64,000 nt of DNA from Candidatus Roseilinea sp. GTDB lineage: Bacteria > Chloroflexota > Anaerolineae > J036 > Brachytrichaceae. Positions 1 to 64,000 of this stretch are shown here, piece by piece. Position 1 is the stretch's first letter; each line of letters starts with the position of its first letter. The position numbers were made by a program, and so were the translations under genes. Under the pieces are notes generated by a model. The model did not search any database, was not told the origin of the DNA, and worked only from the letters and a program-made list of their open reading frames with translations. The stretch lies in NCBI GenBank assembly GCA_026003755.1, contig BPHV01000002.1, forward strand, positions 434,001-498,000. Reading direction: 5' to 3'.

Positions 1-2
1 GC

Positions 3-344
3 CTGAGGGCGATTGACATTCGCACGCTCACCGAGGCGGCGCGCAGCCTGGGCGCCGGCTGGCCGGCGATCATCCTGCAGGTGATCCTGCCCAATCTGCG
101 CGTGGCCGTGCTCAGCGCGGCGCTGCTCACCTTCGCCATCGCCATCGGCGAATACACGCTGGCCAACTTCCTGTTCCCCGACGAACGCGCGTTCGGCTCG
201 TACATGGCGTCGGTCGGCAACAACAAAATCTTCGAGCCGGCCGCGCTGACCATCATCAGCTTCGTGCTCGTATGGCTCCTGGTGCTGCTCATCCAGCGCG
301 TGGGCCGCGGCACCGGCCAAACGCAGATGACCGGGATGAGGTAA
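3..344 (+). CDS. ABC transporter permease, C-terminal part (5' end outside window)
   Basis: The reading frame is open from the first bases, so the start lies upstream. It begins with the EAA loop (TEAARSLGAGWPAII), the cytoplasmic helix through which binding-protein-dependent permeases dock to their ATPase. Two hydrophobic segments follow (LSAALLTFAIAIGEYTLANF and ALTIISFVLVWLLVLLI). It ends 22 nt before the ATPase gene, so the two are probably one operon. Overall it looks like the PotC/PhnV branch of permeases (polyamine, iron or aminoethylphosphonate). The substrate cannot be told from this fragment. Confidence 0.9.
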   Translation: MRAIDIRTLTEAARSLGAGWPAIILQVILPNLRVAVLSAALLTFAIAIGEYTLANFLFPDERAFGSYMASVGNNKIFEPAALTIISFVLVWLLVLLIQRVGRGTGQTQMTGMR

Positions 345-365
345 AACTATCATGGGTGGCACGTC

Positions 366-1418
366 ATGGCCTATCTCGAGTTGATCCATCTGCGCAAGGT
401 GTTCGGCACGACGGTCGCCGTCGAGTCGTTCGACCTGGATGTGGCCCAGGGCGAGTTCGTCTCGTTCCTCGGACCCAGCGGCTGCGGCAAGACCACCACG
501 CTGCGCATGATCGCCGGCTTCGAGCAGCCGACCGAGGGGCGGATTCGCATTGACGGCGAGGATGTGACCAACACGCCGCCCAACAAGCGCCGGCTGGGCA
601 TGGTCTTCCAGTCCTACGCGCTCTTCCCCAACATGACCGTGGCCGACAACATCGCCTTTGGCCTGCGCATGGCGAAGGCGCCGGCGCACTTGATCCGTCA
701 GCGCGTGGAAGAGATGCTCGCGTTGATCCAGATGCAGGGCTACGGCAAGCGCTACAGCCATCAGCTCTCCGGCGGCCAGCAGCAACGCGTGGCACTGGCC
801 CGCGCGCTGGCCATCCAGCCGCGCGTGCTGCTGCTGGACGAGCCGCTCTCCGCGCTCGACGCCAAGATCCGCGACGAGCTGCGCAGCGAAATCCGGCGCA
901 TTCAGCGGGCGCTCCACATCACCACCATCTACGTCACACACGACCAGGAGGAGGCGCTGGCGCTCTCCGACCGGATCGTGGTGATGAACAGCGGGCGGAT
1001 CGAGCAAGTCGGCACGCCGTTCGAGATCTACAACCGGCCCCAGACCGAGTTCGTCGCCCGCTTCGTGGGCACGCTCAGCACGCTGCGCGGCGTGGCCGGC
1101 GCCGACGGCTGCGTGATGGTCGGCGGCCAGCCGGTGCGGCTAATGCAGCCGCTGGGCGATAAGCGCCCCGGCGATGCCGTGACGATTGCCCTGCGTCCGG
1201 AGACGATCATGCTGAACGACGACAGGCCCGGCCACAATCGGGTGACGGCCAAGGTGGAAGGCGTCACCTTCCTCGGCTCGATCGTGCGCGTGCAGTTGAG
1301 CGTCAACGGCTCGGCATTCGTCGCCGACGCGCTGAACAACCCCAACTTCACGCCGCCGAGCGTCGGCCAGAGCGTGACGATCGGCTTCGCGCCGGAGGCT
1401 GCGCGCGTCGTCGAGTAG
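366..1418 (+). CDS. ABC transporter ATP-binding protein, PotA-like
   Basis: 350-residue cytoplasmic ATPase that powers the importer whose permease ends just upstream. Walker A is GPSGCGKTT (about residues 37-45), the signature is LSGGQQQR, Walker B is LLLDEPLSALD and the H-loop is THDQEEA. After about residue 240 comes a TOBE-type regulatory domain (RPETIML, then VEGVTFLGSIVRVQL), as in PotA, FbpC and UgpC. The length is normal for this family. Polyamine, Fe(III) or phosphonate substrates are all possible and cannot be separated without the binding protein, which must lie upstream of the window. Confidence 0.93.
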   Translation: MAYLELIHLRKVFGTTVAVESFDLDVAQGEFVSFLGPSGCGKTTTLRMIAGFEQPTEGRIRIDGEDVTNTPPNKRRLGMVFQSYALFPNMTVADNIAFGLRMAKAPAHLIRQRVEEMLALIQMQGYGKRYSHQLSGGQQQRVALARALAIQPRVLLLDEPLSALDAKIRDELRSEIRRIQRALHITTIYVTHDQEEALALSDRIVVMNSGRIEQVGTPFEIYNRPQTEFVARFVGTLSTLRGVAGADGCVMVGGQPVRLMQPLGDKRPGDAVTIALRPETIMLNDDRPGHNRVTAKVEGVTFLGSIVRVQLSVNGSAFVADALNNPNFTPPSVGQSVTIGFAPEAARVVE

Positions 1419-1452
1419 CGCAACGGTAAACGCCTCGGGCTGCGAACCTGGG

Positions 1453-2511
1453 CTACAAAGCCGCCAGCGCCGCGTTCACATCCTCGAACAGCCGGTCGCA
1501 TACTTCGGCCAACGCTGCGCGTTTGGCGGGGTCGCGCGCCACGCCGAAGCCGGCAACCCGGAGGTGAATGCCGGCCTCTCGCAAGGCAACCGCCGCCTGA
1601 CGGACGGCGCGCACCCCGCCGGCGTTATCCTCAAAGACGATCACTTGCCGACGGGCGAGCGGCTCGACGCCGCCCCGCTCTCCTTGTGCGACGAACGCAT
1701 AAGCCGCCAAGGCAGCTTCCCGCAGCGGGCAGCCGATCGCTGCCAGCATAGCCGCGATGGGCTGGACGAGCGCCGGCTTGGCGTAATCCCAGATTGAGCC
1801 ACCTTTCACGTCGGCCAGCCACTGCATCGGCCCCAGACCCACGAGCGGCAGCTCGGCCAGGTCTAACTGGGCCAATGCAATCTCGCCTTCCGGCGTTTGG
1901 TAGAGGCCAGGGCGGCTGCCGTCGGGGGGAAGCGTGGGGCGCGCTGTGTAGGCGCTGGCCGGATGCGCGCGGATGATCTGTCGGCTGCGCGCGTGAGGGA
2001 TCGGCACATCCATCGTCTCCAGGAACGAGGGCGTCTCGATTTCGGCCCGCAGGCCGAAGTATTGCTCAAAACGCGCCGATCCGAGCACAAAGGTGTAGAG
2101 CAGCCGAGTGGTCTCGCTCACGCGCGGGTCGCGCACATCGTCGAGCAAGCGATGAATGCTCGGCTGCAGGTCGGGCGGCGCTTCGCTCAGCAACAGCGCG
2201 CGGGCGCGCTCGTGCGGCAGGCCGGCGAACGCGCGCGTCCGGATCGCCCAGGCCGCAAAGTCGGGGCGGCCCGGTCTGCCGCAATGATGCGCCAGCAGAT
2301 TGATGCCGACGTTGAACGCGGTCGAATCCCATTCGTTCGAGAAGCCACACGCGTGCAGGACGTTGATTTCGTCCTCGGTCGGCGTGTAGTCGGGCAAGCC
2401 CCACTTGCGGCACACGAAGCGCGCCGCTTCGACTTGTGCGCAGCGATAGCCGCGATCTTCGATCAGCGTGCCGTCAACGTCGAGCAGCAGGATTGGCGGC
2501 AGAGCGCTCAT
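1453..2511 (-). CDS. HAD-superfamily hydrolase
   Basis: 352-residue soluble protein. Motif I is LLLDVDGTLIED (residues 8-19), with the nucleophile Asp and the acid/base Asp two residues later. A late motif IV-like segment is VIVFEDNAGGVRAVRQA. The long middle (about residues 50-270) is a large cap, bigger than in simple phosphoglycolate phosphatases. The start codon overlaps the stop of the aldo/keto reductase upstream (ATGA-type overlap at 2508-2511), so the two are translationally coupled on the minus strand. The substrate is unknown. The partner suggests sugar or sugar-phosphate metabolism, which is inference. Confidence 0.85.
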   Translation of the reverse strand: MSALPPILLLDVDGTLIEDRGYRCAQVEAARFVCRKWGLPDYTPTEDEINVLHACGFSNEWDSTAFNVGINLLAHHCGRPGRPDFAAWAIRTRAFAGLPHERARALLLSEAPPDLQPSIHRLLDDVRDPRVSETTRLLYTFVLGSARFEQYFGLRAEIETPSFLETMDVPIPHARSRQIIRAHPASAYTARPTLPPDGSRPGLYQTPEGEIALAQLDLAELPLVGLGPMQWLADVKGGSIWDYAKPALVQPIAAMLAAIGCPLREAALAAYAFVAQGERGGVEPLARRQVIVFEDNAGGVRAVRQAAVALREAGIHLRVAGFGVARDPAKRAALAEVCDRLFEDVNAALAAL

Positions 2512-3497
2512 GCCGGCGTCGGCGCTTCGGGCGCGATCAGCCCTTCGCGTTTCAGGTCAGCCCACAGCGCCGCCGGCGTGGTCTGTTGCGCTGCGGCGAC
2601 GTTCGCGATGACCTCTTCGGGCTTCTGCGCGCCCAGCACCACGGAAACGACGGCGGGGTGCGCCATGGCGAAATGCAAGGCCGCCACGCGCAGCGGCACG
2701 CCATAGCGCGCACAAACCGCATCAATCTTCCTGGCCTTCTCGATCACGTGCACCGGCGCCGCCGCGTAGTTGTAACTTGCCCCCTCGCGTGGGCCGGTGG
2801 CCAGGATGCCGCTGTTGAACACGCCGCCCAGGAAGATCGCGATGTTTCGCTGCCGGCAATATTCGAGGAAGTCGAGCGCGGTCTGTTCGAGTAGCGTGTA
2901 ACGGCCGGCAAGCAGGAAACAGTCCACGTCCACGCGCTTGGCGAACTCCCATTCCATCTGCCACTGGTTCATGCCGGCGCCCACTGCGCCGATCACACCC
3001 TGGCTGCGCAGCTCGAGCAACGTGGGGAAGGCGTGATCGAGCGCGTCGCGGAAGTAAGTATCTTCCAGGCCGGCGCCCTGACCGCGGTTGAACTTGTCGC
3101 CGTCGGCGTCGTGCACCAACACGCTATCCAGGCGATCCACGCCCAGCAGCTTCATGCTGTTCTCCACGCTGCGCAGGATCGCCTCGCGCGAGTAGTCGTG
3201 GTACGAGCCGCCGTCCGGCTTGGGGAAGCGGCCGGCCTTGGTCTGAATGACGAACCGGTCGCGCGGCACGCCGCGCAGCGCTTCGCCGACCACGCGCTCG
3301 GCCTGTCCGCGCGAATAGAGCGCTGCGGTGTCAATAAAGTTGATCCCCTGATCCAACGCAGCGTGCACCGTAGCAATGGCCGGCGCGTCCGCTCTCACCT
3401 CGTCCAGCCCAAGCAAGAATGCCGTGCCCAGGCCGATGTGCGTAACTTCCAGCGCGGTGCGCCCGACCCTGCGGCGCGGGAGGGTGTTTGTCGTCAT
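2508..3497 (-). CDS. Aldo/keto reductase (aldose 1-dehydrogenase-like)
   Basis: 329-residue (beta/alpha)8-barrel NAD(P)-dependent oxidoreductase. The catalytic tetrad is visible: Asp and Tyr in FIDTAALYSRGQAERVVGEA, Lys in FVIQTKAGRF and His in DSVLVHDADGD. The C-terminal cofactor region is VVSVVLGAQKPEEVIANV. The branch resembles D-threo-aldose/L-fucose dehydrogenases more than Tas or YajO. A GAGGAG ribosome-binding site sits about 10 nt upstream of the ATG. It is first in a two-gene unit with the HAD hydrolase. Confidence 0.9.
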   Translation of the reverse strand: MTTNTLPRRRVGRTALEVTHIGLGTAFLLGLDEVRADAPAIATVHAALDQGINFIDTAALYSRGQAERVVGEALRGVPRDRFVIQTKAGRFPKPDGGSYHDYSREAILRSVENSMKLLGVDRLDSVLVHDADGDKFNRGQGAGLEDTYFRDALDHAFPTLLELRSQGVIGAVGAGMNQWQMEWEFAKRVDVDCFLLAGRYTLLEQTALDFLEYCRQRNIAIFLGGVFNSGILATGPREGASYNYAAAPVHVIEKARKIDAVCARYGVPLRVAALHFAMAHPAVVSVVLGAQKPEEVIANVAAAQQTTPAALWADLKREGLIAPEAPTPA

Positions 3498-3658
3498 GTC
3501 GTTCGTCGCTCCTCAATAACGGATTTTGCCGGGAATTGGATTATCGCAGCACCGCCGACGGCTAAACGGACATTCGGAACCCAACGCGCGAAGTGAGCCG
3601 GGCAGGGGAAGGCATTGCCTTCGCCTATCCGCAGCGCCTACCCCGGCGGGCGTTCTGC

Positions 3659-3676
3659 ACAGGCGCTAGCGCCTGT
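3659..3676. repeat. 18-bp perfect palindrome at the mgtC 3' end
   Basis: ACAGGCGCTAGCGCCTGT is a perfect self-complementary palindrome spanning the mgtC stop codon. It could act as a transcription terminator for the minus-strand operon, but no T-run follows. A second small palindrome, GAAGGCATTGCCTTC, lies at about 3608-3622. Confidence 0.5.
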
Positions 3677-4199
3677 CGGTCTGTGCGGCGTGCCAGGAGT
3701 CCGCCTTGCCTTTTTTCGCGGCATGAATCCGCTCGCTGATGCGCGCCAGCAGGATCAACACGAACAAGACAAAGAGCGTGCTGAAGACGGCGAGCACATA
3801 CGCCCCAACGCCGCAGGCCATGCCGATGGCCGACACCGCCCAGATGCCGGCCGCCGTCGTCAGGCCGTGTGGCGTATGCCGGTCACGACGTTGAATGATG
3901 GTGCCTGCGCCGAGGAAGCCCACGCCGGTGACGATCTGCGCCGCGATACGGCCAGGATCGCCCTCCTTGAACGCGAATAGGGATAGCACGGTGAATAACG
4001 CTGCGCCCAGGCCCACCAACATGTGCGTGCGCAATCCGGCGGAATGACCTTGCAGCTCGCGTTCGAGGCCAACCAGCGACGAGAGCAACGCTGCCGCAGC
4101 AACGCGCACGCATAACTCGAGTTGCAGTTCAACGGCCATACGCCCTGCGCCACCAGGATGGCGCTCCCGTCCTTCGTTGGTGCGCGAGCGTCGCGCCAT
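3666..4199 (-). CDS. mgtC: MgtC/SapB family membrane protein
   Basis: 177 residues with four to five hydrophobic helices. The family core is complete: SLVGLERELQGHSAGLRTHMLVG in two adjoining motifs, then TGVGFLGAGTII and LTTAAGIWAVSAIGMACG. MgtC-type proteins act in the cytoplasmic membrane in Mg2+ starvation responses and modulate F-ATPase in pathogens; the role here is unknown. The first ATG is used here, but Met21 (MAVELQLELC, start at 4139) would remove a charged leader and fits the family better. It follows the ROK kinase gene by 12 nt. Confidence 0.9.
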   Translation of the reverse strand: MARRSRTNEGRERHPGGAGRMAVELQLELCVRVAAAALLSSLVGLERELQGHSAGLRTHMLVGLGAALFTVLSLFAFKEGDPGRIAAQIVTGVGFLGAGTIIQRRDRHTPHGLTTAAGIWAVSAIGMACGVGAYVLAVFSTLFVLFVLILLARISERIHAAKKGKADSWHAAQTDRR

Positions 4200-4211
4200 C
4201 CCATCGCGCCG

Positions 4212-5195
4212 TTAGGCCTTTAGCGCGTCCAGCGCCATGAGCGCCGCGCCAATGGCCCCGGCTTGTTCGCCCAACTTTGCCTCGACGATCTTGATCTTGT
4301 CCAGCCCAGTCCGATTGATGGCGTGCTGCTTGGCCACATCGCGGATCTGGGCCACCATCCACTCGCCCAGCGCTTCGATCACCCCACCGCCATAGACGAG
4401 CATCTCCGGGTCGAAGGCGTTGATCAGGCTGGCCGCGTGTAGGCCAAGGTAGTAGGCTGCACGGCGCAACACCTCGATCGTCAGCGGATCATTCTTGCTC
4501 ACGGCCTTGGCCAGCACGCTGCTGGTGATCGCGCCGTTGCCCTTCTCCTTGAGCAGGTCAGGCAGCACACTCTTGCGCCCGGCGGCGATGCCCGCGCGCA
4601 GGTCACGTTCAATGGCGCTGCGGCTGGCCAGCGCTTCGATGCCACCGCGGATCCCCCCGCCGGGTGCGTAGGGTCCATCGGCCAGGATGACCATGTGTCC
4701 CACCTCGCCGGCGCTCGAACGAAAGCCGCCCCATGGCTTGTCGTTGACGATGATGCCGCCGCCGATGCCTGTGCCGACGAACACCGCGATCATACTGTGC
4801 ACGCCCCGACCGGCGCCCACGCGATGCTCGCCCACCGCCGCCACGCGCACGTCGTTCGACAGCGACACCGGGACCGCATGCCAGCGCCGCAGCGACTGGG
4901 CAATCGCGATGTTGTGCCAACCCGGCAGGTTGGTCAGGCTAATCACCACGCCGTTGACGCTGTCTATGATGCCCGGCGCGCCAATGCCGATGGCAGCGAC
5001 TCGATCCTTTGTGAGCTTCGCCTCATCCAGCGCTTCATCCATCGCTTTCCGGATGCGGTGGATGACGACTTCTGGGCCTTTCTCGGCCTGCGTCGCCTTT
5101 TTTGCCGCCGCGCGCACGCTGCCCTGCGCGTCTACGACTGCGGCGAGGATCTTCGTGCCGCCCAGGTCTACACCGATTGCGTATTTTGATGCCAC
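4212..5195 (-). CDS. ROK family sugar kinase (glucokinase-like)
   Basis: 327-residue ATP-dependent kinase of the ROK/hexokinase fold. The phosphate-1 motif is IGVDLGGTKI near the N-terminus. The catalytic region is SLSNDVRVAAVGEHRVGAGRG (N-D with the Asp base) and the nucleotide loop is VFVGTGIGGGII. The start is taken as GTG at 5195 (MASKYAIGV) because GGAG sits 8 nt upstream; the frame stays open beyond it but that part overlaps the pheT leader. The usual zinc site CxCGxxGCxE is replaced by YAPGGGIRGGIEALASR with no cysteines, so zinc is probably not bound. The sugar specificity is not readable. Confidence 0.9.
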   Translation of the reverse strand: MASKYAIGVDLGGTKILAAVVDAQGSVRAAAKKATQAEKGPEVVIHRIRKAMDEALDEAKLTKDRVAAIGIGAPGIIDSVNGVVISLTNLPGWHNIAIAQSLRRWHAVPVSLSNDVRVAAVGEHRVGAGRGVHSMIAVFVGTGIGGGIIVNDKPWGGFRSSAGEVGHMVILADGPYAPGGGIRGGIEALASRSAIERDLRAGIAAGRKSVLPDLLKEKGNGAITSSVLAKAVSKNDPLTIEVLRRAAYYLGLHAASLINAFDPEMLVYGGGVIEALGEWMVAQIRDVAKQHAINRTGLDKIKIVEAKLGEQAGAIGAALMALDALKA

Positions 5196-5388
5196 GATTG
5201 CATCTCCGTTGTCCCATGCGTTGTTGTCGTTCGGCAGATTATCCACCCTGGCCGAAAGCCGCATTCGTCGCGCTGCGCGACAACGCACAGGTGTAAAGCC
5301 TCCGCGAACCTGATGCGCCCCGCACGGATATGCGCCAATGTTAGAATCCCCCATGCATTTTGCAAAGTGAAGTGAGCCGCACATCATC

Positions 5389-7923
5389 ATGCGCGTTCCA
5401 ATCTCCTGGCTGCGAGAATACGTCGAAGTCACCCTGCCGGTTGATGTCCTGGCCGAAAAGTTAACGCTGGCCGGCTTCGAGGTCGAGCACATCGAGTATG
5501 TCGGATTGCCCGGCAGTGAGCTGCCGTGGGATCGCGACAAAATCTTCGTCGGTCAACTGCTTAAGGTCGAACGCCACCCCAACGCCGACCGCTTGCTGTT
5601 GGCCACGGTGGACTACGGCACAGGGCAGCCGATCACGGTCGTCACCGGCGCGCCGAACATTCGGCCCGGCGACTGTGGGCAAAAGGTGGTGTTGGCGCTG
5701 AAAGGCGCGCGCCTGTACGACGGCCACAAAGCGGGCAAGGTCATCATGACCTTGAAAGAAGCGACGTTGCGCGGCATCAAGAACGACTCGATGGTGTGCA
5801 GCGAGAAAGAACTGGGGCTGAGCGACGAACACGAAGGCATCCTCATCCTGCCCGACGATGCGCCGGTCGGCGCGCCGCTGGCCGATTATCTCGGCGACGT
5901 CGTGTTGGAGGTCGCCATCTTGCCCAGCACCGCCCGCGCCGCGTCCATCATCGGCATCGCGCGCGAAGTCGCCGCGCTCACCGGTCAGACCGTCCGCTAC
6001 CCGCCGATGGACTTCACCGCCGAGGGTGAACCGATCGAAGGCGAGCTGCGCATCGAGATTCGCAACCCACGATTGAACCCGCGCTTCACCGCCGGCGTTA
6101 TTCGGGGCGTCACGGTCGGCCCCTCGCCCTTTTGGATGCAGCGGCGGCTGGCGTTGTGCGGCATGCGCGCGATCAACAACATCGTGGACATTTCCAACTA
6201 CGTCATGCTCGAATTCGGCCAGCCGACGCACGCCTTCGACCTAGACGCCGTGCGAATCGGGCCGAGCGGCATCCGCACGATCATCACGCGCCTGGCCGAG
6301 CCGGGCGAGGCCCTCACTACCCTGGACGGGCAAACGCGCGATTTGCAGCCGACCGACATCCTGGTATGCGACGAAGTCGGCCCGCTTAGCCTGGCCGGCG
6401 TGATGGGCGGCGCCGACAGCGAGGTGAAAGAAGCAACGCGCAACGTGCTGTTCGAGGTGGCGTCGTGGGACAACATCAGCATCCGCAAGACCGCGCGCTC
6501 CCACAACTTGCACAGCGAGGCCTCGTATCGCTTCTCGCGCGGTGTGCATCCGGCGCTGGCGATGGTCGCCCAGCGGCGCGGGCTGCACCTGCTGCAGCGG
6601 TACGCCGGCGGCGTCATCAGCCGAGGCATCCTCGACGCCTACCCCGCGCCGGCCCCACCCGTCCGCATCGCGCTGCATCCAGAGCGGGTGAACAAGCTGC
6701 TCGGCGTCGAGATGACAGTCGAGGAGATGGCGCGCATCCTGCGTTTGCTGGAATTCGAGGTCCAGGCCGAGGGCGAGCGCGCGCAGCCAGGAGTCGCCCC
6801 TCCTGCTCCCCAACCGCCGCGCCTGATGGTGACGGCCCCCGAGCATCGCTTGGACATCGAGGGCGAGCACGACCTCATCGAGGAGATCGCCCGCATTTAC
6901 GGCTACGATCGCATCCCGGAGACGCTGATGGCCGACGCGCTGCCGCCCATCCACGGCAACCCCGCGCTCGACTTTGAGGAACGCGTGCGCGACTTGCTGG
7001 TGGGCGCCGGCTTGCAAGAGATCGTCACCTATCGCTTGACCTCGCCGGAACAAGAGGCGCGCATCTACGCGCCCAATACACCTGGCGATCACCGGCCCTA
7101 CGTCATGCTGGTCAACCCGATCAATCCCGAGCGCACTGCCATGCGCCACACCTTGGTGAGCGGTGCGCTGGAGGTACTCACGGCCAACCTGCGCCATCAT
7201 GCGCGCGTGGCGGTTTTCGAGATCGGCGCTGTTTTCTTGCCCGGCAGCGATGGAGGCCTGCCCGAAGAGCAGCCGCGCCTGGCCATCGCGATGAGCGGCG
7301 CACGCGCCGAACCCTCCTGGCGCACCAACAACGCGGACGGCGCGCCCGTCATGGATTTCTACGACCTGAAGGGCGTGGTCGAATCGCTGCTGGATGGGCT
7401 GCACCTCGGCGAGGTGACCTACGAGCCGACGACGCACCCGACATACTACCCAGGCCGAACGGCTGCGGTGCGCGCATGCGATGCATCGGGGATGCTGTTG
7501 GGCATCCTGGGCGAGCTGCACCCCCGCGTGCGCGAAGCATGGGGGCTGCCCGCCGATCGGCCGGTGCTCATCGCCGACTTCGACTTGGAAGCGCTGCGCC
7601 ACGCCGCGGCCCGGGACTATGCGATCCGAGACCTGCCGCGCTTCCCGGCCACCATTGAAGACTTGGCCATCGTCGTGGACGAAGCCGTGCCGGCGGCAGC
7701 CGTGGCGCGGACGATCCGCCAAGCCGGCGGCGCGCTGCTGCGCGATCTGCGCCTGTTCGATGTCTACCGCGGCGCGCAGATCGGCTCAGGCAAGAAAAGC
7801 CTCGCTTACTCGCTGACCTATCAGGCCGAAGACCGGACGCTTACCGACAGGGATGTGGAGAAATTGCGCGCCAAAATCATTCGCGCGCTCGAGGGGCAAC
7901 TCGGCGCGACCGTGCGCCGGTGA
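5389..7923 (+). CDS. pheT: Phenylalanine--tRNA ligase beta subunit
   Basis: 844 residues, normal length. Domains in order are an N-terminal helix (MRVPISWLREYV), the EMAP/OB tRNA-binding fold (about 40-150, VGQLLKVERHPNADRLLLA), the B3/B4 editing domain (about 210-400, with MLEFGQPTHAFD), B5 (about 415-500), the class II synthetase-like core (about 500-710, with a GY(D)RIPE signature) and the ferredoxin-like anticodon-binding domain (DLPRFPATIEDLAIVVDE to the end). PheS must supply the catalytic site and is not adjacent. TAGAAT at 5342-5347 is a plausible -10 element. Confidence 0.97.
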   Translation: MRVPISWLREYVEVTLPVDVLAEKLTLAGFEVEHIEYVGLPGSELPWDRDKIFVGQLLKVERHPNADRLLLATVDYGTGQPITVVTGAPNIRPGDCGQKVVLALKGARLYDGHKAGKVIMTLKEATLRGIKNDSMVCSEKELGLSDEHEGILILPDDAPVGAPLADYLGDVVLEVAILPSTARAASIIGIAREVAALTGQTVRYPPMDFTAEGEPIEGELRIEIRNPRLNPRFTAGVIRGVTVGPSPFWMQRRLALCGMRAINNIVDISNYVMLEFGQPTHAFDLDAVRIGPSGIRTIITRLAEPGEALTTLDGQTRDLQPTDILVCDEVGPLSLAGVMGGADSEVKEATRNVLFEVASWDNISIRKTARSHNLHSEASYRFSRGVHPALAMVAQRRGLHLLQRYAGGVISRGILDAYPAPAPPVRIALHPERVNKLLGVEMTVEEMARILRLLEFEVQAEGERAQPGVAPPAPQPPRLMVTAPEHRLDIEGEHDLIEEIARIYGYDRIPETLMADALPPIHGNPALDFEERVRDLLVGAGLQEIVTYRLTSPEQEARIYAPNTPGDHRPYVMLVNPINPERTAMRHTLVSGALEVLTANLRHHARVAVFEIGAVFLPGSDGGLPEEQPRLAIAMSGARAEPSWRTNNADGAPVMDFYDLKGVVESLLDGLHLGEVTYEPTTHPTYYPGRTAAVRACDASGMLLGILGELHPRVREAWGLPADRPVLIADFDLEALRHAAARDYAIRDLPRFPATIEDLAIVVDEAVPAAAVARTIRQAGGALLRDLRLFDVYRGAQIGSGKKSLAYSLTYQAEDRTLTDRDVEKLRAKIIRALEGQLGATVRR

Positions 7924-8133
7924 AGTTCCATAATCAAGCATCAAGACGCGACCGAGGCCGCCAAGCAGTTAGCGATTGGCCGTGGCATACGCGCGTCGCT
8001 GTGCGCTAAACGGCCCGGCTTGGCCGCAGGAGACGCCGCAATCGAATCGCGCTTATCGAGGCGCTCAGCGCCCCTCAGAGCCATCTCAGGGAGGATCAGT
8101 AGCGTCGTCATAGCGCCGTTCTGAACCAGAGGC

Positions 8134-10212
8134 ATGAACAACAATCGCAACGCCTGGATCGCCATCATCGTGGGCTTGATGCTGATTTGCGCCTGCTTCG
8201 GCGCCATGGGCGCCGGCCTGATCTGGATGGCCGCGCGCGTCTTCACGTCTCTAGACTTTCCACCGGATATTGATAGCCCGCCCGTCACCCAGGGCAAGAC
8301 GCCCAATCCGCCGATCGAGGTGATCCGCCCAACGCGGCAGCCCGACGCCGGCGCGTCCGACGATCCGATCGAGACCATCACCACCGCCGTGTTGCCCCGC
8401 GAAGACCTCGCCGAGCTGGCAATCCGCTTCAAAGGCGTATCGCCGAAGGAAGCCGAGGTCAGTTGTCCGGCGCTTGCCCCGGAGTATCCGGTCGGCGCGA
8501 CGCGCACCTTCACGCTGACCAATTCGGACACCGACGAGTTGTTCCAGATCGAAGCGCGCCTAGAAGAGAAGGGCGAGCACGTTTACATGTGGGTGCAGGA
8601 TGCGCCTACGCCGGTGCGCTTGAACCGGGATAAGCTGCGCCGCGCGGTCGAGATCTTCGACGGCCAAATTTACCCGCGCACGCGCGAGTTCTTCGGCAGC
8701 GAGGACTCGCCAGGCGTGGATTGCGACCCGCGCATACACATTGTGCATGCCCTCAACCTGGGCCGCACGGTCGGCGGCTACTTCTCCTCGCCCGACAGCT
8801 ATCCGCGGGCCGTGCGCAGCGACTCGAACGAAGGGCAAATCTTCATCATGCACGCCGCGCGCGGCTACAACGGATCCGATCCGGCCAGCGAAACGTATCT
8901 CAGCACCCTCGCCCATGAATTCCAGCACATGATCAGCTTCAACCAGACCCATGCGCCCGATCTGTGGCTGGAAGAAGGGGCGGCGCAGTTCGCCGAGCGC
9001 CTGAACGGCTACGGCGATTCGGTCACGACCGTGTATGACTTTGCCGCAGCCCCGGACACCCAGCTCAACACTTGGCAAGAGAGCAGCGCCGGCGGCAACA
9101 GCGCGCACTACGGCGCAAGCTATCTGTTCTGGTCTTATCTCTACGACCGCTTCGGCGAGGAGATCCTGCGGACGTTCGCGCGCTCGCCGGAGCGCAGCGC
9201 GCGGGCTTTGATGCAGGTGTTGGCCGAGGCCGGCGTGGTGAACCCCGACACCGGACAACCGCTTACGTTCGAAGCGCTGTTCGCCGATTTCGTCATCGCC
9301 AACTACATGAACCGCGAGGCGATCGAGCCGGGGACGAATCGCTACAACTACGCCACGATCCGCGTGCCGCCGATGGCGACGCGCGCCGAACTGAGCGATC
9401 GGGACTATCCCTACGCGGTTCGCGCGGGGCTGGCGCAGTTCGGCACACACTACTACGAACTGAGCGGGAGCCAACCGACGACGATTGTGTTCACCGGCTC
9501 AACGATCGTTTCGGTGCTGCCGACCGATGAAGCCGATGGCGCGTTCTGGTGGTCTAATCGCGCCGACGCCAGCAACCCACGCCTGACGCGCGAGGTGGAC
9601 TTGACCGGCGTCGCGAACGCCACACTCACCTACCGGGCATGGTATCGGCTGGAGCAGGGCTACGACTATGCCTACGTCACCGCCAGCGAGGACGGCGGCC
9701 TGACGTGGAAGGTGCTCGCGCCCACCTCTTGCACGACCGACAACCCCCAAAACGCCAACCTGGGCTGCGGCTACACCGGCCCATCCGGCGGGGCTGAGCA
9801 GACCGACGCCCCACGATGGTTGGATGAGCGTCTCAGCCTGGACGAATTCGCCGGCAAGAAGGTGCTGCTGCGCTTCGAGATGGTCACCGACGCCGCGATC
9901 AATCGCGAAGGGCTGGCCATAGACAATATCGCCATCCCGGAGATCGGCTTCTACGACGACGCAGGCGCCGATTCGGGTTGGCAGGCGGAAGGGTGGGTGC
10001 GCATCAGCAATTGGCTGCCGCAGCGCTGGCAAGTGCAGGTCATCCTCACCGACCGCAACGGCCAACGTCGGCTGCAACGCATGACGCTTACCGACAACGC
10101 CGGCGCGCTGATGCTCGACTTCGGCGGCGCGGTGCGCAGCGCGGTGCTGGCCATCTCGCCCACGACGCAAGGCACCACCGAGCCGGCCGGATACGAGCTG
10201 CAGATCAGGTGA
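8134..10212 (+). CDS. Membrane-anchored or secreted zinc metallopeptidase (immune inhibitor A/M6-like)
   Basis: 692 residues. An N-terminal hydrophobic segment (about 8-33, WIAIIVGLMLICACFGAMGA) anchors or exports the protein. The catalytic motif is HEFQHM at about residue 261, followed by WLEEGAAQFAE, where the Glu is the likely third zinc ligand. The C-terminal half has beta-sandwich segments typical of M6-type exoproteases (YVTASEDGGLTWKVL, LLRFEMVTDAAINREGLAIDNI). The 210 bp upstream of the gene hold no recognisable gene. Substrate and physiological role are unknown; an extracellular proteolytic role is inferred. Confidence 0.85.
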   Translation: MNNNRNAWIAIIVGLMLICACFGAMGAGLIWMAARVFTSLDFPPDIDSPPVTQGKTPNPPIEVIRPTRQPDAGASDDPIETITTAVLPREDLAELAIRFKGVSPKEAEVSCPALAPEYPVGATRTFTLTNSDTDELFQIEARLEEKGEHVYMWVQDAPTPVRLNRDKLRRAVEIFDGQIYPRTREFFGSEDSPGVDCDPRIHIVHALNLGRTVGGYFSSPDSYPRAVRSDSNEGQIFIMHAARGYNGSDPASETYLSTLAHEFQHMISFNQTHAPDLWLEEGAAQFAERLNGYGDSVTTVYDFAAAPDTQLNTWQESSAGGNSAHYGASYLFWSYLYDRFGEEILRTFARSPERSARALMQVLAEAGVVNPDTGQPLTFEALFADFVIANYMNREAIEPGTNRYNYATIRVPPMATRAELSDRDYPYAVRAGLAQFGTHYYELSGSQPTTIVFTGSTIVSVLPTDEADGAFWWSNRADASNPRLTREVDLTGVANATLTYRAWYRLEQGYDYAYVTASEDGGLTWKVLAPTSCTTDNPQNANLGCGYTGPSGGAEQTDAPRWLDERLSLDEFAGKKVLLRFEMVTDAAINREGLAIDNIAIPEIGFYDDAGADSGWQAEGWVRISNWLPQRWQVQVILTDRNGQRRLQRMTLTDNAGALMLDFGGAVRSAVLAISPTTQGTTEPAGYELQIR

Positions 10213-10479
10213 CCCGCCGCGCCTCAACGTGCGCCAACCGGGGGATGATCGGCGCGGCGGCGGCAACGCGCCGCCGATCAGACCGCCGGGGTCGCGCAGC
10301 AAATGATTGGCACATGGCCACGCCGACGAGCAAAACATCCGACGAGTGTCGGCAGGTGAACACCTCGGGCGAGCGCAGCGCCCACAAACGCCGCGCAGAG
10401 CACGATGGCGACGCGTGCTACGGCTGCGCGTATTATCCGCGCAAACCGAAACGGGGCGGCAAGTTCGGTGAATCCAGCT

Positions 10480-10485
10480 TACACT
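10480..10485 (+). promoter_or_regulatory. Candidate -10 box of the FAH-family gene
   Basis: TACACT ends 9 nt before the ATG at 10495. No Shine-Dalgarno sequence is visible between them, so the mRNA may be leaderless. Confidence 0.4.
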
Positions 10486-10494
10486 GTGCGCGCC

Positions 10495-11337
10495 ATGAAA
10501 ATCATCACCTATGAACTTGATGGGCGCGTCGGGGTGGGCGCGCTGCACCCCGACGGCGGCGCCGTGGACCTCACCGAAGCAGGCGACGCGCTCGAGATCG
10601 CATCCAATCCCCAGGCGCGGGCGCGGGCCGAGCGACTGATGGCCGACCCTGCGCGCCGAATACCAGCGCCGCTGCGCCTGCGCGCGCCGTTTGCGCCACG
10701 CTCCTTCATCTGCATCGGTCTGAACTACATGGATCACGTCAAAGAGAGCAACGCGCAGCCGCCCGCGCGGCCGGTGGTATTTGCCAAGTTCGCCAACGCC
10801 CTGGCGCATCCGGGCGATGCGATCACCTGGTATGCCGACGTCACCCAGCAGGTGGACTGGGAGGCCGAGTTAGGCGTGGTGATCGGCAAGCCGTGCTACC
10901 GCGTCAGCAAGGAAGACGCCCTGGCCTACATCGGCGGCTATACCTGCGTGAACGACGTGAGCGCGCGCGACATCCAGCTCACCGACAGCGCCAAACAGTT
11001 TACGCTCGGCAAGACGCTCGACGGTTTTTGCCCGGTCGGCCCGTGCCTGGTCACCACCGATGAAATCCCCGACCCACAGAACCTGGACATCCGCTGCCGG
11101 GTGAACGGCAACGTGGTGCAGAACTCCAACACGCGCGAGATGATCTTCGACGTGGCGACGCTGGTGTCGTACCTCAGCAAGTTCATGACGCTGATGCCCG
11201 GCGACCTGATCGCCACCGGCACGCCGCCCGGGGTGGGCATGGGCATGAAGCCCCCCGTGTGGCTGAAGGACGGCGACGAAGTCACCGTTGAGATCGAGCG
11301 AATTGGCGCCTTGACCAACTTCTGCCGCGTGCGCTGA
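10495..11337 (+). CDS. Fumarylacetoacetate hydrolase family protein
   Basis: 280 residues. The FAH fold is recognised from FICIGLNYMDHVKES, the metal-binding acid pair in VDWEAELGVVIG, GGYTCVNDVSARDIQ, and the C-terminal MPGDLIATGTPPGVGMG. Family members are Mg2+-dependent C-C hydrolases, isomerases or decarboxylases of aromatic or sugar-acid degradation (for example 2-keto-3-deoxy-L-fuconate or oxaloacetate chemistry). The exact reaction cannot be assigned. The ATG at 10495 is preferred to an upstream in-frame start because the family begins here and a -10-like TACACT lies 9 nt away. Confidence 0.9.
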   Translation: MKIITYELDGRVGVGALHPDGGAVDLTEAGDALEIASNPQARARAERLMADPARRIPAPLRLRAPFAPRSFICIGLNYMDHVKESNAQPPARPVVFAKFANALAHPGDAITWYADVTQQVDWEAELGVVIGKPCYRVSKEDALAYIGGYTCVNDVSARDIQLTDSAKQFTLGKTLDGFCPVGPCLVTTDEIPDPQNLDIRCRVNGNVVQNSNTREMIFDVATLVSYLSKFMTLMPGDLIATGTPPGVGMGMKPPVWLKDGDEVTVEIERIGALTNFCRVR

Positions 11338-11365
11338 GCGCGGGGAGAACGCGCCCGCGCCGAAA

Positions 11366-11371
11366 TATAAT
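11366..11371 (+). promoter_or_regulatory. Candidate -10 box upstream of the S41-like lipoprotein gene
   Basis: TATAAT stands alone in GC-rich sequence. The next gene starts at 11507, so the 5' leader would be about 130 nt. No -35 consensus is evident. Confidence 0.4.
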
Positions 11372-11506
11372 TCACTGCACCCAAGCAACACCCGACAAGC
11401 GTGATCGCCGTCCCAGTCGCAAGAAGTCCGGGTGGGCCGTGGATGCGCCGGCGAGCTTCGAGTTTGAGCAGGTTGCGTTCAGAAGAACAGCGAGGTGAAG
11501 TCGAAG

Positions 11507-12778
11507 ATGAGCAAGGCAAGTCGTTGGTTGATCGGAGCGGGTGTGATGACGCTGCTCACGCTCACTGCGTGTGTGGGCAGCCCCGGTTTTGGCAGTCTCT
11601 TCAACCGCCGGGTGACCCCGGCCGCGCCAGCGGATGTATCGCCTAAGGTCGCTGCACAGCTACGGGACTTCGACTTCGCCGTGCAAAGCTTGCGCGAAGC
11701 CTATCTCAACGCCGATGCCCTCGACGACAAGTGGCAGATGACCGTTGATGCTGAACGTTTGAAGATCGCGCAGGGCGATGGCGATGAGGCGCGCTTGTTG
11801 GAGAGCTTGCAGAAGATCATTGAGGCGCTGAACGATGAAGACGTGATCATGCTGCCGCCCGCGCAAAGCCAACTGCCATCCGGCAGCTCCGGGGCATATT
11901 CTGGCATCGGCGTCTTGATTGACCTGCCGCGCGAGGGCAAGGATCGCCTCTTGGTATTGGCCGTGTATCCCGATTCGCCGGCCGATCGCGCCGGCATCAA
12001 GCCGCACGATGCCATCATCGCCATCGAAGGCGAGCCGGTCACGTTCGCCAAGCGCGCCGAGCTGATCCCCAAACTGCGCGGCGAGGCCGGCAGCAAGGTC
12101 ACCGTCACCGTGCGCACGCCCGGTCAGCCGCCGCGTGATCTCACCTTGACGCGCCGTCCGGTCGAGCCGCGCAGCCCAATTCGCTACAAGCGCTTGCCCG
12201 ATACCAACCTCGGCTACATCGCGCCGAATCCGACGCAATTGAGCACGATGCGCGCCGACACGGCCGACGCGCTGCGCGAACTGAGCGCGGATCGCAACAT
12301 TGATGGGCTTGTGCTCGATTTGCGCATCATCCGTGGCAGCGAATTCCCACTGGACGAGATGCTCAGCTTGTTCGCCAACGGGCCGGTGGGGTCGGTGCAA
12401 ACGCGCGGCAAAAAAGAAACGATCGAGATCATCGGGAAGAGCATCGCCGGCTCTCAAGAAGTGCCGATGGCCGTGCTCGTCAGCGAGCTGACCGGCGGGC
12501 AAGCTGAGGCGTTCGCCGGCCTCCTACAAGACCTCGGCCGCGCACAGATCGTTGGGACGAAGACGAGCGGCCAGGTCGCTCAATTCGCCACGGCCACGCT
12601 GCCTAGCTCCCGCCTCCGTGTCCAGTTTCCCACCGCCGACTACATCAGCGTGAAGAACAACAGTTGGCGCGGCAAAGGCGTGACGCCGAACATCCTCTCC
12701 GAAGCGGCCTGGGAAGATTTCACGGCTGAGGACGACCCGCACATTCAGCAAGCCATCAACGTCTTGACGGCGCCCTGA
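11507..12778 (+). CDS. S41/PDZ-type lipoprotein lacking the catalytic residues
   Basis: 423 residues. The signal peptide ends in a lipobox (TLLTLTAC), so it is an anchored lipoprotein. A PDZ domain (GIGVLIDLPREGKDRLLVL, SPADRAGIKPHDAIIAIEGEPV) precedes a peptidase S41 fold. In active CtpA-type enzymes the nucleophile is in SASAAE and the Lys in FGKGSVQ. Here the aligned segments read TGGQAEAFAG and TSGQVAQF, so both Ser and Lys seem lost. It is therefore probably a non-proteolytic binding or adaptor protein (inference from the alignment). ATG 11507 is chosen over GTG 11495 because AGGTG lies at a suitable distance. Confidence 0.8.
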   Translation: MSKASRWLIGAGVMTLLTLTACVGSPGFGSLFNRRVTPAAPADVSPKVAAQLRDFDFAVQSLREAYLNADALDDKWQMTVDAERLKIAQGDGDEARLLESLQKIIEALNDEDVIMLPPAQSQLPSGSSGAYSGIGVLIDLPREGKDRLLVLAVYPDSPADRAGIKPHDAIIAIEGEPVTFAKRAELIPKLRGEAGSKVTVTVRTPGQPPRDLTLTRRPVEPRSPIRYKRLPDTNLGYIAPNPTQLSTMRADTADALRELSADRNIDGLVLDLRIIRGSEFPLDEMLSLFANGPVGSVQTRGKKETIEIIGKSIAGSQEVPMAVLVSELTGGQAEAFAGLLQDLGRAQIVGTKTSGQVAQFATATLPSSRLRVQFPTADYISVKNNSWRGKGVTPNILSEAAWEDFTAEDDPHIQQAINVLTAP

Positions 12779-12793
12779 TGGAGTCTGCCGCGC

Positions 12794-14644
12794 TCAGTTC
12801 TTGACCATCGCGCCTTCCGGCGGCGTGAAGCCCGGCCCATAGCGATAGACCGCTTGCCAGGGCACGTACTTGCTCACCACGCGTTCGTTAATCAGCGTCT
12901 CGCCGTTGCGCGTGACGACGCGCGTGAAGAAGACCGTCGCGCCATCCACAGCGTAATCCACCTGCTTGGCCTGGCCAGGCGGCACCTCCCCCTCGGTGTC
13001 GAGTTCGTAGATATCCGGCCCGTGCGGCACGACATCGGTGATTGTGGCGGAGCTGATCGTCACCTGGCGGCCGTCGGGCGTGCCGTAGAACTTGAAGGTG
13101 AGCGTCACACGCGCTGGGTCGTAGATCGTTTCGATCAACAGATGGGCGTTCGTGTCGTTGATGAACTTGAGGTCCGCGTAAGGCGAGAACACCGACGCAT
13201 CGAAGCCAGGTCCCATGCCGCGCTCGTAGTAGCTGACGCGATAGCCATGGGGGTAGCGCTCGACGATGGGAAAGCCGGCACGCAGCGCCGCCTGGTAAGC
13301 TGTGGTCGAGACCTGACATACGCCGCCGCCAACGCCCTTCACCGTGCGATTGCCGACGATGATCAAGCCCTCCTGGAAACCCTCTTTCTCCGACACATCG
13401 CCCAGATGTTCGTTGAACGAAAAGACCGCGCCAGGCGGTACGACGACGCCGTTGAAGCGCGCTGCGGCGACCTTCACGTTGTTCAGCCGGGCCGTGCTGG
13501 AGCCTTTGAAGTAGGTGGTGGCTTGGGTGATGAGCTGGGTGATGCCGAGGTCCTGCGCCGTGGCTGTGGCCGGCACCGCGGCTGGCGTGGTGTTGACGAC
13601 GAGCGTCACAACACGTTGGGCGCTGTGCATGGCTGCTTCCAGCGCGTACAGCGTGGCTTCAACATCGAGCGCGCGCGCGTCACGCGAGGGCGCAATGGCG
13701 CGCAACTGGCCTGTGGACGGGTTGAACGCGAACCGCGCATTCTGCGCCTTCTGCGCCACAGCCTTGCCCAGCGGCTCGACCAGCGCGCGCAGCTTTTCTC
13801 GGCGCACCCGCACGGTGATGTTGGCCGGATCATCGGGCGGCTGCTCAATCAGCACGAAGTCGAGCAGATCCTCTTTGCGGATGCGGAACGCTTCGAGCGG
13901 CGGCAGGGGATTGCCGGCATCATCCCGGCGCGGCGCCATCACCACCAAATCGTCGCTCACCATGCGCGCGATGGCGTCGGCCACCGCGGCCACCGAAGCC
14001 ACCTTTGGCTCAAGCGTCCGGTAAGGCAGCACGATGTCCGTCGGCCGATGCATCAGCGCTGCCGAGCGGATCAGTTGCACGGCCATGGCCTCATCCAGCT
14101 CGCGGCCGACCTGGGACGGCGATGCGCGCGGGACGCCGCCTTCAAACACGAGGCGCGCATCTATGGCCGGTCTCTCGGTCCGCTCGGCCACTTGCCGCAC
14201 GATGTGCATGATCTCACTGCCGTCCACCCGCACGACGGGCGACACATCTACCCCGCGCCACCATGCCTCAACGCGCTGGCGGATCTGCGTCGGCAGGTCG
14301 CCTTGGCGCCCGACGCTGAGCGCAACGCGCACCGTCTCCGCCGGATCGAGGCCAATGCCGAGGTCGGCAGGCCGAAAGGCATACTGCTGCTCGGCCGCTT
14401 GCACGCGGATGGCCGGCAAATGGAAGTATTGGGATTGGAGTTGCGCGACGGCGAAAACTTCCTCCGGCGTCATGCCGCTCAGGTCTATGCCCTGCAGGTG
14501 CACGCCGGGAAAGACGCGATTCTGGTAGTGGATATGGTGGTAGGCCAGCGCGCCCACCCCATACGCCAGGCCGACGACCAGCATCGCGAACAACAAGTAA
14601 AGCGGTCGGAACAAACTCCTGAGCATGGCTTGCACATCATCCAC
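12794..14644 (-). CDS. VanW family protein with G5 domain
   Basis: 616 residues, convergent with the preceding gene. A hydrophobic segment near the N-terminus (PLYLLFAMLVVGLAYGVGAL) anchors the protein outside the membrane. Two repeats related to the peptidoglycan-binding YoaR-type domain occupy about 50-340. The VanW core follows (FNGVVVPPGAVFSFNEHLG, GGGVCQVSTTAYQAAL, then ERYPHGYRVSYYERG). The end is a G5 domain (DTEGEVPPGQAKQVDYAVDG). VanW is widespread in Gram-positive and Chloroflexota surface proteins and its biochemical role is not established. The start used is GTG; ATG seven codons in is an alternative. Confidence 0.88.
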   Translation of the reverse strand: MDDVQAMLRSLFRPLYLLFAMLVVGLAYGVGALAYHHIHYQNRVFPGVHLQGIDLSGMTPEEVFAVAQLQSQYFHLPAIRVQAAEQQYAFRPADLGIGLDPAETVRVALSVGRQGDLPTQIRQRVEAWWRGVDVSPVVRVDGSEIMHIVRQVAERTERPAIDARLVFEGGVPRASPSQVGRELDEAMAVQLIRSAALMHRPTDIVLPYRTLEPKVASVAAVADAIARMVSDDLVVMAPRRDDAGNPLPPLEAFRIRKEDLLDFVLIEQPPDDPANITVRVRREKLRALVEPLGKAVAQKAQNARFAFNPSTGQLRAIAPSRDARALDVEATLYALEAAMHSAQRVVTLVVNTTPAAVPATATAQDLGITQLITQATTYFKGSSTARLNNVKVAAARFNGVVVPPGAVFSFNEHLGDVSEKEGFQEGLIIVGNRTVKGVGGGVCQVSTTAYQAALRAGFPIVERYPHGYRVSYYERGMGPGFDASVFSPYADLKFINDTNAHLLIETIYDPARVTLTFKFYGTPDGRQVTISSATITDVVPHGPDIYELDTEGEVPPGQAKQVDYAVDGATVFFTRVVTRNGETLINERVVSKYVPWQAVYRYGPGFTPPEGAMVKN

Positions 14645-14809
14645 GACAGCGCGCGGATGACACGACGGATGATTGTATCCCTTTGCGGCTGCTCACCTGT
14701 GCACTTCTGCATATACGGGCGAGGCCACATTGCGCACGCCCCTCCGCGCCAGAAACGCCCCCTGCCAACCACCCATCGGCCGGGCGACGATTCGCGGATG
14801 CGTGGGTGC

Positions 14810-15478
14810 TCAACTTGCCGGTGAGATGACCTTCGCCGCGTGGCGTGCTTCGTCCAGCATGGCGCGGGCTGCAGCAGCCAGCCCGGCCCAGTCGCCTGAT
14901 TCAATCAAGGAGTTCGGGAGCGCGCCGGCGTTCAAGCCGACAAGTTGCGCGCCGGCGGCCAGATACGCTTGTGTTTCGCAAGGCTGCACGGCGCCGCTCA
15001 CCCACAGCGGAATATCGGGCAGCGGTCCACGCACGGCGCGGATGAAGGCCGGGCCGCCGATGGCGCCGGCGGGGAAGACCTTGACCACGTGCGCGCCCAG
15101 ACGCCAGGCATGCAGGATCTCGGTCGGCGTCATGCCGGCGGGGATGGCCACCACGCCGGCTTCGCGGCTGGGGCGGATGATGTCGGTCTCGCAGATCGGA
15201 GAGACGAGGAACTGCGCGCCGACCTCGATGCACCGGCGCGCTTCGGCGGCACTGGTCACTGTGCCGGCGCCAATCAACACATCCTCGGGCGCATCGGCGC
15301 ACAGGGTTTTGATCACGTCTAGCGCGCCGGGCACAGTCATCGTGACCTCCACGCAGCGGAAGCCGCCCGCGATCAGGGCGCGCGCCAGCCCCAACGCGCG
15401 TTCGGCTTCGGCAACGCGAATGATGGCAACGACTTGCTCACGGAAGAGCGCGCGCAGGCGACGTTCGATCAGAAGCAT
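14810..15478 (-). CDS. eda: 2-dehydro-3-deoxy-phosphogluconate (KDPG) aldolase family
   Basis: 222-residue class I aldolase that splits KDPG (or KDPGal) into pyruvate and glyceraldehyde 3-phosphate. The frame extends upstream but the family starts at Met 15478 (MLLIERRLRALF). Key segments are VVAIIRV with the catalytic Glu partner region, CVEVTMT, IGAGTVTS, and VKVFPA with the Schiff-base Lys. A TACAAT box (reverse of 15491-15496) ends 12 nt upstream of the ATG, so the mRNA may be leaderless. Together with the sugar kinases in the window it points to Entner-Doudoroff or sugar-acid catabolism. Confidence 0.92.
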   Translation of the reverse strand: MLLIERRLRALFREQVVAIIRVAEAERALGLARALIAGGFRCVEVTMTVPGALDVIKTLCADAPEDVLIGAGTVTSAAEARRCIEVGAQFLVSPICETDIIRPSREAGVVAIPAGMTPTEILHAWRLGAHVVKVFPAGAIGGPAFIRAVRGPLPDIPLWVSGAVQPCETQAYLAAGAQLVGLNAGALPNSLIESGDWAGLAAAARAMLDEARHAAKVISPAS

Positions 15479-15490
15479 AGCGCAATCGGT

Positions 15491-15536
15491 ATTGTAGTTC
15501 GTCCGGCGCGCCGAGCGCGAGCGCATCCCATATAAT
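15491..15536. promoter_or_regulatory. Divergent promoter pair between eda and the 15.5 kb lipoprotein gene
   Basis: TACAAT on the minus strand (15496-15491) ends 12 nt from the eda ATG. TATAAT on the plus strand (15531-15536) ends 10 nt from the ATG at 15547. Neither has an evident -35 or Shine-Dalgarno sequence. Confidence 0.5.
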
Positions 15537-15546
15537 CCAGGCGGCC

Positions 15547-16470
15547 ATGCGCATTCAAAACTGGTGTGCCGCGATGCTGTGCATTGCCCTGGCGGCCTGC
15601 GGCACAGCCCCATCGCCGGAGCAACCATCGGCGGCGCCAACCGACTCGCCTGGCCAAGGCAAGCCATCAACGACGCCGGCGCCGCGCGCCTACCTGCCCG
15701 GGATAGCCATCGAAGGCCGCAAGCGCGTGCTGTTTATCAACGGCGACCATATCCCGGAGACCGGCTACCCACACTCGCGCGTGCGCGACGACGGCAGCAA
15801 GCCGGAGAGCTTCTCGCGGTTGCGCACCGAAGTGCTCGAAGGCGATCTGCAGTTATCGGTGGACGAATATATCCTCACGGCCAACACAGCGATCACGCCG
15901 ACGTTGCTGTCGCCTTACACGTTGGTTGTGCTCGGTTCCAACAGCCGCCTGCTGGACGCCGGCGAAGTAGCGGCATTGACCGAATACTATGAGGCCGGCG
16001 GCCGCATCCTCGTCTATGCCGACTTTCAATACGGCCCGGACAACTGGGCCAGCGACAACAGCTTCCTCAATCAATTCGGGATTGAGGTGTTCCCCGACAA
16101 CTTCCAACCGACGACGCAGATCACCGACATTGTGAGCAGCCACCCCATCATGCAGGGCGTGGCGTCGTTCGCCACCGAAGGCAGCAGCCAATTCCTCCTC
16201 AGCGCGGCGCGCCTAAGCGAGCAACAAGTGTTGGCGAAGTGTTCGCCGCTGGAGCGCAGCGGCTGCGCCTTGCAGCCGGCGGAGCAGGCCAAAATCCGGC
16301 CCGGCGATGTGGTCGCTTGCACGTGGGTGCGCGAGAACGCGCGCGGCGGCAAGCTGGCCGGCACATGCGACCGCAACACCTTTCACAATGGGCCGGGACC
16401 CGGCACTGACATTGACGAGTTCGACAACCGCACCTATGCGCGCAACCTGTTCCGTTGGCTGACGCGATGA
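15547..16470 (+). CDS. Lipoprotein with a GATase/ThuA-like domain
   Basis: 307 residues. The lipobox is CIALAACGT at the N-terminus, followed by a Pro/Ser/Thr-rich tether of about 30 residues. The domain starting at RKRVLFINGDHIPETGY has the Rossmann-like pattern of class I glutamine amidotransferase/ThuA folds: YTLVVLGSNSRLL, ALTEYYEAGGRILVYADFQYG, SSHPIMQGVASFATEGSSQF. No catalytic Cys-His pair is apparent. The gene overlaps the next one by ATGA, so the two are coupled and may act together at the cell surface. Function unknown. Confidence 0.75.
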   Translation: MRIQNWCAAMLCIALAACGTAPSPEQPSAAPTDSPGQGKPSTTPAPRAYLPGIAIEGRKRVLFINGDHIPETGYPHSRVRDDGSKPESFSRLRTEVLEGDLQLSVDEYILTANTAITPTLLSPYTLVVLGSNSRLLDAGEVAALTEYYEAGGRILVYADFQYGPDNWASDNSFLNQFGIEVFPDNFQPTTQITDIVSSHPIMQGVASFATEGSSQFLLSAARLSEQQVLAKCSPLERSGCALQPAEQAKIRPGDVVACTWVRENARGGKLAGTCDRNTFHNGPGPGTDIDEFDNRTYARNLFRWLTR

Positions 16471-18716
16471 GTTCACCGCTCGAAATTCAGAAATCAGCGC
16501 CAGGCCGTTCGCTCCCTGATCATCCTCTCTCAGCCCTCACCTTCATCCTCGTCGCCTTCCTGGCGCTGTGCATGGTCTACAACGTGACGCTGCCGATATT
16601 TGAAGCGCCCGACGAAGCCTCCCACTTCCGCTATGCGCACTACCTGGCCAGCGAAGGCCGCTTGCCGGATCTGAAGCGCGACCTCCCCTCGCACGAAGTG
16701 ACGCAGCCGGTGTTGTATTACGCGCTGACGTCGCTGGTCATCAGCCCGTTTGACCGCAGCAACCTCGGCCAGTTGGTTCAACTCAACCCCGATTGGTTTG
16801 AGCGGTCGCTCAACCCAGGCTACACCGGCGTGCGCGGCCAGCACATTCATACTGCGGCTGAAGACTGGCCGTATCAGGGCGCTGTGTGGGCTGTGCGGGC
16901 GGCGCGCTGGCTATCGTCGCTGCTGGGCGCAGCGACGATCGTCCTAGTGTATTCGATTGCGCGCCGCATCTTCACCGGCCGCGCCATCACCGAGGCTTCG
17001 CGCGCGCGGGCAGCCGCGCTGTGCGCCGCATTGGTGGCCTTCAACCCGAAGTTCATTCACCTCAGCAGCATCGTCAACAACGATATCGCCATCACGCTGG
17101 CCGCCACGGCAACCTGCGGGTGGATGGTGCGCATGACAAACCCGACACGTGCGCGCGGCCAAGCCGCGGCGCACTCATTCTTCGTCCTTGGGGCGCTGGT
17201 AGCCACGGCCACGCTGTGCAAGTTGCAAGGGCTAGGCCTGCTCGCGCCGGCGCTAGCGGCCGTCTTCCTGGTCGCGCCACGCCAAAGCCCGTTGGCGCGC
17301 ATCGCGGCGCTGCTGGTCGGCTTCTTTGCCGTGGCCGGCTGGTGGTTCATCTTCAACTGGCTCAACTACGCCCATCCGCTGGCATGGGCGCAAGTCCGGG
17401 CAGCAAACGAAGCGCTGTTGCGCGAGCCGCCGCTGAGCGCCGGCGAAGTCATCGCGACGCTGCCGCTGTGGTTCACATCGTACTGGGGCAACCTGGGCAT
17501 CGAACTGCATTACGATGCGTGGGTGAACGTCGTGCTGTTCGTCGCGCTGGCGCTCGCGGTGATCGGCTGCGTCGTCGCCTTCGCCCGTCGGCTGCCGATG
17601 GTGGGCAACCGCGCCGGCTTCACCCTGCTGATGATTTGGCAAATCGCCCTCGTGGTCATGTTCGTTGGGTGGCTGCGAAGCTATGTGGGCACAGAGAACA
17701 GCCGCCTGATCATGCCAGGCGTTGCGCCGGTCGTGGTGTTGACGGCGATGGGCTGGCTGACGCTTGCGCCGCAGCGCGTCTGGCGCGCAACGTCCATCGC
17801 CGGCGCGGGGTCATTGCTTGCGCTGGCCGTCGCAGCGCCGTTCGCCACGCTGCGGCCGGCCTACGTCACGCCAGACACGATGAGCCGCGCAGCGCTGGTC
17901 GCCGCTTACCGACTCCCCAGCGCCGGCGTGGCGGTGTTCGATGGCATGATCGAGTTACTGCACGCCGAAGTCGGTGCTAAACGCGTGGCCGCCGGCGGGC
18001 AATTGGAGGTAATACTGTACTGGGGCGCGCTGGCGCCGGTCAACCAGAGCTACCGCGTGGTGCTAGAAGCGCTCGACTTGGATGGCGAGGTGATTGGGCG
18101 CAAACTGGCCATTCCCTTTGGGGGGCGCTTTGCCACGCAACGCTGGCAACCCGGCGCATACTTTCGCGACGTATACCGTCTGCCCATTGACGCCACGGCA
18201 TCGCCCGGCCCAGCTCGGGTGCAACTCAAGCTATACAAGTTGTATCCAACGCCGGGCGACGCGCAGATTCACGGCGCGAACACAGGCGCCTTCCTGATTG
18301 ACCGAGTGAAAGTCACCTCAGCGATCGCTCCGACGCCGGCATCCGCGCAGCCGCCGATTGCCGTGTTCGGCGATGCCCTCCGTCTCGATCGCGTGCGCTT
18401 TTCGCCGGATCGGGTCACCTTCGACTGGACTACGCTGAAGCCCCCAGGGGGCGACTACACGCTCTTCGTGCACATCCTGGATGAAAACGGCGCGCAGATC
18501 GCCCAACGAGACGCCGAGCCGTTCGACGGGCAATACCCCACCGGCCTGTGGGAGGCGGGCGAGCGGGTGCGTGACGCGCGCGCGCTGGTGTTGCCCCCGG
18601 AGGCTCGACGGTTGCGCATCGGCTGGTATGACAGGCAGACTGGCCAGCGCCTCGCTGCTCACATGGCCGATGGCAGCCCGTGGCCGGACGATATCGTATT
18701 CGTCGAAATCCGTTAG
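16467..18716 (+). CDS. Multi-spanning GT-C-type membrane protein (glycosyltransferase-like)
   Basis: 749 residues with roughly nine to eleven hydrophobic helices between about residues 20 and 460, followed by a soluble C-terminal region of about 280 residues. The first extracytoplasmic loop carries EAPDEASHFRYAHYL, the acidic-pair motif of the ArnT/PMT/DUF2142 class of polyprenyl-phosphate-sugar-dependent glycosyltransferases. The C-terminal beta-rich part (YTLFVHILDENGAQIAQRD) resembles a carbohydrate-binding sandwich. ATG 16467 is preferred over an in-frame TTG 12 nt earlier because it overlaps the stop of the lipoprotein gene (ATGA). Donor and acceptor are unknown. Confidence 0.78.
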   Translation: MSSPLEIQKSAPGRSLPDHPLSALTFILVAFLALCMVYNVTLPIFEAPDEASHFRYAHYLASEGRLPDLKRDLPSHEVTQPVLYYALTSLVISPFDRSNLGQLVQLNPDWFERSLNPGYTGVRGQHIHTAAEDWPYQGAVWAVRAARWLSSLLGAATIVLVYSIARRIFTGRAITEASRARAAALCAALVAFNPKFIHLSSIVNNDIAITLAATATCGWMVRMTNPTRARGQAAAHSFFVLGALVATATLCKLQGLGLLAPALAAVFLVAPRQSPLARIAALLVGFFAVAGWWFIFNWLNYAHPLAWAQVRAANEALLREPPLSAGEVIATLPLWFTSYWGNLGIELHYDAWVNVVLFVALALAVIGCVVAFARRLPMVGNRAGFTLLMIWQIALVVMFVGWLRSYVGTENSRLIMPGVAPVVVLTAMGWLTLAPQRVWRATSIAGAGSLLALAVAAPFATLRPAYVTPDTMSRAALVAAYRLPSAGVAVFDGMIELLHAEVGAKRVAAGGQLEVILYWGALAPVNQSYRVVLEALDLDGEVIGRKLAIPFGGRFATQRWQPGAYFRDVYRLPIDATASPGPARVQLKLYKLYPTPGDAQIHGANTGAFLIDRVKVTSAIAPTPASAQPPIAVFGDALRLDRVRFSPDRVTFDWTTLKPPGGDYTLFVHILDENGAQIAQRDAEPFDGQYPTGLWEAGERVRDARALVLPPEARRLRIGWYDRQTGQRLAAHMADGSPWPDDIVFVEIR

Positions 18717-18749
18717 CTGCCAGCGCCGCTGCAACTGAGGAGGTTGGTT

Positions 18750-20813
18750 GTGTCACATCATTCAAGCTTCAATCGGCGCGTTTCCGCGCTTGCGCTCATG
18801 CTCATCATTGTGCTTAGCGCTCCACTTTTCATCGCCGGCACCGCTCAGGCCAAAACGATACGCGCCCTGGAGGTGCCGCCGGGATTCAAGGTGGAGCCGA
18901 TCACCGCAAACCTAGAGCTGCCGACGACGTTCACTTTTGCGCCGGATGGCCGCGTCTTCATCGCTGAGAAAGCCGGTCGGGTCAAAGTGTGGAAGGACGG
19001 CGTGCTCTACGCGCGGCCCCTGATTGACATCCGCGACGAAGTGAACAGCTTTGTCGATCGCGGCCTGATCGGCATGGCGCTCGACCCGAACTTCGCCGAG
19101 AACGGGTGGATTTACCTGCTCTACGCATGGGATGCGCCGGGCCAGGCCAAAGACGTGGATGAACCTCGCCGCAGCCGGCTGGTGCGCTACACCGTCGAGG
19201 GGGATGTGGTCAGGCCGAACAGCGCCTTCGTCTTGTTCGACGACCACTGGAATTACACGCAGAATCACTCGGTCGGCACACTCAAGTTCGATAAGCGCGG
19301 GCGGCTCTGGGTCTCGCTGGGCGAGGGCTCGCTCTCGGCCATGCCCGACAAGCTTTCGCTCACCGCGCTGGACATCAATACGTTGCAAGGCAAGGTGCTG
19401 CGAATTGACCCGCGCACCGGCTATGGTGTGCCCGGCAACCCGTTCTACGACCCGCGCTTCCCCAAGCGCGCGCGCTCGCGGGTGTGGTCATACGGCTACC
19501 GCAACCCCTTCCGCTTTGCTCTGCATCCGGAGACGCAACTGCCTTACGTCGGCGATGTGGGCTGGAACACCTACGAGATGCTGATGATTGCGACGAAAGG
19601 CTCCAACTTCGGTTGGCCATGTGTGGAAGGCATCATGGATGTGCCGCAATTCCAAAGCATGCCGGAGTGCCGAGGAATCAACGCAAAGACCACGACGCCC
19701 AAAGAACTGAGCTATCACCACAACGAGAACAACGCTTCGGTGACGGCGGGCGACTTCAACACCGGCGACCACTTCCCGCCGGAGATGAAGGGCAACTTCT
19801 TCTGGGGCGACTACTCCACACAAGTGATCAACCGCACCGTTCTGGACGAACGTGGGCGCTTCAAGGAAACAATTCCTTTCGGCAAACAGATGGGCGAACC
19901 GGTGGACATCCAGTTCGGCCCGGATGGCGCGCTGTGGTATCTCTCGATCTACTCCGGCGGGCTGCGGCGCATCGTCTATGAAGCCGGCCCCCTTGGCGCG
20001 CTGGCGACGATCACCCGACCTGCGGCGAGCAATAAGCCCTCGGCGACCATCCTCGCCCCATTCGATGGCGACACCTACCTGGCGGGTCAGACCGTGCGGC
20101 TGCGCGGCGAGGCCAGGAACGCCGTAGCGGCCGAATGGCGCATCACCCGCTACGACGGACGGCGCGCCACACCGATCACCCACACGACCGGGCTACAGGC
20201 TAGCTTCGTCATGCCGGCCGATTTGCGCGACGATGGCTTCGTGGAGGCGATCTTCACGGCAACCGACGGCAAAGGGAACCTGGCCGCGACCAAGGTCAAC
20301 ATTTATCCATTTCCGAGCGACGGCTACATCCGCGCGTGGTGGCTGAACGGCGGGTATCCCTACGGCACGCTGGACGACGACGTGCTGCCCGGCGGCGAAG
20401 CCAATTACATCGCCCGCCCTGGCGACAAGACTGCCTGGGCGATCCGCAGTCCGTCGCGCAACATCAACCTGCTGAACTACATCACGCCCTCGCGGAAGAC
20501 CGTGGCGTATGCCTTCGTGTGGATCGAATCACCCGAGGATCGCAAGGGCCTGTTGGGGATGAACTCGGACGATGGACTGGCCGCCTGGCTGAACGGCAAA
20601 GAGATCTGGCGCAACAAGGTAAGCCGCTACATGCCCGACGACCTACGCGACATTGACCTGCCGCCGATCGAGCTGAAGCGGGGCTACAACGCGCTGTTGC
20701 TGAAGATTGACACGAACGACGGCGATTGGCAGTTCAAGGCGCGCGTGCTCAACCCCGACGGCTCGATCATGCGCGACGTAGCCGCCAAGCTGGTGCAAGC
20801 ACCGGCGCAGTAG
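18750..20813 (+). CDS. Secreted PQQ-dependent sugar dehydrogenase-like protein
   Basis: 687 residues. GTG 18750 is taken as the start because GAGGAGG lies 6 nt upstream. The signal peptide ends at AQAKTI. A six-bladed propeller of the soluble glucose/sorbosone dehydrogenase family runs to about residue 415 (TFTFAPDGRVFIAEKAGRV, GLIGMALDPNFAENG, HSVGTLKFDKRGRLWVSLGE, GYRNPFRFALHPE, DIQFGPDGALWYLS). The rest is an Ig-like segment (about 430-510) and a C-terminal beta-sandwich (WLNGGYPYGTLDDD, GLAAWLNGKEIWRN), probably carbohydrate or surface binding. It likely oxidises an aldose outside the cell; cofactor use is inferred from family. Confidence 0.85.
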   Translation: MSHHSSFNRRVSALALMLIIVLSAPLFIAGTAQAKTIRALEVPPGFKVEPITANLELPTTFTFAPDGRVFIAEKAGRVKVWKDGVLYARPLIDIRDEVNSFVDRGLIGMALDPNFAENGWIYLLYAWDAPGQAKDVDEPRRSRLVRYTVEGDVVRPNSAFVLFDDHWNYTQNHSVGTLKFDKRGRLWVSLGEGSLSAMPDKLSLTALDINTLQGKVLRIDPRTGYGVPGNPFYDPRFPKRARSRVWSYGYRNPFRFALHPETQLPYVGDVGWNTYEMLMIATKGSNFGWPCVEGIMDVPQFQSMPECRGINAKTTTPKELSYHHNENNASVTAGDFNTGDHFPPEMKGNFFWGDYSTQVINRTVLDERGRFKETIPFGKQMGEPVDIQFGPDGALWYLSIYSGGLRRIVYEAGPLGALATITRPAASNKPSATILAPFDGDTYLAGQTVRLRGEARNAVAAEWRITRYDGRRATPITHTTGLQASFVMPADLRDDGFVEAIFTATDGKGNLAATKVNIYPFPSDGYIRAWWLNGGYPYGTLDDDVLPGGEANYIARPGDKTAWAIRSPSRNINLLNYITPSRKTVAYAFVWIESPEDRKGLLGMNSDDGLAAWLNGKEIWRNKVSRYMPDDLRDIDLPPIELKRGYNALLLKIDTNDGDWQFKARVLNPDGSIMRDVAAKLVQAPAQ

Positions 20814-20827
20814 CGCCTTGCCGGATC

Positions 20828-21628
20828 TCAGCGTCCATTGGGCCGCGCCGGCTTATACTTCGTCAGCGCCGCCAGCGGCCGCAGCAGGTCGGGGTTGCGC
20901 AACTGGATCTGCGATAGGCTGGCATTGAGCAACACGTAGAGCAACGGCATCAAATGCGAATCCGGTCGCCACAGGCCAAATTTAGCGAAGCTGCTGCGAG
21001 GCACGGCGACGTCGCCGGTGCGGGTTTGGCGCGTGATCATCCAACGATCGCGGAAGCAGACGATCGCGTCGGGCGTGTGTTCTGGCCGGATGACATCCTC
21101 TTCGATCAAGCTGTTCAGACGCTGCAACAACACATCCGGCGCGATCGCCTCCGCCGCAAAGATGTAGCCCAGATAGGGGTTGAGCTTGTCGTCGGAGAGC
21201 TGCGCGTAGCGCGCGCCGAACACGCCCAAGTAGTGTATCGGCGTCACGTCATGGGCCGTCGCCTTACCGCGATGCAAGCGCTTGAGCGAGGCCACATTGT
21301 GCAGATGTTGGGCGAACGTCTCCTGATCGAGACGCAGCGCGACCTCGCACATCGCATACACCCCCTCGCACGGCAGCAACCGCCCCATCGGCAAGGCGAA
21401 GATCGCGTCGTAGATCAAGATGCTGTCTTCGCGCGTGGTCACGTCGTCTATTGAGAACGCCTTGCCCCGTTCCAGGCCGTAGCGCAAGGGCAACATTGGC
21501 CGGAGGACATGAGTGATAAAAGCGTGCTGGTATTCCGCGCTGTCGGCGCCGTCCTGAAAGACCTCGCCCAGATGAACGCGCTGCTCGATGGGTTCGACAT
21601 AGGCGCGGATGGCATCCAGGATCAACAT
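20828..21628 (-). CDS. DUF6602-like protein (degenerate nuclease-like fold)
   Basis: 266 residues. The N-terminal half resembles the DUF6602 pattern: FQDGADSAEYQHAFITHVL, LPLRYGLERGKAFS, EDSILIYD, then the segment corresponding to EVK. That segment reads AMCEVALRL, so the Lys of a PD-(D/E)XK-type EVK triad seems replaced by Ala. The C-terminal half is helical and unrecognised. An upstream ATG at 21670 is possible. ATG 21628 is preferred because a minus-strand TACACT (21645-21640) ends 11 nt before it, as in the FAH gene. The gene follows fni on the same strand. Function unknown. Confidence 0.6.
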   Translation of the reverse strand: MLILDAIRAYVEPIEQRVHLGEVFQDGADSAEYQHAFITHVLRPMLPLRYGLERGKAFSIDDVTTREDSILIYDAIFALPMGRLLPCEGVYAMCEVALRLDQETFAQHLHNVASLKRLHRGKATAHDVTPIHYLGVFGARYAQLSDDKLNPYLGYIFAAEAIAPDVLLQRLNSLIEEDVIRPEHTPDAIVCFRDRWMITRQTRTGDVAVPRSSFAKFGLWRPDSHLMPLLYVLLNASLSQIQLRNPDLLRPLAALTKYKPARPNGR

Positions 21629-21661
21629 GGTCGTAGCGTAGTGTATCGCATGGCGACGCTC

Positions 21662-21698
21662 GATCCGCATGTGAAGCGCGCCATTTCACATGCGGATC
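21662..21698. repeat. 14-bp perfect inverted repeat at the fni 3' end
   Basis: GATCCGCATGTGAA (21662-21675) and its exact complement (21685-21698) are separated by 9 nt. The repeat spans the fni stop codon (last codons Ile-Arg-Met) and the spacer before the DUF6602-like gene. No T-run follows, so it is either an atypical terminator or a regulatory hairpin. Confidence 0.7.
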
Positions 21699-22753
21699 AG
21701 TTCGACTTTGCTCAGCGCGACCAGGTCGCGCGCGCCGGCGCACAACATCACGGCGCGGAGCTGGCCGAGGATCACGGCGATCTCATCGCCGACCGCCTCT
21801 GGGGAGATGGTGGCCGCGCGCAGAAACGGGCGCGCCATGCCGAACAACGTGGCGCCCAGCGCCAGGCACTTTGCGCCATCCACGCCGTTCTTCAAACCGC
21901 CGCTGGCGAAGATGACCACGTCCGGCGCGGCCTCGCGCACGTAGCGAATCGAATCGGCCGTGGGGATGCCCCAATCTACGAAGGCCTCGGCGATGCGACG
22001 CTGCACGTCATTCCGCGCGCGGAACATCTCAACCTGGCTCCACGATGTGCCGCCGGCGCCGGCCACATCAATCGCGGCCACGCCGGCGTTGGCCAAGTCG
22101 CGCGCAACGCGAGGAGAGATCCCCCAGCCAACCTCTTTGGCGATGACCGGGATGCCATCGGCCTGCAGGGCGCGCGTGACCCGCTCGATCCTTTCGAGTA
22201 AACCGCCCCAATTCACATCACCTTCCGGTTGCAGGATCTCCTGCAGCGGGTTCAGGTGCAAGACCAGGGCATCGGCGCCGGTCAGCGCTACGGCGCGCCG
22301 GCAATCATCAATATCGAACCCATAGTTGAGCTGCACTGCGCCGATATTCGCAAAGAGGAGAATGTCCGGCGCGACATCGCGCACTTGGAAGGTGTCGGCC
22401 AGCTCTGGCCGGACGACAGCAGCGCGCGTGGAGCCAAGCCCCATGGGGATGCGCGCTTGCTGCGCCGCAATCGCCAGGTTGCGGTTGATCGTACGCGCCT
22501 GCTCCGTGCCGCCGGTCATGCACGAGATGAGCAAAGGCGCGCCCAGGCGCCGCCCAAACAACGTTACGCCCATGTCTATTTCGCGCGCGTCTATCTCGGG
22601 CAGCGCTTGGTGCATAAAGCGGTAGCGCTCTAGGCCGCTGGTCAAGCGCGAAGCGACATTCTCATCCAGATTAATGCGAATGTGGTCAGCTTTGCGCGTC
22701 TCCAACTGATGTCCCTCGCGCGCACTCACCTCTGCGCGTTGTTCATCCTTCAT
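21686..22753 (-). CDS. fni: Type 2 isopentenyl-diphosphate delta-isomerase
   Basis: 355-residue FMN-dependent enzyme interconverting IPP and DMAPP for isoprenoid synthesis. Diagnostic segments are [15 protein letters not shown] (substrate and FMN region), [35 protein letters not shown] with the catalytic Gln and Glu, [24 protein letters not shown] and [15 protein letters not shown]. It is divergent from acpP with about 95 bp between them. Confidence 0.95.
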
Positions 22754-22848
22754 AGCGCGATTCCGTAACCCCTTTCTGCCAGCGGTGTTTCAGTGACCAT
22801 AGGGATAGATTAAAATGTCCAATGGATCACCACAGGAGGAATAGATTA

Positions 22849-23100
22849 ATGTCAGACCAGTCCACATTCGAACGCGTCAAGGCGCTTACTGTCAAACTGC
22901 TCGGCGTTGCGCCCGAGAAGGTCACCATGGAGGCCAGGTTCCGCGAAGATCTCGAGGCCGACTCGCTCGATCTCGTTGAGCTTATCATGGCATTTGAAGA
23001 GGAATTCGGCGGCGAGATTTCCGACGAAGACGCTCAGAAGATTACCACGATTGGGGAAGCGGTCGCCTACCTGGAACAGCGACAGCGCCAGAGCGCATAA
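22849..23100 (+). CDS. acpP: Acyl carrier protein
   Basis: 83-residue carrier of fatty-acid synthesis intermediates. The phosphopantetheine attachment Ser is in [19 protein letters not shown]. The first helix is [20 protein letters not shown], and the end, [14 protein letters not shown], is typical. ATG 22849 is fixed by the strong ribosome-binding site CAGGAGGA 8-9 nt upstream; an earlier in-frame start at 22822 would bury that site. TAAAAT at 22811-22816 is the likely -10 element. A rho-independent terminator follows at once. Confidence 0.97.
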
Positions 23101-23122
23101 GACGCTGCAACATTCGCAATTG

Positions 23123-23156
23123 AAAGGCTCCCGCGCATGCGGGAGCCTTTTTGTTT
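23123..23156 (+). terminator. Rho-independent terminator of acpP
   Basis: A 12-bp perfect stem (AAAGGCTCCCGC paired with its complement) with a GCAT loop is followed by TTTTTGTTT. It sits 22 nt after the acpP stop. The A-run on the other side lets it also serve ribokinase on the minus strand. Confidence 0.93.
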
Positions 23157-23167
23157 GGCAACAGTGT

Positions 23168-24088
23168 TCAAGCGCCATGCGCGCGCAAGAAAGACTCGAC
23201 CTCCTCTCGGCTCGGGATGCTGGGCTGCGCGCCCGGCCGGGTGACGGCAATGGCTGCGGCCGCGCAGCCAAACCGCGCGGCCTCGCGCACAGGCGCACCT
23301 TCGACCAGCCGTGTCGCGAACGCGCCGATGAACGTGTCGCCCGCTGCCACGGTATCTACTGCTGCGACGGGAAAGGCCGGCACATGGCCACGCCAAGCCT
23401 CGGCATCCACCCACACCCCGCTTTCGCCCAGCGTCACCAGCACGTTGCGCGCGCCGCGCAGTCGCAACGCTTGGGCCGCCGCGGCCGCACCGTCCAGGCC
23501 GCGTACTTCAACGCCGGCCAACTGGCTGGCCTCATTCTCGTTAGGGATGAGATAGTCGCACCATCCCAGCAGCGCATCGTCGAGCGGAGCAAAAGGGGCG
23601 GGATTGAGGATGCTCAGTCGGCCGGCTCGGCGCGCTATAGCCATCGCGGCTTCGGTAGCCGCCAGGCTGGTCTCCAACTGCGCGATCACGGCGTCGGCCT
23701 GAACCAGGCGATCTGCGGCCGCGTGCACGTCGGCCGAGGTCAGCGTCCGGTTTGCGCCGGCGGCCACGACGATTTCATTTTGCCCTGTCACGTTATGCAC
23801 GAGGATCATGGCCGTGCCGCTGGCGCTGTCGGCGCGACGGATCACGCCTTGTGTGTCCACGCCTACCGCGCGCAAGTTAGCGAGCATCGCTTCGCCGAAT
23901 GTGTCCGAGCCGACGCAACCGATCATGCACGCCGGATGACCCATGCGCGCGACCGCGTAGGCCTGATTGGCACCTTTGCCCCCACATGCCGTCTGCAGAT
24001 CATCTCCATGAATCGCCTCGCCAGGCATGGGAAAGCGCGGCACGCGGACGATCAGGTCCATGTTCAGGCTGCCGACGACGGTGATCAT
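23168..24088 (-). CDS. rbsK: Ribokinase (PfkB family sugar kinase)
   Basis: 306 residues. N-terminal GSLNMDLIVRVPRFPMPGE, the substrate loop GGKGANQAYAVARMG and the C-terminal ATP/anion-hole motif DTVAAGDTFIGAF with its catalytic Asp mark a PfkB-family kinase. These features fit ribokinase (D-ribose to ribose 5-phosphate) better than fructokinase or adenosine kinase, but specificity within PfkB is hard to fix from sequence. It is convergent with acpP and shares its terminator. Confidence 0.88.
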   Translation of the reverse strand: MITVVGSLNMDLIVRVPRFPMPGEAIHGDDLQTACGGKGANQAYAVARMGHPACMIGCVGSDTFGEAMLANLRAVGVDTQGVIRRADSASGTAMILVHNVTGQNEIVVAAGANRTLTSADVHAAADRLVQADAVIAQLETSLAATEAAMAIARRAGRLSILNPAPFAPLDDALLGWCDYLIPNENEASQLAGVEVRGLDGAAAAAQALRLRGARNVLVTLGESGVWVDAEAWRGHVPAFPVAAVDTVAAGDTFIGAFATRLVEGAPVREAARFGCAAAAIAVTRPGAQPSIPSREEVESFLRAHGA

Positions 24089-24144
24089 GTGGAACGGAGA
24101 ATAGGGAAAGTGACTTGCTGTTGCCGGTGTCTACCGGTTCGCCG

Positions 24145-24999
24145 TCATTCGCCTTTGGCTAGGAGCTCGTCGTAGAGGTGCTCCAGGCCGGCGCGCATTT
24201 CGTGCGCCAACACTTCGTAGGCCGGCGACGCCTTGCTACGGGCGATCTTCGGCGCATAGAGCATCATCAAGTCGGGCACAAGCGCGCTCACTTCGGAACG
24301 GCTGCGATGGGCGCGCGCGAGCGCCTTGACGCGCGCCGTGGCGGTCTTGATGTAGTCGAGCGTGGCATCTACGGCCTCGGCCGGTTTGCCCGCCGGCCCG
24401 CGCCCGGGGACGAGCGTTGTAACGGTGCGGTTCTTCTTCAACACAGCTAGGATGGCCTGCCAGCGCTCGAAGTTGCCATGCGCGAGGTTCGGCGGTTGGC
24501 CGACGGCCACATGATCGCCGGCGAAGACAATGCCGGAGTCGCGTACCGTGACGAAGCACGCGTCGGGCGAATAGCCGCCTTGAAAGGCGACGTCCACGAA
24601 GGTCACATGCTTCACACCCAGCACGATACTCAACGAATCGCCGAAGGTGAGCTGCGGCGCGCCGTTGAGCTCCCTCGCCCCCGATGGGGGCGACTCGAAG
24701 GACTGAGCAGGCGCAGGCTCTGCCTGGACAACAGACGGCGCAAAGGCAGCGTCATGCATGACCGCCGTTGGCGCGCCAACCGCTGCGAGCGACTCAGCAC
24801 TCATCCGATCCGACGCAGTAAAGACTACAGCGCGAATCGGCTTGTCGCTAAGTTCGGCCACTTGTGCCCGCCAGGCGCGCGCCTCAGCCGGGTCGGGCGG
24901 CAGATCAATGTAGATCACCGCATCTTCGCCGATGACACACCCCACGTTCAAGCCACCAGCGGTCGTGTGATAGAACACGTTCTTGTGAATTTTCTTCAT
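24145..24999 (-). CDS. Metallo-beta-lactamase-fold protein with degenerate metal site
   Basis: 284 residues. N-terminal MKKIHKNVFYHTTAGGLNVGCVIGEDAVIYIDLP is the usual MBL start (hydrophobic strands, then an Asp strand), split here by the reader as two adjoining parts. Where HxHxDH is expected the protein reads VVFTASDRMSAESL, so the metal-binding histidines are missing. GIVFAGDHVA keeps the later Asp. The C-terminal helical half (about 170-284) resembles SoxH/quinoprotein-relay-type MBL proteins. It is probably catalytically inactive. The start is the ATG at 24999. TACAAT (reverse of 25018-25023) ends 18 nt upstream. Confidence 0.75.
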   Translation of the reverse strand: MKKIHKNVFYHTTAGGLNVGCVIGEDAVIYIDLPPDPAEARAWRAQVAELSDKPIRAVVFTASDRMSAESLAAVGAPTAVMHDAAFAPSVVQAEPAPAQSFESPPSGARELNGAPQLTFGDSLSIVLGVKHVTFVDVAFQGGYSPDACFVTVRDSGIVFAGDHVAVGQPPNLAHGNFERWQAILAVLKKNRTVTTLVPGRGPAGKPAEAVDATLDYIKTATARVKALARAHRSRSEVSALVPDLMMLYAPKIARSKASPAYEVLAHEMRAGLEHLYDELLAKGE

Positions 25000-25322
25000 A
25001 GGCGCGTTGTGCTTGGCATTGTACAGTCGGTGCCGGCAAATATCCAAGGAGCATTTCAAAATCGGGAAGCGGGGACTGGCCCGCAGCGGTATTCGCTTCA
25101 GTCGCGCCGGGATGAATCCCAGCGCCGAGCACACAGGCGAGCTGTGCGCATCTCGCCCTTTTTCACCCAGGCGTAAACGCCGGGGCGGGCTACGTATCCC
25201 CAGATGGCGAATGCACTCCGTCGAAGGGTTGAGGTAGCCTTTCGCCAAGATTGGGAAGCTCGTATGACACATCTGCGGCCTTCCCCACTGCATTGAGCAG
25301 TGAAGGAGATTGCTGCCACCGG
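25000..25322. other. Non-coding stretch between the MBL gene and the RHS remnant
   Basis: No supported gene. The MBL frame stays open through it but the composition is unlike a protein of that family. It holds the -10 box of the MBL gene (25018-25023) and a repeat copy at 25168-25200 that recurs at the other end of the RHS island. Confidence 0.6.
25168..25200. repeat. Dispersed GGCGT-AAACGCCGGGG repeat, copy 1
   Basis: The core GGCGTAAACGCCGGGGCGGG is followed by CTACGTATCCCC. A diverged copy with the same order of elements (a hairpin-like CGT/ACG core, a CGGGG run, CTAC, CCCC) lies at 29173-29215. The copies bracket the RHS island. Confidence 0.4.
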
Positions 25323-25788
25323 TCACGCGATCGAGTGTGTTGATCTTGTAAGACATCGTTCGCAGTCCGCGATCGCCACCTCTTGGACATGGCGTATGCC
25401 CCTCGGATCGGTATACCTCAGCGGGTTGTTGCGTGTATAGCTGTAGCGATTGAGGGTTTGCGACCGCAGGGAGTCCCCGTGGGACGGGTCGTCCGGCCGC
25501 GGCACGCTGCTGTCCGGCGAGAGGAAGCGCCCGAACAACGGCGAGTAATAGCGCGCGTTGTAATCATAGAGGCCGACACTGGCTTCCAGCCGCTGCCCCG
25601 TGAACCGCCGATCCGTCGGCCACGTGCCGCTAACGTGCCGCGCCGAACCATACGGCGTGTCCCACAGGGAGGCTGCGCACTAGCGGCTCTGCGACACCAC
25701 CCCACCGCTCGCATTCGTCACCAGCGACGCGCTGCCCAGGTGATCCCCGTGCAGCCAATACACCCCGCCGCTGTTGCGCATCGCTCCA
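25323..25788 (-). pseudogene. Displaced RHS core fragment (decayed)
   Basis: Translates as the end of an RHS repeat-associated core: WLHGDHLGSASLVTNASGG, WPTDRRFTGQRLEASVGLYD, YNARYYSPLFGRFLSPDS, YTRNNPLRYTDPRG. It is a diverged copy of 27575-27903 of the adjacent RHS gene. Relative to that copy, the Tyr codon after SQSR is replaced by a 24-nt in-frame segment (about 25663-25686) that begins with a TAG stop. After DPRG only about 20 residues follow before the stop, so almost no toxin tip remains. This is the usual fate of old tips in RHS loci, where cores recombine to bring in new tips. Confidence 0.85.
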
Positions 25789-25829
25789 AGCGTAGTCGAG
25801 AGGAAATTGCTAGAGCACAACCGCCACTC

Positions 25830-26901
25830 CTACCTCTGCTCTGCAGATACGCGTCGGCTACAACGCAAGTCGGCGACAAAGATAGTTCCAGTCCAAATTG
25901 AGGTTTCTCTTAGCGGTTCAAAAAGTAAAAACCGAGTATCACGAGCGATGGCTACCCCGCGTATGCCCGTGTAGGGGCTACCCTGCCCAATCGCATACAC
26001 AGAGGACAAGTCACGATCCACCTCAGCGAACACCACGCGTTCCCCTGTCACCAAGTTGTGCCTCCACACCCGCATTGCCTCCGGGTCTGGATCCAGAATC
26101 ACATCATCAGTCAACCAGGCATCAGGCATAGAGTTCTCCGTAAGCGTCACAATTGCACCACTGCCTAACTCTTGAATGCGCATGGGAAACTGCCGGATTC
26201 CCTTGTCTTTTGTCTCTGCGCTGTAAGCCAAGCGCTTACCATGGGGCGATAAGCTAATCGGGCCAACACCACCCCTCTTCACGCTGTCGATAGTCACCGC
26301 AGCAGTGAACGGCTCTGTCCAACCAACCATGTCTATCTGTAACCAGCCGCGCTTGATTCCGCGCGTCGCAGCTAGAATAGATTCCGTCTCCAACACATCG
26401 AACTCCACACAGTGTGGACAGTCGCGAATCTCCTTCGCTTGCATCGTCTCTAGGTTTATCCACCACAGCTTGCGTTCTTCTGGCTTCTTGTCGTGGTCGT
26501 AAAGGGAGAGATGGTATAGCCCGCGATCATCCGTGCCCCCACTTCACCGCATTGAAAGCGAAGGGAGCAGCTGGCGTACGCCACTCGCCCGTCAACAAGT
26601 TGTAGATACTAAAATGATAATTAATTTCAAGAGATGCAACATACGCAATCCACTGACCGCTTGACGAGATCGCCTTCAGCGTGTTGCCTGCCCACCCCCT
26701 AGGCACACCTCGAACGCATTGTTTCGGGATGAACAGCCCTTGCCATTCTTCTAAAGGCGGCTCGCTTGGTTCCGCCGTGACAGCACGAGTCGGCGCCGGG
26801 GTATAGATGGTCCCACGCTCGTCAATTGGCCTTAACAGACAGCCAGCCAGCACGCTGCTGACCAGCATGCTCAGCAAGACCAGCACCTTTCTTTCGCGCA
26901 T
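25830..26901 (-). CDS. Frameshifted beta-propeller lipoprotein behind the RHS toxin
   Basis: The start is ATG 26901 with GGAGGGG 7 nt upstream. The signal peptide ends in the lipobox VSSVLAGC. The body has TolB/WD40-like blades (SSSGQWIAYVASLEINYHF, SLSPHGKRLAYSAETKD, VWRHNLVTGERVVFAEVD, IARDTRFLLFEPL). The frame breaks at a run of five G (complement at 26536-26540). Removing one G joins KWGTDDRGLYHLSLYDHDKK and gives about 357 residues. It starts 18 nt after the RHS stop, the position of an immunity gene. A lipoprotein immunity would fit a toxin acting outside the cytoplasm, but that function is inferred from position only. Confidence 0.7.
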
Positions 26902-26918
26902 TACGATCCCCTCCTAGC

Positions 26919-29184
26919 CTACTTGATTCGCGGCGGCTTGAACAAGGCATGCATGGCTTCCTGCCACGCAACGCTGTGTAAATCGTCCCGCGCCTGTCTA
27001 TACACTGGCAGCGAATCGTCCCTGTTGAAATGATTTCTCGCTGTCGCTGCATCGGAGGTGAGCGCTTCAAGCATTGCTTGCTCGTAGCTTTCAAGCCTTC
27101 CTCCTAACTCTTGCTTGACCTGATACTGAAAGATATACGCCTCGCGTTCGAACTGCTTGGTGGTGAACTCGCGGTCGCGATGCGCGTGCTCCGGCAGCTC
27201 GTGCGCCACCTCCCGTTGGAAGGCATGGAACAACTCATGCCCTACCAGCGCCACCCAGTTTGCATCTGCCAATCGGTCTCGTTCGTTCGCCGACGGTGGG
27301 ACAATGATCAGGTGGCCGCTCCCCTTGGCCTGCCAGTGCACATCGCCGCCGAAGTGCCCGGATGCCAACGGCAGGCTGATCCCGCCCCGAGCCTGCGGCA
27401 GTATAGCGATCGTCACTTGCTGCATCAGGTCAACCTCCTTGGCGCGTAGCTTGTCGAACATGGCGCGCCCCAGCCGGGTGGATTCCAGCCGGCGTTGCAG
27501 TTGGGCTTTCTGCTCGTTGCTCAGGCAGCTGAGCACCTGGCAGACCTCGTCGGCTTGGTGCCCTGTTGGGTCGGTGTATCTCAGCGGGTTGTTGCGGACG
27601 TAGGCGTAGCGGTTGAAGTCTTGCCGATTAGCGGGGTTGGGCACAATGCTGTCCGGCGAGAGGAAGCGGGCCAACAGCGGCGAGTAGTAGCGCGCGTTGT
27701 AATCATAGAGGCCGACACTGCCTTCCAGCCGCTGCCCGGTAAAGCGCCGGTCGGTTGGCCACGTGCCGCTGACCTGCCGCGCCGAACCATACGGCGTATA
27801 GCGGCTCTGCGACACCACCCCACCGCTCGCATTCGTCACCAGCGAGGCACTGCCCAAGTGATCCCCATGCAGCCAGAACACGCCGCCGCCGTTGCGCATC
27901 GCCACCCTCCATGCGGAGGGCAAGCCCCGCTGCCCGTTGAAATAGTAGTAATTCGTCCAGCCCGTGCTGCTGTTCCACTCCGCATGCGGGCCGACGTAGA
28001 TCGTGGTCTGGCCGTTGTGCGTCTTGCGCACCAGCGCGCCGTCGGCGTCGTAGAAGTAGCGAACGTCCTGCCCGTTGCCATACACCCGCGTCACCTGGTT
28101 GTCCGCGTTCCACTCCTGCGTATACCACGCCCCGTTGTCCCACCGGCTCACCATGTTCCCGTTGGCATCGTAGCTGGCGATCACCCCCCAATCGCAATGC
28201 GTCAGCGCGTGCGGCTTGCCGGGGTGTTGATAGGACAACGCCCCGCCGCACACCCCGGTCTTGAACGTCATCCGCCCGATCGCGTCGTAGCTGTAGCTCT
28301 CGCTGTAGCCCGGCCAGCCCACCTGCGGCACCACGCCCGTCAGCCGATCCAGGTCGTCGTAGCTGTAGGCCAGCCGCTCGCCGGTCGTCCGGTCGCCGCT
28401 GAAGCGAAGGTTGCCTACTGCGTCGTAGGCATACACCAGCTTCAACAGCGCGCCGGCGGCGCTGCTTTCGTCGTCGCAGTTGCCGCTGCTGGTGGCCACG
28501 CACAGCCGGCGCAGCCGCCCGTAGCTGGTGTTGCCGGCGTTCGGGTATTCCAGGTCGCTGCCGTAGTGGTAGCGCTGCGTGCGCGCGCCGTTGCCGTGAT
28601 CCATCCGGGTCAGCAACCCCAGCGCGTTGTAGGTGGCGTTCGAGACATAGACGCTCGCGCCGCTCAGGCTGCGCGGCCGCATGGCGTCGTCGTAGCCGGT
28701 CGTCACCACCTCGCCGTTCGGGTAGATCATGCTCGTCATCCGGTCGGCGCTGTCGTAGGCAAACTGGACGTCGAACGTCCCAGGGACACCGTCCACCGAG
28801 CGGGTCTCTTTCTTCACCCGCCCGCGGGCGTCATATTCCCAGCGCGTCCAGGTGTTGGTGCCCGTCGCGCCGTTGAGCACCTGCGCGATGGTGCGCCGCC
28901 CGACCGGATGCGCGCCGCTCGTCCACCATGTGGCATCGTAGGCGTAGCCGGCGATGTCCACGCCGTTGACCGCCTTCTTGGTCAAACGATTGAGGGCGTC
29001 ATACGTGAACGTTAGCGTCTGGCCCTTGGCATCGGTTTAGTGCGAGTGGCCGTCGCAATACACCAGCGTCTGCGTGCGCAACTGCAGGATGTCGGCGTTC
29101 TCGTGAATGCCGTCGAAGCGGTTCTCCCACGCCACCCGCCCGACGCCCCACCGCGTCCGTTTGTGGGTGTAGCCCCCCGGCATT
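26919..29184 (-). pseudogene. 5'-truncated RHS protein with HExxH toxin tip
   Basis: YD/RHS repeats fill about 27575-29030 (YDARGRVKKE, YDSADRMTSMIYPNGE, YDAVGNLRFSGDRTTGERL, YDANGNMVSRWDNG), ending in the conserved core LYDYNARYYSPLLARFLSP and DPTGH (27557-27574). The variable tip (26919-27556) has HELFH at 27239-27225 inside VALVGHELFHAFQREV, and FEREAYIFQ downstream, so it looks like a zinc-peptidase toxin. The large N-terminal part of a normal RHS protein is missing. The frame runs upstream only to ATG 29184 and is cut by an in-frame TAA at 29039-29037. So it is an orphan cassette, expressed only if recombined into a full-length RHS gene. Confidence 0.85.
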
Positions 29185-29215
29185 TACGTCGGGGTGGGTC
29201 TGCTACATCATCTAC
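29173..29215. repeat. Dispersed CGGCATTTACGTCGGGG repeat, copy 2
   Basis: CCGGCATTTACGTCGGGGTG followed by GCTAC and CTACCCC parallels the copy at 25168-25200. It sits exactly where RHS homology ends. Confidence 0.4.
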
Positions 29216-29342
29216 CCCTGTCGGCGAATGCACCTCTTAGCGGCGCTTGCGCGTATCATTCAGGATCGTCCGCGCTCTGTTGGCGCGTATATGGGCACAG
29301 CGCTTGCTTCCCCTAAGTTGGTCTGACTTTATAGACTTCGGT

Positions 29343-32226
<2,884 letters not shown>

Positions 32227-32227
32227 G

Positions 32228-32233
32228 TACAAT
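32228..32233 (+). promoter_or_regulatory. Candidate -10 box of the yvcK-like gene
   Basis: TACAAT lies just after the corrected ppc stop and ends 15 nt before the ATG at 32249. Confidence 0.4.
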
Positions 32234-32248
32234 TGCGCCCGTCGCTTC

Positions 32249-34656
<2,408 letters not shown>

Positions 34657-34680
34657 CCTCAGATTCGCTCGATTTGGCCG

Positions 34681-34722
34681 CAGCGCCCTTGACTCCCTGC
34701 AGAGTCGAGGGCGCTGCTCTTT
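34681..34722 (+). terminator. Rho-independent terminator of gap
   Basis: A 15-bp stem (CAGCGCCCTTGACTC against 34702-34716, one G-T wobble) with a 6-nt loop is followed by CTCTTT. It lies 24 nt after the gap stop. Confidence 0.85.
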
Positions 34723-34782
34723 GATCGGCGAGGAGTTCGCGCCACACACGCGGGTTCGCGCTGCGCTAAACGCGCGGTCTGC

Positions 34783-34788
34783 TATAGT
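34783..34788 (+). promoter_or_regulatory. Candidate -10 box of the serpin gene
   Basis: TATAGT ends 7 nt before the GTG start at 34796, so transcription would begin at or next to the start codon. Confidence 0.5.
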
Positions 34789-34795
34789 TCCGCCT

Positions 34796-36103
34796 GTGAG
34801 AAGCCCAATACTGCGCTGGGTGGTGGTCGGGGCATGGTGCCTGGTCGCCGGCTGCGCCACCGCCCCGCCCATCGCGCCAACGCGCGAAGCGCCGACGATG
34901 GCGCCGAGCGAACCCGCGCCCCCCGCGGCAACCAAAAGCCAGCCCACCGATGGCCACACCCAACCGCGCATGAACACCATCCGTCCAGAATTCACGCAGG
35001 CAACCACGACGTTTGCGCTGGACTTATTTCGGCGAGTCGCCCGGCAGGATGCCGACAAGAACGTCTTCATCTCGCCGGCCAATGTCGCCATCGCCTTGGC
35101 GATGACGGCAAACGGCGCGCGCGGCGAGACGCTGCAGGCCATGCTCGCCGCGATGGGAAGCACAGGCGCCACGCTGGACGCGCTGAACGCTGATTACGCC
35201 GCACTGCAGGCGTTGCTCCAGCGCGACGATCCAGGCCTGCTCCTGACCATCGCCAACTCGCTCTGGGCGCGGGCCGGCGTTCCCTTCAACGCAGACTTCC
35301 TGCAACGCACGCGCCGCTTCTACGCCGCCGACATCCGCGAGCTGGATTTCACACAACCCGACGCTCCAGGCGTGATCAACGACTGGGTGCGTGACAAGAC
35401 CAACGGCAAGATTCCAAACCTAGTGGATGACATCCCACCAGATGCCGTGCTGTTCCTCATCAGCGCCATCTACTTCAACGGCGCCTGGCAGACGCCTTTC
35501 AACGCAGAACTGACCCAGGATTTGCCCTTCAACCTGCTCGATGGATCGCAGAAGCAAACGCCGACCATGTTTCGATCCGGCACCTTCGAATACCTGAAGG
35601 GCAGTGATTTTCAGGCGGTGCGCCTGCCATACACAGGCGATACGCTTCGGATGGTCGTTTTCCTGCCCGATGAAGGCCGCACGCTGGCCGAGTTCGAACC
35701 CATGCTCACGAGTGAGAATTGGGCGACCTGGCGCACGCAGTTCGCTCCTAAGCAAGGGGAACTGTTCCTTCCCCGCTTTAAGGCGACGTATAACATCGCG
35801 CTGAACGACACATTGCAAGCGATGGGCATGGCAGCCGCCTTTGACCCCAGCCAGGCGGATTTCTCCGGCATGCGGCCGATTCCTCCCACCATCTTCATCA
35901 GCAGTGTGCGACACCTGGCCTATGTAGAAGTGAACGAAGCCGGCACCGAGGCCGCAGCAGCGACGTCCGTTCAGGCGGGGATCACTTCAGCAGGGCCGAT
36001 CGAGGACACATTCACCATGCGCGTGGACCGGCCTTTCTGCTTTGTGATCGAGGACAGCGCCACGGGCAGCCTGATATTCATCGGCGCGATCGTTGAGCCT
36101 TGA
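34796..36103 (+). CDS. Lipoprotein serpin (serine protease inhibitor)
   Basis: 435 residues. GTG 34796 gives a signal peptide with lipobox WCLVAGCAT, then a Pro/Thr-rich tether to about residue 60. The serpin fold follows: NVFISPANVAIALAMTANGA, ISAIYFNGAWQTPF, LRMVVFLPDEG, LFLPRFKATY. The hinge and reactive-centre loop is GTEAAAATSVQAGITSAG (about residues 381-398), with the small residues that allow loop insertion, so it should be inhibitory. Counting from the hinge Gly as P15 puts P1 near the Ile-Thr-Ser segment, suggesting elastase-like target proteases. The exact P1 is uncertain. A surface location suggests defence against exogenous proteases. Confidence 0.93.
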   Translation: MRSPILRWVVVGAWCLVAGCATAPPIAPTREAPTMAPSEPAPPAATKSQPTDGHTQPRMNTIRPEFTQATTTFALDLFRRVARQDADKNVFISPANVAIALAMTANGARGETLQAMLAAMGSTGATLDALNADYAALQALLQRDDPGLLLTIANSLWARAGVPFNADFLQRTRRFYAADIRELDFTQPDAPGVINDWVRDKTNGKIPNLVDDIPPDAVLFLISAIYFNGAWQTPFNAELTQDLPFNLLDGSQKQTPTMFRSGTFEYLKGSDFQAVRLPYTGDTLRMVVFLPDEGRTLAEFEPMLTSENWATWRTQFAPKQGELFLPRFKATYNIALNDTLQAMGMAAAFDPSQADFSGMRPIPPTIFISSVRHLAYVEVNEAGTEAAAATSVQAGITSAGPIEDTFTMRVDRPFCFVIEDSATGSLIFIGAIVEP

Positions 36104-36146
36104 GCGAGGCACACGCGCAAAGCCGCGCCCCCCTCCGAGCGACGCC

Positions 36147-36935
36147 TCATCCCTTGCGAGCCACGCCGAAGAGGTAGGCGCCTATCTCAGGCAGCGGTTC
36201 GTCGTATAACGGCCTCAGGGAGCGGTCTAACATCCTGAGTAAAGGATTCTTCACGCTGGGGAAGAGCACCCACCGGCCGGTCAATTTCTTAGAGAGGAGA
36301 TTCGGCAGCCCGAAGTAGTGGCCCAGCTCGAGCGCGCGCAGCGCGCGGGGGGAGAAGTAGTACCACATGCGCTCGACGGTGAACCCGGCGCGCCTCAGGC
36401 GTTCACGCCACACCGCCGGGCTGTCGCAGTGATGGTGGCGCGAGATGCGATTGAAGAACCGGCGATAGGCATCGCCGGCAATTACGGCGCCAACCAACCA
36501 ATCCGTAAAATGATCGGAAGGCGAGCAGAAGAGCAGATGCCCGCCGGGTTGCAAGACGCGATAGCACTCGGCGAGCACGGGATCGAGATCGGGAATGTGC
36601 TCCAAAACCGAGTTGCTCACGATGGTCCGAAAGGCGCCATCGGCAAAGGGCATATGCGCGCCGTCGGCCAGCGTGAGCAGTCGATGGGCCTGGCGCATGC
36701 GCGACTCCCACAACGGGCCGCGCCATGGATCGAGACCAACATCCAGGGGCCGGGAGAAGGTATGCGCAGCGAAACTGCCATCGCCCGACCCTAGATCGAG
36801 CACCGGTTCGACGACCGGAAGTTCCTGATAGAACCGGGATTCCACCGCGCGCAGCAGGGCGCGGAAATAGGGCAGTTCGACGAGCTGGTTCCACAGGAAG
36901 TCATACCCCTGCGGCTGCGCGAAAGCGTTCCTCAT
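36147..36935 (-). CDS. SAM-dependent methyltransferase (class I)
   Basis: 262 residues. Motif I is VLDLGSGDGSFAAH. The acidic residue of motif II is in DVGLDPWRGPL. Post-II is LADGAHMPFADGAFRTIVSNSVLEHIPD, and motif III is VLQPGGHLLFCSPSD. This is the Methyltransf_11 type. ATG 36935 is chosen (MRNAFAQPQGYDF). The frame stays open upstream to 37004 but that part is unlike the family. The C-terminal 90 residues may form the substrate lid. Substrate unknown. It is divergent from dnaE. Confidence 0.85.
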   Translation of the reverse strand: MRNAFAQPQGYDFLWNQLVELPYFRALLRAVESRFYQELPVVEPVLDLGSGDGSFAAHTFSRPLDVGLDPWRGPLWESRMRQAHRLLTLADGAHMPFADGAFRTIVSNSVLEHIPDLDPVLAECYRVLQPGGHLLFCSPSDHFTDWLVGAVIAGDAYRRFFNRISRHHHCDSPAVWRERLRRAGFTVERMWYYFSPRALRALELGHYFGLPNLLSKKLTGRWVLFPSVKNPLLRMLDRSLRPLYDEPLPEIGAYLFGVARKG

Positions 36936-37066
36936 CGTAGGCCGATGTCGCCCTCCAAAGCGAGACTGGATTCTAGCATCCGGCCCTCGGCGCAGCCAGG
37001 TCATCGCGCCCCCGACCCAGGCGCTGGACTTGTGCTATCCTCAGCCGCGCATCTCCGTCGTCGGCC

Positions 37067-40000
37067 ATGGGCTTCGTTCACCTGCACGTGCACTCCGAGT
37101 ATTCGCTGCTCGACGGCTTCGGCAACATCAAGAAGCTGGTGCGGCGCGCCAAGGAGCTGGACATGCCGGCGCTCGCGTTGACCGACCACGGCGCGATGTA
37201 CGGCGCCATCGAGTTCTTCGACGTGTGCAGCGAGCTGGGGGTCAAGCCCATCGTCGGCGTCGAGCTCTACCTCTGCAAGCGCGGGCGCCGGATGCAGGAC
37301 AAGGACGTCAACTTCGACCGCAGCCCGCATCACCTGCTCCTGCTGGCGATGAACAACGCGGGCTACAAGAACCTGATGAAGCTGTCGTCGCTGGCGCAAT
37401 TGGAAGGCTACTACTACAAACCCCGCATTGACCACGACGCGCTGGCGCAATACAACCAGGGCCTGATTTGCACCTCCGGCTGCCCATCGGCCGAGATCCC
37501 GCGCTTGATCCAGCAGGGTCAGTTCGAGCAGGCCCGCGCGGTGACGCAGTGGTACCTCGACCTATTCGGCGATCGCTTCTACTTCGAGCTGCAGGATCAC
37601 GATCTACCCGAACTCAAACTGATCAACGAGACGCTCATCGCCTGGTCGAAGGAGATGAGTGTGCCGCTGGTCGCCACCAACGATGTGCACTACGTGCTGC
37701 GCGAGGACGCGCCCTCGCACGACCTGATGCTGTGCATCCAAACCGACGCGCTGCTGAGCGACAAGAATCGGATGCGCTTCAACAATGACTCATACTATCT
37801 GAAAAGCGAAGCGGAGATGGCCGAACTCTTCGGCCAGATCGCGCCCGAAGCGCTGACCAATACGCTCGCAGTCGCCGACCGCTGCGACGTCACCCTGAAG
37901 TCGAAGACTTTCCACTTGCCGCACTTCCAACTGCCGCCGGGCTTTGCGTCGGACGCCGACTACCTGCGTCACCTGTGCTACCGGGGCTTCGAGGAGAAGT
38001 ACGGCATTCCGGCGCAGCCCGCGCCCGACGCTCCGCCGGCCTCTGACGAGCCGGTGGACCTGACGGCGCGTTCGCCACTGGCGCTGCCGGAGTCGCGCGG
38101 CAACCCGGCCCTGCGGCCCAGCGCGCTGCGCCAACGGTCTGGAATATGAACTCAGCGTGATCATCGAGATGGGGTTCGCCACCTACTTCCTGATCGTGTG
38201 GGACCTCATCCGCTTCGCGCGCGAGTCGGGCATCTGGTGGAACGTGCGCGGCAGCGCCGCCGGCAGCATGGTGTCCTATGTGCTCGGCTTGAGCTACCTG
38301 GAGCCGGTCAGCAACGATCTGCTGTTCGAGCGCTTCCTCAACCCCGGGCGCGTGTCCATGCCGGACATTGACATGGACTTCCCTGACGACCAGCGCGGCC
38401 TGTTGGTGGACTACACCATCGCCAAATACGGGCGCGAGAACGTGGCGCAGATCATCACCTTCGGCACCATGGCTGCGCGCGCCGCGCTCAAAGATGTGGG
38501 GCGCGTGCTCGACATCCCGCTGAACGAAGTATCGCGCATCACGTCGCTCGTGCCGGCCATCCCCGGCAAGCCCATCACGCTGACGCAGGCGCTGGAGCAG
38601 GTGCCCGAGCTCAAGCGGCTCTACGAGACCGAATCACACGTGCGCGAGCTATACGACCGCGCCATCAAGGTCGAGGGCACGGTGCGCAACGCCGGCACCC
38701 ACGCCGCCGGCGTGGTGATCGCCGACCGCCCGCTGATCGAGTATGCGCCGCTGAACAAGCTGACCGGCACACCGCTCACCCCGCAGCTCAACGCCGTCAC
38801 CCAGTTCGAGATGACCCACCTGGAGGCCATCGGGCTGCTGAAGATGGACTACCTGGGGCTGTCCACGCTCACCATCATGCGCAAGGCGTGTGAGCTGATC
38901 GAGCAACGGCACGGCGTCCGGCTCAACCTGACCAACATCCCGATCCACGACCGGCGCATCTACGAGCTGTTGTCGCGGGGCGACGTGCAGGGGGTGTTCC
39001 AGGTGGAAGGCACCGGCATGCGCAATCTGATGATGCAGATGAAGCCGACGCGCTTCCAGCACGTGGTGGCGGCGCTGGCGCTCTTCCGGCCCGGGCCGAT
39101 GGAGTACATCCCCACCTATATCCGCCGCATGCACGGCGAGGAACAAGTGGAATACCGCCACCCCGACCTGGCGCCGGCGTTAGGCGAGACCTACGGCATC
39201 TGCATCACCGGCGATGCGGTGTTGTTCGACCCCATCACCGGCCGGCGCTGCCGCATGGATGAAGCGCAGCATGTCCCCGATCTTCATCTGCAGAGCGTCG
39301 CGGAGGATCTTTCGCCGGCCGTCGGCCGCGTCGTTCACTGGGTACACAACGGGAAGAAACCGGTGTATCGAGTAACGCTGCGCAACGGCGCCAGCATCAA
39401 AATGACGTCCGATCATCGTGTGCTGACCGAGGATGGTTGGATGCCGCTGAGCGCGCTCAAGCCTGGCGACTTCATCGCCACGCCGCGACAGTTACTGGGG
39501 CCGAGCCGCGATTACGATCGAGACCGTCTGCGTGTGCTGGCTTACTTGATCGCCGACGGCGATTTGGGCAATCTCGCCGCCGTGAACTTCGTCTCTAAGG
39601 ACCCGGCCTTGCTCGACGAGTATCGGCGCTGCTTGCGCGCGTTCCCGGATGTGCGCGAGACGAAAGTGCAGCAAGCGCGTCAGGTTTGGCGAATCGGCGC
39701 CGCTAAAGCGCAGGCATCGGCATATCACGAACCCAATGCTGTGTTAGCCTGGTTGCGCGAACTCGGGCTCAAACATATGCCAGGCGCCGAAAGGGGGGGA
39801 TGCCGGAGCGATGAAAAGTTCGTGCCAAACTTCGTATTCGGTTTAAGCCAAGAGGCGATCGCGTTCTTCCTCGCTTCGTTGTGGGATTGTGATGGCTACG
39901 TTGGGCGTAAGCTATGCCACTATCGCACAATCTCCGCTCAGCTTGCCCATGACATCCAAACACTTCTGCTTCGCCTGGGCATTCGCTCGGTCATTTACAC

Positions 40001-42314
40001 CAACGCCTACCATGCCCCTAGCCGAGGCGCGCGACTCGCTTACCAAGTGACGGTCTATGAGACTACAGCATTAATGGAATGGCTCGCGCCGTTCATGCTC
40101 ACCCAGAAGCGAGCAGTTGCTTGCAAGAGTCGCGACGGACACACGATTCGCCGTGCCGACTTCATCGCCAAGGTCAATGCGGCGCTGTCTATCTCGCGCA
40201 AAGCCATACAGCGCAACTTTGGCTTGAGCGCCCAACACTTCTACCCCCGTGCGCTTCAGCGTCCGCGCATCAGCGCATACGTTGTCGAGCCGCTGGCGCA
40301 AGCAGCACCCCTCCCTGAAACCCTCAAGCGATTGAGCGTGATCTGGGAAGAGATCGTCAAGATCGAGCCGGCCGGGATAGAGGACGTTTACGACCTAACC
40401 GTTGAGGGCTTCCACAATTTTGTCGCCAACAACATCATCGTCCACAATTGCGTATACCAAGAGCAGATCATGCGCCTGGCGCGCGACATCGCCGGCTACT
40501 CGGTGGGCGAGGCCGACACCATTCGCAAAGCCGTCGCCAAGAAGAACGCCGAACAACTGCTGAAGCACAAGACCAAGTTCCGCGAGGGCGCTGTCAAGAA
40601 GGGCTACAGCGCCGAACTGGCCGACGCCATCTTCGGCGACATCGAGTACTTCGCCCGTTACGGCTTCCCCAAGGCGCACGCCGCCGACTACGCGGCCATC
40701 ACCTGTCAGACGGCCTGGCTCAAGGCCTGCTATCCGCTCGAATACATCTGCGCGCTGCTCACCTGCGAGAGCGGCAACACCGAGAAGATCACCGCCCTGA
40801 TCGCCGACGCCAAGTTGCACGGCATCAAAATCCTGCCGCCCAGCGTGAACGCCAGCGACGCCGATTTCACCATCGAGACGCCGCCGAACTTCAAATCCAA
40901 AGACAGCATCGGCGCGATCCGCTTCGGGTTGATGGCGATCAAGGGCGTGGGCGAAGGGCCGGTGCGCGCCATCGTCGAGGCACGCAAGCAGGGGGGGCGA
41001 TTCAAGTCGCTCGACGACTTCTGCCGGCGCGTGGACATGACGGCGCTGAACAAGCGTGCCCTCGAATCGCTGATCAAGGCCGGCGCGTTCGACGACTTCG
41101 GCTCGCGCGCCACAATTGCTGGCCGTCGTGGATCAGATGATCGGCGCGGCCGCGACCGCGCGCCGCGCCGCCGAGCGCGGCCAGGGCATGTTGTTCGGCG
41201 GGCTGGACGGCGCCGGCGATGAGACCCTGATCGTCCTGCCCAAGCACGTCCGCGAGATCCCGCCCAAGCAACTGCTGCAAGACGAGAAGGAGCTGCTCGG
41301 CACCTACGTCTCCGCGCACCCGCTCCAAGCGCAACTCGACGCGCTTCAGCAGCAGATCACGCACACCAGCGCCTCGTTGACTGAAGGCGACAACGGGCAG
41401 AGGGTGGTCGTGGCCGGCGTAGTCAGCTCCATCCGCCCACACACCACCAAGGCCGGCAAGCCGATGGCCTTCGGCGAGCTGGAGGACATGTACGGCCGGC
41501 TGGAGCTGACGATCTTCCCAAAGACCTGGGAGAAATATCCAGGACAAGTTCCAGCAAAGATAAGGCGCTGCTGGTGTGGGGCAAGGCCGAAGTGCAGCCG
41601 GGCGGCACACCGAAGATCCTGGTCGAGAAGGTCAGCGATTCATTCGAGATCGCCCGCAGCGCCGACGACGCCCCTGCCGCCTATAGCGACATCTCCAAAC
41701 CCAATCATGCCGTCGCCGAGGAAGTGATCGACGCCTACTTCGACTCGCCGCAGGCCAAGCCGACGCACGCGCCACCGCCATCTTCAACCGATGCGGCTAG
41801 CCGCGCCGAATTGCACACCGACGACCTGGCCGCCCTGGACGAGATCAACTTCACCGATGACGACATCCTTACCTCCGATCCCTCCCTATCCAGGGGCGAA
41901 GCGAATGCAATTACCGATGATCTGACCGTCACATTGCGCCATGGAGCAAACGCGGCAGCGCCGTCGCTCGACGCATCGAATGACGATGGGCAACCTGCAC
42001 TTGCCGCCGAGGGCGAGCCGGCGGCCGTTGAGAACCCGCACCCCAACGCGCAGGACCTGCCCCCCATTTTCGCTGCCCGCGAGCCGCTGCGCATCGTCAT
42101 GCACCGCAACGGCGACCCGCGCAGCGACGTAGCCAAGCTGGAAGCCGTACTGCAGACGCTGCGCAAATATCCGGGCGACCAGCCGTTTACCCTGACGCTG
42201 CAGCAGGCGAACGGCAAGGCCGTGACGCTCGACTTCCCGAACGACGCCACGCGCGACTGCCCGGAACTGCGCCGGGAACTGACCGCGCTGCTCGGCGCGC
42301 AGTGCATCGCGTGA
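37067..42314 (+). CDS. dnaE: DNA polymerase III alpha subunit with an intein and frame breaks
   Basis: Replicative polymerase, about 1,330 residues after intein removal. The PHP domain starts HVHSEYSLLDG and includes ALTDHGAMYGAIEFF. The palm has catalytic Asp residues in MPDIDMDFPDDQRG. The fingers include GVFQVEGTGMRNLM and RPGPMEYIPTYI. A C-terminal OB fold begins VVVAGVVSSIRPHTTKAGKP. The frame breaks three times. At 38136-38138 one extra base (dropping T38138 gives RQRLEYELSV). At about 41111 there is one extra A (GSRAQLLAVV). At 41538-41558 there is either one lost A or two extra bases (leading into DKALLVWGKAEV). All exons are otherwise conserved, so assembly error or a second copy elsewhere must be considered. 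The stop overlaps mobA. Confidence 0.93.
39201..40448 (+). mobile_element. DnaE intein with LAGLIDADG endonuclease domain
   Basis: A 416-residue in-frame insertion between ...GETYGI and CVYQEQIM of the polymerase, an invariant motif of the alpha subunit. It begins with Cys (CITGDAVLFDP, block A). Block B is TSDHRVLTEDGWMPL. The homing endonuclease region has two LAGLIDADG motifs: LAYLIADGDLG and LASLWDCDGYVG. It ends with VYDLTVEGFHNFVANN then IIVHN, and the next extein residue is Cys. All splicing residues (Cys1, block B His, C-terminal His-Asn, Cys+1) are present, so self-splicing is expected. Both catalytic Asp residues of the endonuclease are retained. Confidence 0.95.
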
Positions 42315-42925
42315 CGGACGAACGCCAGCCCAGCCTGACGGTCGCCATCCTATGCGGCGGGCAATCCCGCCGGATGGGTCAGGACAAAGGGCTGATGCCT
42401 TTCCTAGGTCGGCCGCTCGTTCAGCGTGTGGTCGAGCGCGTGCAGCCGCTCTCGGGCGAGATTGTCCTCGTCACCAATCGCCCCGACGACTACCGCTTCC
42501 TCGGCTTATCCATGCTGCCGGATGCGTTGCCCGGCCGTGGACCACTGGGCGGTGCGTTCACTGCGGTGATGGCGTGCCGATCTACTGCGCTGGCGCTGGT
42601 GGCCTGCGACATGCCGTTCGTCAACGCGGCTGTGCTCGCCCGCGCCTACCAGGTGTTAGCGGCGGAAGGCTGCGACGCCGTGGTGCCCTTGACGGCTAAC
42701 GGGCCGGAGGCGCTGCACGCCGTCTATCGGGCGGCGACCTGCGCGCCGGTGATGAAAGCCGCGCTCGATGCCGGAGAGCTGAAGATGGCCGATTGGTTAC
42801 CGCGCGTGCGCGCGCGCTTCATCACACAAGAGGAGATCATCCGCTTAGACCCGGAGGGGCTTGCCTTCGTCAACGTCAACACCCTGGAGGCGTTCCGCGC
42901 TGCCGAGCAGCGCGCAAGGGAGTAG
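42311..42925 (+). CDS. mobA: Molybdenum cofactor guanylyltransferase
   Basis: 204 residues. The nucleotidyltransferase loop is ILCGGQSRRMGQDKGLMPF, followed by LPGRGPLGGAF and the metal-binding LVACDMPFV. MobA attaches GMP to molybdopterin to give the bis-MGD cofactor. GTG 42311 overlaps the dnaE stop (GTGA), suggesting coupled translation; an in-frame GTG at 42302 is possible. Confidence 0.9.
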   Translation: MTDERQPSLTVAILCGGQSRRMGQDKGLMPFLGRPLVQRVVERVQPLSGEIVLVTNRPDDYRFLGLSMLPDALPGRGPLGGAFTAVMACRSTALALVACDMPFVNAAVLARAYQVLAAEGCDAVVPLTANGPEALHAVYRAATCAPVMKAALDAGELKMADWLPRVRARFITQEEIIRLDPEGLAFVNVNTLEAFRAAEQRARE

Positions 42926-42936
42926 CGGCGAGCACA

Positions 42937-43161
42937 TTATTCGGACGCCGCCGGCGCGTCGTCGTTTGCCTCCCAGCCGATGATCCATACGCATAGGCCG
43001 GCCAACCCAATCGTGGCCAGGATCAAGAACAGCCACTGGTTCCACAGCAGGCCGACGTCGCGCGCGGCGATGATGAGGATGATGACCATGCCGGCGGCCA
43101 GCGCAATCCACGCCGCCAGCCGAGGATGCTTCTCGGCGAACGCTCTCAGTCTCGTCAGCAT
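42937..43161 (-). CDS. Small two-helix membrane protein
   Basis: 74 residues. Two hydrophobic segments (WIALAAGMVIILIIAA and WLFLILATIGLAGLCVWII) separated by a short loop, with a positively charged N-terminus and an acidic C-terminus. Not assigned to a family. TAGAAT (reverse of 43168-43173) ends 6 nt upstream of the ATG, which supports it as a real, leaderless gene. Confidence 0.65.
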   Translation of the reverse strand: MLTRLRAFAEKHPRLAAWIALAAGMVIILIIAARDVGLLWNQWLFLILATIGLAGLCVWIIGWEANDDAPAASE

Positions 43162-43620
43162 GCACCGATTCTAATTCGGCTCACGGCACCAGCCGGCTGC
43201 GCGGACGTTTCCTCGGCGGCGATGGCGCGTCTTCTCAGCCATCGCTTTGCTTACGTCGTCGGACCGGCGCACGGCGTAGATGTTCCACTCAGTTTTGGAT
43301 TCCTGCCCGCGCAGAAGGGGACGTTCGATGTCATCGGACTGACGAACCGGCGCACAAACAGCACGAGTTCAAACGCCGGCGGCCAGCGCACGAACATTCG
43401 TCGGCCAAATACACGTTTGAGGCCGAGCGCCACCAACCGGCCGGCTTCGACCGCCCCCGTCCATGCGTCCATGTGAAGTGTTATCCTTGACCTGCAACAT
43501 GGCGCAGCGCCGAGTTGAAAATAGTCAAACTGACGGCTACGATTGTGCAGAGACGACTCGCGCGCTCACGAGATGCCTCAAAGATCGTCGCGTCGTCGGG
43601 GCCGCACTCGAGCATGCAAT
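43162..43620. other. 459-bp stretch without a supported gene
   Basis: Only short open frames are present; the longest is a 73-codon minus-strand frame at 43251-43472 with no recognisable features. The right part should hold the promoter of the CYTH-CHAD gene, but no clear -10 box is visible. TAGAAT at 43168-43173 (minus) belongs to the small membrane protein. Confidence 0.5.
43168..43173 (-). promoter_or_regulatory. Candidate -10 box of the small membrane protein gene
   Basis: TAGAAT on the minus strand, 6 nt upstream of the ATG at 43161. Confidence 0.4.
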
Positions 43621-45249
43621 ATGAAGCCGACTGACACCGCCAATCATCAACAGGAAGTCGAATGGCAGTTTGATACGGACGACCTCGACGCGGTAAAAAG
43701 CTGGCTGCGCGAGCGCGCCCACATCGGCGACTTGCAATTACGCTTCGACGCGCCGAAGGAGCACATTGATGGCTACTACGACACACCCGACTGGCGGATC
43801 TTTCGGGCGGGCTACGTGCTGCGCATACGGCAGGTCGAAGGCAAGCCGGCCGAGGCCACGCTCAAGTCATTCGGCGCTCGGAGGGATGGGCTGCGTCAGC
43901 GGCGCGAAATCAACGAGCAACTGCGCTCCAAGGGGGCCGGCTCCGACTCCATTCGAAGCGTCATTCGCGCGCGAGGGCCGGTCGGCCAGCGCTTGAAAGC
44001 CGTGATGGGCAAGCGTGCGGCGCACACCCTGCGCCACCTTTTCGATGCGCACACCCGCCGCCAGCGCATCGGCGTATACCAAGATAGCGCGCAACTGGCC
44101 GAGATCGCCCTTGACGAAGTGTCTATCGCCGCCGATTTGCGCCATCAACCGATGCGCTTTCTGCGCGTCGAAGTGGAACTCTCGCCCGATGACCCATCAA
44201 GCGGCGCGCGCGATGTTATCGCGGCCTTCGTCGCCGAAATGCGCGCGGCCTGTCGGTTGCAGCCGGCAGCCGATTCCAAGTTTGAGCTTGGCCTGCGCGC
44301 ACAACATTTGCGGCCGGAGTTCGCGCCTGACCTCGGCCAGCCCGCGAGCACCGCCCAACTGAGTGACGACCCGCGCATCGGCGAGTTGGCATGTGCCTTA
44401 TTGCGTGAGCATTTCACGCGTTTTCTGAGGCAGGAGCCGGCAGTGCGACTGGGCGAGGACAACGAAGCCGTGCATCAGATGCGGGTAGCCACACGCCGGC
44501 TGCGCACGGCCCTGAGACTCTTTCGCGATTACTTACCGTCCACCGCGCAGGCGCTGCGCGACGAGCTGCGCTGGATGGCCCGCCTCCTGGGCAAGGTGCG
44601 CGACCTGGACGTGCAAATGGCGCGCCTGGCAGACTGGCGCAGCGACGATGCCCCGCACGCCTTGGATGACGTGACCGCGCTCTTGACCCGCCGGCGCGAG
44701 CAAGCGCAAGCCAAGCTGCTCAGAGGACTCAACTCGGCGCGCTACGAACGACTGGTCACCAAATTTACCAGCTTTTTGCGCGACGACGCGAGTCTGCACG
44801 CGGGCGAGCAATACATGAAGCCGGCCCGCCAGGAGATGCCCGACCTGATCCGCCGCCGCTACGACAAGCTGCGCAAGCTGGGCGACGCCATTCAGCAGGA
44901 TTCGTCGCCGAGCGAATATCATGCGCTGCGCATTCAATGCAAGCGGCTGCGCTATGCGCTGGAATTTGCTACGCCGCTCTACCGGAAAGCGGCGCGCGCC
45001 TATCTGTCGCGCCTGACGGCCTTGCAAGACTTGCTCGGCCTGCTCCAAGATGCGTATGTCGCCATCGAGGAGATGCGCCGCCTGAGCTTGGCGTCACAGC
45101 ATGAGTTGTCGGCGCAGGCCATCTTCGCACTCGGCGAGGTCTCGCAGCGCTACGCCCAACAGGCCGCGGCGCTGCGCGTCCAGTTCCCCCGGGTCTATCG
45201 GCGCATCAAGGGCAAGGCCTGGAAGAAGCTGTGGCGCATCCTGCGATGA
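43621..45249 (+). CDS. CYTH and CHAD domain protein
   Basis: 542 residues, soluble. The N-terminal CYTH (triphosphate tunnel) domain begins EVEWQFDTDDLDAV and has YYDTPDWRIFRAGYVLRIR and LAEIALDEVSI, with the alternating charged residues that line the tunnel. The CHAD domain (about 260-530) starts VHQMRVATRRLRTALRLFRD and includes LRIQCKRLRYALEFA, with conserved His and many Arg/Lys. CHAD domains bind polyphosphate and CYTH members hydrolyse triphosphates, so a role in polyphosphate metabolism is likely. ATG 43621 is the family start. SixA follows 41 nt downstream. Confidence 0.9.
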   Translation: MKPTDTANHQQEVEWQFDTDDLDAVKSWLRERAHIGDLQLRFDAPKEHIDGYYDTPDWRIFRAGYVLRIRQVEGKPAEATLKSFGARRDGLRQRREINEQLRSKGAGSDSIRSVIRARGPVGQRLKAVMGKRAAHTLRHLFDAHTRRQRIGVYQDSAQLAEIALDEVSIAADLRHQPMRFLRVEVELSPDDPSSGARDVIAAFVAEMRAACRLQPAADSKFELGLRAQHLRPEFAPDLGQPASTAQLSDDPRIGELACALLREHFTRFLRQEPAVRLGEDNEAVHQMRVATRRLRTALRLFRDYLPSTAQALRDELRWMARLLGKVRDLDVQMARLADWRSDDAPHALDDVTALLTRRREQAQAKLLRGLNSARYERLVTKFTSFLRDDASLHAGEQYMKPARQEMPDLIRRRYDKLRKLGDAIQQDSSPSEYHALRIQCKRLRYALEFATPLYRKAARAYLSRLTALQDLLGLLQDAYVAIEEMRRLSLASQHELSAQAIFALGEVSQRYAQQAAALRVQFPRVYRRIKGKAWKKLWRILR

Positions 45250-45290
45250 ATCCCCTCTAACAAGGCAATCCATCGCGCTAGAGGAGACAC

Positions 45291-45782
45291 ATGAAGACTT
45301 TGATCTTGGTTCGCCACGCCAAATCGAGTTGGGATGACCCGTCGTTGCCCGATCACGACCGTCCGCTGAACCCACGCGGCCAACGCGATGCGCCCAAGAT
45401 GGGCGAACGCTTGGCGAAGCGTGGCATCCGTCCCAACCTCATCTTGTCCAGCTCTGCCACGCGCGCAATCCATACGGCGCAGCTCATTGCCGAAAAGATC
45501 GGCTATGACCGCGAGGCCATTGTGGTGGACCGGCGCATCTACGGCGCGCAGGTCAGCACCCTGCTCTACCTAATCCAGGAACTCGATGACGCGCACGAGC
45601 AGGTGATGCTCATCGGCCACAACCCAGAGTTGACCGAGCTGGCGCATCGCTTCAGCAGCGACATCGAAGACCTCCCCACCTGCGCCGTGGTCGAACTCAC
45701 TTTCGACGTGAAGCGTTGGGTGGACGTAGTGAACAGCGGGCCGGTCGAGGTGCACTTCGACACCCCCAAGAAGCATACTTGA
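45291..45782 (+). CDS. sixA: SixA-type phosphohistidine phosphatase
   Basis: 163 residues of the histidine phosphatase branch. The active-site RHG-type motif is ILVRHAKSSWDDPS, followed by DRPLNPRGQRDAPKMGERL, SSSATRAIHTAQLI (second Arg) and MLIGHNPELTELA (second His). SixA removes phosphate from protein histidines in E. coli. Here the partner is CYTH-CHAD, a recurrent pairing that hints at phosphate or polyphosphate control. GAGGAGA lies about 7 nt upstream. Confidence 0.92.
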   Translation: MKTLILVRHAKSSWDDPSLPDHDRPLNPRGQRDAPKMGERLAKRGIRPNLILSSSATRAIHTAQLIAEKIGYDREAIVVDRRIYGAQVSTLLYLIQELDDAHEQVMLIGHNPELTELAHRFSSDIEDLPTCAVVELTFDVKRWVDVVNSGPVEVHFDTPKKHT

Positions 45783-45794
45783 GGCGCACGATGC

Positions 45795-46457
45795 TCAAGC
45801 CGGCTCGGTTTGCGCTGTTGGCGTGCGGAAGTCGGCCGCGACACCCGGCCGCGTCGCCAGGTAAGCGCATAAGCCAAGCGGCCCCGTGAGCAGAATCGCG
45901 ATCAGCCAATAAGCCTGCGCTTGCGCCGCGACGCCGCGACGCTGCATGTCGGCCTGGGCCAGCGGCAGCGCAACGATCTGGTTGAGCGCGATGTCCAGCC
46001 ACATAAACGCCAGACCAAGGTTGCGGCTCATTGTGTCCACGAGTTCCGGCAGCGAGCCACGCGGCAAGAAGAACGCGCCGATCAGGATCACGGCAGCGCA
46101 CAAGACCCACCACAGCCATCGCAATTCGAGCAGGCGCGGCGTCTCACGCTTGGTCAGGTCGCCGGCCGGACGGCGCGCCATATATACGCTCAGCGCGAGG
46201 ATACCGACGACAAACATCGGGACGACGTAGATCGGCCAACGCATCTTCCGGCGCAGCGCATCGTCAATCACCAGCCCCGCCAGCGGCATAAGCAGTATGC
46301 CGAAGTAGTTGAAGCCCCACAAAAACCAGTTGTCGCGCAGCAACGCGCTCGGGTCCTGCGGCGGCAAACTTGGCCAGGGCAGGTTCAGCGCGACGACGAG
46401 CAACAGACAGACGACGAACAAAAGCCAATACAACCAAGCGATCGGCGAACGGCACAT
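45795..46457 (-). CDS. Polytopic membrane protein of unknown function
   Basis: 220 residues with about six hydrophobic helices (LYWLLFVVCLLLVVALNL, FNYFGILLMPLAGLVI, IYVVPMFVVGILALSVYMA, LWWVLCAAVILIGAFFL, ALNQIVALPLAQ, YWLIAILLTGPLGLCAYLA). The pattern W-F-N-Y plus GPLGLCAYLATR resembles ABA4-like/DUF4281 proteins, but the match is not firm. The start is ATG 46457, with TACAAT (reverse of 46464-46469) ending 6 nt upstream; the longer frame to 46574 is not supported. Confidence 0.7.
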   Translation of the reverse strand: MCRSPIAWLYWLLFVVCLLLVVALNLPWPSLPPQDPSALLRDNWFLWGFNYFGILLMPLAGLVIDDALRRKMRWPIYVVPMFVVGILALSVYMARRPAGDLTKRETPRLLELRWLWWVLCAAVILIGAFFLPRGSLPELVDTMSRNLGLAFMWLDIALNQIVALPLAQADMQRRGVAAQAQAYWLIAILLTGPLGLCAYLATRPGVAADFRTPTAQTEPA

Positions 46458-46463
46458 GCTGCG

Positions 46464-46469
46464 ATTGTA
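46464..46469 (-). promoter_or_regulatory. Candidate -10 box of the 45.8 kb membrane protein gene
   Basis: TACAAT on the minus strand, 6 nt from the ATG at 46457. Confidence 0.4.
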
Positions 46470-46697
46470 ACCGCGCTCGTCTCGGCAGTTCCTCGGTCCG
46501 GCTAACCAACCACAGCACCACGGACGCCTAGAAGAGTGGACGGCGTGGATGGCCGCCGGGGCCGATGTTACCAACCCAGTTTAGGTTGCAGCATTGATCA
46601 GGACATAGTTTGGGGCTGACACAGGCAACGTTTGTGCCTCTGTCTTGTTCCTGCGGAGAAATGCGCCCCCGTCGAAACGATGAGCAGTAACGACGGT

Positions 46698-46703
46698 TAT
46701 AAT
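46698..46703 (+). promoter_or_regulatory. Candidate -10 box of the repeat-coil gene
   Basis: A perfect TATAAT. Its distance from ATG 46706 (2 nt) rules that ATG out as a start on this transcript and favours ATG 46721, which has GAGG 9 nt upstream. Confidence 0.5.
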
Positions 46704-46720
46704 CAATGAGGTTAAAGCCT

Positions 46721-47752
46721 ATGCCGTTCACCGTCTCTGATTTTCACGATCTGGTCGAGTTGCTAGAGCAACAGCCAAGCTGGCGCGCTGAGATGCGCCG
46801 CTTGTTGCTGACAGATGACATTCTGCGACTGCCTAAGACGGTGGAGGACCTGGCTGCTACTGTGGATCAATTTGCGCGCAACACCGAAGAACGCTTCTGC
46901 CAAGTCGAGAAGATACTGGCCGACTTGGCTGCCGCCCAGCAGCGCACCGAGCAGCACTTCGAAGAGCTAGCCGCCGCCCAGCAGCGCACCGAGCAGCGCT
47001 TCGAGGAGCTAGCCGCCGCCCAGCAGCGCACCGAGCAGCGCCTCGAGGAGCTAGCCGCCGCCCAGCAGCGCACCGAGCAGCGCCTCGAAGAGCTAGCCGC
47101 CGCCCAGCAGCGCACCGAGCAGCGCCTCGAAGAGCTAGCCGCCGCCCAGCAGCGCACCGAGCAGCGCCTCGAAGAGCTAGCCGCCGCCCAGCAGCGCACC
47201 GAGCAGCGCCTCGAAGAGCTAGCCGCCGCCCAGCAGCGCACCGAGCAGCGCCTCGAAGAGCTAGCCGCCGCCCAGCAGCGCACCGAGCAGCGCCTCGAAG
47301 AGCTAGCCGCCGCCCAGCAGCGCACCAGCGAACAGGTCGCCCGTCTTCAGAACATAATCGGGGCAACTGTGGAAGAAGAAGCCGCTGCTGTTCTGCGCGT
47401 TGTGCTTGAAGAGAAAGGCTACCACATCCTGGCCGAGGCGCTATATCTGCGGCTGAACGGAGACGTAGACGTCGCCCAGCAAGTGGAAGACGCTCAGGGG
47501 CGGCGCCTATGGGCTGTATTGGAAGCCAAGACGCGTCTGGGATGGCAGGCGGTAGAAGCCTGGGCCAATCGCATCCGATCGGAAGGGTTCCGAGCCGCGC
47601 TGCGCCGAGTTGGGGTAGAAGGGCCATTCCTCGTGTATGTGTATGGGATGCGGGCAGACTTGAGCGCGCGCAAGGCCGTCGAGAAGTTCGGTGTAGGCTT
47701 ATTGAGCAGTCAGGGCGAGATTGTGCCGCCCAAAGAAGAGCTATCCGCTTAG
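46721..47752 (+). CDS. Coiled-coil protein with 14-residue repeats and a PD-(D/E)XK-like C-terminus
   Basis: 343 residues. About 1-68 is a helical lead (FHDLVELLEQQPSWRAEMR). About 69-208 is ten units of LAAAQQRTEQRLEE, a perfect two-heptad coiled coil. About 209-343 is a compact domain with EEEAAAVLRVVLEEKGY, LNGDVDVAQQVED and AVLEAKTRLG. The D in GDVDV and the ExK in LEAK fit a PD-(D/E)XK nuclease fold, as in DUF3782-type proteins of cyanobacteria, Chloroflexota and archaea. The coil likely sets oligomer geometry. The DNA target and role are unknown, and no partner gene is adjacent. Confidence 0.8.
   Translation: MPFTVSDFHDLVELLEQQPSWRAEMRRLLLTDDILRLPKTVEDLAATVDQFARNTEERFCQVEKILADLAAAQQRTEQHFEELAAAQQRTEQRFEELAAAQQRTEQRLEELAAAQQRTEQRLEELAAAQQRTEQRLEELAAAQQRTEQRLEELAAAQQRTEQRLEELAAAQQRTEQRLEELAAAQQRTEQRLEELAAAQQRTSEQVARLQNIIGATVEEEAAAVLRVVLEEKGYHILAEALYLRLNGDVDVAQQVEDAQGRRLWAVLEAKTRLGWQAVEAWANRIRSEGFRAALRRVGVEGPFLVYVYGMRADLSARKAVEKFGVGLLSSQGEIVPPKEELSA
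46925..47330 (+). repeat. 42-bp tandem repeat, about ten units, inside the coiled-coil gene
   Basis: Units are exactly 42 bp (46925 to 47303 is 9 x 42). Several central units are identical at the DNA level, including third codon positions. The first two units differ by a few bases (His or Phe instead of Arg or Leu). The identity implies recent expansion or homogenisation by slippage or unequal crossover. Confidence 0.95.
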
Positions 47753-47957
47753 TGCGCGCAACGCTGGAGATATAAGCCACCGCAAGCGCGCCGCCAATTG
47801 GCCTCTGGCGGCAGATCCCTACCGCTGCGCTCGGCCTCATCGCCGGAAGCAGCGCGAGCCACGACCTTTGCATAAGTGCATTGACGCCTGCCGTTGCCCA
47901 TCTCTGCCGGTGGGTCGCTCTTATCCCGCGTAAAATTCGCCTGGGCTGCTCATTGCT

Positions 47958-49334
47958 ATGCGTCTTGACCGAATGGATCGCGCCGCTATTGGCAGCATCC
48001 TCGCCCTCATCTTGCTCATCACCTTCTTCATCGTGCGCGGCGACCAGGTCGGTGTGCGCATCACGCGAACTTCGCCGGCGATGAACGCCGACCGCGCGCC
48101 TACCCGCAGCTTGATCGCCATCACATTCAGCGAGCCGATGAGCGCGACTACGGTAGAGCAGCGCCTCGGCATCACGCCGCCGGTCCCTGGCGCCTGGCGC
48201 TGGAACGGCAACACGGTCTTCTTGTCGGCAGCGCAGCCGCTGCAGCCAGACACGCGCTATACCATTACGCTCGCATCAGGCGCAGCGAGTGTGCGCGGCC
48301 GACGGGTGCTGCGCGACGTAGTGTGGACCTTCCGCACCAGTCGCCCGCGCTTGCTCTACCTCGCGCCGGCCAGCGGCGCTGCCAACTTGTTTGCGATGGA
48401 TCCACACGACGGCATGACGCAGCGCCTGACGGATGAGCCATACGGCATCTACGACTTCGCGGTTAGCCCAGATGGATCGCGCATCGCCTATAGCGCCGAC
48501 CGTGGCGCAGAGTATGCGGAGCGCGACATCTACATCATCAATCGTGATGGTTCGGGTCGAGAACGGCTGGTGAAATGCGATGGCCAGGTGTGCCAGGCCA
48601 TATCGTGGTCGCCTGACGGGGCGCGCATCGCCTTCGAGAGGCGGGAGTTGGTGCAGGGCGCTGTCGGCCGCTCGCCCGGGCCGGCGCGCGTCTGGCTGGC
48701 CGACGTCAACACCAAAGAAAGCGCGCCGCTGTTCGGCGATTCGCAGCAGATCGCGTCGCTGCCACGCTATGCGCCCGCCGGCGAGAAGCTGGCCTTCTAC
48801 GACGGCAGCACCAACAATATCGTGGTGCTCGACCTCGCCACCAATCAGCGCGTTGAGCTGCCCAGCGTGCTCGGCGATCCGGGCACATGGTCGCCCGATG
48901 GCAACCAGCTCATCTACCCCGAACTGGAGGCGTTCGACGCCGGCCGCTACGACCAGTTGCTGCGCGCCGACCTGCTCGCCAACACCATCACGCCGGTCAC
49001 GCCGCTAGGGGCGGCGCGCAACTCCGGCGCAGCCTGGTCGCCGCTGGGCGATGTGGTGGTATTCGGCCGGCAGGAGACAGGCGGCAGCAGCGGCATCCTC
49101 GGCCCACAGATGTGGCTGATCGCCCCCGATGGCTCGAACATGCGCCGGCTCACATCCGAGCCGGAGGTCAGCCACGGCGCTTTCGCTTGGAGCCCAGACG
49201 GTCAATGGATCGCCGTTCAGCGCTACAACCTGCTAGAGATCAACGCGCTGCCAGAGATATGGTTGTTTAAGGCCGATGGCAGCGCGCGCCGCAAGTTGAT
49301 CACCGACGGCGCGCAGCCGGCGTGGCTGCCGTAA
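47958..49334 (+). CDS. Membrane-anchored Ig-like and TolB/PD40 beta-propeller protein
   Basis: 458 residues. An N-terminal hydrophobic anchor (IGSILALILLITFFIV) is followed by a Big_5-type Ig-like domain (about 35-125, ITFSEPMSATTVEQRLGI, TRYTITLASGA). The propeller has PD40 blades (YDFAVSPDGSRIAYSADRG, AISWSPDGARIAFERRE, RYAPAGEKLAFYDGS, FAWSPDGQWIAVQRYN). It probably acts outside the membrane as a binding scaffold. TAAAAT at 47931-47936 is a possible -10 box. Confidence 0.85.
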   Translation: MRLDRMDRAAIGSILALILLITFFIVRGDQVGVRITRTSPAMNADRAPTRSLIAITFSEPMSATTVEQRLGITPPVPGAWRWNGNTVFLSAAQPLQPDTRYTITLASGAASVRGRRVLRDVVWTFRTSRPRLLYLAPASGAANLFAMDPHDGMTQRLTDEPYGIYDFAVSPDGSRIAYSADRGAEYAERDIYIINRDGSGRERLVKCDGQVCQAISWSPDGARIAFERRELVQGAVGRSPGPARVWLADVNTKESAPLFGDSQQIASLPRYAPAGEKLAFYDGSTNNIVVLDLATNQRVELPSVLGDPGTWSPDGNQLIYPELEAFDAGRYDQLLRADLLANTITPVTPLGAARNSGAAWSPLGDVVVFGRQETGGSSGILGPQMWLIAPDGSNMRRLTSEPEVSHGAFAWSPDGQWIAVQRYNLLEINALPEIWLFKADGSARRKLITDGAQPAWLP

Positions 49335-49353
49335 GGGCTATACACTCAGCCGC

Positions 49354-49359
49354 TATAAT
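49354..49359 (+). promoter_or_regulatory. Candidate -10 box of the epimerase gene
   Basis: TATAAT ends 14 nt before the ATG at 49374. No ribosome-binding site is visible between them. Confidence 0.45.
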
Positions 49360-49373
49360 CGCGCTGCTCACGT

Positions 49374-50414
49374 ATGCGAGTGCTCATCATTGGCGGGGCT
49401 GGGTTTATCGGATGCAACCTGGCCGCGCATCATCTCGACAAAGGCAACCACGTCATCCTGCTCGACAACCTCTCACGGCCGCGCACACATCACAACCTCG
49501 CCTGGCTCCATCGCAAAGCGGAAAGCGAGGGCCGCGCTGCTAACTTGAGCTTCTACCAAGTGGACATTCGCGACTTCCCGCCCCTGCGCCGAGTTTTGGC
49601 GGAGACGGAGCCGGACTTGGTCGTGCATTTAGCCGGTCAGGTGACCGTGACAAAAAGCGTGCTCAACCCGCGCGAGGACTTCGAGATCAACGCCCTCGGC
49701 ACGTTCAATGTGCTGGAGGCGATTCGCGCGCAGCCGCGCCCGCCGGCCATGATCTATGCGTCTACCAACAAGGTGTATGGCGGTCTGGAGGACGTCGCCG
49801 TGGTGCTGGACGGCATGCGCTATCGCTATCGCGATTACCCGAACGGCATTGGGGAAGACCGGCCGGTAGATCCAAAGTCGCCCTATGGCTGCTCTAAGTG
49901 CGCCGGCGACCAGTATACGCGCGACTACGCTCGCATTTACGGCCTGCGCACCGTCGTCTTCCGCCAGAGCACGATTTATGGCCCTCATCAGTTCGGCCTC
50001 GAAGATCAAGGCTGGCTGGCCTGGCTGATGATCGCGACAGCTACGGGGCGGCCGATCACGATCTACGGTGACGGCAAGCAAGTGCGCGACATGCTGCACG
50101 TGCATGACCTGATCGCCGCCTACGACGCTGCCTGGGAACGCATGGACGCCGTGGCCGGCGAAGTGTTCAACATCGGCGGCGGCGCAACGAACACCCTCAC
50201 CATCTGGTCGGAGACCGGGCCTTGGCTGGAGGCACTGGCCGGTCGGGCTATCCCCGTCACCTACGCCGACTGGCGCCCCGGCGACCAGCGCGTATTCATC
50301 AGCGACAACCGCAAGGCCGAGCGACTGCTTGGCTGGTCGCCGAAGATCGGCATCCGCGAAGGCGCGCAGCAACTGTGGGATTGGGTCACCGCTAATCGTG
50401 ACTTGTTCACCTAG
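49374..50414 (+). CDS. NAD-dependent nucleotide-sugar epimerase (CDP-paratose 2-epimerase-like)
   Basis: 346-residue short-chain dehydrogenase/reductase of the extended type. The NAD motif is IIGGAGFIGCNLAAHHL. LAGQVTVTKSVLNP is the substrate-side loop. Catalytic residues are Ser/Thr in YASTNKVYG and the YxxxK motif in SPYGCSKCAGDQY. VVFRQSTIYGPHQFG and GKQVRDMLHVHDL fit the Tyv/RfbE branch (CDP-paratose to CDP-tyvelose) better than UDP-glucose 4-epimerase. It supplies sugars for surface polysaccharide; the exact substrate is inferred. Confidence 0.85.
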   Translation: MRVLIIGGAGFIGCNLAAHHLDKGNHVILLDNLSRPRTHHNLAWLHRKAESEGRAANLSFYQVDIRDFPPLRRVLAETEPDLVVHLAGQVTVTKSVLNPREDFEINALGTFNVLEAIRAQPRPPAMIYASTNKVYGGLEDVAVVLDGMRYRYRDYPNGIGEDRPVDPKSPYGCSKCAGDQYTRDYARIYGLRTVVFRQSTIYGPHQFGLEDQGWLAWLMIATATGRPITIYGDGKQVRDMLHVHDLIAAYDAAWERMDAVAGEVFNIGGGATNTLTIWSETGPWLEALAGRAIPVTYADWRPGDQRVFISDNRKAERLLGWSPKIGIREGAQQLWDWVTANRDLFT

Positions 50415-50669
50415 CCGCGTCCGGGCCGGCCGAAGTTGGCGAACGCATCACCGTCTTGGACGCCGCCTACGCCGTGCGACCTCATCGCAGCGCCATCCCG
50501 CGCGATTCGGCGCAGCGTGGCGTCTCGCGTAAGACTCCAGCCATATCACAAAAGACCGCTTCCTCCGCTCGCGCGCAGCAAGGTTTCGTCCATCGAAATC
50601 TGCCCCACACAGGTGCGCTTGGCAGCCTGGCGACGGCGGCGCACGACGAAAATCGCCCGCTATGGCGCG

Positions 50670-50675
50670 TACAAT
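50670..50675 (+). promoter_or_regulatory. Candidate -10 box of the inositol-phosphatase-like gene
   Basis: TACAAT ends 11 nt before the ATG at 50687. The other bases between 50415 and 50670 hold no gene. Confidence 0.4.
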
Positions 50676-50686
50676 GCCGCTCGGAC

Positions 50687-51706
50687 ATGGAACTCGATCA
50701 ACTCTGGGAAAGCATTTTTAGCGAGGACGCCGAGCGCGTGCGCCACGCATGGCGCGGGCTCAACCAGCAAGAACGACTTGCGGTGCTTCAATTGTTAGCG
50801 CGCGTCACCCAAGACGCGCAGCGCATCGAGGCACAGCGTATCGCAGCACAGTTCGCGCTGGACACATTGGCGGGCAACGCCGACGCCCCTCCATCCGGCG
50901 ATCACCTGCCGGAGGGGGCGCTGGATTTCGCCCGCAACCTGGCGCGCGAGACTGCGCAACGGCTCAAGGCAACCTTCGGTCAACTCAGCGCCGCGCTTAA
51001 GCATGACGGCACGCTGGTCACCCAGTCCGACATCGAAGCTGACCGCCGACTCAGCGACGCCATCCTCGACCGCTATCCCACGCACGGCATCCTGTCCGAA
51101 GAACGCGACCAAATCTTTCGCGGCCAGGAGTGGTGCTGGGTGATTGACCCCATTGACGGCACGACCAACTTCACATGGGGCGCGCCGACCTGGGGCGTGC
51201 TGATCGGCCTGCTGCACTTCGGACAGCCCGTGTTAGGCGTGGCCGACTTTCCGATGACCGGCGAGCAGTTCTACGCCGCGCGCGGCAGTGGCGCCTGGTT
51301 GAACGAGAGGCCTATTCGCGTCGCGGCATTAGAACAAGACCAGCGCACCGGCAAGCCGCTAATACACAAGACGCAGCTTTTTGCCTGCTGCACGCGAACG
51401 CTCCAACGCGGGATGCCGGATATTCCCACGAAGTTGCGCGTCTTCGGCGCAACCGGCTACAACCTGGCCTTGGTGGCTAAAGGGGCTTGTCTCGGCAGTT
51501 TAGATATTCTCTCCCATGTGTGGGATGTCGCTGCGCTGTGGCCGCTGGTCGAGGAGGCCGGCGGATGCATCCGAACAAACCTGCAACGTGAACTCTTCCC
51601 CTTACAAACGGGTCAAGATTACGGCGCAACAACGTTCTCCATCCTCGCAGCCTGCTCACCGCACATGATGGCTTACCTGGAGCACCGATTAAGCGACCGG
51701 TTTTAA
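50687..51706 (+). CDS. Inositol monophosphatase family protein
   Basis: 339 residues. Metal-site motifs are LVTQSDIEADRRLSDAI, ILSEERDQ (Glu), VIDPIDGTTNFTWGAP and, near the end, SHVWDVAALWPLVEEAGG. All metal ligands of Mg2+-dependent inositol monophosphatase/3'-phosphoadenosine phosphatase enzymes are present. The N-terminal 85 residues are extra and helical. The substrate within the family (myo-inositol-P, histidinol-P, PAP) cannot be fixed. It is convergent with rsmA, overlapping its end by 4 bp. Confidence 0.88.
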   Translation: MELDQLWESIFSEDAERVRHAWRGLNQQERLAVLQLLARVTQDAQRIEAQRIAAQFALDTLAGNADAPPSGDHLPEGALDFARNLARETAQRLKATFGQLSAALKHDGTLVTQSDIEADRRLSDAILDRYPTHGILSEERDQIFRGQEWCWVIDPIDGTTNFTWGAPTWGVLIGLLHFGQPVLGVADFPMTGEQFYAARGSGAWLNERPIRVAALEQDQRTGKPLIHKTQLFACCTRTLQRGMPDIPTKLRVFGATGYNLALVAKGACLGSLDILSHVWDVAALWPLVEEAGGCIRTNLQRELFPLQTGQDYGATTFSILAACSPHMMAYLEHRLSDRF

Positions 51707-52530
51707 CATAAATAAAAAGCGAGTCGCTTCCACTCCTCCAGGCTCAATGTCTCGGCGCGCCGGCCAGGCTCAATGCCACTCTGCCTAAGCGCCGCCTCCG
51801 CTTCAGACTTAGTGATCTTCAAACCGGCTGCCAAAGTGTTGCGCAACTGCTTACGTGGCTGGCTGAAGCCGGCTTTGACTGCGCGAAAGAACTTCTGGGC
51901 GTCTATATCGGGCGGCCGGTTGTGCGGCGTGATCCGCAAGATAGACGACTCGACCCCCGGCTGAGGATAGAACCGGTTTGGGGGGATTCTGAACAGCAAA
52001 TCGGGCCGTCCATAGAACTGCACACTAACAGCCAGGAGGCTCATGTCCGGCGGTTGCGCGGTCACGCGTTCGGCCACTTCAGTCTGCACCGTAAGCACGA
52101 CCGATGCTATGGACAGACCGCATTCGAGGATGCGCCGGATGGCCGCCGAGGTGATGTAGTACGGTAGATTAGCAACAAAACGAGTGGCCTGAAACGGTCT
52201 GCCAAACGAGCGCGCCGCATCCTGGGCCAATTGGACGAAATCCACTTTGAGCGCATCGCCGTGAACGATGGTGACATTCCGCGCTTCGCCCAGCTCCTCC
52301 CGCAGCGCAGGGATCAGCGTTTGATCGAGTTCGATGGCGACAACCCAGCCAGCGCACTTCGCCAGGTGCTTGGTCAGCGCACCGGCGCCCGGGCCGATCT
52401 CAAGCACCAAGTCGCCCTGTCCGACCTCGGCTGCGTCAACGATGCGGCGTGCAGTAGCTTCATCGGCGAGGAAATTCTGTCCCAGGCTTTTGCGAGGAAC
52501 GATGCCATGGGCCTTTATTCGGCTACTCAA
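51703..52530 (-). CDS. rsmA: 16S rRNA dimethyladenosine transferase
   Basis: 275 residues. Dimethylates the two adjacent adenines at the 16S 3' end. KSLGQNFLADEATARRIV is the typical N-terminus. The SAM motif is VLEIGPGAGALTKHL, the acidic residue is in AIELDQTL, and the target-base motif is NLPYYITSAAI. The start overlaps the end of the YabE-like gene, so the two are coupled; the same pair lies close together in Bacillus (yabE-rnmV-ksgA). Confidence 0.96.
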   Translation of the reverse strand: MSSRIKAHGIVPRKSLGQNFLADEATARRIVDAAEVGQGDLVLEIGPGAGALTKHLAKCAGWVVAIELDQTLIPALREELGEARNVTIVHGDALKVDFVQLAQDAARSFGRPFQATRFVANLPYYITSAAIRRILECGLSIASVVLTVQTEVAERVTAQPPDMSLLAVSVQFYGRPDLLFRIPPNRFYPQPGVESSILRITPHNRPPDIDAQKFFRAVKAGFSQPRKQLRNTLAAGLKITKSEAEAALRQSGIEPGRRAETLSLEEWKRLAFYLC

Positions 52531-54007
52531 GGCGATAGCGGATCTGATTAGGGACGGGGGTTAGCAGATAGACGTCCACCCAGCGGTACCACAGCTTAAG
52601 GTTGTCGTCGTCGTAGCCCAGATCGATGCGTTTGCCGACGATCGCGCTGCCGGTGTCGCACGCGTTGCCGATGCCGTAGCCCGGCACATAGACGTTCGAG
52701 CCGAGGCTAATGACGCGCGGGTCCACAGCGACGATGCCGAAGCGCATGCGCTGTCCACAGCGCGCTATCCCATACCACGACTTGTTGCGCGAGACGCCCG
52801 CGGTGCTGGCCGAATAAGATGTCGCCAACATGCGGATCTTGCGCCAGTACTGCACCGGCCCTTGCGGCGTATCGAGGGTGCGGATGACGATCTTGGTGCC
52901 ATATTTGTAGATGCGCGGCTGAGGCGCTCGGGCGACAAAATCAGCAATCAATTCACGTTTGACTTCAAGGCCGTCCTCGAATGTGACCAGGCTGCGCCGT
53001 TCGCGCACCCCCGGCGCGCCGTCCTGGGCCAGCACCTGCGTATCCAACTCAAGCTCCGGATCGGGCTCCCATACGGTATCGAAGGGGACGTGCTCGTGCG
53101 CGATTTGAATTTCGCGCTTGATGCGCACTACGCGAATCTCAGCATTCGGGACAACCGGGGCATCGAGCGCCGGCTGGGCGTAGTCCTGCTCAAGCAGCAC
53201 GATGTTCATCTCGGCCAGCACATCGGCCACGGTGTCATGCAGTGTGCGCGTGCGCAACTGACGTCCATCCACCCAGATCGTGATCGGCTTGGCCCGTTCG
53301 ATCGTTACTTGCATCCCCGGTTGCACCGGCGTCCCAAGGCCCGGCGCAACCCTATCAGCCAGGTACACCATGAAACCAGCCTGCAGCAGCGCCTCGCCAA
53401 CCGTCCTGGCCGACGTTGTAATGACGCGGGTCTGGCCGCCCACCTCCTGAATTGTGAGAGGCACGGCACGACGAAGTTCAATGCGCGCATCTGGCAGGCG
53501 CACCGATGACCCGCGCGCCGACTCAGACGCCCACCGCGGTTGCGGTGCAGTGGGCAGCGTGTCGTCAAAGCTGCCGTTGACCGACAACCAATCGTTGATG
53601 CTGAGCGAATAGCCCAGGTCGGCAAGGACTTGCGACCCGCGCGTTCGTTGCGTTCGCAGCAATCGCGGCTCTTCGTCGTCCACAGACAACTGCACCAACT
53701 TGGCGCGCTGGATGACGATCGTGTCATTGCGGTTGAGAGGAGCGGTCTTCTCCGGCAGCACAATGTCCTCAGGCAAGAGTTCGACGCCGGCCTCGCGCAG
53801 CGCTCCCTCAACGGTGACCTGATGCGTGCGCACGTTGATGACTTTATCCCCATCAACGATAGTCGCCGGCGTAAAGGTGTTGAGGTAGCCGACGGTCAGC
53901 AGGCTAAACGCGCTGAGGACGATCGGGATAGCCAGCCAGCGCAGACGCGAGCTGCGAAGGTTGCCGGCCGATAAAGGGGATTCCGACACAGACTTCTCTT
54001 CGGTCAT
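52523..54007 (-). CDS. YabE-like cell-wall protein (DUF348, G5, 3D domains)
   Basis: 494 residues. A membrane helix (WLAIPIVLSAFSLLTVGYL, about 34-52) is followed by DUF348 repeats (VINVRTHQVTVEGALREAG, TRVITTSARTVGEALLQAG, RTRTLHDTVADVLAEM), a G5-type segment (LVTFEDGLEVKRELI) and a C-terminal 3D domain with the three Asp (IVAVDPRVISLGSNVYVPG, ACDTGSAIVGKRIDLGYDD). 3D domains are the catalytic fold of MltA/Rpf-like lytic transglycosylases. ATG 54007 is used; the frame extends into the SRP RNA gene and is not credible there. Confidence 0.88.
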   Translation of the reverse strand: MTEEKSVSESPLSAGNLRSSRLRWLAIPIVLSAFSLLTVGYLNTFTPATIVDGDKVINVRTHQVTVEGALREAGVELLPEDIVLPEKTAPLNRNDTIVIQRAKLVQLSVDDEEPRLLRTQRTRGSQVLADLGYSLSINDWLSVNGSFDDTLPTAPQPRWASESARGSSVRLPDARIELRRAVPLTIQEVGGQTRVITTSARTVGEALLQAGFMVYLADRVAPGLGTPVQPGMQVTIERAKPITIWVDGRQLRTRTLHDTVADVLAEMNIVLLEQDYAQPALDAPVVPNAEIRVVRIKREIQIAHEHVPFDTVWEPDPELELDTQVLAQDGAPGVRERRSLVTFEDGLEVKRELIADFVARAPQPRIYKYGTKIVIRTLDTPQGPVQYWRKIRMLATSYSASTAGVSRNKSWYGIARCGQRMRFGIVAVDPRVISLGSNVYVPGYGIGNACDTGSAIVGKRIDLGYDDDNLKLWYRWVDVYLLTPVPNQIRYRLE

Positions 54008-54040
54008 GACCGCTGGATCGCTTTGAATCCCAAAATGTGT

Positions 54041-54143
<103 letters not shown>

Positions 54144-54150
54144 ACGAGAC

Positions 54151-54178
54151 ATGATAATCAGTTGCTCGGATCTGTCAA
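54151..54178 (-). promoter_or_regulatory. Consensus promoter of the SRP RNA
   Basis: On the minus strand TTGACA (54178-54173) and TATCAT (54156-54151) are separated by 16 bp. The predicted start falls at about 54144, matching the RNA 5' end. It is the only site in the window where I see a full -35/-10 consensus. Confidence 0.8.
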
Positions 54179-54219
54179 ATGTGATAAATTCAAGGTTGTA
54201 AAGTCCAAGGCTGCCACCT

Positions 54220-54293
54220 GCGCCCATAGCTCAACTGGATAGAGCACTTGACTTCGGATCAAGGGGTTGTGGGTTCGAATCCTGCTGGGCGCG
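54220..54293 (+). tRNA. tRNA-Arg (anticodon TCG)
   Basis: 74 nt. The acceptor arms GCGCCCA and TGGGCGC pair (54220-54226 with 54286-54292), with discriminator G. D-loop AACTGGAT, anticodon stem CTTGA/TCAAG with loop CTTCGGA (anticodon TCG, reading CGA), and the T-arm GTTCGAATC are present. CCA is not encoded. Confidence 0.97.
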
Positions 54294-54300
54294 TCTGTTG

Positions 54301-54340
54301 CGAGGGTCAGAATGCTCAAGCGTTCTGACCCTCGGTGTTG
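54301..54340 (+). terminator. Strong hairpin after tRNA-Arg
   Basis: CGAGGGTCAGAA (54301-54312) pairs perfectly with 54323-54334, and the stem extends inward to about 17 bp around a TCAA loop. GTGTTGTTT follows. It likely ends the tRNA transcript and insulates the LAGLIDADG operon. Confidence 0.85.
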
Positions 54341-54347
54341 TTTCATG

Positions 54348-54353
54348 TAAAAT
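54348..54353 (+). promoter_or_regulatory. Candidate -10 box of the LAGLIDADG/EAD operon
   Basis: TAAAAT ends 6 nt before the GTG start at 54360, placed immediately behind the terminator hairpin, so the operon would be leaderless. Confidence 0.5.
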
Positions 54354-54359
54354 TTCTCC

Positions 54360-54761
54360 GTGAAACACGCGCTAGAAGACAAGCCCAAGACGGGCAGCAT
54401 TAGCGATTTCGATCTCGGCTACATCATGGGTATCATCGTCGGTGAGGGGTCATTCACCGGCGACTGGCGTAACCCATGCCTACAAATCAAGTTGCACCAG
54501 CGCGATCTTGCCGTGCTCGAGTTTCTACAAAACGCGCTGGGCGGCAAAATCTACGGGCCATACCACCATGGCGACAGGCGCTATTCAATGTGGATGCTGC
54601 GCGGCGAAGAGTTGGACCAAGCCGTAGACCTGTTCGTCCGACATCTTCCGCCTAGCCATCGTCGCAGCCAGCTTCTGGCCTGGTTAGCAAAATATGCCCA
54701 CTGGAGCAAGCGATACGCTGACTATCTGAGACCCACCAGCAACCCAGAATCCCTCTCATGA
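54360..54761 (+). CDS. Small single-motif LAGLIDADG protein
   Basis: 133 residues starting at GTG. One LAGLIDADG-type motif lies at about residues 19-32, FDLGYIMGIIVGEGSF. The Asp of the loop is Val, but the Glu in GEG, the metal-binding acidic residue, is kept. LQIKLHQRDLAVLEFLQNAL and GGKIYGPYH continue the fold typical of I-CreI-like homing endonucleases, which act as homodimers when they have one motif. The protein is free-standing, not in an intein or intron that I can see. Its stop overlaps the next start (ATGA at 54758-54761), so it is coupled to the EAD protein. A DNA-binding regulatory role is an alternative to endonuclease. Confidence 0.82.
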   Translation: MKHALEDKPKTGSISDFDLGYIMGIIVGEGSFTGDWRNPCLQIKLHQRDLAVLEFLQNALGGKIYGPYHHGDRRYSMWMLRGEELDQAVDLFVRHLPPSHRRSQLLAWLAKYAHWSKRYADYLRPTSNPESLS

Positions 54762-55867
54762 CCGACCAGCTTATTCCCAAACTGCGCGAGTTGTTGCTCA
54801 ACGAATTCTCCGAGCCCGAGTTGATCGCCCTCTGCAAAGACATTGGCCTCGACTACGAAGCGTTGCCCGGCGCTGGCGCGTTTGGCAAAACGCGCGAGAT
54901 CATCGAGGCAGCGCGCGCCCAAGACAAGTTACGCATGCTACAAAGCCGACTGCGAGAATTGAAACCCGAAGCCTATGCGATCAGCATCAGCGCCGCGGTC
55001 ACACCGGAGGAGACGCAGGCCGACAGCCCGGCACATTCCGAGCGAGAAACGAAAGCCGGCTCGCTCGTGCCTCGCACAATCCCACCGCTGCTGATATTGC
55101 TCGCCTTGGTGATTAGCGCATCGTTGATTTTCTCCACACTGAGCGGAAATCCTGCAAGCCAGGCGATGCCACAAGCCGTCCCGGAGGTGACGTCTACCTC
55201 GCGCCCCCAACCCACGCTCGCGGCGAGCGCGCCGACTGTTCAGCCCGAAACCATTGCCGCAATGGCAACACCGGCCAACAGCCCATCGGCCGCGGCCGAT
55301 GGCTTCCCAACCGCTCCGGCCGAAATGCCCGAGGCGGACAGCAGCGCAATGGCTGCTTCGACCGCACTACCCACACCTGAGCCGACAGCGCTACCCACGC
55401 CTGAGCCGGCGCCAACTCTCCCGCCGTCGCCAACCGCAACCGACGCACTCACTGCTGAAGAAGCCCATCCAGCCGCTATGACCATCCGCCAAATCAACGA
55501 TCAGCTCATGCTGTTCTACACCGGCAAGGCGAGCGCTGACGACCTGGAATATTTCTGGACGAGCAGGGCGCTGAAGACGGTCATGGACTTCGGCAACATA
55601 CGCCTGCCACGCGCGATGCGCATCGCGCCCAATCGGCGCGACGCCCTAGAAATTAAGCACGAGTATCTCCGCGCGCCTCGGATCATCTCGGAAACAGAGA
55701 GCGGCGCAGTCGTTGCCAGCCGCGAATTCTGGCACTATGCCAACGCATTAAATCGCAACGAGGTCTGCGAAGTGCGCGATTACATCTACGACATGGTGCG
55801 AGATGAGGAGCGCTACCGCGTGCGTTCGATACAGAGCCGGTTAGTGCAATCGGGTTGCGAAAGCTGA
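54758..55867 (+). CDS. EAD7-like effector-associated domain, transmembrane, extracytoplasmic protein
   Basis: 369 residues. Residues 1-70 (KLRELLLNEFSEPELIALC, KDIGLDYEALPGAGAFGKTR, then REIIEAARAQDKLRML) match the effector-associated domain 7 pattern, a small Death-fold-like adaptor common in Chloroflexota and cyanobacterial conflict and signalling proteins. A single membrane helix lies at 109-127. Residues 131-238 are a Pro/Thr/Ala-rich tether with a repeated PTPEPTAL motif. Residues 240-369 form an alpha/beta domain (INDQLMLFYTGKASADDLEY, EVCEVRDYIYDMVRDEERYR), perhaps NTF2-like, with no assignable function. It looks like a sensor: outside domain, helix and inside adaptor. The start overlaps the LAGLIDADG stop. 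Confidence 0.82.
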   Translation: MTDQLIPKLRELLLNEFSEPELIALCKDIGLDYEALPGAGAFGKTREIIEAARAQDKLRMLQSRLRELKPEAYAISISAAVTPEETQADSPAHSERETKAGSLVPRTIPPLLILLALVISASLIFSTLSGNPASQAMPQAVPEVTSTSRPQPTLAASAPTVQPETIAAMATPANSPSAAADGFPTAPAEMPEADSSAMAASTALPTPEPTALPTPEPAPTLPPSPTATDALTAEEAHPAAMTIRQINDQLMLFYTGKASADDLEYFWTSRALKTVMDFGNIRLPRAMRIAPNRRDALEIKHEYLRAPRIISETESGAVVASREFWHYANALNRNEVCEVRDYIYDMVRDEERYRVRSIQSRLVQSGCES

Positions 55868-56309
55868 AACCGTGCACCGACGATGGAATCAGCCTTCGAC
55901 CTGGCAGCCCAGGGCTTCCTTGGCGATGATGAGCAGGTGGGCGTAGCCCTCGACCAGGCCGGCGATTGTGATTGCGCGCCTTGACGCTCAACTTGTCTGA
56001 GCTGCTCGCTCATGTATCCACGCCGCTGTGTCACACGCCGATGGGCGGATAGATATCACGGCTGCACCGCTTCAACCGTAGCCGATGCTTTTTACATAAA
56101 TTATAGCTTACTAGGTAAAACAGGGGCCCGGTCATCGGCGGCAGGGCCGCGCATCTACCATCGCTCTACCGAGTGAGCGCCATCGCGCAGCCGCTTCATC
56201 AAGATCAACTTAACTCACCTCTCATGCAAGGCCGATACACTGAAACCTGGCCATCGGCTGACGCGTGAGACGATTCGAACGCGGCAGAAAGGACGCCTAA
56301 GGAGGCAAA
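55868..56309. other. 442-bp stretch with a possible decayed gene fragment
   Basis: No intact gene. On the minus strand (about 55890-56015) two short frames can be joined: MSEQLRQVERQ and, in a second frame, GLVEGYAHLLIIAKEALGCQ ending in a stop. This looks like the remnant of a small helical protein. The rest (56035-56309) has AT-richer sequence (TTTTTACATAAATTATAGC around 56090-56108), a plausible promoter region for sppA. Confidence 0.35.
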
Positions 56310-57344
56310 ATGACCGAACAAAAAACCGTTGCCGGAAACGGCAACCGCACGGCGACGTGGACGCTCATCGGCGTACTTGTTGGATTTTCGCTGCCGATCT
56401 TCATGTGCGTGTGCTTAATGTTGACCACGCTGGTTGGCTTCGGCGCATCGCTCGGCTCGTTGGGCGACCCCTCAACGGTGACGAGCGGGACGGCGATCGT
56501 GCCACGCCACATCTCCGGTCCGCTCACCGGCCCGGCGGTGGCCGTCATCAGCGTCAACGGCCCGATTGTCAGCGGCGAGGCGCCGGAGTTCGACCTCACC
56601 GGCCCTGCGGCCGTCGCGGCTTCGGGCAGCATCGTCCAGTTGATCCGATCGGCAGCACGCGACTCGGAGGTCAAGGCGATCGTGTTGCGCGTGGATTCGC
56701 CGGGCGGCAGCGTGATCGGCAGCGACGAGATCTATCATGCCCTGAAGCAAGCCAACAAGCCGGTGGTGGTACACATGGGCGCGCTGGCAGCTTCGGGCGG
56801 CTACTACGTTAGCATGGCTGCTGACCACATCGTCGCCCACCCCGATACGCTCACCGGCAGCATCGGCGTGATCAGCGAATTCACCAACATCGAGGGCCTG
56901 TACGAGAAGCTGGGCTTGAGAAGCACGGTCATCAAATCCGGCGAGTTCAAGGACTTCGGCAATCCCACCTCACCTTTCACCGAAGAAGACCGTAAGCTAT
57001 GGCAAGCGGTGATTGACGAGACTTACGAGAACTTCGTCAAGATCATCGCCGACAACCGCGGCATGACGGTCGAGGAGGTGAAGCAATTGGCCGATGGGCG
57101 CATCTACACCGGCCGGCAGGCGCATGCGCTCAAGCTAGTGGATCAGCTCGGTTACTTCGATGACGCAGTCAAGGAGGCTGCATCTCGGGGCGGCATCACC
57201 GGCGAGCCGCGCGTGATCGAGTATCGCCGCCAGACGCCGTTCGCGCAGTTGTTCGGCGTGTCCGTGGCACGCGTGATCCTAGTCGCCCTGGGTGTGCCGG
57301 TCGAGCGGCTGAACGCAGCGCCGGGCGCGCTGGAGTATCGGTAG
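56310..57344 (+). CDS. sppA: Signal peptide peptidase SppA (36K type)
   Basis: 344-residue membrane serine protease that degrades cleaved signal peptides. One N-terminal helix (WTLIGVLVGFSLPIFMCVCLML) is followed by the ClpP-like domain: AVISVNGPIVSG, VLRVDSPGGSVIGSDEIYHAL, the catalytic Ser in MGALAASGGYYVSMAAD, and the general-base Lys in RSTVIKSGEFKDFGNP. Both catalytic residues are intact. The GGAGG ribosome-binding site is upstream of ATG 56310. It begins a block of membrane proteolysis genes. Confidence 0.95.
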   Translation: MTEQKTVAGNGNRTATWTLIGVLVGFSLPIFMCVCLMLTTLVGFGASLGSLGDPSTVTSGTAIVPRHISGPLTGPAVAVISVNGPIVSGEAPEFDLTGPAAVAASGSIVQLIRSAARDSEVKAIVLRVDSPGGSVIGSDEIYHALKQANKPVVVHMGALAASGGYYVSMAADHIVAHPDTLTGSIGVISEFTNIEGLYEKLGLRSTVIKSGEFKDFGNPTSPFTEEDRKLWQAVIDETYENFVKIIADNRGMTVEEVKQLADGRIYTGRQAHALKLVDQLGYFDDAVKEAASRGGITGEPRVIEYRRQTPFAQLFGVSVARVILVALGVPVERLNAAPGALEYR

Positions 57345-57431
57345 CCCATCGGCGCAACGACCGGCCTGACGCCCATGCGATTGCGCATCGGCAGCCGCGC
57401 GTGCGATTCGGAATAGCGGGGTAACTCGGCG

Positions 57432-57830
57432 CTACAGCGCTATGGCCTGCTTGATGATGGGCCCGGCAACGGTGAACGCCACGCGCACCGTCTGGAGCGG
57501 CGCTTCGTCGCCCAGCACCTCGATCAATGCGACGAGCGACGTGCCTTTGGGGATACCCCGCGGCAGCCACATCGTCGGCGCCGGCCGACGCTCCATCGCG
57601 CCCACCAGCGAAGTGCAGCGCAACACCTCGCCATCCTCGGTCAGGATGCTCACGTCAATCGAAGGGAATTCCTTGAACGGCGTCAGGCCCATCTCCACCG
57701 TCACGCGCGTGCCATCCGGCCAGGGCATCACGCGGTAATCGGTGATGCGCGCGTCGCTCGGCGGGCGTTTCGGGAGCCTATCGAACGGCCGACCGTCCGG
57801 GTCATCGTAGAACTGGATATCGTTAGGCAT
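57432..57830 (-). CDS. Small beta-rich protein of unknown function
   Basis: 132 residues, soluble, mostly predicted strands (TRVTVEMGLTPFKEFPSID, VSILTEDGEVLRCTSLVG, TVRVAFTVAGPIIKQ). Not recognised. It is between sppA and the S41 gene on the opposite strand. The ATG at 57830 is the natural start; the gene is divergent from the S41 gene with 54 bp between them. Confidence 0.6.
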   Translation of the reverse strand: MPNDIQFYDDPDGRPFDRLPKRPPSDARITDYRVMPWPDGTRVTVEMGLTPFKEFPSIDVSILTEDGEVLRCTSLVGAMERRPAPTMWLPRGIPKGTSLVALIEVLGDEAPLQTVRVAFTVAGPIIKQAIAL

Positions 57831-57884
57831 GGGGACATTATCCCGTGTTCACGGAAAGCGCTGCGTGAGCGGCTTGGGACGACC

Positions 57885-59114
57885 ATGGCCCCATTACGAC
57901 AAATGAGCCGTATTGAGAAGGGATTGGTCATCGCCGCTTTCTTCATGTGGAGCGCGATGATGGTTGGCGCAGGATACGTGGGGCGCATGCTGCTCGCCCC
58001 GGTCGAACTGCGCATCGAACGCGTTGACCACTACGGCGGCAATCCGCACGCATTGCTCGACGAAGCGTGGGGCTATGTGCGCGACCATTTCGTCGGCGTG
58101 GTGCCCGGCGATACCGTGCGCGAGTACGGCGCCGTGCGCGGCGCGCTGGCCACGTTGAACGACCCCTACACGACGTTCGTCGAACCCCAGGCGCGCGCGC
58201 TGGAGCGCGATCATATGCGCGGCAGCTTCGGCGGCATCGGCGTCAGCTTTACGCGCAACGAACGCGGGGAGATCGTGCTGTCGCCCATGCCCGATGGGCC
58301 GGCGGCCAAGGCCGGCGTGCGTGAGGGCGACATCCTGGTCGGCATAGACGGCACGCCCCTGCCTTCGCCCGCCGACCTGGAAGATGTCGCGCGCATCCGC
58401 GGCCAGGTCGGCGCGCCGGTGACCATCGAGGTGCTGCGCGGCCCCCAACGCGAGCGATTGACGTTCACCATCATCCGGCAGACGATCGAGGTGAACTCGG
58501 TGGAATGGCGTCCGATCACCACGACGGTGCGTGGCGCGCCGGCGACGATCGGTTACATGCACATCCGCAACTTCACCGAACGCACAGGTGAAGAAGCCAA
58601 GCGCGCGCTCTCAGCGCTGTCCGCCGCGGACTCTCAGGCCTATCTCATTGACCTGCGAAATAATGGCGGGGGTTCATTGGCTGCCGCCGTGGAGGCGGCC
58701 AGCGAATTTCTGCACGACGGCATCGTCGCTATTGAGCAGCGGCGCAATCAACCTGAAATCGTGCATCGCGTGCGAAAGGGACACGCCAAGCCGACGAAGG
58801 GCAAACCCATCGCCGTCTTGGTGAACGGCAACACGGCCAGCGCGGCGGAAATCTTCGCCGCCGCAATCCAAGATCACAGGCGGGGCGTGCTCATAGGCGA
58901 GAAGACCTTCGGCAAGGGATCGGTGCAGTTGATCTTCGACCTGTCGGATGGGTCGGCGGTGCGCGTAACGGCGGCGAAGTGGCTCACGCCGGAGCGACGA
59001 GCGCTGGACGGGGCCGGCCTGACGCCGGACATCGAAGTGGTCGGCCCTGAGGACGCACAGCTCGAACGCGCCATCCACGTGTTGAGCGAGGCCATAGGCA
59101 ACGCCCGGCGATGA
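57885..59114 (+). CDS. ctpA: S41 family C-terminal processing protease (first copy)
   Basis: 409 residues. An N-terminal helix (KGLVIAAFFMWSAMMVGAGYV) anchors it outside the membrane. The PDZ domain starts GGIGVSFTRNERGEIVLSPM and includes AGVREGDILVGIDG. The catalytic Ser lies in VLVNGNTASAAEIFAAA and the Lys in IGEKTFGKGSVQL. Substrate selection is usually by C-terminal tails of proteins. Tandem with the next S41 gene. Confidence 0.93.
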   Translation: MAPLRQMSRIEKGLVIAAFFMWSAMMVGAGYVGRMLLAPVELRIERVDHYGGNPHALLDEAWGYVRDHFVGVVPGDTVREYGAVRGALATLNDPYTTFVEPQARALERDHMRGSFGGIGVSFTRNERGEIVLSPMPDGPAAKAGVREGDILVGIDGTPLPSPADLEDVARIRGQVGAPVTIEVLRGPQRERLTFTIIRQTIEVNSVEWRPITTTVRGAPATIGYMHIRNFTERTGEEAKRALSALSAADSQAYLIDLRNNGGGSLAAAVEAASEFLHDGIVAIEQRRNQPEIVHRVRKGHAKPTKGKPIAVLVNGNTASAAEIFAAAIQDHRRGVLIGEKTFGKGSVQLIFDLSDGSAVRVTAAKWLTPERRALDGAGLTPDIEVVGPEDAQLERAIHVLSEAIGNARR

Positions 59115-59171
59115 GGCGGCGATGTGCAGAAACAGACACGACGGGGTACACACGAACCACAGGTGAGGTAG

Positions 59172-60497
59172 ATGATGGATAGATCGGATTCGGCCAGCAG
59201 CAGCCTGGTCAAAAACATCGCGCTGGGGTTGCTCGGCATGTTCATCGGCGCGCTGATTTTCATCCTCGGCATGACCGCCGGCGTCGTTTTGTCGCGCCCC
59301 GGCGGCCTGCTGTTCACGGGCGCCTCGCCCTTTCCACCGAACGTCGCCGCGAGCGCCGGCGATAGCGACGCCGCAGCCGGACAACAGGAATTGAACTTTG
59401 CGTTAATCAACGAAGTGATCAACCGCCTGCGCACACAGTGGTATGGCGAGATGCCGTCGAGCGCGCAGCTCACTGATGGCGCGATCAAAGGTCTGGTCAA
59501 CGCGCTGGGCGATGAATTCACGCAATATGTCGAACCGCGCTTCGCCAAGCTGATGAACGAAGACATCACCGGCACATTTGAGGGCATCGGCGCGACGCTG
59601 AAACAAACGCCATCGGGAGGCGTTCAGATCGTGCGCACCTTTCCCGGGATGCCGGCCGATCGCGGCGGCGTGTTGCCCGGCGACATCATCGAGGCGGTAG
59701 ACGGCGTCAGCACGCAGGGCCTTAACTCGACCGAAGTCGCGGCGATGGTGCGCGGGCCTCGTGGCACGACCGTGACGCTGACGCTGCGCCGCGCCAATCG
59801 CTCGCGGCCCTTCCAGGTGACGCTGGTGCGCGAGCGCATCGAGATCCCGCTCGTCTCCAGCCGGATGGTCGGCGATGGCGCGATTGGCTACATCAGCTTA
59901 TTCGACTTCAGCCAGCCGGCCAGCAAGCAACTGGAGAAGCACCTAAAAGCGATCCTGGAGAAGCAGCCCAGGGCGTTGATCTTCGATCTGCGCGATAACC
60001 CCGGCGGGTTACTCAGCCAAGCCAGGGAAGTCGGCGATATCTTCCTCAAGCGAGGGACGTTCATCATCGAGCGCGACTATCGCGGCAACAAGAAGGTCAC
60101 GTCAACGACCGATCGCGGCATTGCGCAGGATATTCCAATGGTGGTGCTGGTCAACGGCGGCTCGGCCAGCGCGGCGGAGATCGTCGCCGGCGCGCTGCAG
60201 GACAGGGGGCGCGCCACGCTGATCGGCGAAAGAACCTTCGGCAAAGGCTCGGTGCAATCGCCACAAACGCTTTCCAACGGCGGCCAGTTACGCATCACCA
60301 TCGAGCGCTGGTACACGCCGAACGATCGCGCCATCCACGGCGTGGGCATCACCCCCGACTACGTCGTGAGTAACACGCCGGAAGATGTGCGCGACGGCAA
60401 AGATCCGCAACTCGAAGCGGCTATCGAGTTCCTCACCACGGGGAAGACGCCGGCGCCGACGCCCATCCCCACCGTCGCCCCAACACCGCTGCCATGA
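59172..60497 (+). CDS. ctpA: S41 family C-terminal processing protease (second copy)
   Basis: 441 residues. N-terminal helix NIALGLLGMFIGALIFILG, then a Ser/Ala-rich linker. PDZ domain FEGIGATLKQTPSGGVQIV and GGVLPGDIIEAVDG. Catalytic Ser in NGGSASAAEIVAGALQD and Lys in GERTFGKGSVQSP. The C-terminus has a Pro/Thr-rich tail. It shares fold but not high identity with the first copy, so the pair is an old duplication. It overlaps the next gene by ATGA. Confidence 0.93.
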   Translation: MMDRSDSASSSLVKNIALGLLGMFIGALIFILGMTAGVVLSRPGGLLFTGASPFPPNVAASAGDSDAAAGQQELNFALINEVINRLRTQWYGEMPSSAQLTDGAIKGLVNALGDEFTQYVEPRFAKLMNEDITGTFEGIGATLKQTPSGGVQIVRTFPGMPADRGGVLPGDIIEAVDGVSTQGLNSTEVAAMVRGPRGTTVTLTLRRANRSRPFQVTLVRERIEIPLVSSRMVGDGAIGYISLFDFSQPASKQLEKHLKAILEKQPRALIFDLRDNPGGLLSQAREVGDIFLKRGTFIIERDYRGNKKVTSTTDRGIAQDIPMVVLVNGGSASAAEIVAGALQDRGRATLIGERTFGKGSVQSPQTLSNGGQLRITIERWYTPNDRAIHGVGITPDYVVSNTPEDVRDGKDPQLEAAIEFLTTGKTPAPTPIPTVAPTPLP

Positions 60498-61373
60498 GAT
60501 TCGCTTCTGGGCAAGAACAGGCCACACGCGCTGCCGACGCATCAAACAGGGCGTGCGCTTCCGACGCATCCGCCCTGTTGGCCCATCTGCCCAGAGCAAC
60601 ATGGCTGGCGCCGGTCGCCGTGCTCGGCGGCGCAGTATCCTCCGGCGCCGCCCTCGCGCGCCCTGGCTGGATGTTGACGCTGGCGATGGCCATGTTGCTG
60701 AGCCTGGCCTGGGTAGGGGTGTGGAGCACGATCGCCGGCGTGAACTGGTCCGCCCCCCCTGTCGCTCTGGCAACGCTGGACACAAGGCGCGCCGGTCAGG
60801 ACGCTCCCCTACACTCAGCCGGATTCCGACGCGGCATACGTCTCGCTCCGCATCGGCCAGCTCGTGAATTGGCTAGAACGCGAACTGTTGCCGCGCTACG
60901 GCGCAATCCTGCTTTTGGGGTTGATGGGGCTGGCCATCATGATCGTGCTGGCGGCGGCGCTGGGGCCGGCAGCAACGCTGTTGGCCATCGGCGCGATTTG
61001 CCTTGCCCAGGTCGCCGTTGTCGCCTGTCGCGGAGACGGCGCTCCGAACGCCATTCTGGAAGGCGCAACCGTGGTCGGGCTGCCGATGCTGCTGGGCGCC
61101 GCGACCTTCGCACCGGTTACGCCGGACATGTGGCTGGTTAGCGTGGCGATGGCCATGGCGTTCGCCGGCATTCGCGCAGGAGCGCCGCGCATGCGCAACA
61201 CCGGATATGCGTTAGCCGTTCTGGCGGCCACGCTCACGCGGCAGCCCATCGGCGCGTTCGCCCTAGCAGTCCTCTGGGCGCCGCAGTTGATCCTAAACTT
61301 GCCACGCAACAACTACGGCTGGCTGGCAATTAGCCTATTGGCGTTCGCCGTCGTGCGGGCGGCCGCCGGCTAG
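60494..61373 (+). CDS. Polytopic membrane protein, frameshifted
   Basis: About 290 residues if joined. Two frames are needed: the first (from ATG 60494, overlapping the protease stop) has LLAHLPRATWLAPVAVLGGA and WMLTLAMAMLLSLAWVGVWS; the second (entering near 60800-60815) has QPDSDAAYVSLRIGQLVNW, YGAILLLGLMGLAIMIVLAA, LLAIGAICLAQVAVVACRG and several further helices. Removing one base around 60800-60807 fuses them. The helices and loop pattern are mildly reminiscent of UbiA-type integral membrane proteins, but no DxxxD motif is seen. Function unknown. Confidence 0.65.
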
Positions 61374-61458
61374 TCGTCAACAGCGGATCGCGCCGGCTTG
61401 CATCGGTTGCGCCCGCCATCCCAGAAATGCCCCTGGCCCTTTTCTTTTGCGCGGCGCT

Positions 61459-61464
61459 TATAAT
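61459..61464 (+). promoter_or_regulatory. Candidate -10 box of tatA
   Basis: TATAAT in the 174-bp gap before tatA, giving a leader of about 75 nt that ends with a good ribosome-binding site (AAAAAGGAGC). Confidence 0.5.
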
Positions 61465-61547
61465 CTCCGTCAACCTCCATCGTGGTGGAGGGTGAGCACT
61501 TGGACTATCGCGCCAACGCGCGATGATCAAAAAGGAGCGCAAAAAGC

Positions 61548-61742
61548 ATGCCACACCTCGGACCGCTAGAGATCATCATCATCCTGGTCATCGTCATCCT
61601 GCTGTTCGGCGTCGGCCGCATCGGCAAGATTGGCGGTGAGCTGGGCAAGAGCATTCGCGAATTCCGCAAGGGCTTGGAAGGCGACGAGCCCAAGAAGCCG
61701 AGCGAGACGACTACCGAAGGCAGCGAGACCAAGGCTTCATGA
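61548..61742 (+). CDS. tatA: Twin-arginine translocase subunit TatA/E
   Basis: 64 residues. Membrane helix LEIIIILVIVILLFGVG near the N-terminus, a short hinge, an amphipathic helix GKIGGELGKSIREFRKGLEG and a charged tail. This is the pore-forming Tat component that exports folded proteins. TatC is not in the window. AAGGAGC lies about 10 nt upstream of the ATG. Confidence 0.95.
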   Translation: MPHLGPLEIIIILVIVILLFGVGRIGKIGGELGKSIREFRKGLEGDEPKKPSETTTEGSETKAS

Positions 61743-61790
61743 ATTGAGAATGGAGATTAATCTCCAATCCTCCAATTCTCTAGTCTCTCT
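61743..61790. repeat. Heptanucleotide-type repeat behind tatA
   Basis: Contains the perfect palindrome GGAGATTAATCTCC and, read on the minus strand, diverged seven-base units such as AGAGACT, AGAGAAT and TGGAGAT. The same type of repeat occurs inside ppc. Confidence 0.5.
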
Positions 61791-61792
61791 GG

Positions 61793-62896
61793 ATGGCCAG
61801 GTCTCCCCTCTCTGCGCTCTCGTCGCTTGGGACGTTTAGCGCGATCTTGAGCGTGTTGCGCGAGGTAGATGTGCGTCCGGCGCGCATCGCGGCGGAGACA
61901 CCCTTTCTGATCGCGTTCGTCAGCCGCGACGCGCAGTTAGCCGAACATCTGGCCGCCTTGATGTATCGCGGCGACCGACCGGCCGATACGCCGCCTTATC
62001 GCACAGCAATCGGCGCGCCGATCACCGACGCCGCGCCAATCTCGCGCGCGAACGTCGTGGTCATCGTCACGCGCGACGCCCCACCGCGCCTCGACGAAGC
62101 GTTGCGGCTAAAGCGCGCACTGGAAGCGTCGAACACGCCCGTGCTCATGTGCTTGGTGCAAGAGCGCAGCGCGCCTCCGCCGGCGCCGAGCGTCACCTCC
62201 GGCCATGCCGTCACGTTGCCGCTCGACGACGGCGCGCTCGACGAGCAGACGGCGATCGAGCGCCTGACGGCAGCGATCCGCCAGCTCAACGCCATTGATG
62301 ACCTGGCCCTGGCGCGTCATCTACCTGCCTTTCGCGCGCCGGTGGTCCGCGCGCTGATCGAAGATGTCGCCGTGGCCAACGCCACGTATAGCCTGGGCTC
62401 CGGCCTGCTGCAAATTAACCCTGCCACCGGCCTGCCGGTCGCCGTCGCCGACACCGTCATCCTAACGAAGAACCAGGCCATCATGGCCTACAAGATTGCG
62501 CTGGCGATGGGGCTGCCCGCGGATTTCAAACACATCATGCCGCAGATCGCCGGGGTGATCGGCGGCGGCCTCATCTTCCGGCAAGTCGCGCGCCTAGCCA
62601 TCGGTTGGCTGCCGGGGCTGGGCATCGCGCCCAAGGTGGCGATTGCGTTCGCCGGCACATTCGCCATCGGCGAAGCCATCTATCGTTGGAGCCAAGCGGG
62701 CGAATGGCTGACCGAGGATGGGCTGAGGGCGATCTACGCGCTGGCCCTGGAGCGCGGCAAGGCGCTGGCAGCCGGCCTACGTCAGCGGCGCGTCTCGCGT
62801 CCGGCCAAAGCAAAGGCCAAACCCAATCCACCCGAGCAAGCGATGATCGCGCTGCCGCCTTCGCCCAGTCACAACGGCGCGGCGCGACCGCATTGA
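61793..62896 (+). CDS. DUF697/YcjF-like membrane protein
   Basis: 367 residues. N-terminal half resembles a GTPase-associated alpha/beta region (IAFVSRDAQLAEHLAALMY, VVVIVTRDAPPR) without a P-loop. The C-terminal half has the DUF697 signature ILTKNQAIMAYKIALAMG, followed by helices FKHIMPQIAGVIGGGLIF and GIAPKVAIAFAGTFAIGEAIYRW. Such proteins are inner-membrane partners of small GTPases; their role is not established. It follows tatA by 51 bp and is 6 bp from bcp. Confidence 0.75.
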   Translation: MARSPLSALSSLGTFSAILSVLREVDVRPARIAAETPFLIAFVSRDAQLAEHLAALMYRGDRPADTPPYRTAIGAPITDAAPISRANVVVIVTRDAPPRLDEALRLKRALEASNTPVLMCLVQERSAPPPAPSVTSGHAVTLPLDDGALDEQTAIERLTAAIRQLNAIDDLALARHLPAFRAPVVRALIEDVAVANATYSLGSGLLQINPATGLPVAVADTVILTKNQAIMAYKIALAMGLPADFKHIMPQIAGVIGGGLIFRQVARLAIGWLPGLGIAPKVAIAFAGTFAIGEAIYRWSQAGEWLTEDGLRAIYALALERGKALAAGLRQRRVSRPAKAKAKPNPPEQAMIALPPSPSHNGAARPH

Positions 62897-62902
62897 TGCG
62901 CT

Positions 62903-63433
62903 ATGTTGAAAGTTGGCGATCCCGTCCCTGAGTTCGAGTTGATGTCCCAAAATGGCCCGGTCAAGTCGTCCGACCTGCTCGGCAGGCGCTACGTGCTGTA
63001 TTTCTATCCGGCCGACGACACGCCGGGCTGCACGAAAGAAGCCTGCGGCTTCCGCGACAACTTGCCCAAATTCGAGTCGCTCGGCGTGCTGGTCTACGGC
63101 GTCAGCCCGCAAGATGTGTCGTCCAAGCAAAAATTCGCCGCCAAGCACGCGCTGAACTTTCCGCTGCTGGCCGACACCGATCACAAGGTGGCCGAGGCAT
63201 TCGGCGCCTGGGGCGAGAAGAGCATGTATGGCAAGAAGTACATGGGCGTCCTACGCACCACGTTCGTCATCGGCGCCGATGGCAAAGTCGAACATGTCTG
63301 GGAGAAGGTGAAGCCGGAAGGCCACGCCGAGGAAGTGTACCGCTGGTTGAACCCGAAGGCCGAAGCGGCAGCCGCGCCCCGGCCGACGAAGAAAGCCGCG
63401 CCGGCCCAGAAGAAGACCGGCGCGAAGAAGTGA
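62903..63433 (+). CDS. bcp: Thioredoxin-dependent peroxiredoxin (Bcp)
   Basis: 176 residues. The fold begins KVGDPVPEFEL. The active site YPADDTPGCTKEACGFRDN contains the peroxidatic Cys and, five residues later, the resolving Cys of atypical 2-Cys Bcp. FVIGADGKVEHVWEKVKP is the typical C-terminal segment. The last 25 residues are an Ala/Lys-rich extension. It reduces peroxides with thioredoxin. Confidence 0.94.
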   Translation: MLKVGDPVPEFELMSQNGPVKSSDLLGRRYVLYFYPADDTPGCTKEACGFRDNLPKFESLGVLVYGVSPQDVSSKQKFAAKHALNFPLLADTDHKVAEAFGAWGEKSMYGKKYMGVLRTTFVIGADGKVEHVWEKVKPEGHAEEVYRWLNPKAEAAAAPRPTKKAAPAQKKTGAKK

Positions 63434-63523
63434 CGGCCGTCCGCAGTCGGCGTGCAAGCTGGGTTCTCGTTTCGCGCGCGCCGCGCAGACCATCATCGCC
63501 GATAATCGCAGCCTCGATGCACC

Positions 63524-64000
63524 GTGGATGATTTCACCCCCGACGTCCTCGTCATTGGCGCCGGCCTGACCGGCGCGATGATCGCCGCGCAGCTCGCCGA
63601 GCGCAACGCGCGCGTCGGCGTCGTGGATGCCCGGCGCGTCGGCCAAGGGGCGACGCGTCGCGCGCTCGGCTTGGCAACGCTCAGCCCCCACATGGCGCAC
63701 ATCCAAGAGACGAAGCACGGGCTCCAGCGCCTCAAACGCCTCGCTGCGCAGCACGGCGCGCTGCTCCAATCGTGCAGCGCGCTCCATCTGGCGACCGCTC
63801 CCGAAGGCGAGCGGGCCTTACAGCAACTCGCCGAAGCTGCGCCGGACGCCGGCCTCGAGTGGACGACCCAGCGCGACCTGTTGCCCCCCGGCTTCGCAGG
63901 CGGCCTGTTGGTGCACGATAGCGCGCTGGTGGACCTTGACCGGCTGCTCGTCCGCCTGTTGCGCCATCCCAACATCGCGATTCGCCAACACGCCGAGGTG
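63524..64000 (+). CDS. FAD-dependent oxidoreductase, N-terminal part (3' end outside window)
   Basis: 159 codons open to the window end. GTG 63524 starts VDDFTPDVLVIGAGLTGAMI in two parts, carrying the Rossmann motif GxGxxG, followed by VGVVDARRVGQGATRRALG, the DAO (glycine oxidase/D-amino acid dehydrogenase) type region. The rest (LLQSCSALHLATAPEGERAL) is typical of that superfamily. The substrate cannot be given. Confidence 0.85.
   Translation, partial: MDDFTPDVLVIGAGLTGAMIAAQLAERNARVGVVDARRVGQGATRRALGLATLSPHMAHIQETKHGLQRLKRLAAQHGALLQSCSALHLATAPEGERALQQLAEAAPDAGLEWTTQRDLLPPGFAGGLLVHDSALVDLDRLLVRLLRHPNIAIRQHAEV

Follow-up and report, generated by a model that had tools for sequence, protein, structure and literature searches.

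The window, a stretch of 64,000 nucleotides from Candidatus Roseilinea sp., carries on its forward strand dnaE, the gene for the DNA polymerase III alpha subunit (37067..42314), as judged from open frames and Pfam/NCBIfam matches. The gene is distributed over a PHP part (37067-38149), a polymerase part that includes an intein (38157-41222), both found as open frames with Pfam/NCBIfam matches, and C-terminal open frames (41116-41727 and 41574-42314), the last of which has no family match and was assigned via its continuity with relatives. Outside the intein, the reading frame is interrupted three times (near 38.14, 41.11 and 41.54-41.56 kb); these one-base breaks are absent in all six genus members covered by the comparison and probably reflect sequence error.

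An intein in the finger domain of DnaE

We found that the region 39201-40448 translates into 416 open residues that begin with Cys1 and end with His415-Asn416, followed by a cysteine at position +1. The preliminary description had proposed a complete DnaE intein of this length here, and the Pfam and NCBIfam domains, the single open frame and the DnaE flanks bear this out. Upstream, the N-extein (38157..39200; polymerase/finger part, placed by Pfam and by alignment to solved DnaE chains) ends in ETYGI, and its last residue corresponds, in that alignment, to position 740 of the Taq chain (2hpi_A) and position 683 of the E. coli chain (2hnh_A). The insertion point lies between the conserved YGI and YQEQ residues of the finger domain (PF17657), which is matched as two stretches, one on each side of the intein. 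The literature excerpts covered contained no list of DnaE intein insertion points (InBase numbering) with which the YGI/C site could be compared.

The residues previously listed for splicing and cleavage are all present in the translation and in an alignment of 13 members inserted at the same site. Cys1, the N-terminal splicing nucleophile (39201..39203), T69 and H72 of block B (39405..39416) and the C-terminal H415 and N416 (40443..40448) are invariant in 13/13, as are D119 and G120 of the first LAGLIDADG motif (VLAYLIADG, 39534..39560) and D231 and G232 of the second (LASLWDCDG, 39870..39896); all 13 carriers have Cys at +1 (40449..40451). Pfam recognises Intein_splicing (PF14890, E 4e-23) and LAGLIDADG_3 (E 7.7e-15), and the NCBIfam models intein_Nterm and intein_Cterm both score over their cut-offs. 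The AlphaFold2 model (pLDDT 90.9, pTM 0.90) finds its best fold matches in complete LAGLIDADG inteins, namely TliVMA (7qss; Z 32.7, rmsd 3.4, 374 aligned) and PI-PkoII (2cw7; Z 32.4, rmsd 2.9, 345 aligned). By its sequence, the element is a class 1 intein, with a HINT domain, Cys1, block B T..H, His-Asn, a nucleophile at +1 and an in-frame insertion at a conserved host point for which intein-free homologues exist. It carries an intact-looking two-motif LAGLIDADG homing endonuclease of the monomeric type, in which both motifs keep the catalytic Asp and the domain and fold match. From what is known of the family, Cys1, the block B His, the terminal His-Asn and Cys+1 would excise the intein after translation and join the two DnaE halves.

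The same two-part fold is found along the whole length in TliVMA, PI-PkoII and PI-SceI (1vde), and both motifs, Cys1 and the C-terminal Asn are present in the window intein, whereas host protein and site differ and identity in the structural alignments is 15-22%. The splicing domain is closest, in sequence and structure, to the DnaB and RecA inteins (Ssp DnaB 1mi8, Npu DnaB 4o1r, Mtu RecA 2imz), with 40% identity to Ssp DnaB (Z 23.4, rmsd 1.3, 136 aligned) and an NCBIfam PRK07773 match at E 3e-57; those inteins, however, reside in other host genes, and their solved chains of 139-169 residues lack an endonuclease. The cyanobacterial split DnaE intein (Ssp/Npu DnaE) shares the host gene and the HINT fold (Npu DnaE 4kl5, Z 19.5), but the window intein is unsplit, has an endonuclease and lies at YGI/C instead of FAEY/CFNKSH, which we take to be the split-intein point. 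A split intein encoded by two genes is ruled out by the single open frame.

Distribution of the intein and the residue that follows it

Within the genus, four of nine genomes carry the intein and five have an empty site across which DnaE is contiguous, so that intein-free relatives exist and the insertion is no alignment artefact. The copy in G004 is divergent (82.5% DNA identity to that of the window). Another genus of the family (g2) has the intein in three of four sampled genomes, and inteins of 45-60% identity occupy this DnaE position in further Chloroflexota, in MAGs of Bacteroidota and in one MAG that bears the label Gammaproteobacteria. On the scale of the phylum, 4 of 400 genomes match at E<=1e-60; only the window's own genome and G004 exceed 700 bits, and G074 and G137 score about 207 bits. 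The element had been called young, which stands for its presence in these genomes but not for the allele, whose relatives at the same point make it older.

One way to account for this distribution is vertical inheritance, with the intein present in the genus ancestor and lost by five species. The divergent G004 copy implies that the intein is no newcomer to the genus, and its frequency in g2 fits such a history; however, Cys has not been left behind at +1 in any of the five intein-free genus alleles, where the residue is Val or Ile, and the inteins of the window, G002 and G007 are far closer to each other than the compared backgrounds are. We regard this history as extremely improbable. The host could also keep the intein as a regulatory switch, with DnaE splicing conditional on heat, redox state or metals; conditional splicing is published for a mycobacterial DnaB intein (excerpted text of PMC7360933). 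The patchy presence and the intein-free close relatives speak against a needed function, and such a role seems very improbable.

The host motif YGI/CVYQEQ, earlier described as invariant, proved otherwise, as intein-free alleles mostly lack Cys at +1. None of the five empty genus alleles has it, and among family alleles the residue is Leu in G016 and Ile in G015. In a class sample of 150 genomes, 68 matched a pattern that accepts any +1 codon and needs exact YGI and YQEQ, the remaining 82 being uninformative on the +1 residue owing to that exactness; among the matched contiguous sites, 65 have Ile, Leu, Met, Pro or Phe at +1 and three have Cys. The contiguous Cys+1 pattern, again with exact YGI/YQEQ, was absent from 400 phylum genomes, a draw that differs from the class sample. 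The three Cys+1 intein-free sequences cluster with the carrier L067 (bootstrap 78), a placement compatible with loss of an intein as well as with a native Cys. Since intein-free alleles mostly lack Cys+1 and all carriers have it, invasion would generally have to overwrite the +1 codon, and Cys+1 was apparently carried in together with the intein.

Other inteins and possible vectors were also searched for. Of 50,697 phage records, 41 match the intein; the best 15 of these are 19.8-26.7% identical and lie in terminase, RecA, helicase and similar genes, and two of the other 26 have pieces of 60-80% identity that can account for no more than a small share of the query. Among viral contigs a single locus matches, over 33 residues only. 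A phage vector was thus set aside, with no close full-length copy among the best 15 of the 41 phage matches or the viral contigs. DnaE inteins were seen near FARYGFPKAH in G035 and G030 and, as a second DnaE intein, in L069; the one in L069 lies at GFNK|SH, for which the cyanobacterial split site was rejected because the two points differ. A neighbouring intein with another nuclease gave a model of mean pLDDT 48.7, with block means of 61-88 confined to residues about 240-330.

Near-identical DNA shared with two relatives

We found that the window and G002 share a near-identical tract (38925..40828; 10 mismatches in 1904 bp) that comprises the intein, 276 bp to its left and 380 bp to its right, set in a background of 96.0% identity over 10.9 kb. 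Extein DNA differs at 3 of 656 positions within the tract and at 199 of 2522 (7.9%) outside it (Fisher one-sided, 2.9e-17). The tract borders were picked from the data, and a maximal-segment shuffle test was therefore added (0/1000). Seven of the ten differences fall inside the intein (three synonymous, four not). No comparable dip was found between the window and G006, G003, G001 or G004, and ten pairs other than window/G002 gave a lowest p of 0.038 (G002/G001), the others lying between 0.073 and 0.94. Outside the tract G002 groups with the intein-free G006 and G003 (bootstrap 99), whereas in the tree of the tract flanks it groups with the window and G007 (bootstrap 94); from this regrouping, G002 looks like the recipient. 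We read the tract as the mark that one recent homing event with co-conversion would be expected to leave, which suggests that the intein was recently copied between the dnaE genes of different species, changing a residue of the enzyme.

G007 shares with the window a longer block of about 6 kb that covers dnaE and a mobA-like gene (37082..43231), with zero mismatch from 37328 to 40930, in surroundings that are mostly 73-90% identical. The intein itself has 0/1248 mismatches, against a compared background of only 83.5% identity. Such a block may come from a shared sample or mis-assembly, and assembly chimerism or cross-contamination between MAGs would account for 3.6 kb without a mismatch; the frame breaks in the window's dnaE, absent in the six covered relatives, are also what a poorly polished region would give. 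Against this, the G002 tract is not identical to the window, dnaE is open over 1768 aa in the single-contig genome of G007 and over 1818 aa in G002, and the left flank of the G007 block is syntenic with the window. We consider an artefact of this kind distinctly unlikely.

On the direction of the G007 exchange the signals are mixed. The mobA-like gene of the block is 92.2% identical to that of G002 and 83.9% to that of G001, and the C-terminal part of dnaE 88.4% and 76.2%, respectively; these values, nearer to G002 than to G001, favour G007 as the recipient, contrary to the mobA gene tree, which pairs G002 with G001 (bootstrap 94). Beyond the tract borders, identity between the dnaE genes of the window and G002 falls to 91.9%, lower than their background, and the window's dnaE may therefore itself have been imported. 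Together with the mobA tree, this points to more recombination in the region than the single event described.

Mobility at the YGI site

In the comparison of the window with G004, dN/dS is 0.097 for the endonuclease, 0.073 for HINT-N, 0.059 for HINT-C and 0.057-0.059 for the exteins. Purifying selection thus acts on the endonuclease domain with almost the strength that it has on the splicing part. Along with the G002 tract, the identical G007 intein and the empty sites, this agrees with the earlier suggestion of a probably mobile element in an essential gene.

Alternatively, the intein could have travelled as a passive passenger in ordinary homologous recombination between the dnaE genes of different species, with no help from its endonuclease. 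The G007 block would fit such a passage, as it spans the next gene and exceeds the G002 tract, and so would a locus with an RHS-repeat frame in the window, which shares with G002 a near-identical segment (25776-27624) that outscores the intein tract, and two more with G007; recombination without this intein thus occurs here too. Passive transfer is nonetheless unlikely in our view, given how closely the G002 tract hugs the intein, the invariance of both catalytic Asp residues in 13 members and the selection on the endonuclease. Very probably, the locus holds, in the DnaE finger domain, a class 1 intein whose homing endonuclease looks intact, and the tract shared with G002 marks a recent homing event that carried flanking DNA along. 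In this process the endonuclease would cut the intein-free dnaE at the DNA level, and repair off the intein-bearing copy would insert the intein plus flanking DNA. Where the target lacks Cys+1, homing would bring the +1 codon along; we infer that, in general, homing must carry this codon, altering one residue of the replicative polymerase.

A similar constraint is described for haloarchaeal MCM inteins, where, in the excerpted text of PMC10643990, some target alleles with a non-nucleophile at +1 are treated as resistant to invasion and homing must co-convert the +1 residue, there from proline to serine. As far as that excerpt goes, this concerns only some alleles, whereas here 65 of the 68 matched contiguous class sites lack C, S or T at +1. 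On a more speculative and rather unlikely reading, nearly all natural targets would be splice-incompetent for this reason and the YGI-site intein would be an obligate co-converter, which moves as one unit with the +1 Cys codon and permanently edits the replicative polymerase at every site that it enters. If so, the intein-free DnaEs with Cys+1 (3/68, in the loosely supported clade with L067) would be scars of intein loss.

The kind of element is already known, and the general picture of inteins is unchanged. That bacterial inteins move is usually deduced from their scattered occurrence; here, a single recent event seems to have left a co-conversion tract that can still be read, between flanks assignable to the recipient, within an essential gene for replication in an uncultured lineage. 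The family would supply a DnaE intein with a predicted rare-cutting endonuclease, and the YGI site lends itself to a clean test of the way in which inteins enter alleles that are unable to splice without a rewrite of the neighbouring codon.

A complete intein in dnaE

We found that the dnaE gene of the window (37067-42314, + strand), which belongs to a 3.34 Mb genome in five contigs, is interrupted at 39201-40448 on the same strand by an intein of 416 open residues that begins with Cys, ends in His-Asn and is followed by Cys. Pfam detects Intein_splicing and LAGLIDADG_3 in this interval. Aligned with the DNA polymerase III alpha chains of Taq and E. coli, the last N-extein residue falls at positions 740 and 683, respectively. 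The preliminary description of a complete DnaE intein with intact key residues held up: across 13 aligned inteins from this site, C1, T69, H72, H415 and N416 are invariant, as are D119 of the first LAGLIDADG motif and D231 of the second.

An AlphaFold2 model with this 13-member alignment as input reached a mean pLDDT of 90.9 and a pTM of 0.90, and structure comparison matched it over its whole length to complete endonuclease inteins, with TliVMA at Z 32.7 (rmsd 3.4, 374 aligned) and 2cw7 at Z 32.4 (rmsd 2.9, 345 aligned). The splicing part resembles Ssp DnaB (1mi8; Z 23.4, rmsd 1.3, 136 aligned, 40% identity). According to PMC8966425, TliVMA cuts a reconstituted version of its homing site in vitro, so enzymes of demonstrated activity are known in this fold class. 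We conclude that the window holds an authentic, complete, endonuclease-bearing DnaE intein, whose activity is predicted by analogy. In the literature consulted, nothing showed whether this insertion point is catalogued, and no paper dealt with an intein together with Roseilinea.

The host frame carries one-base breaks near 38.14, 41.11 and 41.54-41.56 kb, all outside the intein, which is intact despite them. These breaks are absent from all six covered relatives, the frame is open in two other genomes of the genus, G007 (1768 aa) and G002 (1818 aa), and a single dnaE was found in the window's genome (PF07733). Apart from these positions the stretch hardly differs from G007, which makes sequence error the more probable cause of the breaks.

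Distribution of the intein and other inteins encountered

The intein occupies the YGI site of DnaE, between YGI and CVYQEQ, in 7 of 60 searched genomes, the window's own (G000) included: four belong to the genus (G000, G002, G004 and G007) and three to another genus of the family (G009, G021 and G025). The proposed check for intein-free relatives was positive, since a joined-flank query found uninterrupted DnaE at the insertion point in the remaining five of the nine genomes of the genus (G001, G003, G005, G006 and G008). In a sample of 400 genomes of the phylum, scores above 700 bits came only from G004 and the window's own genome. Among named organisms, the intein is closest to that of Candidatus Roseilinea sp. 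NK_OTU-006 (99% identity), followed by that of a Thermoflexales MAG (87%); a database look-up places Candidatus Roseilinea in Chloroflexota.

A genome collection yielded 10 loci with intein relatives, one partial (37%) and nine full length (45-99% identity, two of them G002 and G004 again, already counted), and all nine adjoin DnaE at the same residue. Bacteroidota MAGs are among the carriers there, as is one MAG labelled Gammaproteobacteria, whose intein is weakly placed in the intein tree (support 46). With the Chloroflexota copies this intein shares 55-60% identity, except for that of locus L070 (52%), and the exteins are 44-48% identical. That the inteins are more alike than the exteins suggests transfer between phyla, although a binning error may lie behind the intein of this MAG.

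Another DnaE intein, at L055:8174-9331 (G009), L056:5648-6805 (G025) and L068:3187-4305, lies 63 residues upstream of the YGI-site intein in host numbering. It has four conserved Cys, a NUMOD3-like motif and a Phage_endo_I/TnsA-like nuclease core with PD...E.K residues, at Pfam scores below curated cut-offs; this nuclease does not look like LAGLIDADG, and the structure model is usable over the nuclease part only. The pair of inteins is common to a Chloroflexota genus and the Gammaproteobacteria-labelled MAG. Locus L068:1-7200 holds three inteins in one DnaE (443, 373 and 422 aa), at GRG/SAAGS, FES/SGM and YGI/CVYQEQ. A further DnaE intein (L069:5995-7275) sits at GFNK/SHAADY, close to the cyanobacterial split-intein point; this part of DnaE also carries inteins in G035 (L059) and G030 (L060). 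Elsewhere in the window's genome, at about 177 kb of contig C3 (L109:1953-6710, - strand), an intein lies in a 1586-aa open frame whose host reads as a ribonucleotide reductase. A 1375-aa open frame in G021 contig C427 (L063:1001-4282) has two intein-like matches.

Near-identical tracts around the intein

In 300-bp bins, the window and G002 are 99.0-99.7% identical around the intein, compared with 86-94% in the left dnaE bins and 92-97% in those just right. In the resulting tract, 38925-40828, 10 of 1904 bp are mismatched, and 7 of these lie within the intein; differences number 3/656 in the tract exteins and 199/2522 in dnaE outside the tract (Fisher one-sided, p = 2.9e-17). As the borders were picked from the data, a maximal-segment shuffle test was added, and gave 0/1000. 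In the same comparison no dip was found for the window against G006 (p = 0.78), G003 (0.59), G001 (0.11) or G004 (0.14), and the lowest p value among six further pairs was 0.038 (G002/G001). The tree of sequence outside the tract joins G002 to the intein-free G006 and G003 (bootstrap 99), and that of the tract flanks joins it to the window and G007 (bootstrap 94). The simplest reading of these sequences is a homing event, apparently still readable, in which a window-like allele was copied into a G002 ancestor and replaced about 276 bp to the left of the intein and 380 bp to its right.

The window and G007 are nearly identical over about 37.1-43.2 kb, with zero mismatches at 37328-40930, against a background of 83.5% over 10.5 kb downstream, where the closest relative of G007 among the genomes compared is G001 (89.6%). 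The next gene after dnaE, MobA-like, also lies inside this block. Judged from the alignment, the block is the product of another recent move of the allele with the intein, and it exceeds a minimal homing tract. For an element described as young and probably mobile, the G002 tract and the G007 block are unusually direct evidence of recent movement.

We scanned the window from 25 to 64 kb for near-identical segments. With G002 the window shares two that are long, namely the intein tract and a segment at 25776-27624, which scores higher and lies in a locus with an RHS-repeat frame; with G007 it shares the dnaE block and two segments at that locus; and with the intein-free G006 and G003 it shares none >108 bp. 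The locus at 25776-29012, with an RHS-repeat frame at 26919-28985, has near-identical segments with G002 and G007 in divergent surroundings, the pattern of another recent exchange. These segments indicate that recombination without the YGI-site intein also happens in the window, so that endonuclease-driven mobility is what we infer from the position and size of the tract, the intact catalytic residues and selection (window versus G004 dN/dS: endonuclease 0.097, HINT-N 0.073, HINT-C 0.059, exteins 0.057-0.059).

The +1 residue

The insertion motif had been called invariant, which fails at +1, the first C-extein residue (codon 40449-40451). In the five empty alleles of the genus YGI is followed by V or I, and two empty alleles from the family have Leu and Ile there. 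Searching 150 genomes of the class for the site pattern (82 without an exact pattern match) gave 68 contiguous sites, with Ile at 50, Leu at 6, Met at 4, Pro at 4, Phe at 1 and Cys at 3. All 13 carriers have Cys. Class 1 splicing requires C, S or T at +1, and invasion of alleles without one must therefore overwrite the +1 codon. Haloarchaeal MCM inteins are a published precedent for such co-conversion: PMC10643990 describes a proline that must be co-converted to serine, and few such invasions.

Intein-free alleles with Cys+1 occur in G052, G446 and G499 (loci L106, L107 and L108) and group loosely with the carrier locus L067 (bootstrap 78); possibly they are scars of intein loss, or a native Cys lineage. 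The window intein is ordinary in kind, and what stands above the ordinary is the legibility of the event and the overwriting of the +1 residue.
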